Assembly (NCBI GenBank): GCA_946612625.1 | Contig: CAMOEW010000002.1 | Coordinates: forward strand, 1-64,000 | Length of the DNA stretch: 64,000 nt | Reading direction: 5' to 3' | Origin: an uncultured Prevotella sp. | GTDB taxonomy: Bacteria; Bacteroidota; Bacteroidia; Bacteroidales; Bacteroidaceae | Shown here: positions 1 through 64,000 of the stretch, in pieces | Position numbering within the stretch: position 1 is the first letter of the stretch | Layout: each line of letters opens with the position of its first letter | Made by a program: the position numbers and the translations under genes | The notes under the pieces: generated by a model | Told to the model about the DNA's origin: nothing | Seen by the model: the letters and a program-made list of their open reading frames with translations, nothing else | Databases searched by the model: none

Positions 1-5
1 TATAG

Positions 6-93
6 GACTTAAAAACTAACTCATTTGGAGTTACCCACTAACTCTATTAGACTTAACCACTAACTATAATAGAGTTACCCACTAACTCAAAAA
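6..93. repeat. 22-bp tandem repeat, about 4 units, possibly continuing left of the window
   Basis: Units at 6, 28, 50 and 72: GACTTAAAAACTAACTCATTTG / GAGTTACCCACTAACTCTATTA / GACTTAACCACTAACTATAATA / GAGTTACCCACTAACTCAAAAA. Two units contain the inverted repeat GAGTTA-cccac-TAACTC. Confidence 0.85.
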
Positions 94-250
94 GCTATGT
101 TTTCTCAGACGTTATAATACTTTTCTTTTCGTCGAAGACTGATTCATCAGTCAAAGGAAAGGTGAACGAGAGAGTAGGGAGCAATGGCGATTGATAATTC
201 CTCAGTAAAAAGAGAAATACGGTCGAAAGATGCTGAAAATTAGTGAAATA

Positions 251-296
251 CGAGGCAAGTACTTGGTGAACAGGTACTTGCCTCGCTTCTTTTTTG
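251..296 (+). terminator. Strong intrinsic terminator hairpin
   Basis: CGAGGCAAGTAC (251-262), 11-nt loop, GTACTTGCCTCG (274-285), then cttctttttt. Confidence 0.8.
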
Positions 297-332
297 CACG
301 TTCTAAAAGCAGTCCATGACGGGTTTGTTTTA

Positions 333-376
333 CAAATGCTTTACACTAAATCAGCAAATGTTTTACACTAAAAAAA
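333..376. repeat. 22-bp direct repeat, 2 units
   Basis: CAAATGCTTTACACTAAATCAG followed directly by CAAATGTTTTACACTAAAAAAA. Confidence 0.7.
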
Positions 377-413
377 TGGTACTGTCGAATTGAGAATAAC
401 CAGAATGCAAATA

Positions 414-1580
414 TTACATGCTCTCTGTCAGTATCTGTATCACTTCGTCGCGTGTCAGCTTGTGATAACCGGCATCGAAGATGATGGTGCTGTCGGCAAT
501 GGCCTCGATGTTCTCTGAGGTCACTCCCAGTTCGGCAGTATGCATCACCACGCCGATTTCCTTCATCCAAGCTTCCAGGGCGGCGATGCCTTCAGCGGCC
601 AGCTGCTCGTCGGTCTTGCCGTCGGCAGCGATGCCCCATACGTTTTGAGCAAAGCGGGCGAACTTCTTCACGCCAAACTGCGACACGAATCGGTAATAAG
701 GTATCGAGACGGCAGCCAGCGTCATGCCGTGGGTGGCATCGGTATGGGCACCGATGGCCTGGCCTATCATGTGTACCATCCAGTCCTGCGTCTTGCCCTG
801 TCCGATGAGCGTGTTCAGTGCCCACGTAGCCGTCCACATGATGTTCGAGCGGGCCTCGTAGTCCTTCGGATTCTTAACGGCAATGCGGCTGGAGTGGATG
901 AGCGAGCGCATCAGTCCCTCGGCCAGATAGTCGCTGGTGTTGTCATCCGTGCCCGAGAAATACTGCTCCATGATGTGGCTCATGATGTCGAAGAAGCCAG
1001 CCACCATCTGATACTGCGGCACGGTGAAAGTAAAGGTAGGATTCAGCACGGTGAACTTCGGATAGGCATACGAGCCGAACACTTTTCCTATTTTCATGCC
1101 GATGGAGCGGTTGGTGATGACGCTTCCGCCGTTCATCTCCGAGCCGGTGCCCACCATCGTCAGCACACTGCCCACGGGAATCACACGGCACGTAGCCTCC
1201 TGCTGCTCCATGTAGTACTTCTGCCACGGGTCCTCGTCGCACCATGCCGAGCAGCTCACACCCTTGGCATAGTCGATAGTTGATCCGCCACCCACGGCGA
1301 GAATCAGGTCCACGTTATTCTCACGCGCTATCTTTGCACCCTCGTAGAGTTTTTCTACAGTCGGATTAGGCATCACTCCAGCGTCTTCAATGATAGTCTT
1401 GCCAGCCTCCTTCAGGGCTGCGACCACAGCGTCGTAGATGCCGTTCTTCTTGATACTGCCGCCGCCATAGCAGAGTTGCACGGTGGGGCCGTACTGCTGC
1501 AGTTCGTCACTCAGAAACTTCAGCGCATTCTCGCCGAAGTATAGTTTTGTCGGGTTCTGATAAGAAAAGTTTCCTTGCAT
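414..1580 (-). CDS. Iron-containing alcohol dehydrogenase (BDH/YqhD-like)
   Basis: MQGNFSYQNPTKLYFGENAL N-terminus, GGGS nucleotide-binding motif (AVGGGSTIDYAKG), His-rich metal-site region. Start set at 1580; the longer ORF to 1718 runs into repeats. Confidence 0.9.
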   Translation of the reverse strand: MQGNFSYQNPTKLYFGENALKFLSDELQQYGPTVQLCYGGGSIKKNGIYDAVVAALKEAGKTIIEDAGVMPNPTVEKLYEGAKIARENNVDLILAVGGGSTIDYAKGVSCSAWCDEDPWQKYYMEQQEATCRVIPVGSVLTMVGTGSEMNGGSVITNRSIGMKIGKVFGSYAYPKFTVLNPTFTFTVPQYQMVAGFFDIMSHIMEQYFSGTDDNTSDYLAEGLMRSLIHSSRIAVKNPKDYEARSNIMWTATWALNTLIGQGKTQDWMVHMIGQAIGAHTDATHGMTLAAVSIPYYRFVSQFGVKKFARFAQNVWGIAADGKTDEQLAAEGIAALEAWMKEIGVVMHTAELGVTSENIEAIADSTIIFDAGYHKLTRDEVIQILTESM

Positions 1581-1680
1581 AATTTCTTTTTTTGTTTTAG
1601 TAAAATAACATGGCGCAAAGTTAGGAATAAATTCCGAAACCGCCAAAGGCTTGTATTCATTTTCCGTATTTCGGGTAGGA

Positions 1681-1861
1681 AATACTGTCGTTCGGAGCGA
1701 CACTAATTCCGAAATCACGGAAATACTGTCGTTCGGAGCGACACTAATTCCGAAATCACGGAAATGCCGTCGTTCGGAGCGACACTAATTCTGAAATCGC
1801 GGAAATACTGCCGTTCGGAGCAGCGCTAATTCTGAAATCGCGGAAATGCCGTCGTTCGGAT
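1681..1861. repeat. 41-bp tandem repeat array, locus 1 (about 4.4 units)
   Basis: Units begin at 1681, 1722, 1763, 1804 and 1845 (partial): AATACTGTCGTTCGGAGCGACACTAATTCCGAAATCACGGA and variants. Confidence 0.9.
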
Positions 1862-1886
1862 GCTGATAAAGTTAGCCGTTTATTGT

Positions 1887-4022
1887 CTATAATTTCTTAT
1901 AGACAAGCTCAAGTTTTGTGTATTTGTGTTTGTCGTTCCAGTGTTCCATCAGTCCTAACGGTTTCTCAAGAGGCTTGCCATCCTGTTTATATACCGTTCC
2001 GCTGTGTGTGTTCGGTATTGTTGCCGCTTCAAGAAGATACTCATCACAATAGTTAAGGCTGCCATATTCTGGCCACTCGCTGATGAGCATATCCATGGCA
2101 ACGGCATCGCACGCCACTTCGTCCTGCGAAACGATGAGTGAACAGGCCCAGTCGTTGTTGAAAGGAGCTTTCTGCCATTTTGGGAAAGGCTTGAAGTTCA
2201 CATGTCGCGAGCCATAGGTACCATCGATGAGGAAAAGCAGGGTCTTTTGTCCTAAGTGCTTGTGGGCAATGAAGTCAACAAACGTTTTGTAACCAGGTTT
2301 CCCGTTGCGCTTATCGGGGCTGAAGTTGCTATGACCGTTGCGTCTCCAGACGAGGTTGATATCTGTCGCTCCATACCAGTTTTTCGAAGTAAGCGTCACG
2401 CCTGGTCCGTTGTGCAGTTTCAGCAGCGATGTGTTTATGAGGTAGTCGGCATCAACGATACACTTGGCCAAGCCTCTGGCGAGATTTCCATTGTCAGCAG
2501 AGTAGGTAATCATGTCGGGATAATACTCACACTTCACGCGACCGTCGCCTCCAATGTTGTCGATAAAGGTGACTCCGGGAAATTCCCTATATACCTTATT
2601 ATATATGCTGTCGGTGATGGCGCGGCTCGGTTCGCAAAGTATGATGTCGCTTTGCTGTATTCCTCCGTCGTTCACCATTGAGCGCACTATTGCAAGCGTG
2701 ACGAATGGCGATGAGTTGAGCTCTATCGTGTCACGATGGGTCAGGGCGTTGTTAAGATTCAGCTTCACGGCAATCTTTTCACCCTTCCGGTAGCCCTTGT
2801 TGCCCCGGCCATGCTGACTGTTGAAATGTTTGAAGAGTGCTGTCCATGCTTTTTTCGCTGTTTTCTCGCCGGTAATCTGCATTATTGCCTCTCTTACCAT
2901 CTGGTCGGCTTTCACCTGAGAGTTCCATCGGTCTTCCACCCATAGCCCGGTATGGCCATCCCATGATGCCACTCCCGGCGAATGAATCCACGCCACGCGT
3001 CCCGGATGTATTCCCTTTCCTTCACCCACCGGCTCATTGGACTTAAGCATCAGTGGCGGCAGTTTCCTACCGTTAAAATGCCCGAAAAACAGACGGTTGC
3101 GGTCAACGGCCATGTCAAGAGGCTGAATTGTCGTGGACGGACCAAGGTCTGGATTACGCCATGAGCGCAACACACTTACCACGTTGCCTGCTTTGTCGAT
3201 TTCAACAGCCTGGACGGGGGCGTTGGCAGTGTCGAGTGGAGCCTTTCCCCATTCGTTCCACCATGAGTTAAGAATTGTGTTTCCGTTTTTCAGCCTGACG
3301 GCTTTTTGAACCTGGGTCAATCCTGTACCTTTAAGGTCGGGCTGCCACACCACCTTACCGTCTTCGCGGCTGATTTCCATCACGGTATTGCCTTTACCTA
3401 CGCACAGGAAGTTCTCCTTTGCAAGCTCCGTTGCCGACCATGCTCCGGGCAGCGGCCAGCGATACAGTTCGTTGCCTTCTACACTGTATTCTGCTATATA
3501 GCCCATACCCATGTGGCAGACAAGCAATGTTCCGCGCGACGTCAGACGGGCATTACGGAACTGACCGTGAACGCCCTTTGATGCTGGCACTTCAAATTCG
3601 TGCACTATCTTCAGATCGGGTATATGCATAACTCGCACCAACGCCGGATGACCGTTCTGAACAAACACCACATGGTCTTTGCCAATAGGCTGTATCGTGT
3701 GTATCTCTGTACCCTCGGGAGCATCAAACTGCCATATAATCTGATGAGCTTCGTTCAGTTCCGCCACGCCATACTGATGGGCTAGCAGTATATGGCCGTC
3801 TTTCAGGAGAATGGCATCACTGATTTCTCCACGCAGGTCCTTAGCGTTATGATACCAGCTCACTTTGCTGTCTTTCACGATGAACATTCTGCGCTGCTTG
3901 CTTTGTCCGGCGTAGAAGAAGTCATACTTGGAGAGCATTGACTCATACGGCTCTCCCTGCTTCTGACCATACACTAACATTGTTCCTGTCAACAATGCTA
4001 TAACAAAAAAAAGTCTCTTCAT
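1887..4022 (-). CDS. Secreted protein: N-terminal beta-propeller-like domain plus C-terminal DUF362-like domain
   Basis: Signal peptide MKRLFFVIALLTGTMLVYG; repeated propeller-like strands; C-terminal half with KLNLNNA..., SPFVTLAIVRSMVNDGG, DADYLINTSLLKLH typical of DUF362. Confidence 0.65.
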   Translation of the reverse strand: MKRLFFVIALLTGTMLVYGQKQGEPYESMLSKYDFFYAGQSKQRRMFIVKDSKVSWYHNAKDLRGEISDAILLKDGHILLAHQYGVAELNEAHQIIWQFDAPEGTEIHTIQPIGKDHVVFVQNGHPALVRVMHIPDLKIVHEFEVPASKGVHGQFRNARLTSRGTLLVCHMGMGYIAEYSVEGNELYRWPLPGAWSATELAKENFLCVGKGNTVMEISREDGKVVWQPDLKGTGLTQVQKAVRLKNGNTILNSWWNEWGKAPLDTANAPVQAVEIDKAGNVVSVLRSWRNPDLGPSTTIQPLDMAVDRNRLFFGHFNGRKLPPLMLKSNEPVGEGKGIHPGRVAWIHSPGVASWDGHTGLWVEDRWNSQVKADQMVREAIMQITGEKTAKKAWTALFKHFNSQHGRGNKGYRKGEKIAVKLNLNNALTHRDTIELNSSPFVTLAIVRSMVNDGGIQQSDIILCEPSRAITDSIYNKVYREFPGVTFIDNIGGDGRVKCEYYPDMITYSADNGNLARGLAKCIVDADYLINTSLLKLHNGPGVTLTSKNWYGATDINLVWRRNGHSNFSPDKRNGKPGYKTFVDFIAHKHLGQKTLLFLIDGTYGSRHVNFKPFPKWQKAPFNNDWACSLIVSQDEVACDAVAMDMLISEWPEYGSLNYCDEYLLEAATIPNTHSGTVYKQDGKPLEKPLGLMEHWNDKHKYTKLELVYKKL

Positions 4023-4049
4023 TTCTCTCCTTTTTACTGTTTATGTGTG

Positions 4050-4057
4050 CAAAGGTA
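4050..4057 (-). promoter_or_regulatory. Bacteroidetes-type -7 element (TACCTTTG) for the DUF362 gene
   Basis: CAAAGGTA on + strand just upstream of the 4022 start. Confidence 0.55.
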
Positions 4058-4101
4058 TTATTTTTTTGCTAAAAAAAATAATATAATACAGAATAAAATG
4101 C

Positions 4102-4109
4102 TAACTTTG
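4102..4109 (+). promoter_or_regulatory. Bacteroidetes-type -7 element (TAACTTTG) for the GH2 gene
   Basis: TAACTTTG 40 nt upstream of the preferred ATG at 4149. Confidence 0.55.
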
Positions 4110-4148
4110 CAACAAATAATTGGATTTTTATCGAGCAGTAAATCAGTA

Positions 4149-6914
4149 ATGTGTAGAATTAGAAAAATATTGTTGTGTCTTTTATTCACAACGTTCTGTG
4201 TAAGTATAGACTCACAGCAGACAAAGACGATAGCACTCTCGGGGACTGTCGATGGAAAACCAGTGATGTGGGACTTCCGTTGTTCGGCAGGACAAAACAG
4301 CGGCAAATGGTCAAAGATTAAGGTTCCTTCATGCTGGGAAGTCCAAGGTTTCGGCAAATATACTTTCGGCAGATATTATCTCAAGAAGGGAGCAGTAGCG
4401 AGCGACGAACATGGAGAGTATCGACGCAAGTTCCATGTTCCGTCGTCATGGAAAGACCATCAGGTTGAGATTGTCTTTGAGGGTGTGATGACAGATGCGG
4501 AAGTGAAGGTCAACGGCTCAATTGTCGGTGCGAAACATCAAGGTGCTTTCTATGAGTTCAGCTATGACATCACCCCGTTAGTGAGATTCGGAAGTAGCAA
4601 CCTGCTTGAGGTGACGGTGTGGAAACAATCGTCAGACAAGAGTGTCAACGAGGCCGAGCGCCGTGCCGACTGGTGGCTCTTCGGCGGAATCTACCGTCCG
4701 GTTTGGCTGAAGGCTGTGCCCCGACAGCATATACGTGGCGTGCAGATCAGTTCTCTTGCCGACGGTACACTCCGGATGAAGCTCTCGACACGTAATACAA
4801 CCAAGGGATATGGTCTGCGTCTGACGGTAGCAGGCAAACAACAGACCGTTGCACTTCAGGAAGGCGATGAGCACAATGTCGAAACACACTGGAACGGCAT
4901 AAAATCATGGGACACCGAGCACCCGCACCTCTATGACCTGACTTTGCAACTGCTCAACGATGAAGGTATGGTGGTTCACGAAAGACATGAGCGTATAGGT
5001 TTCCGCACAATAGAATTCCGCGAAAATGATGGGTTCTATCTCAACGGTACAAAATTAGTGATAAAGGGCGTCAACCGCCATTGCTTCTGGCCTGAGGGTG
5101 GACGCACCGTAACCCGGCGACAGTCACTCGACGATGTGATGCTGATAAAGCAAATGAATGCCAATGCCATACGTTCACACTATTCGCCCGACCATCATCT
5201 TCTCGACATTTGCGACTCGCTCGGTGTGCTCTATCTCGATGAATTCTGCGGATGGCACGGACGTTATGACACTGCCATTGGCGAGAAGCTGCTCCGCGAG
5301 CAAATGGCTACCGACCAGAACCACCCCTGCGTTTTCCTCTGGGCCAACGGTAATGAGGGCGGCTGGAACACACGACTCGACCATCTCTTTGACGACCTTG
5401 ACCTTCAACAGCGTCATGTCATACATCCGTGGCAAGACTTTAATGGGGTTGACGCCCATCATTATCCTGGCTATTATACCGGTGTCGGCCGACTGCAGAA
5501 TGGCTATAAAGTGTTCATGCCAACGGAGTTCCTCCACGCTCAGTACGACCGTGGAGGCGGAGCCGGATTGGAGGACTACTGGCAGCAGTGGACTGCAGCT
5601 CCTAATTTTGCAGGAGGCTTCATCTGGAGTTTCAGTGACGAGGCAGTAATGCGAACCGACTATCCTGACTCTCTCGACACCGACGGTCCGAATGGTCCAG
5701 ACGGTATTGTTGGACCGCATCGTGAGAAGGAAGGCTCTTTCTTTACCATCCGCGACATCTGGAGTCCGGTTCAGATTCTTCCACTGCGTATCACCAGCAG
5801 TTTCAACGGTAGCCTAAAGATGAGCAACGACTTTCTGTTCAGTCGTCTCAGCAAATGCACTTCACAATATAAGATATTGAGCAACGGTGCGGTGATAGCC
5901 AACGGCAGTGTAACTGTTCCTGACATTGCTCCCGGTGAGACCGGTACTGCAGGTTTTTCATTGCCATCAAATTTCTTCGACGGTGACGTACTGCAAGTCG
6001 AGGTCACTGACTGGAATGGCTGTTGCATAAACACTTGGACATGGCCCATTCATTCTGCCGGTAAATACTATTCAAAGAATCACAGTTCGCCAGCCACTTC
6101 AAATCATGCCACGGTGACAGACCATTGCCTGTCTGCCAACGGTGTGAAGGTAGAATTCGACTCGCAAGGATTGATTTCATACGTAGAGAGCAACGGTAAG
6201 GTCATTCCTATTTCAGGAGGCTCTCCCGTTGGTCTGAAAGCAACGTTACTGGATTTCCATACTCGTATGGAGGGCAACGATGCACTCTTCGTCTCAAGAT
6301 ACAAAGGGGGAATTGACAGTATAGTATGGCGCATGACTCCTGACGGACGTTTGAGCATGGAAGCTGTGCTCGTAAACCGCAAGGGCAATTACTATGACTC
6401 CAAGATAGAGTGCCTGGGTATTACGTTCAGCTACCCAGAACAAGCTGTGAAAGGAATGCGCTGGATGGGGCGCGGACCCTATCGAGTATGGAAGAACCGT
6501 CTCCGTGGACAACAGTTCGGCATCTGGCAGAAAAACTACAACAACACGGTGACGGGAGAGCAGACCAAAAATGTCGGCCATCTTGACTACCCGGAGTTTA
6601 AAGGCTATCATGCCAATATTTATTGGGCTCAGCTTCTGAACGACAACGCACCTATTTCTATATATAGCGCGACGGATAATCTCTATCTGCGACTGTTCAC
6701 TCCCGATGAACCGGAACATCGCCGTGACGGAAAAGCCACCATGCCCGACTTTCCCGACGGCGACGTGTCTTTTCTGTTCGACATACCTGCCATACAGTCG
6801 TTCCGCAGCATTTCGGAACAAGGACCTCACAGTCAGCTTGGCAGCATTCGGCTAAACGGCGGCGACGAAGGACTGCATCTGAAACTGTGGTTCTGCTTCG
6901 GTGAGGATATGTAG
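4149..6914 (+). CDS. Glycoside hydrolase family 2 (beta-galactosidase-like)
   Basis: GH2 jelly-roll region (PSCWEVQGFGKYTFGRYYLKKG), KGVNRHCFWPEGGRTVT, acid/base motif FLWANGNEGG. Start at 4149 gives MCRIRKILLCLLFTTFCVSI signal peptide. Confidence 0.85.
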   Translation: MCRIRKILLCLLFTTFCVSIDSQQTKTIALSGTVDGKPVMWDFRCSAGQNSGKWSKIKVPSCWEVQGFGKYTFGRYYLKKGAVASDEHGEYRRKFHVPSSWKDHQVEIVFEGVMTDAEVKVNGSIVGAKHQGAFYEFSYDITPLVRFGSSNLLEVTVWKQSSDKSVNEAERRADWWLFGGIYRPVWLKAVPRQHIRGVQISSLADGTLRMKLSTRNTTKGYGLRLTVAGKQQTVALQEGDEHNVETHWNGIKSWDTEHPHLYDLTLQLLNDEGMVVHERHERIGFRTIEFRENDGFYLNGTKLVIKGVNRHCFWPEGGRTVTRRQSLDDVMLIKQMNANAIRSHYSPDHHLLDICDSLGVLYLDEFCGWHGRYDTAIGEKLLREQMATDQNHPCVFLWANGNEGGWNTRLDHLFDDLDLQQRHVIHPWQDFNGVDAHHYPGYYTGVGRLQNGYKVFMPTEFLHAQYDRGGGAGLEDYWQQWTAAPNFAGGFIWSFSDEAVMRTDYPDSLDTDGPNGPDGIVGPHREKEGSFFTIRDIWSPVQILPLRITSSFNGSLKMSNDFLFSRLSKCTSQYKILSNGAVIANGSVTVPDIAPGETGTAGFSLPSNFFDGDVLQVEVTDWNGCCINTWTWPIHSAGKYYSKNHSSPATSNHATVTDHCLSANGVKVEFDSQGLISYVESNGKVIPISGGSPVGLKATLLDFHTRMEGNDALFVSRYKGGIDSIVWRMTPDGRLSMEAVLVNRKGNYYDSKIECLGITFSYPEQAVKGMRWMGRGPYRVWKNRLRGQQFGIWQKNYNNTVTGEQTKNVGHLDYPEFKGYHANIYWAQLLNDNAPISIYSATDNLYLRLFTPDEPEHRRDGKATMPDFPDGDVSFLFDIPAIQSFRSISEQGPHSQLGSIRLNGGDEGLHLKLWFCFGEDM

Positions 6915-6916
6915 AG

Positions 6917-8083
6917 TCAGGCCAGACTATTCTGATACCACTCGAATAGACGGTTTACTCCGTCATCGATTTCCACCTTATGAGTCCAGCCGAGGCTGTG
7001 GAGCTTGGTTACGTCAATGAGCTTACGCATGGTGCCGTCGGGCTTGGATGAGTCGAACTCAACTTCACCCTCGAAACCGACAGCCTTGACAACGAGTTCC
7101 GACAAATCACGTATTGTAAGTTCCTTGCCTGTGCCTACATTGATATGGCAGTTGCGAATCTCGCCAAGTTGAGGGATAGCTCCGCCACGGCCTGCACTAT
7201 GGTTGCGGTCAACGGCTCCGTCGGTAGAAGCACCGAAGTGTACGCTTGAGTATTTTTCTATTCCGATGATGTCGGCGAAATTTACGTTCAGAAGCACATG
7301 CACGCTTGCATCTGCCATATCTTCGCTCCAGAGAAACTCACGCAGTGGAGTGCCTGTACCCCAAAGCACCACCTTATTATCATAAACCCCGTATTTCCCA
7401 AGCACAGTGAGTATCTCGTCGTGGCTACTGCTGCCGCTGACACCCTCAACGGGCCGTTTGTTCATGTCGGTGGTGATGGCATTCCAATTGCTGTCATGAA
7501 TAAGCTTTGCAAGATAAATCTTGCGCATCATAGCCGGCATAACGTGGGAGTTCTCAAGATGAAAATTATCGTTAGGACCGTAGAGATTGGTTGGCATTAC
7601 GGCAATGTAGTTGGTGCCGTACTGAAGGTTGTACGACTCGCACATCTTCAGTCCTGCAATTTTCGCTATAGCGTATTCCTCGTTTGTATATTCCAGCGGC
7701 GAAGTAAGCAGACAGTCTTCTTTCATTGGCTGCGGAGCGTTCTTCGGATAGATGCACGTAGAACCAAGGAAGAGAAGTTTTTTTACGCCGTGCGCATATG
7801 CCTCGCTGATGACATTACACTGTATTTTCATGTTCATCATTATAAAGTCGGCACGATAGAGCGAGTTTGCCATAATGCCACCAACGAAGGCGGCAGCAAG
7901 GACAACGGCATCAGGGCGTTCGTCGTCGAAGAAACGGCGTACGGCAAGTTGATCCGTGAGATCGAGTTCACTGTGTGTTCTGCCCACGAGGTTAGTATAG
8001 CCACGCTGCAGAAGATTGTTCCAAATGGCAGAACCCACCAAACCATGGTGTCCTGCAACATATATTTTTGAGTCTTTATTCAT
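6917..8083 (-). CDS. fcl: GDP-L-fucose synthase
   Basis: [33 protein letters not shown]-x3-K (YAIAKIAG), [19 protein letters not shown]. Confidence 0.93.
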
Positions 8084-8104
8084 AAGAAAGGATGGGGTAG
8101 GGTA

Positions 8105-9196
8105 TTATTTAACAATACCTTTTTCGAGGTATTCTGCCAGGTTCGTGCGAACCTTGGCAGCAACACCTTCGGCAGCTACTTTTGCCATATCGCTGTCAAC
8201 CATTATCTTCACAAGTTCCTCGAAACTGGTACGGCAGGGATTCCATCCGAGCTTTGCCTTTGCCTTTGTCGGGTCGCCCCAGAGGTTCACAACATCGGTG
8301 GGACGGTAGAAGTCGGGACTAACCTCGATGAGAACCTTACCGGTAGCCTTGTCGATGCCTTTCTCATCGGCTCCTTCGCCCTTGAACTCCAGCTCAATGC
8401 CCACATGCTTGAAAGCGTAGTAGCAAAATTCGCGTACGGAATGCTGCACACCAGTGGCAATGACAAAGTCTTCTGGTTTCTCCTGCTGCAATATGAGCCA
8501 CATACATTCAACATAGTCCTTGGCATAGCCCCAGTCGCGCAGTGAACTGAGATTGCCGAGATAGAGCTTGTCCTGTAGCCCCTGCTTGATACGGGCAGCG
8601 GCAAGGGTGATTTTTCGTGTCACAAATGTTTCACCGCGCCGCTCGCTCTCATGGTTGAAAAGTATGCCCGAGCAGCAATACATATTGTATGCCTCGCGAT
8701 ATTCCTTTACAATCCAGAATCCGTACTGCTTTGCGACAGCATATGGAGAGTAGGGGTGAAATGGGGTGTTCTCGTTCTGTGGCACTTCCTCAACTTTGCC
8801 ATATAGCTCTGATGTTGAGGCCTGATAAATACGACAACTGGAAGTAAGTCCCAACTGTCGGACGGCTTCGAGCACTCTCAAAACGCCTGTTGCGTCAACG
8901 TCGGCGGTGTACTCAGGTGAGTCGAAACTTACCTGAACGTGACTCTGTGCTGCAAGGTTATATATCTCCGTAGGACGTACTTTTCCGATAACTCCAAGCA
9001 AACTCATCGAGTCGCCCATGTCGGCGTAGTGAAGGTGGAAGTGTGGCATTCCCTCAAGATGGGCAATACGTTCGCGGTAATCAACTGATGAACGGCGAAT
9101 GGTGCCATGAACGTCATAACCCTTTTCGAGCAGAAACTCAGACAAATAGGAACCATCCTGACCGGTAACTCCGGTTATTAGGGCTACTTTTCTCAT
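8105..9196 (-). CDS. gmd: GDP-mannose 4,6-dehydratase
   Basis: [75 protein letters not shown]. Confidence 0.96.
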
Positions 9197-9214
9197 ATTT
9201 TAAATTCTTTAGTT

Positions 9215-10288
9215 TTAAATCTTATCCTGTCCGGAGAATTGTTTTATACGCTGTTCTTCCGAGAGCTTACATATAAGCAGTGTGTTGTTGTGCTCGGCTA
9301 CTATATAACCGTCAAGTCCCTGCACTACGACCTTTTTCTCGCCTACGGTGTGAATCATGCAGTTGTGGGTATCAAAAAGATTGATGTCGTTGCCTATGCA
9401 TGAGTTGCCATAAAGGTCTTTCTTGGTTTGCGAGAGCAGCGAACCCCATGTGCCGAGGTCGCTCCAACCGAAATCGGCAGGACAAACGAAAATCTCTTCT
9501 GCCTTCTCCATGATAGCATAATCTACGCTGATATTCTCGCAGTCTGGAAACAGCCGGTCTATTTCCTGCTGCTCCTTTTCTGTACCATATACAGGCAATA
9601 ATTGTTCGAATATCTTGCTTATCTGAGGCGAATACATTCGGAAAGCATTTACGATGGTGTTGACGTTCCAAATAAAGATTCCTGCATTCCAGAAATAATA
9701 GTTTTTCTGAATATATTGTTTCGCTGTCTCAAGGTCTGGTTTCTCGCGGAAAGAGTCAACGCGGAAGATGCTCTTGTTACGCAACGAGTTTGAAGCAAGG
9801 TCTGCCTGAATATATCCATATCCGGTCTCTGGCCGGGAGGGTTTCATCCCAAGTGTCAGGATAGCATCAGTGTCGCTTGTGAAGTCGAGACACTCTTTTA
9901 TCACACGCTGAAACTCCTGAACGTTCATCACTATATGGTCGCTCGGAGTGACAACGATGTTGGCTTTCGCATCCCGCGCCTTTATCTTCCAGCTGACGTA
10001 GGCTATGCAGGGTGCGGTGTTTCTGCGGCATGGCTCACACAAAATGTTACCTGCCGGAATGGATGGCAGTTGCTCGCGTACGATGTCAACATAGTTCTTA
10101 TTGGTCACAACCCATATATTCGCGTCGGGAACAAGACCCGAGAAACGCTCCACAGTGAGTTGCATTAGCGACTTTCCCACACCGAGAACATCGATAAACT
10201 GTTTTGGACGTTCAGCAGTGCTCATTGGCCAAAAGCGGCTACCTACACCACCGGCCATAATTACGAGGTGATTGTTTGTCTTTGCCAT
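9215..10288 (-). CDS. manC: Mannose-1-phosphate guanylyltransferase
   Basis: VIMAGGVGSRFWPMSTAERPKQF, VVTPSDHIV, FREKPDLETAKQYI, WNAGIFIW. Confidence 0.93.
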   Translation of the reverse strand: MAKTNNHLVIMAGGVGSRFWPMSTAERPKQFIDVLGVGKSLMQLTVERFSGLVPDANIWVVTNKNYVDIVREQLPSIPAGNILCEPCRRNTAPCIAYVSWKIKARDAKANIVVTPSDHIVMNVQEFQRVIKECLDFTSDTDAILTLGMKPSRPETGYGYIQADLASNSLRNKSIFRVDSFREKPDLETAKQYIQKNYYFWNAGIFIWNVNTIVNAFRMYSPQISKIFEQLLPVYGTEKEQQEIDRLFPDCENISVDYAIMEKAEEIFVCPADFGWSDLGTWGSLLSQTKKDLYGNSCIGNDINLFDTHNCMIHTVGEKKVVVQGLDGYIVAEHNNTLLICKLSEEQRIKQFSGQDKI

Positions 10289-10317
10289 ATAATCATCATT
10301 TTTAAGTTTTTCCATTG

Positions 10318-10947
10318 TCAGATAGTCTTGCGCTTGCGCAGGGCATACTTGACGACAAACCATACTATTGCAACAACGACAATGCCTACGATAGCAAGTT
10401 TGATATATTCTGAGTATTCTTCAATCTTGTCGTTCAACTGCGATTCGGGCACAATAGTATGCAAGTACCATCCGAGTGCAGCGAGAATGGCGTGCCAACA
10501 CCCTGCACCGATGGTCGTATAGAGTAGAAATTTCCAATAGTTCATTCTTGCCAGACCAGCAGGAATTGAGATTAGATGTCGTATGCCAGGGATGAGCCGT
10601 CCTGTAAGTGTTGCCACGATACCGTGGTCATCGAAGTATTTCTCGCTGTGCTCCACTTTTTCCTGATTCAACAGACAGGCGTGTCCCCATCGGCTGTTTG
10701 CAAACTTGTAGATGATGGGGCGTCCGAGAAAATAAGCCACAACATAGTTTATCGAGGCCCCCATGTCGGCTCCGATGGTGGCAAACAGTACGACGAGCCA
10801 CACATCAAGGTTGCCTGATGCAGCATGATATGCCGCAGGTGCGACCACAAGCTCTGATGGCACAGGAATAACTGTGCTTTCGAGAAGCATTAGGAACCAT
10901 ATTGTTCCGTAGTTCAAATTGCTGAGCAAGCTATTGAATATATCCAT
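10318..10947 (-). CDS. DedA family membrane protein
   Basis: FLMLLESTVIPVPSELVVAPAAY, GRLIPGIRHLISIPAGLARM. Confidence 0.9.
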   Translation of the reverse strand: MDIFNSLLSNLNYGTIWFLMLLESTVIPVPSELVVAPAAYHAASGNLDVWLVVLFATIGADMGASINYVVAYFLGRPIIYKFANSRWGHACLLNQEKVEHSEKYFDDHGIVATLTGRLIPGIRHLISIPAGLARMNYWKFLLYTTIGAGCWHAILAALGWYLHTIVPESQLNDKIEEYSEYIKLAIVGIVVVAIVWFVVKYALRKRKTI

Positions 10948-10967
10948 TGTTGTTTACTGTCTTATTT

Positions 10968-11768
10968 TTATTTATCAAAGTCTTCGTCAAGGTCTTCGTC
11001 AATGTTTTCGTCGAAATCGAGATTCGCCATACATTCGGCTTTTATCGCCTTTGCATTGTTATCGTTGCTGTCGATGGCAAGGGCGTAGTCGCAGCTGGTG
11101 ATGGCATCGTCGATTTTTCCTGCCATCATCTGTACAGTGGCAAGTCCAAGCCAAAAGTCGATATTGAAAGCGTCGCTATCAATGAGTTCGTTCATCATAC
11201 GCTCTGCCTCGTCGAAATGTTCCTGGGCTGCTTGGCAATATGCCAGAGCCATACGTACACTTGTCCTGTTCTTGTCGAAAACGAAAGAAAGCAGTAACAT
11301 TGCTTCATCGTCGAGGTCATACTCACTGTAGAGTGAGGCAAAGTCTTCGAGCAAGTCGTCGTGGTCGTTATCATCAAGCTCGCTTACTGCACTGAAAGCA
11401 AAACGGTGAGCTTCGGCATATTTATGTTCTGCCAAAAGCAATCGCATATGTAGATAGGAATAGTCGATGTCGCCGGTATCAACGATACTCTCGTCGTACT
11501 GACGAGCCTTAACAAGGTCACCCTCTTCTATTGAATGGTGTCCCATGAACAGTTTCGGCCCGATAGCATCAGGAAAAGTCTCTGCTGCTTGGCGTATGAT
11601 GTCAAGGGCTTTCTCTTTTTTCCCCAGAAATTTATAGTAGTCGGCAATGTCGGTCAGGTCATCAGAATCCATGAACACCGGTTCACCGTTGCTCTCCGCA
11701 TTCTCGTATTCGTATAGAATCTCAAGAAATTCCGGACTGCTGTAGTAGTCGTTATCGCTGATTTTCAA
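10968..11768 (-). CDS. Tetratricopeptide repeat protein
   Basis: Multiple TPR-like helices (KALDIIRQAAETFPDAIGPKLFMG...); acidic C-terminus DENIDEDLDEDFDK. Confidence 0.7.
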   Translation of the reverse strand: MKISDNDYYSSPEFLEILYEYENAESNGEPVFMDSDDLTDIADYYKFLGKKEKALDIIRQAAETFPDAIGPKLFMGHHSIEEGDLVKARQYDESIVDTGDIDYSYLHMRLLLAEHKYAEAHRFAFSAVSELDDNDHDDLLEDFASLYSEYDLDDEAMLLLSFVFDKNRTSVRMALAYCQAAQEHFDEAERMMNELIDSDAFNIDFWLGLATVQMMAGKIDDAITSCDYALAIDSNDNNAKAIKAECMANLDFDENIDEDLDEDFDK

Positions 11769-11813
11769 GCTGTCTTCTCGTTTTGTTAATCCGATACTTG
11801 GAAGCGTCGCCTA

Positions 11814-13550
11814 CTAATTCTTGGATTGCTTTGCCCATGTATCCTTCAGACCAACCGTGCGGTTGAACACCATTTTCCCGGGTGTGCTGTCCTGGTCGAG
11901 TGTGAAATAGCCTATGCGCTGGAATTGCAGGAAGTCGCCTGGTTGCTTTTCCTCAAGATATCGCTCCACATAGCAGTTTGTCAGCACGGTGAGAGATTCC
12001 GGATTGAGCAGCTCGCGGAAGTCGCGATCATCGGCTCCGGGATTCTCAACCTGAAACAGGCGGTCATAGAGACGCACCTCGGCTCCGACGCAGTGCGCAC
12101 AGCTCAGCCAGTGCAGTGTGCCTTTCACCTTACGGTCGGCACCTGCCATACCGCTTTTGCTCTCAGGGTCGTAGGTGGCATATATTTCCTCAACCTCGCC
12201 GTCAGCATTCTTCTTGCATCCGGTACACATTATTATATATGCGTTCTTCAATCGTACTTCCTTGCCTGGCGTAAGACGGAAGAACTTCTTCGGAGCATCT
12301 TCCATGAAGTCGTCGCGCTCTATCCACAATTCTCGCGAGAAGGTGATGGTGTGTTTGCCGTCGGACTCATTCTCTGGGTTGTTTACAGCCACAAGCTCCT
12401 CGGACTTTCCCTCGGGATAGTTGGTGAGTATTAGCTTCACTGGATTGAGCACGGCCGATACGCGCGTTGCCTTTTTATTGAGGTCGTCACGAACAGAAGC
12501 CTCAAGCAACGCGTAGTCGTTGAGAGCATCAAACTTGGTGTAGCCTATGCTGCGTATGAAGTTGCGTATGCTGTCCGATGAGTAACCTCGGCGACGCATA
12601 CCGCAAATGGTGGGCATGCGAGGATCGTCCCATCCATTGACGAAATTCTCATCTACGAGTGCTTTCAGCTTGCGCTTCGACATTACCGTATAGGTGAGGT
12701 TCAGGCGGTTGAACTCTATCTGACGTGTGCGGTAGCCGTCGGTCATGTCAGCGAAACGAGTATCACCAGTCTCATTCTTGTATTCAATTAGCCAGTCAAT
12801 GAAATGGTCGTAGAGGGGACGGTGAGGCACAAATTCTAGCGTACAGATTGAATGTGTGACACCCTCGAAGAAATCGCTTTGACCGTGGGCAAAGTCATAC
12901 ATTGGGTATGCGTGCCACTTGGTACCCGTGCGGTGATGGGGAGTATGTATGATACGGTAGATTACCGGGTCGCGGAAGTGCATGTTGGGATTGGCCATGT
13001 CGATTTTTGCGCGGAGCACCATCGAGCCTTCAACAGCTTCGGCGGTGTTCATCTTCTCAAACAATGCGAGGCTCTCCTCTATCGGGCGGTAGCGGTACGG
13101 GCTGGCTGTACCGGCCTGAGTGGGTGTGCCTTTCTGTTGTGCCATCTGCTCAGAAGTCTGTTCGTCAACATATGCACGGTTTTTCTTTATCAACCATACG
13201 GCAAAGTCCCATAGCTGCTGGAAATAGTCGGAGGCATAGTAGATATTTCCCCATTTGAAACCAAGCCACTGTATGTCGCTCATGATGTTGTCAACATATT
13301 CGGTGTTCTCTTTCGATGGATTGGTGTCGTCAAACCGTAAATTGCACACGCCGCCGAATTCCTCGGCTGCACCGAAATCCATGCAGATGGCCTTGGCATG
13401 GCCGATGTGTATATATCCGTTTGGCTCTGGTGGAAAACGGGTCTGCAGTCGCCCACCGTTCTTGCCTTTCTCAAGGTCGCCCTTAACTATCTGTTCAACG
13501 AAGCTCAAGCTCTTCTTCTCTTCGTTTTCGTTGGTTGTTTTTTCTGCCAT
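11814..13550 (-). CDS. glnS: Glutamine-tRNA ligase
   Basis: TRFPPEPNGYIHIGHAKAICMDFG, LRFDDTNPSKE, VMSKRKLKALV. Confidence 0.97.
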   Translation of the reverse strand: MAEKTTNENEEKKSLSFVEQIVKGDLEKGKNGGRLQTRFPPEPNGYIHIGHAKAICMDFGAAEEFGGVCNLRFDDTNPSKENTEYVDNIMSDIQWLGFKWGNIYYASDYFQQLWDFAVWLIKKNRAYVDEQTSEQMAQQKGTPTQAGTASPYRYRPIEESLALFEKMNTAEAVEGSMVLRAKIDMANPNMHFRDPVIYRIIHTPHHRTGTKWHAYPMYDFAHGQSDFFEGVTHSICTLEFVPHRPLYDHFIDWLIEYKNETGDTRFADMTDGYRTRQIEFNRLNLTYTVMSKRKLKALVDENFVNGWDDPRMPTICGMRRRGYSSDSIRNFIRSIGYTKFDALNDYALLEASVRDDLNKKATRVSAVLNPVKLILTNYPEGKSEELVAVNNPENESDGKHTITFSRELWIERDDFMEDAPKKFFRLTPGKEVRLKNAYIIMCTGCKKNADGEVEEIYATYDPESKSGMAGADRKVKGTLHWLSCAHCVGAEVRLYDRLFQVENPGADDRDFRELLNPESLTVLTNCYVERYLEEKQPGDFLQFQRIGYFTLDQDSTPGKMVFNRTVGLKDTWAKQSKN

Positions 13551-13624
13551 AATAAAATGTTATATGAGTTTAGCTTGCAAAATTACATAAAAATGACGTA
13601 TTCCCCAAACGAAATACCATTTTT

Positions 13625-14812
13625 TTACATTCCTATGACGTATGGCCACTGGAATTTATAGACATTGTCATTATATCCGTTTTGTACGTAATCAGAAACA
13701 TTCATTGGGAAGAACATGCTCAGCCCCCCATATCGGGCATCAGTGACCTCGAAGTCGAAAATTACAGGAAGTTGCCACCCTGTCGTCCATTTCTTCACTG
13801 CATGTCTGAAGACAACGGCCTGTTCAAAAGACTTATACCATTGAGCATACACTGCTGAATCAACATTGTGCATTATCACATCATTCATGTCGTACATCAG
13901 GTTGCTTGAATAATAATGAATAAGTCCCGTCATGTTAAGTTCTTCTTTCTTGCTGATTTGTTCCATTACTGGTCGCGTAGCCTCTGCCAGCTTATCCATT
14001 TCACTGAGTTTGACAATAGTAAGCGGGACACCATTTATCCCAGTGTATCTCGCGTCGTAATATGCACAATATTTTTCTGCAATTCTCTTAAGACTATCGC
14101 ATCCTTTCATCGGAAGAAGGCTTGCAATATCAGAGTAGTTTGCGCCTTCTTCGGGAATTTCAGCTGGAGATCCAAGTATATAGTCGGCAACATCACGCAA
14201 TTCATATATACTTTCTACGCACATGAAATTACAGCAGTCGGCGAAGATGTTTCCAAAATGTATTCCGGTACTCTTCAATGCGCGTGCAAGCGACGGAATG
14301 TTTATGTATATTCTCTTGCTGTTGTCAACGCTCTGTCCGTATGCACGCCTTGGTGCATTCACAAACAGGTTGTTCGCAATCGAATCATTCTTTATTAACC
14401 ATCCATTTGCGTGCCCCCATAGCACAAGGTTCCAGTTTCTTGACGGGTATTTTGATTCAATGGCACGAATGACATTTGTTATATGTTCGGCATTGGCCGT
14501 CGAAAAAGATTCTGAAAAATCTGTAAAAGCTTTCTTCTCCACTTTGCCATTTTCGATAACTTCCACATACTTTTGTGTACTTGTTACGGCAATAGCAATA
14601 ATCCTACTGTCGGCATTCATATTTTGAATGCCTTTATGCAGTTCATCCAAGTCTGTACTCACAGTGCTACTCAAGTCGTTGTTGCCTGCCATAAGAAGAA
14701 TTACGCTATTTTCGACAGTGCTGATTTGTGGCTCTTTCGGAACTTCATCATTACTGCTGCAAGCCGAGAAAAAAATGGCAGTTGATACTAACACCGTTAA
14801 TAAATATTTCAT
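13625..14812 (-). CDS. Clostripain-like (C11) cysteine peptidase lipoprotein
   Basis: Lipobox MKYLLTVLVSTAIFFSAC; LVLWGHANGW (catalytic His) and FADCCNFMCVESIYEL (catalytic Cys). Confidence 0.8.
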   Translation of the reverse strand: MKYLLTVLVSTAIFFSACSSNDEVPKEPQISTVENSVILLMAGNNDLSSTVSTDLDELHKGIQNMNADSRIIAIAVTSTQKYVEVIENGKVEKKAFTDFSESFSTANAEHITNVIRAIESKYPSRNWNLVLWGHANGWLIKNDSIANNLFVNAPRRAYGQSVDNSKRIYINIPSLARALKSTGIHFGNIFADCCNFMCVESIYELRDVADYILGSPAEIPEEGANYSDIASLLPMKGCDSLKRIAEKYCAYYDARYTGINGVPLTIVKLSEMDKLAEATRPVMEQISKKEELNMTGLIHYYSSNLMYDMNDVIMHNVDSAVYAQWYKSFEQAVVFRHAVKKWTTGWQLPVIFDFEVTDARYGGLSMFFPMNVSDYVQNGYNDNVYKFQWPYVIGM

Positions 14813-14829
14813 TTTGTCACATTTTTGTG

Positions 14830-14868
14830 CAAAGTTACATTTTTTTCTGCAAATAATTTGTAACTTTG
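14830..14868. promoter_or_regulatory. Divergent pair of -7 motifs for the C11 peptidase (-) and GH25 (+) genes
   Basis: CAAAGTTA at 14830-14837 (TAACTTTG on -) and TAACTTTG at 14861-14868 on +. Confidence 0.5.
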
Positions 14869-14886
14869 CACTAAATTTACCGAAAA

Positions 14887-15636
14887 ATGAAGAATTTATT
14901 GATATTTCTTTTATTGTCAACGTCTGTTTCTGTCTTTTCGCAAGATGAAATGTTCGACGCAGATGAGGTGTCGGCAACTGTAGTATTAAAAGAGGTGGCA
15001 GACCGTCGGCAGATGCAATGTGAAGACACGTGCAACCATATACATGGAATCGACCTTAGTCATTATCAAGGCGAAGTGTTTTGGGAGCATATCGGAAATA
15101 ATACGCGTATGACGTATGTCTATCTGAAAGCCACTGAAGGCGGTGACAACATCGATGCGCGTTATAAGCGCAACATCGATATGGCTCATCATTACGGGCT
15201 GAAGGTGGGTAGCTACCACTTCTTCCGACCGGCAACACCTGTCGGACTGCAAGTTAACAATTTCTTATCGCAATGCCGTCCGAGCGACCAGGATCTTATT
15301 CCGATGATCGACATCGAGACCACAGGACGCCTCTCTACAGAACAGTTCCTTGATTCGCTTCACAAGTTTCTATCCATAATTGAGAGTGTATATAAGCAGA
15401 AGCCGCTGCTTTATACATTCCGCAATTTCTATAACCGTCATCTGCAAGGCCAGATAGACGACTACAAACTCATGATAGCCATGTACACCGATGAGGAACC
15501 TGTGCTTGCCGATGAGCACGATATCACAATGTGGCAATACACGGGTAAAGGACGTATCAACGGTATCAACGGATATGTTGACAAAAGCCGTTTCATGGGG
15601 CATCATGGTATGCGTGAAATACGGTTCCGACATTAG
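14887..15636 (+). CDS. GH25 lysozyme-like protein
   Basis: HGIDLSHYQGEVFWEHI, YLKATEGGDNIDARYKRN, GSYHFFRPATP, PMIDIET. Confidence 0.9.
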   Translation: MKNLLIFLLLSTSVSVFSQDEMFDADEVSATVVLKEVADRRQMQCEDTCNHIHGIDLSHYQGEVFWEHIGNNTRMTYVYLKATEGGDNIDARYKRNIDMAHHYGLKVGSYHFFRPATPVGLQVNNFLSQCRPSDQDLIPMIDIETTGRLSTEQFLDSLHKFLSIIESVYKQKPLLYTFRNFYNRHLQGQIDDYKLMIAMYTDEEPVLADEHDITMWQYTGKGRINGINGYVDKSRFMGHHGMREIRFRH

Positions 15637-15670
15637 TTTAATTCGAATGGTAATAAACAGTTAAGGTTAA

Positions 15671-16228
15671 ATGGTAAAAAAAAGAATTTCAAAAGGCATT
15701 GTTGCTCTTGTCATTGTAGTGCTAGCTTTGCTGACTACAGGAGCAGTCTTTTTATACATGAAAAATGGCGAACAGCAACGAAAGGAGGCTGATGCCTACG
15801 AGAATGCCATGACAAGCGAAGACCTCGCTGTTGTGCAGAACTTCCTTGATATATATACCACCGCGCCGATTGCTCACCGCGATAGTGTCAGTCTGCATCT
15901 TGAACATCTGAAGATGATTGAGAGGGAATGGGAAAAAGTGTTGGAAAGTCAGTCTAAACCGGCAATCGAGGCCTTCATAAAACTCTATCCATATTCTAAC
16001 CATGTCACAGAGAGCCTTCTGAAAATCGACTCGCTCGACTGGGTAACAGCACGCACTGACGATACACCAGAGGCTTACCAGAAGTATATGGACACACACT
16101 CTAACGGTCATTACTATGACGATGCGAGAGCGGGATATAATGTAGCAGAACAACGCCGTGAGGCAGAGCTTCGTGACAGCGTCGCCAATCCTACTGACAA
16201 CAGTGTCAGCACAGCAGCATCAGAGTAA
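15671..16228 (+). CDS. Membrane-anchored hypothetical protein
   Basis: N-terminal TM segment (GIVALVIVVLALLTTGAVFLYM), downstream helical region. Confidence 0.55.
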   Translation: MVKKRISKGIVALVIVVLALLTTGAVFLYMKNGEQQRKEADAYENAMTSEDLAVVQNFLDIYTTAPIAHRDSVSLHLEHLKMIEREWEKVLESQSKPAIEAFIKLYPYSNHVTESLLKIDSLDWVTARTDDTPEAYQKYMDTHSNGHYYDDARAGYNVAEQRREAELRDSVANPTDNSVSTAASE

Positions 16229-16234
16229 TCCACG

Positions 16235-17080
16235 CTACTCTTCTATATGCGACAATGAATGTGCAAAGCCCGCTATAATGTTTGTGAGCGATTCTGCTGG
16301 GTAATATTTACTGTATTTCACATTGTGTCGCATGTGCCACATCATTGCCGAAGAGTCGTTGGCACGCACGAATATGTTCTTGCCCTGAGTGAAGTACCAG
16401 TCGTTGGAGTGGCTCTCGTTCAGGGTAAAAATGTCTTTCACTATATCCTCGTTCTTTATATGCGAGTTGGCATTCAGGAATGGCAGCTCGTCTTCCTCGA
16501 ATTTAAGCAGACTCATCAGAAGCACGCCCTCAAGGTGTGCCATGCGCTTCATCTTAAGCTGTTCAATCCACGACTGAAGCTTCACGAAGTCGATTCTGTG
16601 GCCTTGGCGGCGCAATAGCATTCCCATATCTACCAACTGTTTCATGCTTATGCCAGCATTGAGCAGATTAGCCGAAATCTGGAGCATTACATACAGCAGG
16701 TTCAGTGTAGGAGGATTGACTCCTTTCTTCAGTGAACTCATGTTGTCGAAGTCGCTGTTTTCCTGTTCTATAATTCGTTCGAGCTCGCGATTCAAAAATG
16801 GATTAGTAAGTCGTAGCGAAGCCTGCCCTGTTTCGTTTTCCATGATACTGCCGCATTCGTTTGAGGCGGTCCAATGCTGTAACATCTTGTCAGGAATTTG
16901 CAGGAAGAAGTCATCCTTCAGGTTGTCCAGTCCTTTGATGATAACTGGCGTTATGTTCTGCATCAGTGCCAATTGGTACAGACGATTCCATTTCCATGCC
17001 GTCATCGGCTCGATTTTCTCGTCGGTGGCGAAAGCCCCACTGCGTACAAGCCGCAAGAAATTGCGATAAATGATGTTCAT
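16235..17080 (-). CDS. Nucleotidyltransferase-like protein (resembles NTP_transf_5, apparently lacking the catalytic core)
   Basis: FLRLVRSGAF...WKWNRLYQLALMQNITPVI and LLYVMLQISANLLNAGISMKQLVDMGMLLRR resemble that family; no GSxD-type core. Start overlaps the preceding stop by 4 nt (ATGA). Confidence 0.4.
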   Translation of the reverse strand: MNIIYRNFLRLVRSGAFATDEKIEPMTAWKWNRLYQLALMQNITPVIIKGLDNLKDDFFLQIPDKMLQHWTASNECGSIMENETGQASLRLTNPFLNRELERIIEQENSDFDNMSSLKKGVNPPTLNLLYVMLQISANLLNAGISMKQLVDMGMLLRRQGHRIDFVKLQSWIEQLKMKRMAHLEGVLLMSLLKFEEDELPFLNANSHIKNEDIVKDIFTLNESHSNDWYFTQGKNIFVRANDSSAMMWHMRHNVKYSKYYPAESLTNIIAGFAHSLSHIEE

Positions 17081-18351
17081 GAGTATTTTCTTGGAAGTCG
17101 TAGTATGATGAAGATTACTGCAAGTATGCCGAGCACAATAGGATAGTAGAGATACGGCATTATGCCTACTGGGTTGATGTATGCCAATCCAGATGCCATG
17201 AGCAGCTGTGCTCCATATGGTATGAGGCTCTGTGCCACGCACGAAAATGTGTCGAGAATGCTTGCACACTTCCTGTTGTCAACTCCGAAGCGGTCGCCTA
17301 TTCTCTTCACTAATCCCCCTACGGTAAGTATTGCCACGGTATTGTTGGCTGTACATACATCAACCAAGCTAACCAATGCTCCGATACTCAGCTCGGCTCC
17401 GCGCTTGCCGCTAATGCGGTGGGTCATCTTGTCCACAAGGTAGTCTATGCCTCCCGCCTCTTTTATCAGTTCGAGCATTCCTCCGGCCATCATCGTGATG
17501 ATAATCAATTCACCCATACCGATAATACCTTCACCCATGGCTCCAAACCATCCGAACATGTCGTATGCTCCGGCGACAATACCGATTATTCCAGTGAGAA
17601 CAATGCCAAGCGTAAGCACAGCCATGACGTTCATTCCCAAAACTGCCGCCAACAGCACAACAAGATATGGTATCACTTTCATGTATGACACCTCGGGTAT
17701 ATGCTGTGGCGAAGAAATGTCTTTTCCGATGAACAGATATGTTATAAGCACTATCACTGCCGCTGGGACTACAAGCATACTATTGACGCGAAACTTGTCG
17801 CTCATCTTGCATTGTTGTGTCTGGGTTGCAGCAATCGTAGTGTCGCTGATAAATGACAGATTGTCGCCAAAGAACGAACCTCCTACGATTACCGCAACAA
17901 GTAGTTCTGTTGATGCACCAGTGGTGGATGAGATGCCGGCTGCGATGGGTGTCAACGCAACTATCGTTCCGACACTGGTGCCAACCGACACTGAGATGAA
18001 GCATGCGGCGATGAACAGTCCTGCGAGAATCATGTTCGACGGCAGAAGAGCCAGCGTGAGATTCACTGTAGAGTCGATACTCCCCATAGCCTTGGCAGCA
18101 CTGGCAAATGCTCCTGCAAGAACAAAAATCCAGATCATTAACATCATCTGGCTGTTGCCCGCACCACGACTGAAGGTCTCGATACGTTGTTTCAGAGGCT
18201 GCTGCCGGAATATGCTAATGGCATATACCGACGATAGCATGAATGCCACGGTGATAGGAACTTTATAGAAGTCACCGGCAATCATGCTGGTGACTAAATA
18301 CAATACCATGAACACCACGAGCGGCGACAGTGCTATCAGTCCGTTATTCAA
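17077..18351 (-). CDS. NhaC-family Na+/H+ antiporter-like membrane protein
   Basis: About a dozen TM segments, GTSVGTIVALTPIA, VDVCTANNTVAILTVGG, SILDTFSCVAQSLIPYGAQLL. Predicted start codon is TTG. Confidence 0.8.
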   Translation of the reverse strand: MNNGLIALSPLVVFMVLYLVTSMIAGDFYKVPITVAFMLSSVYAISIFRQQPLKQRIETFSRGAGNSQMMLMIWIFVLAGAFASAAKAMGSIDSTVNLTLALLPSNMILAGLFIAACFISVSVGTSVGTIVALTPIAAGISSTTGASTELLVAVIVGGSFFGDNLSFISDTTIAATQTQQCKMSDKFRVNSMLVVPAAVIVLITYLFIGKDISSPQHIPEVSYMKVIPYLVVLLAAVLGMNVMAVLTLGIVLTGIIGIVAGAYDMFGWFGAMGEGIIGMGELIIITMMAGGMLELIKEAGGIDYLVDKMTHRISGKRGAELSIGALVSLVDVCTANNTVAILTVGGLVKRIGDRFGVDNRKCASILDTFSCVAQSLIPYGAQLLMASGLAYINPVGIMPYLYYPIVLGILAVIFIILRLPRKYS

Positions 18352-18403
18352 AAGTGACTTTTTTGATACGTCTTACAAAATCAGGTAATTCAACGACGAA
18401 ATA

Positions 18404-19897
18404 CTATAGAGTTACTCCGTTCTTAAAAATTGAAATCTCGCTATAGCCGTTCTCCTCGTTGCGCGATTTCTCGCCGCTTGCGACTGCCAGCACTTTGTCA
18501 ATGAACTCAGGAACAAGTTCCTTCATTGTTCGACCCTCAATAAGCTGTCCTGCAGAGAAGTCTATCCAGTTGGACTTACGAGCTGCGAGAGAGGGATTCG
18601 TAGCAATCTTCATCGTAGGGATGAACGTGCCGAACGGCGTGCCACGACCTGTCGTGAACAAAACTATCTGACATCCTGCCGAAGCCAATGCTGTAGCAGC
18701 CACAAGGTCGTTGCCAGGAGCCGAAAGCAGATTCAGTCCGGTTTCCTTTAGGCGATCGCCATATTCGAGTACGCCACTTACTGGCGCGCGTCCGCATTTC
18801 TGCGTACAACCGAGAGCCTTGTCCTCAAGTGTTGAGATACCCCCGGCTTTATTACCCGGTGACGGATTTTCACCCACCGGCTCACCATGGGAGAGGAAAT
18901 AGTTCTTGAAGTTGTTGATCATTAAAACGGTTTGGTCGAACAAGTCGCGCGTCTCGCAGCGGTTCATCAGTATGGTTTCGGCACCGAACATCTCGGGAAC
19001 CTCGGTGAGCACCGACGTACCGCCCTGTGCCACAAGCCAGTCGCTGAACTCGCCGACGAGAGGGTTGGCAGTAATGCCGCTGAAACCGTCGCTACCGCCA
19101 CATTTCAGACCTACGCGCAGCTTGCTCACCGACACATCCTCACGTTTGTCTTCCTTAGCTTTCTTGTATAGACTGCGCAGAATCTCCATTCCTGCCTCTA
19201 TTTCGTCGCCGTCAACCTGCTGGGTTACGAGCAGTTTAATGCGATCCTTGTCGTAGTCGCCAAGCATCTCCATGAACTGGTCGGGCTGGTTGTTCTCGCA
19301 TCCGAGGCTGAGCACAAGCACAGCTCCTGCATTGGGGTGGAGTACTATGTCGCGTAGAACCTTACGAGTATTCTCGTGGTCACCGCTGAGTTGCGAACAG
19401 CCGTAGTTATGATGCCACGCATGGATGGCGTCAATACCCTCGCAGTGGGTTTCTGCTATCAGATTATGTACAAGTCTCTCTGCTATGCCGTTGACGCAAC
19501 CAACAGTAGGAACAATCCAGATTTCGTTGCGAACGCCAACCTCGCCGTTCTTGCGTACGTATCCCTTGAAGGTACGCTTTTCGTTGGCAATATTAAGTTT
19601 CTCGTTAACAGGCGCGTATGTATATTCTAGTGTTCCCGATAGATTGGTCTTCAGGTTGTTTTCATTCACCCAGTCACCCATTTTCAGGTCTTCCTTTGCA
19701 TGACCGATGGGATAGCCATACTTGATAATGTCGGTTCCCTTGGGAGCATCCACAATTAACACTTTGTGACCGGCGGGAGTGTCTTGGTTCAGTGTGACAG
19801 TCTTTCCGTCAATCTCGATTTCATCGCCTTTTTTCTTCGGCTGCAGACAAACGACTACGCTGTCAGCAGGATTAATTTTAATAAAAGTTTGTTCCAT
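18404..19897 (-). CDS. uxaA: Altronate dehydratase (UxaA family)
   Basis: GYVRKNGEVGVRNEIWIVPTVGCVN, CGGSDGFSGITANPLVGE, TTGRGTPFGTFIPTMKIATN. Confidence 0.92.
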   Translation of the reverse strand: MEQTFIKINPADSVVVCLQPKKKGDEIEIDGKTVTLNQDTPAGHKVLIVDAPKGTDIIKYGYPIGHAKEDLKMGDWVNENNLKTNLSGTLEYTYAPVNEKLNIANEKRTFKGYVRKNGEVGVRNEIWIVPTVGCVNGIAERLVHNLIAETHCEGIDAIHAWHHNYGCSQLSGDHENTRKVLRDIVLHPNAGAVLVLSLGCENNQPDQFMEMLGDYDKDRIKLLVTQQVDGDEIEAGMEILRSLYKKAKEDKREDVSVSKLRVGLKCGGSDGFSGITANPLVGEFSDWLVAQGGTSVLTEVPEMFGAETILMNRCETRDLFDQTVLMINNFKNYFLSHGEPVGENPSPGNKAGGISTLEDKALGCTQKCGRAPVSGVLEYGDRLKETGLNLLSAPGNDLVAATALASAGCQIVLFTTGRGTPFGTFIPTMKIATNPSLAARKSNWIDFSAGQLIEGRTMKELVPEFIDKVLAVASGEKSRNEENGYSEISIFKNGVTL

Positions 19898-19927
19898 AAA
19901 GTAGTTGTTTTATTTTATTTCATCAAA

Positions 19928-20998
19928 TTATCCTATATTAGTGCGCCGGTAGAATTCGGCATTCTCCTTTGTAAGTATCTCTATTGGCATATAGTTAACT
20001 GCCGTTACTTCACGTTTCAATACAATGGCATTGAACAATGCCTCTACACTGGCGTAACCCTGCATGTAGGCGTGCTGCGCAATTAAGAATGAAATGCTGC
20101 CCTGGCGTATGCATTCATGGTTCTTAGGCACCATGTCGTAGCCCATGATCCAGTGGTTGCGCAGATTAGTACGTAGCAGATACTCGCCCACGATGTGTGC
20201 TTTCGAGTTGAACGTGATGCAGTGGTGTACCAAGGTGTGCTCTTTAAAGAACTTTCCGAGGATGTCGTCATATTTCTCGCGCTTTTCATTCATGGGCAAA
20301 TCCACTTCGGTAATCTTTATCTCAGGGAAGTGGTCGCTCATGTAGTGGCGAAATCCAGTTTCGCGGTTTGCTTGTTGCTTAGAGCCTACCAGTCCGTTGC
20401 TGGTCTGTTTCACTATTGCTATCTCTTTTTCCTGCTTGGCGATGAGCATCAGCATCTTGGCAGCGAAATACCCGCTGGCGAAAGAGTCTTGCCCGAAGAA
20501 TGCCAGAGGCTGAAGGTCGGGCATGTAGCTGTCGAGCAACACGTATGGTATATTCTCTTCGTTAAGCTTGTCGGTGAACTTAATCATCAAGTCAAGGGCA
20601 ACAGGCACTATGACGATACCGTTGGGCTTTTCTTCCAACACTTCCTTAGACACTTTTTGGAAGGAAGCCTGGCTGAAGCGTTCGTAGTATATGAATTTCA
20701 CCGTAATGCCGAAGTCGCGGCGACGCTCGCAGGCTGCTTTGGCCCCTTCTTCAATCTCGTCCCAGTAGGCTTCGTTGTCGTGTTTAGGGATGATGCAAAA
20801 GAACTTGTAACTTTTATTGTATGCCAATGCCGATGCGTACATATTCGGTTGGTAGTCCATCTCCTCGAGAGCCTTGTTCACTTTCTCCAGAGCTTTTTTC
20901 GAAACATTCGGACGATTGTGCAGAACGCGATCCACAGTGCCTACCGAGACGCCTGCACGTTCTGCGATGTCTTTAATTCTAATATTGTTTGATGCCAT
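19928..20998 (-). CDS. LacI-family transcriptional regulator
   Basis: N-terminal HTH IRIKDIAERAGVSVGTVDRVLHNRPNVSKKALEKVNKALEEMDYQPN plus periplasmic-binding-like domain. Confidence 0.93.
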   Translation of the reverse strand: MASNNIRIKDIAERAGVSVGTVDRVLHNRPNVSKKALEKVNKALEEMDYQPNMYASALAYNKSYKFFCIIPKHDNEAYWDEIEEGAKAACERRRDFGITVKFIYYERFSQASFQKVSKEVLEEKPNGIVIVPVALDLMIKFTDKLNEENIPYVLLDSYMPDLQPLAFFGQDSFASGYFAAKMLMLIAKQEKEIAIVKQTSNGLVGSKQQANRETGFRHYMSDHFPEIKITEVDLPMNEKREKYDDILGKFFKEHTLVHHCITFNSKAHIVGEYLLRTNLRNHWIMGYDMVPKNHECIRQGSISFLIAQHAYMQGYASVEALFNAIVLKREVTAVNYMPIEILTKENAEFYRRTNIG

Positions 20999-21006
20999 AA
21001 TTATTG

Positions 21007-21038
21007 CAAAAGTACAAATTAAAAGTGAGACGCACAAA
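21007..21038 (-). promoter_or_regulatory. lacI promoter: -7 TACTTTTG (21007-21014) and -33 TTTG (21035-21038)
   Basis: CAAAAGTA and CAAA on +, 20-nt spacer, 8 nt upstream of the ATG. Confidence 0.6.
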
Positions 21039-21041
21039 TTT

Positions 21042-21061
21042 TCAGCAAGAAATTTTGCTGA
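21042..21061. promoter_or_regulatory. Inverted repeat, candidate LacI-family operator
   Basis: TCAGCAA-gaaatt-TTGCTGA between divergent lacI and kdgK; includes the kdgK -33 TTTG at 21054-21057. Confidence 0.5.
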
Positions 21062-21076
21062 TTAAAAAAAATGTAT

Positions 21077-21084
21077 TACTTTTG
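21077..21084 (+). promoter_or_regulatory. kdgK -7 element TACTTTTG
   Basis: TTTG at 21054-21057, 19-nt spacer, TACTTTTG at 21077-21084. Confidence 0.6.
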
Positions 21085-21132
21085 TCGCACAAACAAATTA
21101 TTATAGTCTATTAAACATTAAATTAAAAAAAC

Positions 21133-22155
21133 ATGGCTAAAATTGTAACATTGGGCGAGATTATGCTTCGCCTGTCGCCTCAAGGCAACGACCGTTTCAT
21201 TCAGAGTGAATCTTTTCGCATCATCCCTGGCGGTGGTGAGGCTAATGTAGCTATATCATTGGCTAACTATGGTCACGATGCCTATTTCGTGTCTAAACTG
21301 CCAAAACATGAGATTGGTCAGATTGCTGTAAATGCAATGCGCCGCTATGGAGTGAACACTCAGTTTATTGCCCGTGGAGGCGAGCGCGTGGGTCTGTATT
21401 ATGCAGAGACAGGAGCTTCTATGCGTCCTTCGAAGGTGATTTACGATCGTGCGCATTCGTCTATCGCAGAGGCTGACCCGAAAGACTTCGACTTCGACGC
21501 AATCATGGAGGGTGCAGCATGGTTTCACTGGTCAGGAATCACTCCTGCAATTTCCGACAAGGCTGCCGAACTGACGAAACTGGCTTGCGAGGCTGCAAAA
21601 CGTCACAATGTTTGTGTATCTGTTGACCTTAATTTCCGCAAGAAACTGTGGACCAGTGAGAAGGCAATTTCGATTATGCGCCCACTAATGAAATATGTCG
21701 ATGTATGTATCGGCAACGAGGAAGATGCAGAACTTTGCCTCGGCTTTAAGCCTGATGCCGACGTTGAGGGAGGCAAGACCGACGCTGCGGGCTATGAGGG
21801 AATCTTCAAGCAGATGCGCGAGGAGTTTGGCTTCAAGTATGTGGTATCTACTTTGCGTGAGAGCTTCTCGGCTACATTCAACGGCTGGAAGGCTCTTATA
21901 TACGATGGCAAGGAGTTCTATCAGTCTAAGCGTTATGAAATCAATCCTATTATCGACCGCGTAGGTGGTGGCGACTCGTTCTCTGGCGGTCTTATCCACG
22001 GTCTGCTGACGAAGCCGACTCAAGGCGAGGCTCTTGAGTTTGCTGTTGCAGCATCTGCCTTGAAGCACACTATCAACGGCGACTTCAACCTAGTATCTGT
22101 AGAAGAGGTAGAATCGCTTGCCGGCGGTAATGCCAGCGGACGCGTACAACGATAG
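21133..22155 (+). CDS. kdgK: 2-keto-3-deoxygluconate kinase (PfkB family)
   Basis: VTLGEIMLRLSPQGNDRFIQ, GGGEANVAISLANYG, DRVGGGDSFSGGLIHGLL; adjacent to eda. Confidence 0.9.
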   Translation: MAKIVTLGEIMLRLSPQGNDRFIQSESFRIIPGGGEANVAISLANYGHDAYFVSKLPKHEIGQIAVNAMRRYGVNTQFIARGGERVGLYYAETGASMRPSKVIYDRAHSSIAEADPKDFDFDAIMEGAAWFHWSGITPAISDKAAELTKLACEAAKRHNVCVSVDLNFRKKLWTSEKAISIMRPLMKYVDVCIGNEEDAELCLGFKPDADVEGGKTDAAGYEGIFKQMREEFGFKYVVSTLRESFSATFNGWKALIYDGKEFYQSKRYEINPIIDRVGGGDSFSGGLIHGLLTKPTQGEALEFAVAASALKHTINGDFNLVSVEEVESLAGGNASGRVQR

Positions 22156-22194
22156 TGTTTTTGTACAATAGTTAAAAAACAATAAAATAGTCAA

Positions 22195-22863
22195 ATGGCA
22201 AAGTTTGATAAGATAGCCGTATTGAAGAAAATCGGCGATACAGGTATGGTCCCTGTATTCTACAACAAAGACCTTGAGGTATGTAAGAACGTGGTGAAGG
22301 CCTGCTATGAGGGCGGCGTTCGCGCATTCGAGTTTACAAACCGCGGCGACTTCGCACAGGAAGTGTTCGGCGAGCTTGTGAAGTGGGCCGACAAGGAGTG
22401 CCCTGAGCTGGCACTCGGTATCGGCAGTGTTGTTGACGCTCCCACAGCAGCACTCTACATTCAGTTGGGTGCCAACTTCGTAGTAGGACCGCTGTTCAAT
22501 CCCGACATTGCACCAGTCTGCAACCGCCGCCTCATACCTTATTGCCCTGGCTGTATGACCGTCAGCGAGATTGGCAAGGCCCAGGAGATGGGCTGCGACC
22601 TGACAAAGGTATTCCCCGGCGACGTTGTCGGACCGAACATGATTAAGGGGCTAAAGGCTCCGATGCCATGGTCTAAGATTATGGTTACCGGTGGTGTTGC
22701 TCCCGATGAGGAGAATCTAAAGAGCTGGTTTAAGGCTGGTGTGTTCTGCGTTGGCATGGGTTCGAAGCTCTTCCCTGGCGACAAGGTGAAGGCCGGCGAC
22801 TGGCAGTATGTTACCGACAAGTGCAAGGAAGCACTCGGATATGTTGCCAAGGCTCGCGCATAA
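22195..22863 (+). CDS. eda: 2-dehydro-3-deoxyphosphogluconate/galactonate aldolase
   Basis: [76 protein letters not shown]. Confidence 0.93.
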
Positions 22864-25800
22864 ACGTTACATACTTAAAGACCCAATATGGCTTATGGCT
22901 ATATTGGGTCTTTTCCTATTCTCAAATTGTTCCGGCGATGACGCATACCACCGCATAGATAGTTTGAACATGCAGTCTTATTATTGGCATTACCGGAATA
23001 TCGACTCTACAGAATATTATGCGTCGAAAGCCTTGAACGAGTCGGCATCGTACAATGACGGGCGTGCCGAGGCCCTTAATAATCTTGCCTTCGTGAATAT
23101 TATCCGGATGAACTATGCGGACGCGCGTCGGCAACTCAATGAGGCAGTGCAAATTACCGACAATCAGGTTGAGCTTCTCATTGCCTACATCCAGCAGATG
23201 CGTCTCTGCCAGCGGATGTCAGATAACCGCGAGTTCTATGCTTTCCGTGAGCGCGCCATGAATTGTCTAAGGCGCATAAACGAGGAGCGTGACATGTTGT
23301 CACCACGTCTTCAACAGCGAATGATATATGCTGACAGCGAATATGCCATTGTCTGTTCCACATATTTTTATTATGTTGGTCTGGAAGACAAGTCACGTGA
23401 GGCTCTCAACGAGATTGATCCTAACGGTGCTGTCAGCAACGACACAGCACAATTGCTGAACTATTTATATAATGTGGGGGCCGGAGGCATTATCACCAAT
23501 GGCAGTGCCGTGGAAATCCAGCAACAGGAGTTCGACTGTCTTGTACGCTGCCTACAGATTGCCGGTCAGCACGGATATACATATTTCATTGCCAATTCAC
23601 TTGAGGCTCTGTCGGAGCATCTGATGGTGGCTGATGTTCGCAATCGTCTTATTGCGGTCAATCCTCCGGCAATACGTATGATAAATCCTGACGGTGTGAG
23701 CGACTCACTCTTGGCAGGAAATCTTGCTGAGCGTAGCCTGTGGCTGTTCCAAGAGTTTGGCGACGTGTATCAGATTTCAGGTGCCTATCGCACTCTGGCA
23801 TCGTGCTATCATAGTATAGGCGACTATGAGACCGCCCTATACAATCTTAATCTCGCCTTGTCCGACGATAAAATCAACCAGGCTCCCGACCTTGTGGCAA
23901 GCATACGTGAGCAAATGTCGGTAGCATATTCTGCCATGAACAACAAGGAGGCGAGCGACATCAGCCGCAACATCTACCTTGACCTGCAGGAGCAGACTCG
24001 CCAAGACCGTTATCTTGAAGCCCGTGCTGCGATGTACGATGAGACATCGATGCAGCTCAACCTCATGATAGCGGCTGTAATGGGTGCCATCATTCTGCTC
24101 GTGTTGTCGCTATGGCTGTTTCAGCGTCTTGGTCGTCGTGGACGCGACGGTCATTCACTCGACCATCTGCTTATCCCTTTACGCCAGTGGAAAGAGGAAA
24201 ACGGGCATCAGATGGCCGAGCTTGAAGAACGATATGATGAGATACAGGAGCATCGTGCCGTCAGCCAGCTACATATACGCAACCAGCGAAGGTTGAACAT
24301 CGAGAACCGTGCCAAGATTTCACTCGTTAACAGTATTACTCCGCTCATCGACCGTATGAAGCACTGCATCGACAATCAGCGATTCTCTCATGATGCGGCG
24401 CAGCTTGACTATGTACGCGAGCTTACCGACAAAATCAACGAACAGAACGACATCCTTACACATTGGATTCAGTTGCGCCAAGGCGAATTGAACATACACG
24501 TCGAAAGTTTCCCACTGCAGACGGTCTTTGATATTGTTGCCCGCAGTAAGATGTCATTTTCGCTCAAGGGCATCAGCCTCGATGTTCAGCCTACTTCCAG
24601 CATTGTGAAAGCCGACCGCATTCTTACGCTTTTCATGATCAACACCCTTGCCGATAATTCTCGGAAGTTTTCGAAGGCTGGCGGCCGTGTTACCATTAGA
24701 AGTAACGAAACAGATGGTTTTGTTGAGATAAGCGTAGCTGACGACGGTAGAGGTATGAGTGCCGACGAACTAAACCGCATCTTCAATATTGAGCGTATGG
24801 CACAGACCGGCAGCGGCGGTCACGGATTCGGACTGCTTAACTGCCGAGGCATTATCGAGAAATACAAGAAGGTGAGTCAGATATTCAGTGTCTGCACAAT
24901 TGGTGCAGAGAGCAAGGAGGGCATAGGCAGTCGTTTCTTTTTCCGTTTGCCCAAGGGTATGCGTCGTGCTTTGCTCCTTATCGTCGTTCTCGCCTCTCAT
25001 CTTATCTCCATCCACTCCCAGACGTTTACAGCCAAGGCTCGCCAGTTTGCTGACTCGGCTTATTTATCCAATCTCAACGGGACATATGAACGAACATTGG
25101 TATTTGCCGACTCATGTCGTTTTTATCTTAACCGCCATTACCGGCAGCATGTAAAGGGCGGCATAGACTTAATGGTCGGTGAAGGCGATACAGAGCTTCT
25201 CGCATCCGAGATTAAATGGTTTCACGATTCGCTCAAGATCGACTATCAGGTGATACTCGACATCCGCAACGAAAGTGCTGTGGCAGCTCTTGCCCTTCAT
25301 AAGTGGCAGCTATATACATATAATAATAAGGTATATACTCAGCTCTTCAAGGAGCTGAGTGCCGACGACACTCTTGCCGGCTATTGCCGTATGATGAGCC
25401 GTTCGCAAACCAACAAGACGATAGCCGTCATCATACTTGTCATCATGCTTATCCTGATACCGCCAGGATATTATCTGCTCTATTATCGTCACCGACTTTA
25501 TTATCGTTTTTGCGTTGAGCGTATCAAGACAGTCAACGAGATACTGTTGGGCGACAGCAGTGCCCGCCAGAAACTATCACAGATAGAACCGCTTACCCAC
25601 GAAGAATATCCTGACGAGTTGCAACGTGTGGTCGAAGAGATAGTGCGTACCCTCAACGATTCCATCAAGTTGCGTGAGCAGAAGGATGTCAATATGGAAT
25701 TGGCAGAAGACGAATTGCGGCGTGCTGAGTATGAAGTAAACATGCTTCATGTCAGCAATTCTGTGCTCGACAATTGCCTATCAACCCTAAAGCACGAAAC

Positions 25801-26308
25801 GATGTACTATCCGTCACGCATTCGCCAGCTCGTTGATGAGCATAGCGTCAACATGGATGCACTACGTGAGGTTGTGGCATATTATCGCGACCTGTATTGC
25901 CTGCTTAGTCAGCAGGCAATGCGTCAGATAGAGCGCATAAAGATTCATATCGGCTCTATTAACAACGGCATCCTTGGCGATGCAGAGATGCTTGGCTATA
26001 TGAAAGAGATTCTTCTCAGAGAGGGTGGGGGAGCCGAGCGTGATGTCAGGATCGAGGCTGTTGATACACAGCGAAGCGATGGTGCGAGATACGCTGAGAT
26101 GATTGTTCCGATGCCACGATTGTCGTTAACAGCCGAGGAACTTGCCACGCTTTTTACTCCTAAGCCGCAGAATATTCCATATCTCATCTGTCGCCAGATA
26201 GTACGTGAACACGGCGAGGCTACCAATCGTCGAGGTTGCGGAATTGCAGCTGGGCGCGAAGGCCGTTTGGTAGTAATCAGAATAATTCTCCCGCGGAGTA
26301 ACAAATAG
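22841..26308 (+). CDS. Double sensor histidine kinase (DUF5112/DUF5113-like): TPR sensor, TM, kinase, then a second TM sensor and degenerate kinase
   Basis: N-terminal lipoprotein-like signal ([13 protein letters not shown]); TPR-like region; [22 protein letters not shown]; HATPase motifs ([42 protein letters not shown]); internal signal-like [21 protein letters not shown]; third [25 protein letters not shown]. Start 22841 preferred; ATG 22895 is the alternative. Confidence 0.75.
22879..22914 (+). terminator. Terminator-like hairpin downstream of eda, inside the 5' end of the kinase ORF
   Basis: AGACCCAATAT (22879-22889), 11-nt loop, ATATTGGGTCT (22901-22911), TTTT. Confidence 0.65.
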
Positions 26309-26317
26309 TAAAATAGT

Positions 26318-27046
26318 ATGATGAATCGTTTTAGTGTGATAATTGTAGAGGACGTGCCCCTCGAACTGAAAGGCACAGAAGGTATAGTGCGTAACGACAT
26401 TCCAGAAGCCGAGATTATAGGTACGGCAGAGAATGAGCAAGAGTATTGGCGACTGCTGAAGAAGCAGCTGCCCGACCTCGTTCTGCTTGACCTCGGGCTT
26501 GGTGGCAGTACAACCATAGGTGTAGAGATATGCCGTCAGACGAAAGAAATGCACCACGATGTAAAGATTCTCATTTTCACCGGCGAGATACTCAACGAGA
26601 AGCTGTGGGTTGATGTTCTCGATGCCGGTGCCGACGGCATTATCCTGAAGACAGGCGAGTTGCTCACACGCAGTGATGTACGCTCAGTGATGGAAGGCAA
26701 GCAGCTGGTGTTTAACGAGCCCATATTAAAGAAGATTGTTGAGCGTTTCAAGCATAGCGTGAGTAGTCAGCTTGCACGTCAGGAGGCTTTGGTGGATTAC
26801 GAGATTGACGAGTACGACGAACGTTTCCTGCGTCATCTTGCCCTTGGCTATACCAAAGAACAAATAACCAATCTTCGTGGCATGCCTTTCGGTGTGAAGA
26901 GTCTTGAGAAGCGGCAAAACGAGCTTGTTCAGAAACTGTTTCCTGACGGCAACGGCCGTCTTGGCATCAATGCCACACGCCTTGTCGTACGTGCGCTTGA
27001 GCTTAGAATCCTCGACATTGACAATCTTGAACCAGATGCGGAGTAG
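26318..27046 (+). CDS. Response regulator with LuxR-like C-terminal HTH
   Basis: REC motifs VIIVEDVPLE, DLVLLDLGLGG, ILIFTGE, GADGIILKTGE; C-terminal RFLRHLALGYTKEQITNLRGMPFGVKSLEKRQNELVQKL. Confidence 0.85.
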   Translation: MMNRFSVIIVEDVPLELKGTEGIVRNDIPEAEIIGTAENEQEYWRLLKKQLPDLVLLDLGLGGSTTIGVEICRQTKEMHHDVKILIFTGEILNEKLWVDVLDAGADGIILKTGELLTRSDVRSVMEGKQLVFNEPILKKIVERFKHSVSSQLARQEALVDYEIDEYDERFLRHLALGYTKEQITNLRGMPFGVKSLEKRQNELVQKLFPDGNGRLGINATRLVVRALELRILDIDNLEPDAE

Positions 27047-27617
27047 TTTGCCATATATTGCAGTATCGCTGATTGGCATACAGTTGTTGCTCATCCTTGT
27101 GTCATGGCTTCTCAGTGCCGTAATGCCCGATTCCGGTATCAGCAGTCTTATTAGCAGCGAGGGTGTGCGCTGGTATTTCGGTCAATGGGTCGATTGGGTT
27201 GCCAGTCCGGTACTCGTATGGATTATTCTGGCATCGAGTGCCTGGGGTGTAGCCAGGTCTCAGTTGTTGACACTTCGTCGTCCGCTGTCTTATCGCGACC
27301 GTATGGCGCTTCGCCTCGCGTGCGTACTTATTATTATATATATAGCAGTGATAGCAATGCTGGCATTTGTTCCACACGCCGTGTTGCTCAGTGTCAGCGG
27401 TTCACTGTTTCCGTCGCCATTCAGTGCCAGCATTGTTCCGATTGTATTGCTCGGAGTGATTGTCTTTGCCGTCACTTTCAGCCTTGTTTCCGGCCGTATG
27501 ACTCTCACTGCCGTTTACGACTCATTAATTTCGGGTATTAGCAATGCTTCCCATCTGATATTGTTTTATATCCTATTAATTCAAATTTATTACAGTTTCA
27601 TGTTCGTTTTCTTTTAA
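27036..27617 (+). CDS. Multi-TM hypothetical membrane protein
   Basis: Four or five hydrophobic segments; start overlaps the response regulator stop by 11 nt. Confidence 0.6.
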   Translation: MRSSLPYIAVSLIGIQLLLILVSWLLSAVMPDSGISSLISSEGVRWYFGQWVDWVASPVLVWIILASSAWGVARSQLLTLRRPLSYRDRMALRLACVLIIIYIAVIAMLAFVPHAVLLSVSGSLFPSPFSASIVPIVLLGVIVFAVTFSLVSGRMTLTAVYDSLISGISNASHLILFYILLIQIYYSFMFVFF

Positions 27618-27654
27618 ACCATAACTTTTAGGTATTGTTTTCACAGTTTTTTCT

Positions 27655-27665
27655 CATTACCTTTG
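27655..27665 (+). promoter_or_regulatory. Bacteroidetes-type -7 element (TACCTTTG) for flavodoxin
   Basis: ...ttctcattacctttgcagtcgg, about 50 nt upstream of the ATG at 27712. Confidence 0.5.
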
Positions 27666-27711
27666 CAGTCGGAATCACAAACATAACCACAAAGTAACAA
27701 GAAATAAAAAA

Positions 27712-28209
27712 ATGGACAAAACAATTGTAGTATTCGGTTCCTCAACGGGAACATGTGAAGCAATCGCCGAAAAGATAGCTTCGAAGTTATGTGTAGAGTC
27801 AATCAATGTTCAGGATTTCAATGCCGACATAGTATCGGAGAACCAGAATCTTATCCTTGGAACATCGACATGGGGTGCCGGCGAGCTTCAAGACGACTGG
27901 TATGATGGCATCAGCATTTTGAAGGATGCCGACCTCAGCGGAAAGACCGTTGCCCTGTTCGGCTGCGGCGACTGCGAAAGCTATGGTGACACGTTTTGCG
28001 GTGCTATGGGCGAACTATACGAGGCTGTCAAGTGTGCCGGAGCAACTGTCGTAGGTTCTGTAAGCACTGACGGCTACACTTTCGACGATTCCGCCGCTGT
28101 TGTTGACGGTCGTTTTGTCGGACTTGCCCTCGACGATGTCAACGAGGATGACAAGACCGATGAGCGCATCGACACCTGGATTGACTCAATCAAAGGAGAA
28201 TTGAAGTAG
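27712..28209 (+). CDS. Flavodoxin
   Basis: IVVFGSSTGTCEAIAEKIA, LGTSTWGAGELQDDWYDGI, VALFGCGDCESYGDTFCGAMGELYE. Confidence 0.95.
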   Translation: MDKTIVVFGSSTGTCEAIAEKIASKLCVESINVQDFNADIVSENQNLILGTSTWGAGELQDDWYDGISILKDADLSGKTVALFGCGDCESYGDTFCGAMGELYEAVKCAGATVVGSVSTDGYTFDDSAAVVDGRFVGLALDDVNEDDKTDERIDTWIDSIKGELK

Positions 28210-28264
28210 GAAACAGACGTATCCATCGTCAGAAGAGTGAAAGAATCAAAAGAAAAACAGAATT

Positions 28265-28630
28265 ATGGTTGTTGCGTCAGAGAAGGTTCCAGTTGACATG
28301 AAAGTGCTCATGAATCACATCTATGAGTACAAGAAGGGTGTTCGCCAGATGGTGCTTTTCACTTTCAACAAGAAGTATGAGGAATTTGCCGTTCAGCGAC
28401 TTGAACATCAGCACATCAACTATATACTTCAGCCTGTAGGCAACAATCGCATGAATCTGTATTTCGGGCGCAGGGAATGTCTTGATGCCATACGCCTGAT
28501 AGTTACCCGTCCGCTCAGCCAGCTCACGCCCGAGGAGGACTTCATTCTCGGTGCAATGCTTGGCTACGACATCTGTGCCCAGTGTGAGCGTTACTGCGAG
28601 CGTAAGGGAAAATGCCGGAAATGTGAATGA
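28265..28630 (+). CDS. DUF2023-like small protein with C-terminal Cys cluster
   Basis: Downstream of flavodoxin; C-terminus CAQCERYCERKGKCRKCE. Confidence 0.6.
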   Translation: MVVASEKVPVDMKVLMNHIYEYKKGVRQMVLFTFNKKYEEFAVQRLEHQHINYILQPVGNNRMNLYFGRRECLDAIRLIVTRPLSQLTPEEDFILGAMLGYDICAQCERYCERKGKCRKCE

Positions 28631-28665
28631 AATTCATAAAGTATTTGTTTAGTTTAGATAGAATT

Positions 28666-28691
28666 GGCTCGCTGTGAAGCGAGCCTTTTTT
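28666..28691. terminator. Terminator between convergent genes
   Basis: GGCTCGCT-gtga-AGCGAGCC followed by TTTTTT. Confidence 0.75.
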
Positions 28692-29775
28692 ACATTTTCA
28701 TCAGTATTTGCACCATGCGTTCTGCCGTACGTCCGTCCCATCGGTCGGGCAGCGACGCACTCTTCCATCTGCCAGCAAGCATGTCGGTGAGTTTGTCGCC
28801 AAGCAGTTTGCTGTCTTCGCCTGTAAGCACGTTCGTACCCAGTTTCACGGTTTCTATATGCTCTGTATATCTGTTGAGGGTGATACATGGTATATTGTTG
28901 AACGTGGCTTCCTCGGCTACATTTCCAGAGTCGGTGACAATGCCCATTGCGTGGGCGGTTAGATAGCCGAACTCCAGATATGGCAGTGGACCTAAGTATG
29001 CCAAGCTGTCGCCACACACGGATTTCACCTTTTCCAGCGTTGAGCCTCGTAGCAGTGCTAGCACGGGTATTCCTGCTTCACGAGTCTTTGCTGTCAGTGT
29101 TGACAGCAGCTGCATCAGTTTAATATCGTCGTTGAGCAGTGCCTTACGGTTCAGTGTCAGCACAATGTATCCGTTTTCCGCTAAATGCAACGTGTCCATG
29201 CATTGAGGCCGCCTGAACCTGTTGGCATTCATTCGCAGCGTGTCCATTAGGATGTTGCCCACATTGTATATCTTGCTCAACTCGGCTCCTTCGCGTGTGG
29301 CTATGCTGCTGGCTCCGTCGCCGGCGGTGAATAGTATGTCGCTTAGTGCGTCGATGACCAGCCGGTTTATCTCCTTCGGCATGTTGATGTCGAACGAACG
29401 TGTGCCTGCCACGAGGTGTACCAGTTTCAAGCCTCTTTTCTTCGTTACTATCGCCGTTGCCATGGTCGAGGCCAGATCGTCAACGACTACGACGATATCG
29501 GTGGCGTGATTGTCGAGATAACGGTCAAAACGCAGCATCACCATTCCCGTTAGTTCGTTCATACTGTTGCTGTCGGCTTCGAGAAAGAAGTCGGGATGTC
29601 GCAACTGGAGATCGTCGAAAAGCGATGCTTCCAAATCGTTGTCATCGGCTCTGCCGGTATAAACCAGTTGTACATTGATGTCGCTGCCGCTTTCTCTGTG
29701 CCGTTCGATGGCAATTACAATAGGAGCAACCTTAATTATGTTTGGACGCGCCCCTGTAACGATGCAAATATTCAT
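28690..29775 (-). CDS. UDP-GlcNAc 2-epimerase (WecB)-like protein with divergent motifs
   Basis: GARPNIIKVAPIV, HLVAGTRSFDINMPKEINR, VTDSGNVAEEATFNNIPCITLNRYTEH align to the WecB fold but differ at several signature residues. Confidence 0.75.
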   Translation of the reverse strand: MNICIVTGARPNIIKVAPIVIAIERHRESGSDINVQLVYTGRADDNDLEASLFDDLQLRHPDFFLEADSNSMNELTGMVMLRFDRYLDNHATDIVVVVDDLASTMATAIVTKKRGLKLVHLVAGTRSFDINMPKEINRLVIDALSDILFTAGDGASSIATREGAELSKIYNVGNILMDTLRMNANRFRRPQCMDTLHLAENGYIVLTLNRKALLNDDIKLMQLLSTLTAKTREAGIPVLALLRGSTLEKVKSVCGDSLAYLGPLPYLEFGYLTAHAMGIVTDSGNVAEEATFNNIPCITLNRYTEHIETVKLGTNVLTGEDSKLLGDKLTDMLAGRWKSASLPDRWDGRTAERMVQILMKM

Positions 29776-29797
29776 GAATAAAATGTTATTTTGCCCA

Positions 29798-29877
29798 CAA
29801 AGGTAGTATAAATATCATTGAAAAACAAATTTTTCCAGCAAAGAATTTGGATATTATAAAGAATCTTTGTAACTTTG
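29798..29877. promoter_or_regulatory. Divergent -7 motifs for the wecB-like gene (-) and the btu operon (+)
   Basis: CAAAGGTA at 29798-29805 (TACCTTTG on -) and TAACTTTG at 29870-29877 on +. Confidence 0.5.
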
Positions 29878-29885
29878 CAACCGCT

Positions 29886-30058
29886 AATGAATCAGGGAAT
29901 CGGGTGTAACTCCCGGACAGTCCAGCTGCTGTGAGTTGTCTTTTACGGCGCAAACATAATAGTCACTGATGGATAGACGATGAAATCGGGAAGACGTTTG
30001 CAATGCCGGCAACGAGTCAGAATACCTGCCATTTGGCTTTGAGAATATGCCTGTTGTC
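29886..30058 (+). ncRNA. Cobalamin riboswitch
   Basis: Blocks match the AdoCbl riboswitch consensus: ATCAGGGAATCGGGTGTAACTCCCGGACAGTCCAGCTGCTGTGA, AATAGTCACTG, CGGGAAGACG, and B12 box GAGTCAGAATACCTGCC; upstream of btuB-like gene. Confidence 0.93.
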
Positions 30059-30084
30059 TCTTGGGTTAGACGCAAGCAATAAAA

Positions 30085-32091
30085 ATGAAAGTAAGTAAGA
30101 ATATGAAGAGAGCCATTGCAATGGTATTTCTGTGTGTGTGCATACAAAGTGTTCCGGCACAGACAGCAAGACACAGTATCACCGACAGCACTTATCAAAT
30201 TAGTGGAGTTGAGGTGACAGAGACTCGTGGTCATCATGCCGTCACGAGCACCGCTCCTCTTCATGTTCTCGGGCGCGAGGAGATGGTAGGCATGGGCATC
30301 ACCGATATTGCCGATGCAATGCACCGCATGCCCGGCATTAATCTTCGCGACTATGGCGGAGCGGGCGGTATGAAGACCGTCAGCGTGCGAGGCTTCGGTT
30401 CGAAACATACCGGCGTAAGCTATGACGGTGTGATGCTGAGCGACTGTCAAAGTGGCGAGATTGACCTCTCACGCTATTCACTCGACAATGTTGAAAACCT
30501 TCAGCTGATGGTTGGCGACAACGACGATATCTTCATACCTGCACGTCAGGCAGCCAATGCCTCGCATCTGAGCATCAACACTATACGTTTGCCATCGAAC
30601 GACTTGCACCCTCATTTTACAGGTCAGGTAAAGTTCGGTTCTTTCGGCTACGTCACTCCTTTTCTTCGCTACGAGCAGAGCGTATCGCCTAAGCTTGCAT
30701 TCTCACTCTCGGGCGAATATACTTATGCCGAGAACGACTATCCCTTCACTCTGCGCAACATCAGTGTAGCAACAGAGGAACGTCGTGTCAACAGCCGCAT
30801 GAATAGCGGTCACGGCGAGCTGAACGTGGCGTGGCATCCCGACAGCGCCAACCGAGTTTCGTTGAAGCTCTATTACTATGACAACGACCGTCAACTGCCG
30901 GGTCAGGTGCGCTATTATACCAATCTATGCGAAGACCGTCTGCGCGACCGAAACTTCTTTGCCCAACTGCACTGGCTGTCGCGTCTTGGCAGCAGTTTGT
31001 CATTGAAAACCATGGCAAAGTTCAATTGGTCGGCATCTGACTATCGCGACCCGCTGATGCCCAACGGTTTCAACGACGGAGCCTACTGGCAGCGTGAGTT
31101 GTATGCCACGGCCAGCCTGCTCTATGCCCCAACGGAACATCTGTCGTTCGACTATTCGGCCGACTACAGTTTCAATAACCTCAACAGCAGTCTGAAGACC
31201 GACGTCAGGCCCTATCGTCATACGGTGTTGCAAAGTTTCACGGCGAAGTATGCCGGCCGTCGCCTCACGGTGATGGCACGCCTGCTGTGGTCGCTCTACT
31301 TGAACGACTCTCGCAATGGAGAGTCGGCCCGCAACATGCGCCGCCTATCACCGTCGCTGTCGCTGAGCTATCGCCTCGTCAACAACTACGATTTTTTCGT
31401 GCGTGTGTCATATAAGAACATATTCCGTGCTCCGACGTTCAACGAGAACTATTATTTCCACTACGGAAATCCCGACCTTCAGCCCGAAGCCACCGACCAG
31501 TTCAACCTCGGACTGACGTGGCAGCATCATTTCGGCAGTCATACCACGGCACGCATCACAGCCGACGGATATGTCAACCACGTGAAAGACAAGATTGTTG
31601 CCATGCCGCATAATATGTTTGTGTGGACATGTGTCAACATCGAACGGGTAAAATCGTATGGTGCCGACTTCACACTGAAATTTTCCCACCGGTTCAACGG
31701 CCGCCATGCAGTCACGGCCGATGCCGGCTACAGTCATATCATTGCCGAGAACCGTGCTGACAGTGAGTCGTCAGACTACGGCAAGCAGCTGGCCTATACT
31801 CCACGCAACAGCGCGAGCTTTTCCATTGGATACGAAAACCCTTGGGTGAGCCTGTCGTTTCACGGCTACGGCATCAGCAGTCGCTGGGCAAACAACGAGC
31901 ACTATAGGGGAACAGAGATTGACGGTTTCTGGGACTTCGGCATTACTGCCTGGCACGACTTCCGTCTGGCTCGTCATAATCTCCATGTACGTCTCGACCT
32001 GAAGAATCTTTTCGGCAAACAATATGAAATAGTATCGTTCTATCCCATGCCTCGCAGGAATTATCTTGTAACAATTAAATATAACATTTAA
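30085..32091 (+). CDS. btuB: TonB-dependent cobalamin receptor, BtuB-like
   Basis: Plug domain (DAMHRMPGINLRDYGGAGGMKTVSVRGFGSKHTGVSYDGV), TonB-dependent barrel and C-terminus; cobalamin riboswitch upstream. Confidence 0.9.
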   Translation: MKVSKNMKRAIAMVFLCVCIQSVPAQTARHSITDSTYQISGVEVTETRGHHAVTSTAPLHVLGREEMVGMGITDIADAMHRMPGINLRDYGGAGGMKTVSVRGFGSKHTGVSYDGVMLSDCQSGEIDLSRYSLDNVENLQLMVGDNDDIFIPARQAANASHLSINTIRLPSNDLHPHFTGQVKFGSFGYVTPFLRYEQSVSPKLAFSLSGEYTYAENDYPFTLRNISVATEERRVNSRMNSGHGELNVAWHPDSANRVSLKLYYYDNDRQLPGQVRYYTNLCEDRLRDRNFFAQLHWLSRLGSSLSLKTMAKFNWSASDYRDPLMPNGFNDGAYWQRELYATASLLYAPTEHLSFDYSADYSFNNLNSSLKTDVRPYRHTVLQSFTAKYAGRRLTVMARLLWSLYLNDSRNGESARNMRRLSPSLSLSYRLVNNYDFFVRVSYKNIFRAPTFNENYYFHYGNPDLQPEATDQFNLGLTWQHHFGSHTTARITADGYVNHVKDKIVAMPHNMFVWTCVNIERVKSYGADFTLKFSHRFNGRHAVTADAGYSHIIAENRADSESSDYGKQLAYTPRNSASFSIGYENPWVSLSFHGYGISSRWANNEHYRGTEIDGFWDFGITAWHDFRLARHNLHVRLDLKNLFGKQYEIVSFYPMPRRNYLVTIKYNI

Positions 32092-32107
32092 AATCAATCA
32101 ACAAAAA

Positions 32108-33217
32108 ATGAAAAAGCATTTATCAAGCATCGCAGCACTTCTGATTGCTGCACTGACATTCACATCGTGTGGCAGCGACGACCCCGCTCCATACATTCCC
32201 ACTCCTGTAGAGGTTAGTAACGGTGCATTCTTCATCGGTTCCGGCAATAAGAGCGCAAGCATCATGGGTAATCTGGCCTATTATGACTATGCAAAGGGTA
32301 CCGCCATGCTTACTCCGTTCGAGACGGCCAATGGTATAGAACTTGGACTGACAGCCAACGACGGTATCGTTTATGGCAGCAAACTTTATATCGTTGTTGA
32401 CAACGAAAACACCATCTTCGTATGCAACAAGAACACTATGAAGATTATCACACGCATATCTACTACCGACATGCTTGGCGCTGCAGCCGGTATCAGCCCA
32501 CGTCACATCATTGCCGACGGCGGCAGTTTATATTTCACCACATACGGCAAGGTAGTTGCTAAGATCGACACCACAGCTTTCACACTCCAGAAGACATACA
32601 ACGTAGGCAGCTATCCCGAGGGTCTTGCCATCACCGACGACGGCAATCTCTACGTGTGCAACTCCGACTATGGCTACGGCAATGCCTCGCTGTCGAAGAT
32701 CAACCTTTCTACCGGTAATGTTACCGAGATAAAGGACGAACTTATTACCAATCCCAATTCGATAGTTGCATCAGGCAACGACATCTACTATCTCGACTAC
32801 GGCACCTACGACGACTCTTGGAATCAGCTTGGCACTGGTGTACGCAAGGTGACGGCCGCAGGCGCAGTGAGCAAAGTGTGCGAAGGAACTACAATGGGCT
32901 ATGCCAACGGCATCATCTATACTGCCAGTGCTCCCTATGGAGCCACCGGTGTTGACTTCTACAGCTACAATATTGCCACTGGCCAGAGCCAGAAGCTCAA
33001 CGACAAGATCGATATTGCCCATCCTGCAGCTATCGGTGTTGACCCTGTATCTGGCGACATCTTCATCGCAGCACAACAGGACAAGGGCGGCTATGCCAGC
33101 TATAAGGATCCATGCACCGTTACCCACTACGGAGCCGACTTCTCTGTCAAAGGCACATTCTCTGTTGGTGTGGGCATATGCTCTATCTTCTTCAACACAG
33201 GCGTTGAGTTGAGGTAA
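32108..33217 (+). CDS. Surface lipoprotein beta-propeller, BtuG-like
   Basis: Lipobox LTFTSCGSDDPAP, YncE/DUF5074-like propeller repeats, position after btuB. Confidence 0.75.
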   Translation: MKKHLSSIAALLIAALTFTSCGSDDPAPYIPTPVEVSNGAFFIGSGNKSASIMGNLAYYDYAKGTAMLTPFETANGIELGLTANDGIVYGSKLYIVVDNENTIFVCNKNTMKIITRISTTDMLGAAAGISPRHIIADGGSLYFTTYGKVVAKIDTTAFTLQKTYNVGSYPEGLAITDDGNLYVCNSDYGYGNASLSKINLSTGNVTEIKDELITNPNSIVASGNDIYYLDYGTYDDSWNQLGTGVRKVTAAGAVSKVCEGTTMGYANGIIYTASAPYGATGVDFYSYNIATGQSQKLNDKIDIAHPAAIGVDPVSGDIFIAAQQDKGGYASYKDPCTVTHYGADFSVKGTFSVGVGICSIFFNTGVELR

Positions 33218-33224
33218 TATATAA

Positions 33225-34352
33225 TTGATGACTCGTATTATTATATATTTTGTTTCAGTGCTTGCCGTCTTATGCTCATGCAAAGGCGGCAGCACTTCAT
33301 CTTCAAATGGTGGTGGCGACAGCCTCGCGTTCAAGTATGCCGAGCATATCGCTGCCACCATTCACGATGGCTATACCGTGGTGCGCCTTTCAGACCCGTG
33401 GAACAGCGGCAAGGTGCTTCATACATACATACTCGTTCCCCGTGACAGCGAAATGCCTGTCGGCATTCCCGAGGGGACTGTGGTGCGCACTCCGCTCCAG
33501 CGTGCCATAGTGGCAACGAGCGTGCATTGTGGTCTGGTCATAGCCATGAATCGCAAGGAAAATATTGCCGGCATCTGCGAGTTGAGATATATCAACAACG
33601 ACTATATCCGGCAAGAGTGCAATGCCGGGCGGATTATTGACTGCGGCAGCGGTCTTTCTCCTACGCTTGAGAAGATTATCGACCTCCAGCCCGACGCCAT
33701 ATTCCTCTCGCCGTTCCAAAACAGCGGAGGCTACGGCAGGGTAGAGGAGCTGAATATCCCAATCATCGAGACAGCCGACTATATGGAGACATCGGCTCTC
33801 GGACGTGCAGAATGGATGAAGTTCTATGGTATGCTATTCGGTGCTGAGCGCGAGGCCGACAGCATCTTTAGCCGTGTTGAGCGGCGCTACCATGAGCTGA
33901 TGGTCATTGCTAAGCATTCCGACGTGCGACGTTCGATGACTATGGACAAAATGACAGGCTCAGTATGGTATGTACCAGGCGGACATAGCACTATCGGCAA
34001 GCTCATTCAGGATGCCAACACCGTCTATCCGTGGAGCACAAACGATAACAGCGGAAGCTTGGCTTTACCGTTTGAAAGTGTGTTCGAGCAGTCGGGCAAT
34101 GCCGATGTATGGGCATTCCGCTACAACGCTCCCGAACCGATTACGTTTGAGTCGCTGCTATCAGAGAATGCCAGCTATGCACAGTTTCGTGCGTTTCGCA
34201 GCGGCGAGGTGTATGGCTGCAATACTGCCACTACTACATTCTACGAGGACACGCCGTTCCATCCCGACACCCTGCTACGCGACTTCATCATAATGTCGCA
34301 TCCTGACATCAACCTCGGTGCCACGACCTACTTTACGCGAATTGTGAAATGA
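33225..34352 (+). CDS. btuF: Periplasmic cobalamin-binding lipoprotein, BtuF-like
   Basis: ABC solute-binding fold (VVRTPLQRAIVATSVHCGLVIAM, IIDCGSGLSPTLEKIIDLQPDAIFLSPF); start overlap with the next permease. Confidence 0.8.
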   Translation: MMTRIIIYFVSVLAVLCSCKGGSTSSSNGGGDSLAFKYAEHIAATIHDGYTVVRLSDPWNSGKVLHTYILVPRDSEMPVGIPEGTVVRTPLQRAIVATSVHCGLVIAMNRKENIAGICELRYINNDYIRQECNAGRIIDCGSGLSPTLEKIIDLQPDAIFLSPFQNSGGYGRVEELNIPIIETADYMETSALGRAEWMKFYGMLFGAEREADSIFSRVERRYHELMVIAKHSDVRRSMTMDKMTGSVWYVPGGHSTIGKLIQDANTVYPWSTNDNSGSLALPFESVFEQSGNADVWAFRYNAPEPITFESLLSENASYAQFRAFRSGEVYGCNTATTTFYEDTPFHPDTLLRDFIIMSHPDINLGATTYFTRIVK

Positions 34353-35356
34353 GAGTCAAGTTGATGTGTCTGTCCGTTGTCATCGTCCTGCTGTTTGCAC
34401 TGAGTCTTGTGGTAGGAGCCATCGATATACCGCTGCGCGATGTCGTGGCGATACTCCTTGGCGACGAGAGTCAGCGTAAGTCGTGGCAGTATATCGTACT
34501 GCAGAGCCGGTTGCCTCAGGCAATGACGGCTGTGCTTTGCGGAGCGTCGTTAGCCGTGAGCGGACTGATGCTCCAGACAGCGTTCAGAAATCCCCTGGCC
34601 GGTCCGAGCATCTTCGGCATCAACAGCGGAGCATCGCTGGGCGTTGCACTCGTGATGCTGCTTCTTGGCGGCAGCGTCTCGGCCGGCTCGTTCACTCTCA
34701 CCGGTTTTGCTGCCATACTCTTTGCGGCTTTTGTCGGTGCCATGACGGTCATGGCGCTAATTCTGTTTTTCGCCACTGTTGTGCGCAACAACGTCATGCT
34801 GCTTATCATAGGCATCATGATTGGCTATCTCGCTTCGTCGTCGATTTCGCTCCTGAATTTCTTCGCAACCGAGCAGGGAGTACAGAGCTACATGGTATGG
34901 GGACTGGGCAATTTCGGAGGCGTCACTATGCAGCAGATGCCGGTCTTTGCCTTTGTCAGCATTCTTGGGCTCTTCGGTTCACTGCTGCTCATCAAACCCC
35001 TCAACGCCCTTCTCTTAGGCGAGCAATATGCCGAGAACCTTGGCGTAGATACTCACAGCGTGCGCAACCGCCTGTTGCTCATCACCGGCATTCTTTCTGC
35101 CGTAACCACGGCTTTCTGCGGCCCTGTAGCGTTCATTGGCTTAGCGGTGCCTCATGTTGCGCGACTTATCACCATGACCGACGACCATCGCATTCTTATG
35201 CCTGCCACGATGCTTGCCGGTGCCGTTGTTGCCCTTGTCTGCAATATCATCTGCGTGTTGCCAGGCGACAGTGGAATCATACCGCTCAATGCTGTCACCC
35301 CACTGATGGGGGCACCTGTTATTATTTATGTAATAATCAAAGGAAAGCGGCGTTGA
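34349..35356 (+). CDS. btuC: FecCD-family ABC permease, BtuC-like
   Basis: SRLPQAMTAVLCGASLAVSGLMLQTAFRNPLAGPSIFGINSGASLG, GPVAFIGLAVPHVARL. Confidence 0.92.
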   Translation: MRVKLMCLSVVIVLLFALSLVVGAIDIPLRDVVAILLGDESQRKSWQYIVLQSRLPQAMTAVLCGASLAVSGLMLQTAFRNPLAGPSIFGINSGASLGVALVMLLLGGSVSAGSFTLTGFAAILFAAFVGAMTVMALILFFATVVRNNVMLLIIGIMIGYLASSSISLLNFFATEQGVQSYMVWGLGNFGGVTMQQMPVFAFVSILGLFGSLLLIKPLNALLLGEQYAENLGVDTHSVRNRLLLITGILSAVTTAFCGPVAFIGLAVPHVARLITMTDDHRILMPATMLAGAVVALVCNIICVLPGDSGIIPLNAVTPLMGAPVIIYVIIKGKRR

Positions 35357-35376
35357 AGCAGGGCGGTTTTCAGACG

Positions 35377-35594
35377 ACGGTAATTCTGAAATCGCGGAAA
35401 TGCTGACGTTCGGAACGACGGTAATTCTGAAATCGCGGAAATGCTGACGTTCGGAACGACGGTAATTCTGAAATCGCGGAAATGCTGACGTTCAGAACGA
35501 CGGGAATTCTGAAATCGCGGAAATGCTGACGTTCAGAACGACGGGAATTCTGAAAACGCAGAAATGCTGTCGCTCGGGCGGACACTATAATTTG
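35377..35594. repeat. 41-bp tandem repeat array, locus 2 (about 5 units)
   Basis: Units begin at 35377, 35418, 35459, 35500 and 35541: ACGGTAATTCTGAAATCGCGGAAATGCTGACGTTCGGAACG and variants. Confidence 0.92.
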
Positions 35595-35619
35595 GAAAAA
35601 AGCCAACCTTTTAGACTTT

Positions 35620-35656
35620 TATTTGGACGTTTCGGAAAAATTCCGTACCTTTGCCC
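35620..35656 (+). promoter_or_regulatory. Promoter for the second GH2 gene
   Basis: TTTGGACGTTTCGGAAAAATTCCGTACCTTTG: -33 TTTG and -7 TACCTTTG. Confidence 0.55.
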
Positions 35657-35687
35657 CATAAAAGAAAACTAATCTACAATTGAAACA

Positions 35688-38090
35688 ATGAAGAAATTGA
35701 CTATTGTGTTTGTGGCATTACTGGCGATATCGGTGGTAAATGCTGCCAAAAGCGTGAGAGTGGTAGTGCCATTGAACTTCGGCTGGAGTTTCCATGCAGG
35801 CGATGTAAAAGGTGCAGAGGGCGCGAGTTTCGACGACAGCGGCTGGCAGAAAATCAATCTGCCCCACGATTTCCAGATTCACCAGCCATGGGTTGAACCC
35901 GACCCGTCGGAACGTCCCGACAACAGCGATGCTGCCGCTAATATCAAGAGCCGTCTGTCGAGCCGTGGCTTCAAGGAAATGGGCCGTGGATGGTATCGTT
36001 TCCATCTCACACCCGCCGATTCGCTCAAGGGCAAGCGTCTGCTGCTCGACTTCGGAGGCATCATGTATGTGGGCGATGTATATCTCAACGGCGAGCATGT
36101 GGGCAAAACCGACTATGGCTATGTAGGGTTTGAGATTGACGTGACCGACAAGCTGAAGACAGGCCGCGACAATGTCATAGCAGTGATGGCCGACACTCGC
36201 GAGCCCAACAACTCGCGCTGGTACACCGGCGGCGGACTGTTTCGTGGAGTAAAGCTCATCGCTACATCGAAGGATTATTTCTTCGGTCGTTATCCGCTCT
36301 ATATCACCACACGTGACAACCAATATGTCAGCGTGAAGGCCGAGTTTACCAACCGTACTCGGCAGGATGCCCGCATCAGCGTCAGTATTTACGACCCCGA
36401 CGGTCGTCAGGTTGGTGAGACCGTCAACAGCTTTCCACGTCACCGCATGGCGCGTACTGTGGAAGTGATGGCCGCTACTGACGTGAAGATAGACAACCCT
36501 CAGTTGTGGGACACCGACACACCCCGTCTCTATACCGTTGTAGCACGTCTGTTGCGTGATGACGGAAGCATTGCCGACGAATATACCGACCATTTCGGCA
36601 TACGTACTATAGAATATGGTCCGACGTTCGGAATGAAGCTTAACGGCCGTAAAGTGCTCCTCAAGGGGTATGCCAACCACCACACCCTCGGAGCTCTCGG
36701 TGCCGCTGCCTATCCGCGCGCCATAGAGAAGCGCATACAGCTGATGAAAGAGTTCGGTATGAATCACATACGCACCAGCCACAACCCCTACAGCCGCGAG
36801 TTCATCGAGCTGTGCGACAAATACGGAATGCTCGTGGTCGATGAGCTCTACGACAAGTGGACACGGCAGCACACTGGTGGGCGCGTGGCGTTCGAACAGC
36901 TGTGGCAATATGACGTACCCGAGTGGGTGAAACGCGACAGAAACTCTCCGTCGGTAGTGATGTGGAGCCTCGGCAACGAGCTGCAACAAGACCCCAACCA
37001 GCCGTTCAACGACTTTGGAGTGACGATGTTCAAGCTACAGAAAACACTAATCAACCGCTACGACTCAACACGCTTGGTGACTACAGCCATGCATCCACGC
37101 TACCGTAACTGGCAAACCGACTCGCTGCCATGCGACCTTGCCATGGTGACCGATGTTCAGGCATATAACTACAGATATATGTACTTCCCCGGCGACTACA
37201 AGCGCTTCCCCTGGATGAAGTTCTATCAGAGCGAAGCTACCATGGCTGCCATGGGACCGAACTTCTACGAGATGAATCTTGACCAGGTGATTGGTCTGGC
37301 ATACTGGGGAGCTATCGACTATCTCGGCGAGAGTCAGGGATGGCCCGCCAAGGGATGGAGCCAGGGCTGCTTCTACATCGACCTTGAACCAAAGCCGAAG
37401 GCATACCTCATGCGCAGTATGTTCAAGCCCGACGAGCCGGTGGTGCATATCGGCATTATCGACAAGAAGGGCGACATGATGTGGAACGGAGTGCAGACCG
37501 GCAACGAAGGCATGAGCGACCACTGGAACCGCCAGCCAGACAAGAAACTCAGTCTCGTGACATACACCAATGCCGACGAGGTGGAACTCATCGTCAACGG
37601 CAAGAGCATAGGTACGAAACCCAATAACCGCAAAAATGCCAAGGAACGCAACCAGATACGTTGGAATGACGTGACATATCAGGACGGCTACTGCGAGGCA
37701 GTGGCAAAATCTGGCGGCAAGATTGTAGCTCGCCACAGGATAGAAACTGTCGGAGCGACGAAGAAACTAACGGCCGAGAGCGACAACAGCCAATGGCGTG
37801 CCGACGGTACCGACCTTCAGCACATACGCATCGCAGCCGTTGATGCCAAGGGGCGCTGCTGCCAAGGTGACACACGCAACGTCAAGTTTACTGTTGAGGG
37901 CGAGGCCGACATCGTGGGTGTGGTCAATGGCGACATCAACAGCAATGAGATGATGGATGCCGACAACCGCAATCTCTTCAACGGCACCTGTACCGTCATC
38001 CTGCGTTCCCGACCAGTAGCAGGCAAGGTGGTGCTCACTGCCTCTGCCAACGGACTGAAGCCGGTAAAGGTGACGATGCAGACAAAATAA
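35688..38090 (+). CDS. Glycoside hydrolase family 2 (beta-galactosidase-like)
   Basis: LNFGWSFHAGDVKGAEGASFDDSGWQKINLPHDFQIHQPW, HIRTSHNPYSREFIELCDKYGMLVVDE, MWSLGNELQQ, FYQSEAT. Confidence 0.9.
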   Translation: MKKLTIVFVALLAISVVNAAKSVRVVVPLNFGWSFHAGDVKGAEGASFDDSGWQKINLPHDFQIHQPWVEPDPSERPDNSDAAANIKSRLSSRGFKEMGRGWYRFHLTPADSLKGKRLLLDFGGIMYVGDVYLNGEHVGKTDYGYVGFEIDVTDKLKTGRDNVIAVMADTREPNNSRWYTGGGLFRGVKLIATSKDYFFGRYPLYITTRDNQYVSVKAEFTNRTRQDARISVSIYDPDGRQVGETVNSFPRHRMARTVEVMAATDVKIDNPQLWDTDTPRLYTVVARLLRDDGSIADEYTDHFGIRTIEYGPTFGMKLNGRKVLLKGYANHHTLGALGAAAYPRAIEKRIQLMKEFGMNHIRTSHNPYSREFIELCDKYGMLVVDELYDKWTRQHTGGRVAFEQLWQYDVPEWVKRDRNSPSVVMWSLGNELQQDPNQPFNDFGVTMFKLQKTLINRYDSTRLVTTAMHPRYRNWQTDSLPCDLAMVTDVQAYNYRYMYFPGDYKRFPWMKFYQSEATMAAMGPNFYEMNLDQVIGLAYWGAIDYLGESQGWPAKGWSQGCFYIDLEPKPKAYLMRSMFKPDEPVVHIGIIDKKGDMMWNGVQTGNEGMSDHWNRQPDKKLSLVTYTNADEVELIVNGKSIGTKPNNRKNAKERNQIRWNDVTYQDGYCEAVAKSGGKIVARHRIETVGATKKLTAESDNSQWRADGTDLQHIRIAAVDAKGRCCQGDTRNVKFTVEGEADIVGVVNGDINSNEMMDADNRNLFNGTCTVILRSRPVAGKVVLTASANGLKPVKVTMQTK

Positions 38091-38112
38091 CTAACAGAAG
38101 GCACAGCCCGTC

Positions 38113-40329
38113 ATGACCATGAGACTTAGGGGAATAGCACAGATGCTGAGCGCTGCCATGATTGCTGCCGGATGCTCAACGACAAAATTCGTTGGCGATG
38201 GCAGCTATCTGCTCGACAAGGTAGAGGTCAGCGTTGACGGCAAATACAAGGACATCAACACCTTGCAGCTGAAGAACTACCTCAGGCAGACGGGCAATTC
38301 ACGTTGGTTCTCAACTCTGAAAATACCACTTGCCACCTATTCGCTCTCAGGACGCGACTCATCATGGATGAGCAGAGTGCTCAGATCGATTGGTGAGGCT
38401 CCGGTCATCTATGACTCCATGCTGACGCGAAGGGCGTGCGACGACCTCCGTGCAGAACTGCAGAACGAAGGCTATCTGGCAGCAACCGTAGATGTCTTCA
38501 CCAAAACAAAAGGAAAGAAGATGAGGGTAAACTATGTGCTCCATCCCCGGGAGCCATTCTTTATCCGCAGCGTGAAGTATGACATCCGCGACAAGGCTTT
38601 GGAGGGAATGCTGAGGGGGATGCATGTGCTGACGTTAGAGAACAGAGGACGTATGAAATTCTCGGCTGTAGAGCTGAACAACGAGCGCAAGAGGATAACC
38701 GATGCGCTGACAAACATCGGCTACTACCGTTTCCATAAAGACTATATCACCTATATAGCCGACACCGTGCGAGGAAGCCGTGACATCGACATTACGCTCG
38801 TGCTGCACAACTACCACACAAACAACATTGACGATGCGCCACATCCGCAATACACCATAAGGAGCGTCAGCTATCTCAGCGGACAGCCGGGCGACTCCGT
38901 AATCAGACTGAGACGAAAGGTGATACACAACAATACGTTCATTGAACCGGGACAGATGTATTCGGCAAAGAAACTTCAGCAGACATACAACCACTTCGGG
39001 CGGCTACAGGCAGTGAAATACACCAATATCAGCTTCGACGAAAACCCGGCAACACACGAACTCGACTGCAAGATACAGCTTAGCACCAACAAGCCGCATA
39101 CCATCAGCTTCGAGCCTGAAGGAACCAATACCGCAGGCGACCTCGGTGCTGCCGCCACGCTGGCGTACCAGAACCGAAACCTCTTCCACGGCTCTGAGCA
39201 GCTGAGCGTGAAGCTCAGGGGAGCATACGAGGCAATACGTGGACTTGAAGGATATTCCAACCAGAACTTCCTTGAGTATAGCATAGAGACTAACCTGATG
39301 TTCCCGCGATTCATCGCCCCATTCCTCTCAAAGAGCTTCCGACGCAGAATCAACGCCACGTCACAAGTGTCGCTTCTATACGACCTGCAGAATCGCCCGG
39401 AATACCATCGACGAGTGTTCGCAATGGCATGGAAATACAGATGGAACGACGACAACCACCATGACCGATACCAAATCGACCTGCTCGACCTGAACTTCAT
39501 CTCAATGCCTTGGATTTCAGAAACGTTCAAGACCAACTATCTCGACGACGCGAGCAGCCGAAATGCCATACTGAGATACAATTACGAAGATTTGCTCATT
39601 ATGAAAATAGGCTTCGGCTACGCGTACAACAACGGTCGATATGCCATCAAAGCCAATGTGGAAACAGCCGGAAACGTGCTCAATGCAGCCGCACGGATGT
39701 TCCACTTCTCAAAGAACGACATGGGGCAGTACAAGGTGGCGAGGATTGCATACGCACAGTATGTAAAGGGCGACATCGAATATACTCGCAACATTCGCTT
39801 CGGCTATAACTCAGAACTCGTACTCCACGCAGGTTTCGGAATAGCATACCCATACGGCAACAGCACCGTACTGCCATTCGAGAAAAGGTATTTCTCCGGA
39901 GGTGCTAACAGCGTCAGAGGGTGGTCGGTGAGGAGTCTTGGTCCGGGACGATATGTACGCAAAGACGGAAACATCGACTTCATTAACCAGACGGGCGACA
40001 TGAAGCTCGACCTGAACGTGGAATACCGGGCACACCTGTTCTGGAAAATCTTCGGAGCACTCTTCGTCGATGCAGGAAACATATGGACTCTCAGGGCATA
40101 CGACGAACAGCCAGGAGGACAGTTCCGTTTTGACACCTTCCTAAAGGAACTTGCAGCAAGCTACGGACTTGGAATACGCTTCAACTTCGACTTCTTCATC
40201 GTCAGGTTCGACATGGGTATGAAGGCCGTCAATCCTGCATACGAAACCTCAAAAGACCATTTCCCAATAATTCACCCGAAGCTCAGCCGCGATTTCGCAT
40301 TCCATTTCGCAGTAGGAATGCCGTTCTGA
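38113..40329 (+). CDS. BamA/TamA-family (Omp85) outer membrane protein
   Basis: POTRA-like N-terminus and C-terminal barrel with RYFSGGANSVRGW and C-terminal Phe. Confidence 0.85.
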   Translation: MTMRLRGIAQMLSAAMIAAGCSTTKFVGDGSYLLDKVEVSVDGKYKDINTLQLKNYLRQTGNSRWFSTLKIPLATYSLSGRDSSWMSRVLRSIGEAPVIYDSMLTRRACDDLRAELQNEGYLAATVDVFTKTKGKKMRVNYVLHPREPFFIRSVKYDIRDKALEGMLRGMHVLTLENRGRMKFSAVELNNERKRITDALTNIGYYRFHKDYITYIADTVRGSRDIDITLVLHNYHTNNIDDAPHPQYTIRSVSYLSGQPGDSVIRLRRKVIHNNTFIEPGQMYSAKKLQQTYNHFGRLQAVKYTNISFDENPATHELDCKIQLSTNKPHTISFEPEGTNTAGDLGAAATLAYQNRNLFHGSEQLSVKLRGAYEAIRGLEGYSNQNFLEYSIETNLMFPRFIAPFLSKSFRRRINATSQVSLLYDLQNRPEYHRRVFAMAWKYRWNDDNHHDRYQIDLLDLNFISMPWISETFKTNYLDDASSRNAILRYNYEDLLIMKIGFGYAYNNGRYAIKANVETAGNVLNAAARMFHFSKNDMGQYKVARIAYAQYVKGDIEYTRNIRFGYNSELVLHAGFGIAYPYGNSTVLPFEKRYFSGGANSVRGWSVRSLGPGRYVRKDGNIDFINQTGDMKLDLNVEYRAHLFWKIFGALFVDAGNIWTLRAYDEQPGGQFRFDTFLKELAASYGLGIRFNFDFFIVRFDMGMKAVNPAYETSKDHFPIIHPKLSRDFAFHFAVGMPF

Positions 40330-40394
40330 TGTTTATCTGTGTTAAATTATCTGCTAAGATGACGGATAGATTTGGTTATACCAGCTTTTTTGCG

Positions 40395-40402
40395 TAATTT
40401 TG
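40395..40402 (+). promoter_or_regulatory. -7 element TAATTTTG for the MBL-fold gene
   Basis: tgcgTAATTTTGcgcg, about 20 nt upstream of the ATG at 40423. Confidence 0.4.
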
Positions 40403-40422
40403 CGCGAAATTTTGAAATTGAA

Positions 40423-41265
40423 ATGCTGAAATTTATATCCTTTGGAAGCGGAAGCAGCGGAAACTGCTATTATTTATTTACCGCGACAGACGGATTGCTG
40501 ATAGATACAGGAATAGGAATACGCACGCTGAAGAAATACTTCAGAGACTATGGTCTGAGCCTTGCGAAGGTTAATTATGTGCTTATCACTCACGACCATG
40601 CCGACCATATCAAGTCGGTGGGTGTCTTCAGCAACGACTATCATCTGCCGGTATATGCTACACGAAAAGTGCATGTCGGGATAGGGAAGAACTACTGCGT
40701 GAAGAAGAAAATCGACCCTCATTATGCTCGCATACTGGAATGCGGACAGCCGATAGAGCTGGGATGTTTTCGCGTAACACCGTTCTCCGTTCCTCACGAC
40801 AGCAGTGACAATGTGGGCTATAAGATAGAATGCGAGGGCATCACTTTCTGTCTCATCACTGATGCCGGAATCGTCACCGACGAGATGAAAGAAGTAATTG
40901 CACAGGCCGACTATCTCGTAATGGAAGCAAACCACGATGAAGAAATGGTGATGAGCGGACCTTATCCAGAGTACCTCAAAGAGAGAATTCTCGGGGCCAC
41001 GGGACATCTGAGCAATAAATCGTGTGCAGTTGCCATAGCCGAAAACATGACGGAGAAACTGAAAATGGTATGGCTGTGTCATCTCAGCCAGGAGAACAAC
41101 CATCCCGAACTGGCCCGGAAAACGGTGGAGGCTGTACTGCGCTCTTATGGCATTGTTGTTGGAAAGGACATCACACTGGAGGTGCTAAAGCGCACCGTTC
41201 CATCGGGAGTGTATGAACTGACCCTCGACGAGGGCGCAAAGCAATTTCCGACAGATTTATTTTGA
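40423..41265 (+). CDS. MBL-fold metallohydrolase (YycJ/WalJ-like)
   Basis: FISFGSGSSGNCYYL, LITHDHADHIKSVGVF, GHLSNKSCAVAIAENM. Confidence 0.9.
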   Translation: MLKFISFGSGSSGNCYYLFTATDGLLIDTGIGIRTLKKYFRDYGLSLAKVNYVLITHDHADHIKSVGVFSNDYHLPVYATRKVHVGIGKNYCVKKKIDPHYARILECGQPIELGCFRVTPFSVPHDSSDNVGYKIECEGITFCLITDAGIVTDEMKEVIAQADYLVMEANHDEEMVMSGPYPEYLKERILGATGHLSNKSCAVAIAENMTEKLKMVWLCHLSQENNHPELARKTVEAVLRSYGIVVGKDITLEVLKRTVPSGVYELTLDEGAKQFPTDLF

Positions 41266-41283
41266 GAATTGGGGAAAAATTAC

Positions 41284-41291
41284 TACCTTTG
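41284..41291 (+). promoter_or_regulatory. -7 element TACCTTTG for ileS
   Basis: ttacTACCTTTGcgcac, about 40 nt upstream of the ATG at 41332. Confidence 0.5.
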
Positions 41292-41331
41292 CGCACTAAA
41301 ATCTGAACACATAATATTAACGTATAATAAA

Positions 41332-44300
41332 ATGGCAAAAAAATTCGCCGAACACAAGGGATTAAACCTTACAGAGGTTAACAAGGAAGTGCTTGCCGAA
41401 TGGCAGAAAAACGACATTTTCCAACGTTCAATAAAGGAGCGGGAGGGATGTCGGCAGTTCGTATTCTTCGAAGGACCGCCATCGGCCAATGGACATCCGG
41501 GTATTCACCATGTTCTTGGACGTGCTCTGAAGGATACTTTCAACCGCTATAAGACCATGCAGGGATTCCAGGTGAAGCGCAAGGCAGGATGGGACACCCA
41601 TGGACTACCCGTGGAACTCGGAGTGGAGAAGGAGCTCGGAATCACCAAGGCCGACATCGACAACAAGGAGAGCAACAAATATATCTCAACTGAAGACTAT
41701 AACCGTAAGTGCCGTGACAACGTCATGACGTTTACAGCTGAATGGCGAGAGCTGACGGAGAAAATGGGATACTTCATCGATCTCGACAACCCATATATCA
41801 CATACGACAATAAATACATCGAGACGCTGTGGTGGCTGCTGAAGCAATTCTACGAGAAAGGACTGCTTTATAAAGGCTACACTATTCAACCATACAGCCC
41901 AGCCGCAGGCACCGGACTTTCAAGCCACGAGCTGAACCAGCCCGGCTGCTATCGCGACGTGAAGGACACGACATGTACGGCTCTCTTTAAGATAAAGGAC
42001 CGTCAGGACTGGTACTTCATGGCTTGGACGACAACCCCCTGGACACTCGCAGCTAACTCCGCCCTCTGCGTAGGACCGAAGATTGACTACGTGGCCATCG
42101 AGACCTTCAACCCCTACACAGCAAAGCCAATCACCGTTATTCTGGCCGAGGCTCGCGTCAGCGCTTACTTCAAAGAAGAGGGTAGGGATGGTGACTTCAG
42201 TGCCTACAATCAGGGCGACAAAATCATTCCCTGGAAAGTGATTGAACATTACAAGGGAACTGACCTCGTGGGCATGGAGTATGAGCAGCTGATGCCGATG
42301 ATTAAGCCGATGGGCGAAGCTTTCCGCGTAATTCCAGGCGACTATGTGACTACGGAAGACGGTGCAGGTATCGTGCACATCGCACCCAACTTCGGTGCCG
42401 ATGATGCCTTCGTGGCAAAGAAAGCAGGAATCTGTCCTATCGTGCTCATAGACAAGAAAGGTAATGAGCGCCCAGTAGTAGATCTACAGGGCAAATACTT
42501 CAAGGTTGAAGACTTGGACGAAGCTTTCGTCGCTAAATACATGAACGTCAGCGAGTGGCAGAAGTTTGCCGGACGCTATGTGAAGAATGCCTACGACGAT
42601 ACTCTTACCGACAAGGACGAGACGCTCGACATATGCATTTGTATGGACCTGAAGTCACAGGGCAAAGTGTTTAAGATAGAGAAACATGTGCATAACTATC
42701 CACACTGCTGGCGCACTGACAAGCCGGTGCTATACTATCCGCTCGACTCTTGGTTTATCAAAAGCACCGAGAAAAAGGTGCGCATGAGCGAACTGAACAC
42801 CACCATTGGCTGGCATCCGGAATCGACGGGAACGGGTCGCTTTGGCAACTGGCTTGAGAATCTGAACGACTGGAATCTCTCGCGCTCGCGCTTCTGGGGT
42901 ACTCCGCTGCCAATCTGGCGCAGCGAAGACGGCGAAGAGAAGTGTATAGGAAGTCTGGAAGAACTATACAACGAAATAGAGAAAGCAGTTAAAGCAGGCA
43001 TCATGGCCAACAACCCATTGAAGGAAAAAGGCTTTGTGCCGGGCGATATGTCGAAGGAAAACTATGACAGAATAGATATGCACCGCCCATACGTTGACTA
43101 CATCCTGCTCGTGAGCGAAAGCGGCAAGCCGATGAAACGCGAGAGCGACCTGATTGACGTATGGTTCGACTCAGGCTCAATGCCTTACGCACAGGTGCAC
43201 TATCCATTTGAGAACCGTGAGCTTATCGATGACCACAAGGCATTCCCAGCCGACTTTATCAACGAGGGAGTGGACCAAACACGAGGATGGTTCTTCACCC
43301 TGCATGCCATCGCCACGATGATTTTCGACTCGGTGGCATTCAAGAATGTGATTTCGACGGGGCTGGTGCTTGATGCCAAGGGAAATAAGATGTCAAAGCA
43401 CGTGGGCAACGTGGTTAACCCATTCGAGATGATTGACAAGTACGGTTCGGATGCGGTGAGATTCTATATGATGACCAATTCGGAACCATGGGACAACCTG
43501 AAGTTCGATCCAGAGGGAGTGGCTGAGGTGAGCCGCAAGTTCTTTGGAACACTATATAATACATACTCGCTCTTCGCAATGTATGCCAATGTTGATAATT
43601 TCAACACACAGACAGCTCAACTGCCTGTAAACGAGCGCCCAGAGTTCGACCGATGGATTCTCTCGTGCCTCAATTCGCTCGTGAAAGATGTGGAGAACGA
43701 GATGGACAGCTACGACCCGACACGCGCAGGACGACTAATCGACAAGTTCGTAGATGAAAACCTGTCGAATTGGTACGTGCGATTAAACAAAAAGCGCTTC
43801 TGGGGCAAGGAGATGGACAACGACAAACTTGCTGCATACCAAACACTCTATGAGTGTCTGATGACTGTAGCCCGTCTGTTGGCTCCGTTTGCTCCGTTCT
43901 TTGCCGACCGGCTCTATAAAGATCTCGGAGGACAAATGGACAGCGTGCATCTTGACAGATTCCCACGCTATAACGATGAACTCGTCAACAATGATCTCGA
44001 AGAGCGTATGGCCTTGGCACAGCGCATCACAACCATCGTGCTTGCACTGCGACGGAAGGAGAGCATCAAAGTAAAGCAACCTCTGCAGACACTGATGATT
44101 CCGCCAATAGATGTCGCGCAGCGTGATGCCATAGAGAGCGTGAAGCAGATATTCCTGCAGGAGGTGAACGTCAAAGAAGTGAAGTATGTTGAAGGTACCG
44201 GCATTCTGGTGAAGAAGGTGAAGTGCAACTTCCGAACCATGGGAAAGAAATTCGGCAAGCTCATGAAGGGTGTTGCTGCTGCCGTCGATACCCTCTCGCA

Positions 44301-44724
44301 TGAGCAGATATCACTCTTAGAGACTCATGGTACAATAGATGTAGATGTAGAGGGACAGCAGCTGACTATCGAGGCTGCCGATGTGGAAATAATTAGCGAG
44401 GATATCCCTGGATGGCTTGTGGGCAACGAGGGCAATCTTACTGTGGCTCTCGACATCACGCTCACCGACGAACTGAGAGCCGAAGGTATGGCACGTGAGC
44501 TTGTGAACCGCATCCAGAACATCCGCAAGAAGAGCGGACTGGAAATCACCGACCACATCCGTGTGAGCATCGAGCCTAACGATGCCTCGAAGAATGCCGT
44601 CGAAGCATTTGGCGACTATATCTCACGTCAGGTACTGGCAGACGAGCTCACTCTCAATGCCAACGACGGCCAAAGCGTGGAATTCGACGACTTCAAACTA
44701 AACATAAAGATAGAAAAGATATAA
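41332..44724 (+). CDS. ileS: Isoleucine-tRNA ligase
   Basis: FFEGPPSANGHPGIHHVLGRALKDTFNRYKTMQG, KMSKHVGNVVNP, WFDSGSMPYAQ. Confidence 0.97.
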   Translation: MAKKFAEHKGLNLTEVNKEVLAEWQKNDIFQRSIKEREGCRQFVFFEGPPSANGHPGIHHVLGRALKDTFNRYKTMQGFQVKRKAGWDTHGLPVELGVEKELGITKADIDNKESNKYISTEDYNRKCRDNVMTFTAEWRELTEKMGYFIDLDNPYITYDNKYIETLWWLLKQFYEKGLLYKGYTIQPYSPAAGTGLSSHELNQPGCYRDVKDTTCTALFKIKDRQDWYFMAWTTTPWTLAANSALCVGPKIDYVAIETFNPYTAKPITVILAEARVSAYFKEEGRDGDFSAYNQGDKIIPWKVIEHYKGTDLVGMEYEQLMPMIKPMGEAFRVIPGDYVTTEDGAGIVHIAPNFGADDAFVAKKAGICPIVLIDKKGNERPVVDLQGKYFKVEDLDEAFVAKYMNVSEWQKFAGRYVKNAYDDTLTDKDETLDICICMDLKSQGKVFKIEKHVHNYPHCWRTDKPVLYYPLDSWFIKSTEKKVRMSELNTTIGWHPESTGTGRFGNWLENLNDWNLSRSRFWGTPLPIWRSEDGEEKCIGSLEELYNEIEKAVKAGIMANNPLKEKGFVPGDMSKENYDRIDMHRPYVDYILLVSESGKPMKRESDLIDVWFDSGSMPYAQVHYPFENRELIDDHKAFPADFINEGVDQTRGWFFTLHAIATMIFDSVAFKNVISTGLVLDAKGNKMSKHVGNVVNPFEMIDKYGSDAVRFYMMTNSEPWDNLKFDPEGVAEVSRKFFGTLYNTYSLFAMYANVDNFNTQTAQLPVNERPEFDRWILSCLNSLVKDVENEMDSYDPTRAGRLIDKFVDENLSNWYVRLNKKRFWGKEMDNDKLAAYQTLYECLMTVARLLAPFAPFFADRLYKDLGGQMDSVHLDRFPRYNDELVNNDLEERMALAQRITTIVLALRRKESIKVKQPLQTLMIPPIDVAQRDAIESVKQIFLQEVNVKEVKYVEGTGILVKKVKCNFRTMGKKFGKLMKGVAAAVDTLSHEQISLLETHGTIDVDVEGQQLTIEAADVEIISEDIPGWLVGNEGNLTVALDITLTDELRAEGMARELVNRIQNIRKKSGLEITDHIRVSIEPNDASKNAVEAFGDYISRQVLADELTLNANDGQSVEFDDFKLNIKIEKI

Positions 44725-44758
44725 CTAACATTGTCAATAACTTGTAATCCAAACTATT

Positions 44759-45136
44759 ATGGCAGAGAAATTACGTTACTCTGACGAAGAACTCGAGGAG
44801 TTCCGAGCCATCATCAATGAGAAGCTTTCGCTCGCCAAGCGCGACTATGACCAGATGATGAAGGTGCTGATGAATCAAGACGGCAACGACGTGGACGACA
44901 CATCTCCAACGTACAAAATCCTGGAAGAGGGCAGCGCAGCACAGTCGAAAGAAGAACTGATACAGTTAGCATCGAGACAACAGAAGTTTATCAACGGACT
45001 CAAGGCTGCTCTCGTAAGAATAGAAAACAAGACATACGGTATCGATCGTATTACAGGTAAGCTGATTCCTAAAGAGAGGCTGCGTGCCGTACCTCACGCC
45101 ACACTGAGCGTAGAGTCGAAACAAAGTCGCAAGTAA
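44759..45136 (+). CDS. DksA/TraR-type zinc-finger family protein
   Basis: YGIDRITGKLIPKERLRAVPHATLSVESK. Confidence 0.85.
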   Translation: MAEKLRYSDEELEEFRAIINEKLSLAKRDYDQMMKVLMNQDGNDVDDTSPTYKILEEGSAAQSKEELIQLASRQQKFINGLKAALVRIENKTYGIDRITGKLIPKERLRAVPHATLSVESKQSRK

Positions 45137-45154
45137 GTGGAGAAGAGCAGAAAG

Positions 45155-45802
45155 ATGATATCCGACGGCTGGATGGCAACGCTCATAGTAGTTGCCATCC
45201 TGCTTATCGACCAGACAATAAAAATCTGGGTGAAGACAAACATGACCCTTCACGAAACCATCTCAGTCACCGACTGGTTCAAGATATGTTTTATCGAGAA
45301 TAATGGAATGGCATGGGGTATGGAGATAGGCAGCAAGCTCGTATTATCGCTATTCAGAATTGTCGCCGTGGGATTCATTGCAAAGTATATCTGCAGTCAA
45401 GTGTCGAAAGGTGCAAAGCTGGGGTATGTGATATGTCTGTCAATGGTTCTGGCAGGAGCTGCCGGAAACATCTTTGACTCGATGTTTTACGGACTCATTT
45501 TCAATGGTTCATCGCAATACTACACCAGCTATTTCGTGCCTTTTGGCACAGGCTATGCTCCATTCCTCATGGGAAAAGTGGTGGATATGTTCTATTTCCC
45601 ACTTGTCGTTACAACATGGCCAGGATGGATGCCGATGATAGGGGGCGAACAGTTCGTGTTCTTCAGTCCTGTGTTCAACTTTGCAGATGCGTGCATCAGT
45701 GTGGGTGTAATGCTGCTTGTTTTTTTCTACCGCAGTGAACTGTCGGAGATAAGTCTGTCGAAAAAAGAGGAAACGGTGAAAGCCGACGACATTGAGAAAT
45801 GA
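45155..45802 (+). CDS. lspA: Signal peptidase II
   Basis: LLIDQTIKIWVKTNM, ENNGMAWGM, VLAGAAGNIFDSMFYG, FNFADACISVGVMLL. Confidence 0.93.
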   Translation: MISDGWMATLIVVAILLIDQTIKIWVKTNMTLHETISVTDWFKICFIENNGMAWGMEIGSKLVLSLFRIVAVGFIAKYICSQVSKGAKLGYVICLSMVLAGAAGNIFDSMFYGLIFNGSSQYYTSYFVPFGTGYAPFLMGKVVDMFYFPLVVTTWPGWMPMIGGEQFVFFSPVFNFADACISVGVMLLVFFYRSELSEISLSKKEETVKADDIEK

Positions 45803-46575
45803 GAAACCTGTTGTATGTATTCATAGTTGTGATTATGGTAGCGATTGGCTGCAAGCCATCGGTTCCGAGCCGCTATATCCAGCCCGAAGAGATGGAGGAT
45901 ATACTATACGACTATTTCGTTGCCCAAGCGATGGCACGACAAAGCTCGCAGAATGAATACGGCTACCGCTCACAGCTATATTTCCAGGCAGTGTTAAAGA
46001 AACATCAAATAACGGAGGCTGACTTCGACTCGTCGCTTGTATATTACTACGGCAGGTCGGAGAAGTTTAAAGAAGTGTTTCACAACCTCAAAGACCGGAT
46101 AAGCAATGATGCTCTGTCACTGGGAGCTTCTATAGGCGAGATAAACAGGTACTCACAATACAGCAGCAATGGCGATACTGCCAATATATGGAGCGGACCG
46201 ACATCGGAGTTCCTTTTTGTTGCGCCGCCATACAACAGATTGTCGTTTGAGCAGAAAATCGACACAGCATACCACAGGGGCGACAGCTTCCTGTTCAATT
46301 TTGAGACAATCTTCCTCTACCAGTCGGGGACGAAGGATGGTGTGGCATGCGTATTGGTAGGATATGACAACGACAGTGTGGCAACATTCACAACAAGCAT
46401 CTTCAACACAGGGCTCTCGCAGGTGCGTATTCCTGGCGACACTCTGCACAACATACGCAGCATGAAAGGATTCATCTATCTTGACCGTGGAAACGAACAA
46501 ACACAGTCGATGAAACTGATGTGGGTCAACAAACTGCAGTTAGTGAGATTCCATGACCGCCGTTACAAGAAATAG
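45799..46575 (+). CDS. DUF4296-like lipoprotein
   Basis: Lipobox VAIGCKPS, YIQPEEMEDILYDYFVAQAMAR, position after lspA. Confidence 0.7.
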   Translation: MRNLLYVFIVVIMVAIGCKPSVPSRYIQPEEMEDILYDYFVAQAMARQSSQNEYGYRSQLYFQAVLKKHQITEADFDSSLVYYYGRSEKFKEVFHNLKDRISNDALSLGASIGEINRYSQYSSNGDTANIWSGPTSEFLFVAPPYNRLSFEQKIDTAYHRGDSFLFNFETIFLYQSGTKDGVACVLVGYDNDSVATFTTSIFNTGLSQVRIPGDTLHNIRSMKGFIYLDRGNEQTQSMKLMWVNKLQLVRFHDRRYKK

Positions 46576-46780
46576 GCGCGTTGCTGCCAACACCATCGTC
46601 ACTCCACGTGAGGAGATAGATCAGGGATATGTGGAATTATGCAACGGGTGTGTTGTAGGCTACGGGCATTTCGACCGGGAAATGGCGTTCACAGAATGGC
46701 TCGGAGGACGCATTGACATAAAGGTGGCCTTCGACGGCAGCTTGAGGGCATACAAAGAAGGCAAGGAACTAACTGAATGA
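46553..46780 (+). CDS. Small conserved-looking hypothetical protein
   Basis: ORF overlapping the preceding gene by 23 nt, collinear with its neighbours. Confidence 0.55.
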   Translation: MTAVTRNRRVAANTIVTPREEIDQGYVELCNGCVVGYGHFDREMAFTEWLGGRIDIKVAFDGSLRAYKEGKELTE

Positions 46781-46802
46781 TAACCTAAATATATTTATCA
46801 CT

Positions 46803-48074
46803 ATGAATTTGAAAATACGTTTGACACTGATGAACTTCCTTGAGTTCGCAGTATGGGGAGCCTATCTCACGTGTATGGGTCGCTATCTCGGAAATATCGG
46901 GATGAGCACAGAAATAGGGTGGTTTTACTCTATGCAGGGCATAGTGTCAATATTCATGCCTGCCATCATCGGTATCATTGCCGACCGATGGGTGCCTGCA
47001 CAGCTGATGATGGGGATTTGTCACTTGATTGCAGGTGTGTTTATGTTCCTGACAGCATGGTACGGACATACTGCCGGTACGGAAGCTGAATTCTCAACGA
47101 TATTCTCACTATATGCTGTCAGCGTGGCATTCTATATGCCAACTCTTGCTCTTACAAATTCTGTGGCATACAACGCACTGACGAAGGCTGGTATGGATAC
47201 CGTTCGCGACTTCCCGCCGATACGCGTGTTCGGAACGGTGGGATTCATCTGCACCATGTGGTTCGTAGATCTCATGAAATTCCAGGCAAACGAAAATCAG
47301 TTCGTCACGTCGGGAGTGCTGAGCATCGTTCTATTCATTTATACTTTCACTCTTCCATCGTGTCCTGTTGCCAAGGGAGGCGAAAAACAAAGCCTAACCG
47401 AAGCTTTCGGACTGAAGGCATTCGAGTTGTTTCGCCACAAGCAGATGGCCATTTTCTTCATATTCTCAATGCTGCTCGGAGTAAGTCTTCAAATAACTAA
47501 CGGCTTTGCCAATCCTTTTATTAGCAGCTTTGCCGTAATGCCAGAGTATGCTGACACCTTTGGAGTACAACATGCCAACATACTTATTTCGCTGTCACAG
47601 ATAAGCGAAACGTGCTGCATATTGCTAATTCCATTCTGCATGAAACGCTACGGCATCAAGAACGTGATGCTCATTGCCATGTTCGCATGGGTGTTCCGTT
47701 TCGGGCTCTTCGGGTTCGGCAATCCGGGTAGCGGCGTGTGGATGTTCGTACTCTCGATGATTGTGTATGGAGTGGCTTTCGATTTCTTCAATATCTCAGG
47801 CTCGCTCTTCGTTGACAAGGCAACCACTCCTGAGATACGCTCAAGTGCACAGGGTCTATTCATGCTTATGACAAACGGCGTGGGGGCAACCATCGGAACA
47901 CTTGGCGCACAACAAGTGATAAACCACTTCACCACAGGAACCGTGGTTGACGGAAACTTCTATACCATTGGCGACTGGCAGTCGTGCTGGTTCACGTTTG
48001 CACTTTATGCTCTCATAGTGGGAGTGGTGTTTGCTATGTTATTCAAACCAGACAAAGAAATGTTGAAGGCATGA
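46803..48074 (+). CDS. Nucleoside permease-like MFS transporter (NupG family)
   Basis: NFLEFAVWGAYLTCMGRYLG, 12 TM segments, FFNISGSLFVDKATTPEIRSSAQGLFMLMTNGVGA. Confidence 0.88.
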   Translation: MNLKIRLTLMNFLEFAVWGAYLTCMGRYLGNIGMSTEIGWFYSMQGIVSIFMPAIIGIIADRWVPAQLMMGICHLIAGVFMFLTAWYGHTAGTEAEFSTIFSLYAVSVAFYMPTLALTNSVAYNALTKAGMDTVRDFPPIRVFGTVGFICTMWFVDLMKFQANENQFVTSGVLSIVLFIYTFTLPSCPVAKGGEKQSLTEAFGLKAFELFRHKQMAIFFIFSMLLGVSLQITNGFANPFISSFAVMPEYADTFGVQHANILISLSQISETCCILLIPFCMKRYGIKNVMLIAMFAWVFRFGLFGFGNPGSGVWMFVLSMIVYGVAFDFFNISGSLFVDKATTPEIRSSAQGLFMLMTNGVGATIGTLGAQQVINHFTTGTVVDGNFYTIGDWQSCWFTFALYALIVGVVFAMLFKPDKEMLKA

Positions 48075-48667
48075 ACGGAGAGAGAGTGAGGCTATATTTC
48101 CAGAATGTGTGTGAGATTGTCGGCAATAATTCCGGTCAAGGCGGACTTATTATTCTCTGCGACGAACAGCGTGAACGTGCCATCAGCGTGTTCTGCGATG
48201 TCAACACATCACGTATGCTGATGAGAAGGTGTACTAATGCTGGCACAAAAGACAAAGAGCGATTGCCAGATGTGCTATGTGGATTGCTGATGTCGAAGTT
48301 CTACGATTATGACAAGGAACTATTTATATGGGACGTTCAAAACGGCAAATACCAGACTTCGCTGATATTAAAGGGTGAAAATATTATCGAACGACCTATA
48401 AACCTTGAGGATGCTGTACTACTAATGAAAATAACCGGCATTCCAATATATACATACCGTAGTCTGATGAGAATGCAAAGCCTTCCATACAGTCAGGACC
48501 TGTCATGTCTGGCCATACCGATAAACACTCTTCCGGACGAAAAGCTTAAGAAGGCCTTAGACGAGGCAGTGCGCTCAGAAAACTACCGTCAAGCCAAGTA
48601 TATCAACGACGAGCTGAAGCGACGCAAATTGAGTAGTTCAGAGTGTAGCGACGAATCCAAATCATAG
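48071..48667 (+). CDS. Bifunctional nuclease (BFN/DUF151) family protein with C-terminal UVR-like motif
   Basis: Start overlaps the transporter stop (ATGA); FYDYDKELFIWDVQNGKYQTSLIL; C-terminal LKKALDEAVRSENYRQAKYINDELKRR. Confidence 0.8.
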   Translation: MNGERVRLYFQNVCEIVGNNSGQGGLIILCDEQRERAISVFCDVNTSRMLMRRCTNAGTKDKERLPDVLCGLLMSKFYDYDKELFIWDVQNGKYQTSLILKGENIIERPINLEDAVLLMKITGIPIYTYRSLMRMQSLPYSQDLSCLAIPINTLPDEKLKKALDEAVRSENYRQAKYINDELKRRKLSSSECSDESKS

Positions 48668-48671
48668 GAAT

Positions 48672-49391
48672 ATGAAGGAAACAAGATTCTTCTTTATGCC
48701 CGATGCAACTTCATGTAATGCGCTGACTGCCGACGAAGCACAACATGCCGTAAGGGTACTGCGACTGAAACCACACGACGAAATAGTGTTGATTGACGGA
48801 CACGGCTCTTTCTTCAAAGCAGAGATTACGCTTGCTGAAAACCACCACTGCATGTACCGCATTACAGAAGAAATGCCTCAGAGCAAACTGTGGAACGGTC
48901 ATCTGCATCTTGCCATTGCACCTACAAAGATGATGGATCGCATGGAGTGGATGGCAGAAAAAGCAACTGAGATAGGCATTGACGAACTGTCGTTTATCGG
49001 ATGCAAATTCTCTGAACGAAATTCGATAAAGACTGAGAGGATAGGAAAAATCGTTGTTGCAGCTGTTAAGCAAAGTCGTAAAGCCTGGATGCCGATTGTC
49101 AACGATATGTGCAGTTTCAGGGATTTCGTTGCGGCTCATAAATCAGACCGGCGATTTATTGCCCATTGTTATGAAGAGATTAACCGGACATTACTGTTCG
49201 ACGAGATAAAACACTGTTCACCCGACGAGAATATCACCGTAATGATAGGTCCTGAGGGCGATTTCTCGATAGACGAGGTACGTATGGCTGTCAAGGAAGG
49301 GTTTGTGTCTGTCAGTCTCGGTAGTAGCCGATTACGTACCGAGACTGCTGGTCTTACAGCAGTAATGATGATGCACTTGGGAAAGAAGTAA
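48672..49391 (+). CDS. rsmE: 16S rRNA m3U1498 methyltransferase
   Basis: EAQHAVRVLRLKPHDEIVLIDGHG, KATEIGIDELSFIGCKFSER, MIGPEGDFSIDEV, SLGSSRLRTETAGL. Confidence 0.93.
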   Translation: MKETRFFFMPDATSCNALTADEAQHAVRVLRLKPHDEIVLIDGHGSFFKAEITLAENHHCMYRITEEMPQSKLWNGHLHLAIAPTKMMDRMEWMAEKATEIGIDELSFIGCKFSERNSIKTERIGKIVVAAVKQSRKAWMPIVNDMCSFRDFVAAHKSDRRFIAHCYEEINRTLLFDEIKHCSPDENITVMIGPEGDFSIDEVRMAVKEGFVSVSLGSSRLRTETAGLTAVMMMHLGKK

Positions 49392-49401
49392 AAAGAATAT
49401 T

Positions 49402-50028
49402 ATGAGCATAAAAAAAAGATTGAAAGAGAGTGGGAGAGTGCTGACGCTTGCCGTCTGTATGGCTGCTATGTCACCAATGTACGCACAGGATGTAATGGTC
49501 ATGAAAGATATAGTGAAGACAATGCCCGATTCGATGATGCCTTACTTAACACATAACAACAGGCTTGACATGATTGACTTTCTTGAGTCTAAAATGCCGG
49601 CAAAGGTGAAAAACTCTTTCGAGGGCACGTCGGAAATGGAAGCACTAAACGACAGTTACGTCCGTATCAAACTGAATCAGGCAGCTATCCTTGAAATGCG
49701 ACTACTGAAAACTGACAGCTCTCTTCTTGACAGCACACATTATATAATATGTATAGCGATGACGGTGGGTATCGATTCACAGCAGAGTTCCATAGCTTTC
49801 TACTCTGCCAAATGGAACTCTCTCAATGCATCGGATTATTTGCCAGAAGAGTATGTAGTAAACGATTGTTCAAACAAAAGATTCTATATCTTCAGGCTGT
49901 CGGAAACTGATGACAATGTGGACATATACCCTTCAAAAATGCCGATGCCTAAAGAATATTTTAATGAAAACGACAATAAAAAGTTAACAACTTTAAAATG
50001 GAATACTCGCAGATACAACAAAAGTTAA
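49402..50028 (+). CDS. DUF3256-like secreted protein
   Basis: Signal peptide; MKDIVKTMPDSMMPYLTHNNRLDMIDFLES. Confidence 0.65.
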   Translation: MSIKKRLKESGRVLTLAVCMAAMSPMYAQDVMVMKDIVKTMPDSMMPYLTHNNRLDMIDFLESKMPAKVKNSFEGTSEMEALNDSYVRIKLNQAAILEMRLLKTDSSLLDSTHYIICIAMTVGIDSQQSSIAFYSAKWNSLNASDYLPEEYVVNDCSNKRFYIFRLSETDDNVDIYPSKMPMPKEYFNENDNKKLTTLKWNTRRYNKS

Positions 50029-50056
50029 ATCCGCGAAGAAAAAATAAGCAAAATGC

Positions 50057-50086
50057 TTGCAAATATGATAATTTTTAGTATATTTG
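50057..50086 (+). promoter_or_regulatory. Promoter of candidate small RNA
   Basis: TTG at 50057-50059, 19-nt spacer, TATATTTG at 50079-50086. Confidence 0.55.
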
Positions 50087-50090
50087 CAGT

Positions 50091-50167
50091 GTGTTTTTCA
50101 TGGTATTAGATTATTAAGGTTAATTTATTGGGGGATTGGTTGTCGTGATGACAACCAATTCTTTTTT
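50091..50167 (+). ncRNA. Candidate ~80-nt small RNA or short leader ending in an intrinsic terminator
   Basis: Promoter immediately upstream; hairpin ATTGGTTGTC-gtgat-GACAACCAAT (50135-50159) then tcTTTTTT; no convincing ORF inside. Confidence 0.55.
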
Positions 50168-50305
50168 CTTTAAATCACTGTTTTTTATATTTTGGGTCAG
50201 TCGATATTTCATAGGGGGATATTTTTACGTTATTATTTTTTGCAGTTTCATAAATTATTTGTAATTTAGCGGCTGAAAATAAGACAAAGAGGAGTTTACA
50301 ACAAA

Positions 50306-51163
50306 ATGAAACATACCCGCGAAGAACAGATGGCAGCTTTCGGACGTGTGCTCGACGTTCTCGACACACTGAGGGAGAAATGCCCCTGGGACAGGAAGCA
50401 AACCAACGAAAGCCTTCGTCCCAACACAATTGAAGAGACTTATGAACTATGCGACGCAATCACGAAGGGCAATATCAAGGACGAGATAAAGGAACTTGGC
50501 GACGTATTGCTGCATATAGTGTTCTATGCAAGGATTGGCGATGAAAATGGACAATTTGACATTGCCGATGTATGCAATCAAATGGTTGACAAACTCATAT
50601 TCCGTCATCCACATGTATATCATCCTTCGCAGATTGGCGTTCCACACCCAAAGCCGCTGCCGTATGGTGAAGACTCAAACGAATGCGAGTTCACCAATGT
50701 TAAGACATCAGAGCAAGTATTGGAAAATTGGGAACAAATCAAGTTGAAGGAGAAAGACGGCAACAAGAGTGTGCTCTCAGGAGTGCCGGTATCGCTACCG
50801 TCGCTCATCAAAGCGTACCGTATTCAAGACAAAGCCCGCAATGTGGGATTCGACTGGAAGGACCGTAACGATGTGTGGGTAAAGGTGCGTGAGGAGCTTG
50901 ACGAACTTGAAGCCGAGTTGACAAAGGGCGATAAGTCCCGCTCCACAGCTGAACTTGGCGACTTTATCTTCAGCGTAGTCAATGCTTCGCGGCTCTATCA
51001 TCTGAATCCCGACAATGCACTGGAACTCACTAACCAGAAATTCATAAGTCGTTTCAATTATATCGAAGCCCACAGCATTAGAGCTGGCAAACCTCTTAAT
51101 GAGATGACACTCGACGAAATGGACGCTCTGTGGAACGAAGCCAAAGAAAAAGAAAAGAATTAA
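50306..51163 (+). CDS. mazG: Nucleoside triphosphate pyrophosphohydrolase
   Basis: LREKCPWDRKQTNESLRPNTIEETYELCDAI, KELGDVLLHIVFYARI, KFISRFNYIE. Confidence 0.95.
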   Translation: MKHTREEQMAAFGRVLDVLDTLREKCPWDRKQTNESLRPNTIEETYELCDAITKGNIKDEIKELGDVLLHIVFYARIGDENGQFDIADVCNQMVDKLIFRHPHVYHPSQIGVPHPKPLPYGEDSNECEFTNVKTSEQVLENWEQIKLKEKDGNKSVLSGVPVSLPSLIKAYRIQDKARNVGFDWKDRNDVWVKVREELDELEAELTKGDKSRSTAELGDFIFSVVNASRLYHLNPDNALELTNQKFISRFNYIEAHSIRAGKPLNEMTLDEMDALWNEAKEKEKN

Positions 51164-51184
51164 TAACAAAATAATGAAGTATCT

Positions 51185-51793
51185 ATGAATCTCAGGTCAT
51201 TTATTACAATCGGAATGGTGTCGGCTGCATTGTCGGCAATAGTTAGCTGTGGCAATAAGACACAGTCGATATCAGACGATGGCGACAGCGTTGATATCTC
51301 AAATATTATACCTCAAGACAGTACTATTTTCGGAATATGCTGCGAAGGAACAGGCATGAACACCGTTCAGTTACTTACCGACAGTGGCGACACGCTGTCG
51401 ATTGATATTAGTCTGGCGCGTGATAGTGACTATGTGTTTGGCGGACTAATGGCTGGCGACCGTCTGGCAATTCTGGCTACAGTTGACAAAAAATCGGCAA
51501 CAAAGGTTATCAACATTTCGACACTTCTTGGCGATTGGGTGATGCCAAATCCGCTCGATGGCAGCTCCATACAGGGCATTAGCCTTAAGGAAGGCGGAAT
51601 CGCCGAAAGCATCAACCAGGGTTCAATTGTGTATAAGACGTGGAAAATAGAGTATGGTCATCTCGCCCTCACATCGTCACGCGAGATTGAGATGTCTGAG
51701 GAGGAAACGACGCTCTACGACTTTGTGTCGCTCGGAGCCGACTCACTTGTGTATCGTGATGCTGAAGACGACTACAAATATTCAAGGAGGTAA
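51185..51793 (+). CDS. Hypothetical lipoprotein
   Basis: Lipobox LSAIVSCGNK. Confidence 0.65.
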   Translation: MNLRSFITIGMVSAALSAIVSCGNKTQSISDDGDSVDISNIIPQDSTIFGICCEGTGMNTVQLLTDSGDTLSIDISLARDSDYVFGGLMAGDRLAILATVDKKSATKVINISTLLGDWVMPNPLDGSSIQGISLKEGGIAESINQGSIVYKTWKIEYGHLALTSSREIEMSEEETTLYDFVSLGADSLVYRDAEDDYKYSRR

Positions 51794-51799
51794 CGACTG

Positions 51800-52714
51800 T
51801 TGGAACCTTTCAAAGTACATATCCTTGGATGTGGCAGCGCACTTCCTACTCTTCGCCACTACGCTTCTTCACAAGTTGTTGAGGTAAGGGGTAAGTTTTT
51901 CATGATCGACTGCGGAGAGGGCACTCAGATGCAGTTGCGCAAGATGAGGCTTCACTTCAACAAAATCAGTGCTGTATTTATATCTCATCTTCACGGCGAC
52001 CATTGTTTCGGACTAATTGGCATGATAAGCACTTTCGGAATGCTTGGCCGGACGGCTCCACTGCACATCTATGCTACCAAAGAATTGCGACCCATGCTTT
52101 GCAGCCAGTTGGAAATGTTCTGCAATGGACTAGAGTTTGATGTAGTGTTCCATCCCATCGATACCACGAGAAACGAAGTGATATACGATGACCGCAGTAT
52201 CAGCGTCACCACTATACCACTTCAACACCGAGTGCCGTGTTGTGGTTTCCTCTTCACAGAAAAACCCACGCTACGCCACATTCGTCGCGAAATGATAGAT
52301 TTTTATGACATTCCCGTAAGTCAAATCAACAACATCAAGAACGGCATGGACTGGACCGCTGCCGACGGAACTGTCGTGGAAAACGAAAGGCTTACGTTGC
52401 CTCCCGACGCGCCACGCAGCTATGCTTACTGCAGCGATACAAAATACATACCAGAATTGTGGAAGATGGTGAAAGGAGTAAGCACACTCTATCATGAAAG
52501 CACTTACGCTGCCGATATGATTGACAAAGCACGCCTATACCATCACTCCACGGCAGGCGAGGCAGCCACTGTAGCTCGTGATGCAGGCGCGAGATGTTTG
52601 ATTCTCGGACATTTCTCTGCACGCTATGACAATGAGAAGATATTGCTTGACGAGGCTACAAAAGTGTTCTCAAACAGTTTTCTTGCCAACGAAATGGCCA
52701 TTTTTGACATATAA
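51800..52714 (+). CDS. rnz: Ribonuclease Z
   Basis: LGCGSALPTLRHYASSQVVEVRGKFFMIDCGEGTQMQLRK, FISHLHGDHCFGLIGMIST, HESTYAADM. Start codon is TTG/GTG-type. Confidence 0.92.
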   Translation: MEPFKVHILGCGSALPTLRHYASSQVVEVRGKFFMIDCGEGTQMQLRKMRLHFNKISAVFISHLHGDHCFGLIGMISTFGMLGRTAPLHIYATKELRPMLCSQLEMFCNGLEFDVVFHPIDTTRNEVIYDDRSISVTTIPLQHRVPCCGFLFTEKPTLRHIRREMIDFYDIPVSQINNIKNGMDWTAADGTVVENERLTLPPDAPRSYAYCSDTKYIPELWKMVKGVSTLYHESTYAADMIDKARLYHHSTAGEAATVARDAGARCLILGHFSARYDNEKILLDEATKVFSNSFLANEMAIFDI

Positions 52715-52795
52715 AATAAAAAAAACTTATTTTTCTGCTAATAAATTTTGCCATTTCAACAATAATCACTATATTTGCACCAAACATAAACGAAA

Positions 52796-53116
52796 ATGCT
52801 TATGACGAAAAAGATACTTATTGCAATATTTGCCGCAGCAATGATGATTTCTGTTCCGTTCGAGAGCATGGCATCAAGTTTTAAAGAGGCAATCACTGAA
52901 ATACAGGGCGACCGTGCCATAGACATCAGCATAAACCAATCTACGCTTACCATAAATGGTGCACAGGGTATGGTTCTTGAGATAGTCTCAGTTACCGGTC
53001 GTCATGTGATGACGATGAAGATTGAAAGTCAGAGCCTATGCATCGACTTGAGTGTGCCTAAGGGCTGCTACCTTGTGAAGGTGGGCAGTGTAGTTAGGAA
53101 AATATCGGTGAGATAA
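52796..53116 (+). CDS. Small secreted protein resembling a stand-alone T9SS C-terminal sorting-type domain
   Basis: Signal peptide then VLEIVSVTGRHVMTMKIESQSLCIDLSVPKGCYLVKVGSVVRKISVR. Confidence 0.5.
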   Translation: MLMTKKILIAIFAAAMMISVPFESMASSFKEAITEIQGDRAIDISINQSTLTINGAQGMVLEIVSVTGRHVMTMKIESQSLCIDLSVPKGCYLVKVGSVVRKISVR

Positions 53117-53181
53117 TAGATGTGTTTTTTATGGTATTATACTTATAGGGAGTAAGTGTGTGATACATGCTGCTCCTTTTT
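53117..53181 (+). terminator. 3' region with motif TGTGTTTTTTATGGTATTA and a GC-poor terminator hairpin
   Basis: GGAGTAAGTGTG-tgata-CATGCTGCTCC (one bulge, wobble pairs) followed by TTTTT. Confidence 0.5.
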
Positions 53182-53203
53182 ATTATATATAAATAATGTA
53201 TAA

Positions 53204-53752
53204 GTGAAATACGACGAGGACGATATAATTCGACAACTTTCCGATCCAAAGACTCAACGAAAGGCATTCGAAACAGTGGTACGCCAATACTCAGAGCCTC
53301 TCTATTGGCATATACGCCGTATCGTTGTTACTCACGATGATGCCAACGACGTGTTACAGAACGTCTTTATAAAGGCATGGGCTAATCTCGGAAGTTTTCG
53401 ACACGACTCCAAACTCTCGACATGGCTCTATCGCATTGCCGTCAACGAGAGCATCGACTTCCAGCGTCGCCAAAAGAACATTGTCTCGGTAAGTGCCGAC
53501 GATGTAGATTCCGGCGTTGCCAATCACCTTATGGCCGACCGCTTTTTCGACGGCAATAAGGCATCGGCCATGCTCGAAGAAGCCATCCAAACGCTGCCTG
53601 ATGTCCAGAAGAACGTATTCTGCCTCCGATACTACAACGAGATGAAATACAGCGAGATGAGCAAGGTGATGAAAACCACGGAAGGAGCCTTGAAGGCATC
53701 CTATCATATTGCAGTTAAGAAGATCGCCGAATTTTTAAAGAGCAATGATTAA
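53204..53752 (+). CDS. ECF RNA polymerase sigma factor
   Basis: DANDVLQNVFIKAWANLGSFRHDSKLSTWLYRIAVNESIDFQRR, LPDVQKNVFCLRYYNEMKYSEMSKVMKTTEGALKASYHIAVKKI. Start codon GTG. Confidence 0.92.
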   Translation: MKYDEDDIIRQLSDPKTQRKAFETVVRQYSEPLYWHIRRIVVTHDDANDVLQNVFIKAWANLGSFRHDSKLSTWLYRIAVNESIDFQRRQKNIVSVSADDVDSGVANHLMADRFFDGNKASAMLEEAIQTLPDVQKNVFCLRYYNEMKYSEMSKVMKTTEGALKASYHIAVKKIAEFLKSND

Positions 53753-53790
53753 ACCCTTTATGCTATTGTTCGTCATATAGACAAAAGAAT

Positions 53791-54177
53791 ATGGATATGA
53801 AAGAAGAAAAGTACATACTTGACAAAGTTGGAAAAGAGAACCATTTCCGAGTACCCAATGGCTACTTCGAAAACTTCGCTTCCGAGTTGATGAGTCGTCT
53901 GCCCGAACGTGAGGTAATAGAAGTACCTGCTGCAAAACCCCGAGTATTCGTTCTCCGTTCTTTGATTCTTACTGCAGCGTGTGTCTGCGTGGCCATTTTC
54001 AGCATTACACTCTTCTTCATGAACGATAAGAGCGATGAGATGCCGACAGCCGGCAGCAACGTTGTTGCACAGAATAACATTGACTACAGCACTGTCGATG
54101 AATATATAGATGATGCTGCAGACTACGCCATGATGGACCACGCAGACATCTATGCTTATCTATCGTCGGAAAACTAA
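53791..54177 (+). CDS. Single-TM protein, possible anti-sigma factor
   Basis: Follows the ECF sigma gene; one central TM segment (SLILTAACVCVAIFSITLFFM). Confidence 0.55.
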   Translation: MDMKEEKYILDKVGKENHFRVPNGYFENFASELMSRLPEREVIEVPAAKPRVFVLRSLILTAACVCVAIFSITLFFMNDKSDEMPTAGSNVVAQNNIDYSTVDEYIDDAADYAMMDHADIYAYLSSEN

Positions 54178-54191
54178 AATGTGATTATTAT

Positions 54192-54626
54192 ATGAAAAAA
54201 CTGACATTGTTTTTCATTATGCTTCTCGCGGCAGTAATGACGTTCGCACAGGAACACCACAAGAAATTCTCACCTGAGAAATTCCAAGCCGACCTTGAAA
54301 GCTATATTACCAAGGAGGCCGGATTGTCACCTCAACAGGCATCCGATTTCTTTCCTGTATATCGAGAGATGCAGACCAAGCAGCGCAAGGTATTTGACCG
54401 CATGCGCCAGATGGGTCGCATCAAGCCCTCGACAGACAAGGAATGTAAGGCGCAGATACGCCAGCATGACGACATGGATTTAGAGCTAAAGCAGATACAG
54501 CAGAGCTATCACAACCGTTTCTTTGGAATATTGCCGGCAAGTAAGGTATATGACGTTCTCAAGGCCGAAGACCGATTCTATCGCCAGTCATTCAAGGGAA
54601 TGCGCCAGCGCATGAATCGGAGATAG
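54192..54626 (+). CDS. Secreted Spy/CpxP-like hypothetical protein
   Basis: Signal peptide, Met/Arg/Gln-rich helical region; third gene of the sigma cluster. Confidence 0.5.
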   Translation: MKKLTLFFIMLLAAVMTFAQEHHKKFSPEKFQADLESYITKEAGLSPQQASDFFPVYREMQTKQRKVFDRMRQMGRIKPSTDKECKAQIRQHDDMDLELKQIQQSYHNRFFGILPASKVYDVLKAEDRFYRQSFKGMRQRMNRR

Positions 54627-55227
54627 CACACTTTTCGCAGTGAGGCTTTCGTGCCGTGCATACATAACGGCCGTGAAGCAACAGCCAGTGATGAGCCCTG
54701 GGGATATCCTCCCCAGGGATATTTTTTATAAGGCACTGCTCTACTTTATAAGGCGTATCGTCGCTTTTTGATACAAGGCCTATACGATGGCTCACTCGGA
54801 ACACGTGCGTATCCACTGCCATCGTCTGCTTGCCAAATGCTATTGCCTGAACCACATTAGCAGTTTTACGGCCTACACCAGGCAGATCAAGCAGAGCATT
54901 CATGTCTGAAGGAACCTCACCGTCATGTTTCTCTACAATCTTTCGCGCCATCTCCACCAAATGCTTTGCCTTGGAATTAGGATAAGACACACTGCTGATA
55001 AGCGACAGCACATCTTCCAATTCTGCCTGCGCCATGCTACGAGCATCAGGGAAATGGCGAAACAACTCTGGTGAGACCATGTTTACGCGCTTGTCGGTAC
55101 ACTGTGCACTAAGCACCACTGCTACTAACAGCTGAAACACACTGCCATACTTCAGTTCACTCTCCACCACCGGCATTTCGCTGCGGAAATAATCCAGTAT
55201 CCTCGTATATCGTTCCTTTCGTGTCAT
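54592..55227 (-). CDS. nth: Endonuclease III
   Basis: LVAVVLSAQCTDKRVNMVSPELF, LLDLPGVGRKTANVVQAIAFGKQTMAVDTHVFRVSHRIGL, C-terminal 4Fe-4S Cys pattern CTARKPHCEKCAISDSC. Confidence 0.96.
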   Translation of the reverse strand: MTRKERYTRILDYFRSEMPVVESELKYGSVFQLLVAVVLSAQCTDKRVNMVSPELFRHFPDARSMAQAELEDVLSLISSVSYPNSKAKHLVEMARKIVEKHDGEVPSDMNALLDLPGVGRKTANVVQAIAFGKQTMAVDTHVFRVSHRIGLVSKSDDTPYKVEQCLIKNIPGEDIPRAHHWLLLHGRYVCTARKPHCEKCAISDSCAGAFP

Positions 55228-56147
55228 TATATCAAAATTATGCCTAACGAGACAGCAATACCATATACTAAAATGTTACGAGCAGTTTCGCCAAGGCAGA
55301 TGTTGAGGGTGCGGCCGTGGTTGATATGTTTCATCTTAAGCCATGTGAATACGTGGAGGACGAGATATACCACAGGTAATAAGGCAGCTAACGGATGGGA
55401 ACCGTAAGGCCAGAAGGAAATTCCGCAGATGAATGCAGCAACTCCTACGGCAAGGTAAAGCCATTCAGAAGCTTGGGCTCCAATTATAACCACGAGAGTA
55501 TTCTTTCCGTCGCGGCTATCATTATCGCGGTCACGGTAGTTGTTCACGATGAGAAGTGCATCGATAACAAGTCCGCATGCAATAGAGGCGAAGAATACCT
55601 GCCACGTAACGGTATGCAACTCTATATAATAAGGTACACATACGGGGATGATACCGAAGAACACGAGTACGAGCACATCGCCCAGTCCTATATAGGAGAG
55701 TGTGGTGGTGTAGAGAAAGCAGAATACTACGCAGATCAATCCAACAAGAATCATCTCCAAACCTCCGTAAACCACCAATGGTAGTCCAATAATGCATGCG
55801 AGGATGGTTGTGAAAGCAATGGCATACTTCATTGATTCGGGCTTCACCCATCCTTGTGTACAGGCACGCAGCGGTCCGAGACGAGTTTCTGCATCGTCGT
55901 TGCCACGAACAAAATCAAAGAAGTCATTAATGAAATTAGCATCGATTTGCATCAGCAGTGCAAAGACAAGGCACAATATGGCAGGCAGCCATTTGAACGT
56001 ACCGGGAACGTAGAAAACCGAATCGGCATAAGCGAGCGACAAACCAATCATCACAGGTACAGCTGCACCGCTAAGTGTCTTTGGACGTGAGGCAAGCAAC
56101 CATGCATGGAGAGAGTCTTGGCGAACATCGGGAGACGTATTTTTCAT
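55227..56147 (-). CDS. menA: 1,4-dihydroxy-2-naphthoate polyprenyltransferase
   Basis: LLASRPKTLSGAAVPVMIGLSLA, NFINDFFDFVRGNDDAETRLGPLRA, NNYRDRDNDSRDGKNTL. Confidence 0.93.
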   Translation of the reverse strand: MKNTSPDVRQDSLHAWLLASRPKTLSGAAVPVMIGLSLAYADSVFYVPGTFKWLPAILCLVFALLMQIDANFINDFFDFVRGNDDAETRLGPLRACTQGWVKPESMKYAIAFTTILACIIGLPLVVYGGLEMILVGLICVVFCFLYTTTLSYIGLGDVLVLVFFGIIPVCVPYYIELHTVTWQVFFASIACGLVIDALLIVNNYRDRDNDSRDGKNTLVVIIGAQASEWLYLAVGVAAFICGISFWPYGSHPLAALLPVVYLVLHVFTWLKMKHINHGRTLNICLGETARNILVYGIAVSLGIILI

Positions 56148-56176
56148 TTTTCGTATCTTTTATCCAAATTTTCTTG

Positions 56177-56204
56177 CAAAAGTACACATAATTGCGTATA
56201 TTTG
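56177..56204. promoter_or_regulatory. Divergent -7 motifs for menA (-) and the HD-domain gene (+)
   Basis: CAAAAGTA at 56177-56184 (TACTTTTG on -) and TATATTTG at 56197-56204 on +. Confidence 0.5.
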
Positions 56205-56224
56205 CAAAAATATTCGTCATTTTT

Positions 56225-56896
56225 ATGATTAATAACATAGCAAGCCTCGATTTGGTTGAATTTATTGAGACAAAAATACTTCCACAGTATGCAGAGTTCG
56301 ACAGTGCACATAATATGGAACATGTTACGCGCGTGATTCGCAGTTCGATGGAACTGGCAAAGCGTACTGGAGCAGATATGAACATGGTCTATGCCGTTGC
56401 TGCATATCACGACTTGGGAATGAGCGGTCCGCGTGCCGTGCATCACATTACAGGTGGCAAAATTCTTGCTCAGGATGCACGGCTAAGAAGATGGTTCTCA
56501 CCTGAGCAAATCAGGATTATGAAAGAAGCAGTAGAGGATCACAGGGCATCAGCATCACGCGCACCGCGCAGCATCTACGGCAAGATTGTAGCTGAGGCCG
56601 ACAGGGACCTGGATTCCGAGATAGTATTCAGACGGACGTTACTCTTCGGTTTCGCCCATTATCCTGAACTCGACCGCGAAGGGCAGTGGAGACGGTTCAA
56701 AAGCCACATGGACGAAAAGTATTCAGTCAATGGATATATCCGATTGTGGATAGCAGGTTCGGAGAACGAGCAAAAACTGAAAACCCTTCGAAATATTATA
56801 GCCGACACTACGGAACTGCGTCGTATTTTCGATAGGATATACAACGATTTGAAAAACCAACTAATTGAAGAAGTTCCAAGAGATACCAAAGCGTAG
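56225..56896 (+). CDS. HD-domain phosphohydrolase
   Basis: HNMEHVTRVIRSSMELAKR, AAYHDLGMSGPRAVHHITGG, VEDHRASASRAPRSIYGKIVAEADRD. Confidence 0.85.
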   Translation: MINNIASLDLVEFIETKILPQYAEFDSAHNMEHVTRVIRSSMELAKRTGADMNMVYAVAAYHDLGMSGPRAVHHITGGKILAQDARLRRWFSPEQIRIMKEAVEDHRASASRAPRSIYGKIVAEADRDLDSEIVFRRTLLFGFAHYPELDREGQWRRFKSHMDEKYSVNGYIRLWIAGSENEQKLKTLRNIIADTTELRRIFDRIYNDLKNQLIEEVPRDTKA

Positions 56897-59269
56897 CACG
56901 CGCGTGTTTGTGGGGTAGTTGGGAGTAAGAAAATACTCTTTGCTACCACCGGCATTAACATGACTCATCATCACAAAGAATCGTGCGTGCTTCAGGTGGA
57001 AATTGGCATAGACATTCACCCATGGGTAGCCACCTATTTTCTTGCGGGCACTCTCATTCTCCTGAATTGCAAATTGATTGAGCTGCGGAAGGAAGTCAGG
57101 CGCATAATACTTAGTAAAATACGTCATGTCGGCACCTAACTCTACCTTCAGTTGACCTACAATCCTGAATTTCAGAAACAGATTAGTCCATATATTTATC
57201 GCCGGCACAGGCAGTACATCCTCATGATTGGAGTGCTGGAAAGTTATTATATTCTCCCAGTTTAGAATGCCAAGGCGGAAGTCCTGCATCAGCTGTATGG
57301 TCATCAGATTGATATTGCCGCTTGCCTGATTGACGGCGGCTGTCAGATTGCTGCGTGGATAGTTACCCACGTTGTAGTCACAGTTCATCGTGAAATACGT
57401 GTATTTCTGAATCTCTTCGATAGCAACGCGCAGTGAGGTTCTGGTCTTACGATATCGGAACAGTCCTTCTATGCGCATACGAGTCTCCTTGCTCAGGTCG
57501 TTGTCCCACCAGAAGTGCTTACTGTGGTAGCTGCGGTAATAGAATGTTGGATTCAGACGGTAGAAGTATGCCTTGGCTGCGAGGGTTAGAGTGTCGCCCC
57601 AGAGTTTGAAGTTGAAATCGGTGTTGAAATCTATTTTCAACTGTCCGATGTCTTCACCCACGAGCCATGTTTCTGCCATAAGGTTATAGTGAAACGCTTT
57701 TCCAAGAGTTTTATTAATCTGTCCGCCTATGCTAATGCCATGCTCGGTAAATTTGCCGAGCGAAGCGGTAAAGTCAGGGTTTACGGTCGGCATCTTGAAT
57801 GAGCGGTATTCGTGGGTAGCGAAAATCTTTAACCCAGCCTTCATCCACTTGTTGAAGCCTTCGAGCAGCGCAATGCCCACAGTATTTTTCATCAAGAAAG
57901 TGCGGTCTTCATCGAAAATGTCATCGTTGTCAATAGGACGGTATGACAGCCCGTTGTAGTACTGGTTTTTATACAGACCTTCAGGGCTGACGTAAGCCTG
58001 ATATATACGGTCGTAGCTGTTTAGGTCAAAGGTGTGGATGAAGCTCGTCACAGGTACGTATTCATCTTTCATCGTAGCGTTGATGGAGTCCTGACGCCGT
58101 TCTTCAGCAAGTAGGCTGTCAAGCTTTTGCTGATTCTCTATGAGCACTCGTGTTGAGTCGGCACTGATTTCCTGTTTCTGATTCGCCACGGGTTCGTCGC
58201 CGGCAATGCGTGCGCCGCGTGGTCTGCCAGCTGGGGCAGTCTGCTCTTCATTGACATCTTTGCCACGACGACGGTAACCAGAACGTTTCTTATCGTCACT
58301 CTCATCCCCGTCTTCACGCTCTTCCTGTTTTTCGCGATTCTTTTTGTCCTTCATCGCTTCACGTGCAAACTGCCGTGCCTTGATTTCTGCGTCGGTCATC
58401 TTTACCTTGCGGTAGAAACCAAGGTTGTAGCGGTGGGTTAAGAAAAAGTGGGTGTTGTCGTCGCGGTTCCAGTTCTGGTTCAACACTGTCGGCAGCTCAT
58501 CTTCATTAATAGCATCGAAAGCCTCCGGATGGGTGATATACTCGTCGTTGGTGATACCACCGTTTTCGGTTGCCTTCTGATGATAATGGGCAAAAATGGC
58601 GTGCAAATTGTAGCGGTCGCCACGATAGGAACCATAGACGGTGGCTCCGAAATGTGACGTGCTCTGGCGCTGATAGTAGCCACGGGCATAGTGGTAGTCA
58701 AGGTCAAAGCCCATTCCAATACGCTTGCCAGCATTGATGGCAAACTTGCCTTGGATATGATCTTCACCATTCTGACTATCGCCACAGGTGTTGTATGTAA
58801 GGTTTGTCAAAGGAGACAGGGTATTGGTGAAATGTACCATGTCGGGGGTCTTCATGACAAAGCTGTAGGGTTGTGTGAAAATTTCCTGCTCCATCAGCGG
58901 ACGGTCGATGACGATACGGTTGATACGTGCAGAATAGTTGTTGCCGATGGTATTGTATTCTCCGTACATGCCCGAGTTGAACACAGTTTTCTGATATAGA
59001 TGGGGCATAGTGTCGATTTCTGCTTTTCGTATGTCACCAAACTTTCGGTCAATAGTCCATACATACATTCCCTTTGGAATCTCGCGGTTGCGCTTGGTGG
59101 TGTCGCGGTTGTGCTTGTTGAAGTTCTGGTTCTGGGCGGTCTGGTTGTTTTGTCCAGGATATTCCTCACGCTGCGATACATTTCCGAACTCGTCTATCTG
59201 GTTATAGACTTGCGGAAAAACTATTGTCGAGATGAATAAGAAGAGCAGGGTGGGGAGTAGTCGTTTCAT
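56861..59269 (-). CDS. Putative outer-membrane porin (PF14121-like)
   Basis: Signal peptide, barrel-like C-terminus ending YFLTPNYPTNTRVLRFGISWNFFN, N-terminal MYVWTIDRKFGDIRKAEIDTMPHLYQ. Confidence 0.75.
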   Translation of the reverse strand: MKRLLPTLLFLFISTIVFPQVYNQIDEFGNVSQREEYPGQNNQTAQNQNFNKHNRDTTKRNREIPKGMYVWTIDRKFGDIRKAEIDTMPHLYQKTVFNSGMYGEYNTIGNNYSARINRIVIDRPLMEQEIFTQPYSFVMKTPDMVHFTNTLSPLTNLTYNTCGDSQNGEDHIQGKFAINAGKRIGMGFDLDYHYARGYYQRQSTSHFGATVYGSYRGDRYNLHAIFAHYHQKATENGGITNDEYITHPEAFDAINEDELPTVLNQNWNRDDNTHFFLTHRYNLGFYRKVKMTDAEIKARQFAREAMKDKKNREKQEEREDGDESDDKKRSGYRRRGKDVNEEQTAPAGRPRGARIAGDEPVANQKQEISADSTRVLIENQQKLDSLLAEERRQDSINATMKDEYVPVTSFIHTFDLNSYDRIYQAYVSPEGLYKNQYYNGLSYRPIDNDDIFDEDRTFLMKNTVGIALLEGFNKWMKAGLKIFATHEYRSFKMPTVNPDFTASLGKFTEHGISIGGQINKTLGKAFHYNLMAETWLVGEDIGQLKIDFNTDFNFKLWGDTLTLAAKAYFYRLNPTFYYRSYHSKHFWWDNDLSKETRMRIEGLFRYRKTRTSLRVAIEEIQKYTYFTMNCDYNVGNYPRSNLTAAVNQASGNINLMTIQLMQDFRLGILNWENIITFQHSNHEDVLPVPAINIWTNLFLKFRIVGQLKVELGADMTYFTKYYAPDFLPQLNQFAIQENESARKKIGGYPWVNVYANFHLKHARFFVMMSHVNAGGSKEYFLTPNYPTNTRVLRFGISWNFFN

Positions 59270-59502
59270 TTTATGGATTGTTTCATAAAACGTATTGTTG
59301 CCTCAGCAAACTTTATCGCCATGGCAATCAGTACAATGATAATGCCTCTGTAGGCGTCGCCAGAAAGATAGAAACAGACTCCGACAATGGCAATGAACAT
59401 AAATGCTATGTTAAGCACATTGCGTATTTTGAACATCAGGTCATGGCGCTGTGATTCATCCTCGCGGCGGTGATGACGCTGCAGATTGTATGGTTCGAGC
59501 AT
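59266..59502 (-). CDS. Small two-TM hypothetical protein
   Basis: Hydrophobic segments; ends overlapping the porin start by 4 nt. Confidence 0.6.
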   Translation of the reverse strand: MLEPYNLQRHHRREDESQRHDLMFKIRNVLNIAFMFIAIVGVCFYLSGDAYRGIIIVLIAMAIKFAEATIRFMKQSIK

Positions 59503-59511
59503 CGGAAGCGA

Positions 59512-60144
59512 TTATTTAAAGAGAGCCTGAAGCTCACGGAAGATATAGTTCTTTCGGTCAACGGTCTTACGACGGAATTTACCGCTGATACGCGACAGTT
59601 TCTGACCGCTTTTGGTAAGTGCCTCCTTGTCGGTAATCCACTCCTCGGCACTCATCGTCTGGGGATTGCGCTCCTCTTCATAAAGATAGTGAATACGGCA
59701 CATCTGTACGTCGGCACTGCCGTCCTTGCAGTCGGCAATGATATTATAGTATAGGCGTGTGCGGTCGAGAGTCAGTGCTGAGTTCTTGAACACCAGCCAC
59801 TCCTGATATGTAGCACATACGGTATGCTTCTCCTTGTCGTCAACAAGGATTCGGCTCTGCTCAAACTGATTCTCCTCTTCGGTCATTTCCTGCAGAAACG
59901 CACTGATAGCATCCTGAATCTGGTTTGCACTCTTGCCTGGGGCATTGATGGTGGTGCTGAACACAACTCTGCCGTCAACCACAGGCACTGCTCCTGCAAG
60001 GTATTTCTCGTCAGGGTTCGGCTTAGCAGGCTTCCCTGGTTCTGATTTTGCCACCCTGCTCTCCTTAGGCATCTCCCATACATTTGCCTGTGCCATAACA
60101 AGCATCGGCAGACACATCATGACGAAAAAACAAATCTTTCTCAT
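59512..60144 (-). CDS. DUF4468-like secreted protein
   Basis: Signal peptide; GRVVFSTTINAPGKSANQIQDAISAFLQEM, YNIIADCKDGSADVQMCRIHYLYEE. Confidence 0.75.
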   Translation of the reverse strand: MRKICFFVMMCLPMLVMAQANVWEMPKESRVAKSEPGKPAKPNPDEKYLAGAVPVVDGRVVFSTTINAPGKSANQIQDAISAFLQEMTEEENQFEQSRILVDDKEKHTVCATYQEWLVFKNSALTLDRTRLYYNIIADCKDGSADVQMCRIHYLYEEERNPQTMSAEEWITDKEALTKSGQKLSRISGKFRRKTVDRKNYIFRELQALFK

Positions 60145-60145
60145 T

Positions 60146-60213
60146 GTCGTTATCTTATTTTTGTTGTTTTACACTTTTCAGAATGCAAAGTTACAAAGAA
60201 TAAGATAAACGAC
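60146..60213. repeat. 14-bp inverted repeat bracketing the DUF4468 gene promoter
   Basis: GTCGTTATCTTATT (60146-60159) and AATAAGATAAACGAC (60199-60213, one extra A); -7 element CAAAGTTA (minus) at 60186-60193 lies between. Confidence 0.6.
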
Positions 60214-60251
60214 CTAATATTTTATCATTTTTTAGTTTTTGTCGAAGAATG

Positions 60252-62285
60252 TTATTCGAGCATGTTCTTCAGCCTGATTATTTCGTCGCGATATTGAGCA
60301 GCCTGCATGAAGTCGAGGCACTTGGCGGCTTCCTTCATCAGCTTGGTGGTGTTGTCGATGCTCTTTCGCAGCTGCTCTGGTGTCATACGTTCAATAATCG
60401 GGTCGGCAGCGAATGCACCTTCAACGGGCCCTGCATAAACCATTGCCTGTGTTTTGGCGCGTTCTTCTTCCTCACCGTTGAATGTCTCGATTCTTAGTGT
60501 GCTCTGACGTAGATTTTTCTGAATTTGCTTCGGAGTAATATGGTGTTCCTCATTATAACTAAGCTGTTTTGTTCGGCGACGTTCGGTTTCGTCAATAGTC
60601 TGTTGCATACTTGCAGTGATAGTGTCGGCGTACATGATAACCATACCGTTGACATTTCTTGCAGCACGACCGGCAGTCTGGGTAAGACTGCGATGACTGC
60701 GCAGGAATCCTTCTTTGTCGGCATCGAGAATGGCAACAAGCGACACTTCCGGCAGGTCGAGACCTTCGCGCAGCAGGTTTACTCCCACGAGCACGTCATA
60801 AACACCATGCCTCAGGTCGTCGAGAATTTTTATGCGGTCGAGGGTTGCCACGTCGCTGTGAATGTATGCTGTACGTATGTCGTGATTAAGTAGATATTCC
60901 GACAGCTCTTCGGCCATGCGCTTGGTAAGCGTCGTTACAAGCACGCGTTCGCCATGCTCTTTTCTTATCTCGATCTCGTTCATAAGGTCGTCAATCTGGT
61001 TTTCGCTCGGACGCACTACAATCTCAGGGTCGAGAAGTCCAGTGGGGCGGATTACCTGCTCCACAACAATACCTTCCGACTCCTGAAGCTCATAGTCGGC
61101 AGGAGTAGCCGACACATAAATCACCTGATTCACCATGCTTCTAAACTCATCGAACGTAAGCGGCCGGTTGTCAAAAGCTGCCGGTAGCCTAAAGCCATAT
61201 TCCACGAGATTTGTCTTGCGGGAACGGTCGCCACCGTACATTGCACCGATTTGCGGAATGCTCACGTGGCTTTCATCCACTACCAGCAAATAGTCATCGG
61301 GAAAGAAGTCGAGCAGGCAGTATGGACGCTCGCCTGGTTGCCGCCCATCGAAATAGCGCGAATAGTTCTCTATGCCCGAGCAGTGACCCAGTTCCTTTAT
61401 CATCTCCATGTCGTACTCCACACGTTCCTTTATTCTCTGTGCCTTGATGCTATCACCCATTTCGTTGAAATAGTCCACCTGTTTCACGAGGTCGTCCTGT
61501 ATGTTACGTATCGCGATGTTGGTCTGTTCCTGAGTGGTCATGAAAAGATTGGCTGGATATAGGTTGTATTCCTGGTACGACGACAATCGATTCATCGTAG
61601 TGCTGTCAAGCTCTTCGATGGCGTCTATCTCGTCGTCCCAAAACGTTATTCGCAGCACCTGTTCGTTGTATGCCATTGCCACATCGACAGTGTCGCCCTT
61701 GACGCGGAAATTGCCACGCTTCAGCTCTATATCGTTCCTGACATATAATGATGTGACAAGTTTTCTTAACAGAGCGTTGCGCTCAATCTTCTGCCCCACA
61801 CGCATTGTGATGACATTCTCCGTCAGAGCCACAGGACTGCCCATACCGTAGATGCAGCTAACTGATGATACAACGACCACATCCTTACGTCCTGACAATA
61901 AAGATGATACCGCACGTAATCGCAGGCGGTCAATCTCTTCGTTTATTGCAAGGTCTTTTTCAATATATGTATCGGTAGTGGGAAGGTAAGCTTCTGGCTG
62001 ATAGTAGTCATAATAGCTTACATAATATTCCACGGCATTATCTGGAAAGAATCCTCTCATTTCCTCATACAACTGTGCCGCAAGTGTCTTATTGTGGCTG
62101 AGGATAAGTGTGGGACGGTTGATGTTTGCAATCACATTGGCCACAGTAAACGTCTTTCCCGACCCGGTAACTCCGAGAAGCACCTGAGCCTTGTCGCCGT
62201 TTTTAATACCTTCAGTCAGTTGAGCAATGGCTTCAGGCTGGTCGCCAGTGGGTTTGTATTGTGATGTAAGCTTGAATTTACTCAT
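60252..62285 (-). CDS. uvrB: Excinuclease ABC subunit B
   Basis: LLGVTGSGKTFTVANVIANINRPTLILSHNKTLAAQLYEEMRGFFPDNAVEYYVSYYDYYQPEAY, C-terminal UVR motif. Confidence 0.98.
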   Translation of the reverse strand: MSKFKLTSQYKPTGDQPEAIAQLTEGIKNGDKAQVLLGVTGSGKTFTVANVIANINRPTLILSHNKTLAAQLYEEMRGFFPDNAVEYYVSYYDYYQPEAYLPTTDTYIEKDLAINEEIDRLRLRAVSSLLSGRKDVVVVSSVSCIYGMGSPVALTENVITMRVGQKIERNALLRKLVTSLYVRNDIELKRGNFRVKGDTVDVAMAYNEQVLRITFWDDEIDAIEELDSTTMNRLSSYQEYNLYPANLFMTTQEQTNIAIRNIQDDLVKQVDYFNEMGDSIKAQRIKERVEYDMEMIKELGHCSGIENYSRYFDGRQPGERPYCLLDFFPDDYLLVVDESHVSIPQIGAMYGGDRSRKTNLVEYGFRLPAAFDNRPLTFDEFRSMVNQVIYVSATPADYELQESEGIVVEQVIRPTGLLDPEIVVRPSENQIDDLMNEIEIRKEHGERVLVTTLTKRMAEELSEYLLNHDIRTAYIHSDVATLDRIKILDDLRHGVYDVLVGVNLLREGLDLPEVSLVAILDADKEGFLRSHRSLTQTAGRAARNVNGMVIMYADTITASMQQTIDETERRRTKQLSYNEEHHITPKQIQKNLRQSTLRIETFNGEEEERAKTQAMVYAGPVEGAFAADPIIERMTPEQLRKSIDNTTKLMKEAAKCLDFMQAAQYRDEIIRLKNMLE

Positions 62286-62306
62286 AAAAAGTTGTTTTTG
62301 GGACTG

Positions 62307-62405
62307 CAAAATTAATAAAATCATCGTAATAAACGTTATAAACGATTTTATTTTTCATAAAAATCGGTAAATACTTTGTCTTTCCAGATAAAATGAGTAA
62401 TTTTG
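62307..62405. promoter_or_regulatory. Divergent -7 motifs for uvrB (-) and bamD (+)
   Basis: CAAAATTA at 62307-62314 (TAATTTTG on -) and TAATTTTG at 62398-62405 on +. Confidence 0.45.
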
Positions 62406-62433
62406 CAAGCTGAAAAAGAATTAGGAAGAATTA

Positions 62434-63258
62434 ATGAAGAAAAAAATATTCTTTTATTTGTGTTTCCCTGTTTTTCTGAGCAGTTGCTCGGGAGAGTTTA
62501 ACAAGGTTTACAAGTCAACCGACAAAGCATATAAGTACGAGTATGCCAAAGAATGTTTCGCAAAGGGAAAATTTGACAACAGCATCGCTCTTCTTCAAGA
62601 CATAGTAACTTATTTCAAAGGAACCGACAATGCCCAGGAGAGTCTGTATCTGTTGGGAATGGCACAGTTCAGCAACCGTGATTACGAGAGTGCGTCGGAA
62701 ACATTCCGTAAGTATTACTCTACTTATCCCAAGAGCGACCTTGCCGAGAATGCATCGTTCTATATAGGAGAGTCGCTTTTCATGAGTGTTCCAGAACCAC
62801 GTCTTGACCAGACGCTCACTATCAGTGCCATGAATGCTTATCAGCAGTTCATGGACAATTTTCCGGAATCGAAGCTGAGGAAGGCAGCCGAAGACAAATT
62901 GTTCAAGTTGCAAGACAATCTTGTAGAGAAAGAGTATCTCTCGGCCAAGCTCTACTACGACCTCGGCGGCTATTTTCTAAACTGCACCACCGGAGGTTCC
63001 AACTACGAGGCTTGCATAATTACGTCGCAGAATGCCTTGAAGGAATATCCTTATTCCGACAAGCGCGAGCTTTTTTCGCTGCTCATTATGAAGAGCAAAT
63101 TCGAACTTGCCCGCCAGAGTGTGGAAGCAAAGCGTGAAGACCGTTACCGCGATGCTGAAGACGAATGCTACGGCTTCATCAACGAATATCCAGACTCAAA
63201 GGACGTCGAGCTTGCACATAAATATATTGAGCGTTGCAAGAAGGAACTGAGAAACTGA
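62434..63258 (+). CDS. bamD: Outer membrane assembly lipoprotein BamD
   Basis: Lipobox FLSSCSGEFNKVYKS, TPR-like repeats (YKYEYAKECFAKGKFDNSIALLQDIVTYFKGT). Confidence 0.9.
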   Translation: MKKKIFFYLCFPVFLSSCSGEFNKVYKSTDKAYKYEYAKECFAKGKFDNSIALLQDIVTYFKGTDNAQESLYLLGMAQFSNRDYESASETFRKYYSTYPKSDLAENASFYIGESLFMSVPEPRLDQTLTISAMNAYQQFMDNFPESKLRKAAEDKLFKLQDNLVEKEYLSAKLYYDLGGYFLNCTTGGSNYEACIITSQNALKEYPYSDKRELFSLLIMKSKFELARQSVEAKREDRYRDAEDECYGFINEYPDSKDVELAHKYIERCKKELRN

Positions 63259-63300
63259 CAGGAAGCAATATCAAGTAAACAGATAAACAATCAAAATAGT

Positions 63301-63645
63301 ATGGATTACAAAAAGTCAAAATCGCCGGTAAACACCGTGACTCGTAACATTATGGATCTTGCCAAGGATACTGGTAATATCTATGAAAGTGTGGCAATCA
63401 TTTCAAAGCGTGCCAACCAAATCTCCGTTCAGATTAAGGAAGACCTGAGCAAGAAGCTTCAAGAGTTCGCCTCATACAACGACACTGTTGACGAGGTGTT
63501 CGAGAACCGTGAGCAGATAGAAATTTCTCGTTATTATGAGAAACTTCCGAAACCATCTCTTCTTGCTACCCAAGAGTTTATAGAAGATAAAATCTACTGG
63601 CGCGACCCTTCTCTTGAGTCGCGTGAAGAAAATGCAGAGGCATGA
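63301..63645 (+). CDS. RNA polymerase omega/Rpb6-like subunit
   Basis: Small protein between bamD and a DUF4293-like gene; VTRNIMDLAKDTGNIYESVAIISKRANQISVQIKEDLSKKLQEF. Confidence 0.8.
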   Translation: MDYKKSKSPVNTVTRNIMDLAKDTGNIYESVAIISKRANQISVQIKEDLSKKLQEFASYNDTVDEVFENREQIEISRYYEKLPKPSLLATQEFIEDKIYWRDPSLESREENAEA

Positions 63646-64000
63646 TTCAGCGCATACAAACGATATACATATTCATGGCAGTCGTGCTGAGCATCGTCTG
63701 CCTTTCAATGCAGATTGGCGAGGCATCGTCTGACGGGCTTGTCGTGGCGAGGGAGTATAATCTGTGGATTACCAATTCCAATGGTGAGCATTCGTTTGTC
63801 ACGTTCCCATTGTTTGTGGTGTTGCTGCTGTCGTCGGCACTGGGATTCTGCTCTATATTCCTCTATCGTAACCGTATGTTGCAGGCTCGTATCTGCATTT
63901 TCAACATGCTGTTGCTTGTGGGATGGTATGTTCTGTTTGCAGTTTATTCTCAGGTGGTAGGCTATTCCGAAAGCCAGTCTGCCTTTGCTGTATTATTGCC
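63642..64000 (+). CDS. DUF4293-like membrane protein (truncated by window end)
   Basis: ATGA overlap with the preceding stop; open frame to the edge: MIQRIQTIYIFMAVVLSIVCLSMQIGE... with TM segments. Confidence 0.7.
   Translation, partial: MIQRIQTIYIFMAVVLSIVCLSMQIGEASSDGLVVAREYNLWITNSNGEHSFVTFPLFVVLLLSSALGFCSIFLYRNRMLQARICIFNMLLLVGWYVLFAVYSQVVGYSESQSAFAVLL

Follow-up and report, generated by a model that had tools for sequence, protein, structure and literature searches.

Background

Dispersed repeats in bacterial genomes are usually regarded as selfish debris, placed at random along the chromosome. The sites matS (read by MatP) and those of Noc and SlmA are single, short, dispersed palindromes, each recognized by a conserved protein. 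The arrays that we describe here resemble these in being dispersed, palindromic and non-randomly distributed along the chromosome, but differ from them in being mostly four-copy, in having a species-specific sequence and in that their binding protein is a putative one. Minisatellites of the MIRU/VNTR type have units of 40-100 bp, repeated in tandem with variable copy number at tens of intergenic loci, and our arrays likewise consist of tandem units at tens of intergenic loci; to our knowledge, neither even spacing nor palindromic units have been described for them. The REP/BIME/REPIN elements, associated with RAYTs (Y1 tyrosine transposases), offer a further likeness as dispersed intergenic palindromes that often form regular groups; our units, however, follow one another in direct rather than alternating orientation. 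We rejected membership in the REP/RAYT class, as no match to Y1_Tnp was found in our genome, which is 83% complete, and the stem lacks compensatory change.

The closest published element is BrickBuilt of Porphyromonas gingivalis ATCC 33277, a 23-nt minisatellite carried inside a MITE, with 19 intergenic copies, a leader and a tail with inverted-repeat ends, and a repeat number that expands and contracts between strains (PMC4596501). This element of the Bacteroidales has short, spacerless units, is always intergenic and species-limited, and is predicted to form long stem-loops (PMC4596501). Our arrays share with it the short, spacerless tandem units, the intergenic location, the many loci, the limitation to one species, the predicted stem-loops and the bacteroidalean provenance, but differ from it in their 41-bp unit, their approximately 50 loci and their mostly four units per array. 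They also lack a common leader and tail, both of which are present in the elements of a second species (G350, below), and their copy number is narrow across the loci of a single genome. Even spacing along the chromosome does not figure in the parts of the BrickBuilt account consulted (PMC4596501).

Results and discussion

A 41-bp palindromic array between a permease gene and a glycoside hydrolase gene

In the 64,000-nucleotide stretch of DNA analyzed here (the window), TRF identifies a 41-bp tandem array of 5.0 copies with a 95% match at 35374-35577 on the forward strand (locus 2; span from the profile). It comprises a partial unit, four good units starting at 35396, 35437, 35478 and 35519, and a decayed unit, amounting to about 5 x 41 bp. 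A FecCD/btuC-type permease gene (34349-35356, forward strand) stops 17 bp before the array begins, and about 110 bp separate the end of the array from the start codon of a GH2 glycoside hydrolase gene (35688-38090, forward strand). The original prediction had correctly placed the array between these two genes; the interval that it gave, 35377-35594, overruns the right end of the array by about 17 bp. Farther upstream in the window, a Cobalamin riboswitch (29850-30047) precedes genes for a TonB receptor and btu-type transport.

Each of the four good units contains a palindrome to which no strand is assigned, namely CGTTC-G-GAACG at 35407-35417 and 35448-35458 (letters CGTTCGGAACG in both) and CGTTC-A-GAACG at 35489-35499 and 35530-35540 (letters CGTTCAGAACG in both), while the fifth core is degenerate (CGCTCGGGCGG). 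Thus, the palindrome and the succession of two cores centered on G by two centered on A had been read correctly from the letters, as had the occurrence of CGTTCGGAGCG in a further array of the same family in the window (locus 1; 1678-1860, forward strand), which has 4.5 units and is flanked by two reverse-strand genes, one for a DUF362 protein and one for an iron-type alcohol dehydrogenase. The contention that the change falls at the unpaired center is not borne out even at locus 2, where position 27 of the unit also differs between copies 2 and 3 (T to G). In dinucleotide shuffles of the window, the 23-bp core had zero matches within 3 mismatches.

A genome-wide family of intergenic arrays with a modal copy number of four

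A search of the 2.18 Mb of the genome from which the window derives (G000; 91 contigs, 83% complete) recovered approximately 50 array loci of this family, the pattern matching 187 times against a single match for the reversed-pattern control. From 157 units collected out of 40 arrays we derived the 41-bp consensus GGAAATGCTGTCGTTCGGAACGACGGGAATTCTGAAATCGC, with the palindromic part GGAAATGCTGTCGTTC-G-GAACGACGGGAATTCTGAAATCGC; it is an imperfect palindrome about the central G17, reaching positions 1 and 33. Units are 79% identical within arrays and 71% identical between arrays, and the arrays are therefore old and partly homogenized. An alternating 82-bp order is seen in some of them (L002, L007, L010 and L030). 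The median unit count of the interior arrays is 4.35 (IQR 3.8-4.5, range 1.4-5.4), and in 25 of 37 exactly four units exceed the threshold.

None of the 40 arrays lies within a gene. Where both neighbors could be seen (n=28), the flanking genes are in tandem in 12 cases, divergent in 8 and convergent in 8, a mixture which argues against a purely promoter-related role. The flanks of the arrays hold no common sequence beyond promoter-like words, among which TTTGC is frequent, and no terminal repeats were seen on the arrays; start codons, where they flank an array, mostly lie about 65-240 bp downstream of it. A CRISPR array was rejected as an identification, since the units abut without unique spacers between the repeats, and a doubling of half-units (2 x 20.5 bp) finds no support in the unit sequence. 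In six arrays (L004, L005, L006, L009, L033 and L035) some units have a second half ACTGAGGAAACTGAGAAAAC replacing GACGGGAATTCTGAAATCGC, a half-unit swap between arrays. At L037 and L020 (contigs C22 and C61 of G000), about 190 bp beside the arrays are 85% identical, possibly a flanking repeat or a duplicated region.

Dyad symmetry without compensatory change

The symmetry of the units had been attributed to selection on a hairpin or a dyad-symmetric binding site. We evaluated covariation on 38 sequences, each array contributing a single 82-bp dimer, and in this set neither the paired cells of the named stem (86.9% versus 87.6% in shuffles) nor its covariation score (0.160 versus 0.169) is any better than in shuffled data. 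Slid registers pair at 33-58%, far below the true register, and hence the consensus is genuinely dyad-symmetric, with its changes uncompensated. For instance, the counts for the pair 14-20 are TA 73, TG 56, CA 13 and CG 12; thus, T or C at position 14 is no predictor of A or G at position 20. Across 36 array consensuses the center (position 17) departs three times, and the arm positions 15, 20 and 24 depart 11, 13 and 8 times, respectively; the stem is at least as variable as the center, the outcome which the original prediction had itself named as refuting it. The unit alignment likewise has positions 15, 16, 20 and 24 more variable than the center, and at positions 15 and 16 the arm is often changed without its partner, as in CGTCAGGAACG.

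Conservation is instead concentrated in the blocks GGAAAT (1-6), CG (12-13), GGA (17-19), C21 and AATTC (28-32), a pattern more in keeping with a DNA site than with a stem, and column conservation across the units is strongly uneven in a test that ignores kinship among arrays. RNAalifold recovers almost no consensus structure (-0.8 kcal/mol), and Rfam has no match to the arrays. The single-sequence RNA fold of the array is good (z -6.0), as would be expected of any succession of palindromes. With covariation at or below that of shuffles and the consensus structure nearly absent, we rejected the hairpin half of the original prediction. Its other half, a dyad-symmetric DNA site, stays compatible with the data, fitting the uneven column conservation, the presence of arrays in all gene orientations and their even chromosomal spacing.

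Over-dispersed spacing along the chromosome

On the contigs with multiple arrays, the gaps between arrays are 19.4, 20.9, 22.9, 25.4, 30.8, 30.8, 32.7, 33.7 and 51.7 kb. Not a single neighbor pair is closer than 19 kb, against 12.65 expected from the exposure, i.e. the stretch that follows an array until another array or, when censored, the contig end is reached. Conditional on the array counts per contig, the over-dispersion has a P of about 1e-5. Arrays are also enriched near contig ends, with 28 of 50 within 3 kb of one against 12 expected, and several contigs end inside arrays. Because the exposure is cut at contig ends, this excess is unable by itself to create the over-dispersion; a search for repeats common to the contig ends, which might have caused the excess, found none.

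Species-specific sequence and recurrent architecture

The 41-bp family is limited to its species among the genomes covered. BLAST recovered no relatives of it in 59 genomes of the genus, a profile search of 398 genus genomes produced none that was convincing, and a search of 40 relatives returned nothing beyond chance-level scores; the single profile match, in G360, was rejected as coding-like sequence lacking tandem repeats. Exact-pattern scans had no match in GTDB 220 and IMG/VR, though these may omit the records nearest to our genome. Among relatives, a clear tandem array at the positions orthologous to btuC/GH2 was found in G296 alone, within the GH2 locus. The repeats of that genome, 22 bp long and with AGAGAAGCGGTGCTT, stand in tandem at two loci (L043:3821-3922 and L120:562-622), of which one is the GH2 locus, and are possibly a family peculiar to its species.

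Stretches of 100 kb from other congeneric genomes contain many tandem arrays, with periods of 21-23 bp and 41-46 bp. In the complete, one-contig congeneric genome G350 we scanned 500 kb (1,000,001-1,500,000) and 400 kb (2,000,001-2,400,000), which hold 27 and 19 arrays, respectively, 46 in all (L149-L173 and L194-L213). Their unit, AAAGTTSAACTTT plus 9 nt, has a period of 22 and a palindrome unrelated to that of our family. In nearly every array there are four full palindromes, and what matches as a fifth is usually a half-site in the leader; the 400-kb stretch contains no solitary or doublet arrays. All lie outside predicted genes, with 8 of 27 sites convergent against 26 of 164 in the background, and 3 of 27 divergent against 43 of 164. 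Sequence is particular to the species, but a second species shows the architecture again: a fixed low number of palindromes, intergenic and well separated.

The mean gap in G350 is about 19 kb. Judged by the minimum gap, both stretches are over-dispersed, the 500-kb one with a minimum of 8.0 kb (P<5e-5) and the 400-kb replicate with P=0.0005. Most of these arrays have in common a leader, in which TGYATAAAYATRC motifs occur, and a tail, which ends in TGCATAAATATACA; the linkers that part the conserved blocks vary in sequence but are constant in length. Leader-bearing and leaderless arrays are at least 7.9 kb apart in 9 of 9 and 7 of 7 cases (P=0.0016 and 0.022), the 7.9-kb threshold having been picked after the gaps were seen. 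G350 also has a match to the Bacteroidales SRP RNA; together with the FopS sRNA of the window (below), this assigns the window to the Bacteroidales or a close relative, probably to Prevotella as GTDB defines it. In G345, 500 kb hold 7 loci whose arrays all consist of exactly three palindromes of 21 bp and fall into two types (AATTATAGCTATAATT and AATTTTGGCCAAAATT); no significant regularity of spacing is detectable among these 7 loci. Its arrays (L144-L148, L174-L193) have the cores TATAGCTATA and TTGGCCAA, and at two loci both types stand 151 bp apart in mirrored order.

Possible DNA-level binding platforms or selfish elements

We posit, with a probability of roughly 0.4, that the arrays are DNA-level binding platforms with constrained spacing. 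The units would act as double-stranded DNA, and all four palindromes of an array might be occupied cooperatively, along a single helical face, by a putative dimeric protein, 41 bp corresponding to about four helical turns and the 21-22 bp period of the related species to about two. Arrays bound in this manner could mark the chromosome every 20-35 kb or so, akin to a nucleoid-organizing or segregation site system. Consistent with this are the approximately 50 arrays with near-fixed copy number and uneven column conservation, the arrays between convergent genes, the over-dispersion in two species, the mutual avoidance of element types that differ in their flanks, and the linkers of constant length but variable sequence between the conserved blocks of G350. 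Against it stand the fragmented assembly of our genome (83% complete, 91 contigs) with its arrays enriched near contig ends, and G345, with its mere 7 loci in 500 kb and no detectable regularity. Furthermore, mobile repeats account for a species-specific sequence more readily than a conserved chromosome system does.

We regard a selfish origin as a serious rival, over which we favor the binding platforms slightly. The arrays could be dispersed, non-autonomous, minisatellite-bearing elements of the BrickBuilt kind, spread by a putative enzyme, a proposition to which we would give somewhat less than even odds; their even spacing would then be owed not to a host function but either to target immunity or to recombination between close copies being selected against. 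Transposons such as Mu and Tn7 combine arrays of transposase sites of about 22 bp with target immunity. The limitation to a species, the invariably intergenic location and the many copies all suit such elements, the leader and tail of G350 resemble a mobile element, and BrickBuilt in P. gingivalis is a close parallel. However, the arrays of our genome are devoid of common flanks, no terminal repeats were seen on them, no Y1 transposase was found in the genome (83% complete), the copy number in G350 is nearly fixed, and the avoidance there spans element types with different flanks. Other readings fare worse. That the arrays are operators or promoter-proximal regulatory sites of a dispersed regulon would agree with their usual distance of about 65-240 bp upstream of flanking start codons and with the TTTGC words, but is improbable given that in 8 of 28 arrays the neighboring genes converge on a site with no need for a promoter, that G350 has the excess of convergent and the dearth of divergent sites noted above, and that the distances are explained by avoidance of the promoter region itself. 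RNA hairpins serving as transcript stabilizers, terminators or small RNAs are more improbable still: the good fold of the array speaks for them no more than for any palindrome row, and they are countered by the stem without covariation, the near absence of a consensus structure, the lack of an Rfam match and the arrays in all gene orientations. We attach equally little credence to noise from neutral tandem duplication or to an artefact of assembly; short-read assembly can collapse tandem repeats, and contigs do end inside arrays, but about 50 related loci contrast with zero matches in shuffles and one in the reversed control, and the same architecture is present in the complete single-contig genome G350.

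A near-fixed copy number and a measurable exclusion distance, with unrelated sequence in a second species, point either to a new chromosome-organizing system in the Bacteroidales or to a target-immune mobile element. Extending the binding-platform proposal, it is conceivable, even if rather unlikely, that each species of the genus possesses its own family of chromosome-wide platforms, with helically phased palindromes in a fixed small number at near-regular intervals, and a putative reader protein whose target would change between species while the architecture is kept.

Elsewhere in the window, positions 50091-50168 match a Bacteroidetes FopS paralogous sRNA family, and the very start of the contig (15-89) carries 3.4 copies of a 22-bp tandem repeat, ACTAACTCATTTAGAGTTACCC, possibly representing a second repeat family.
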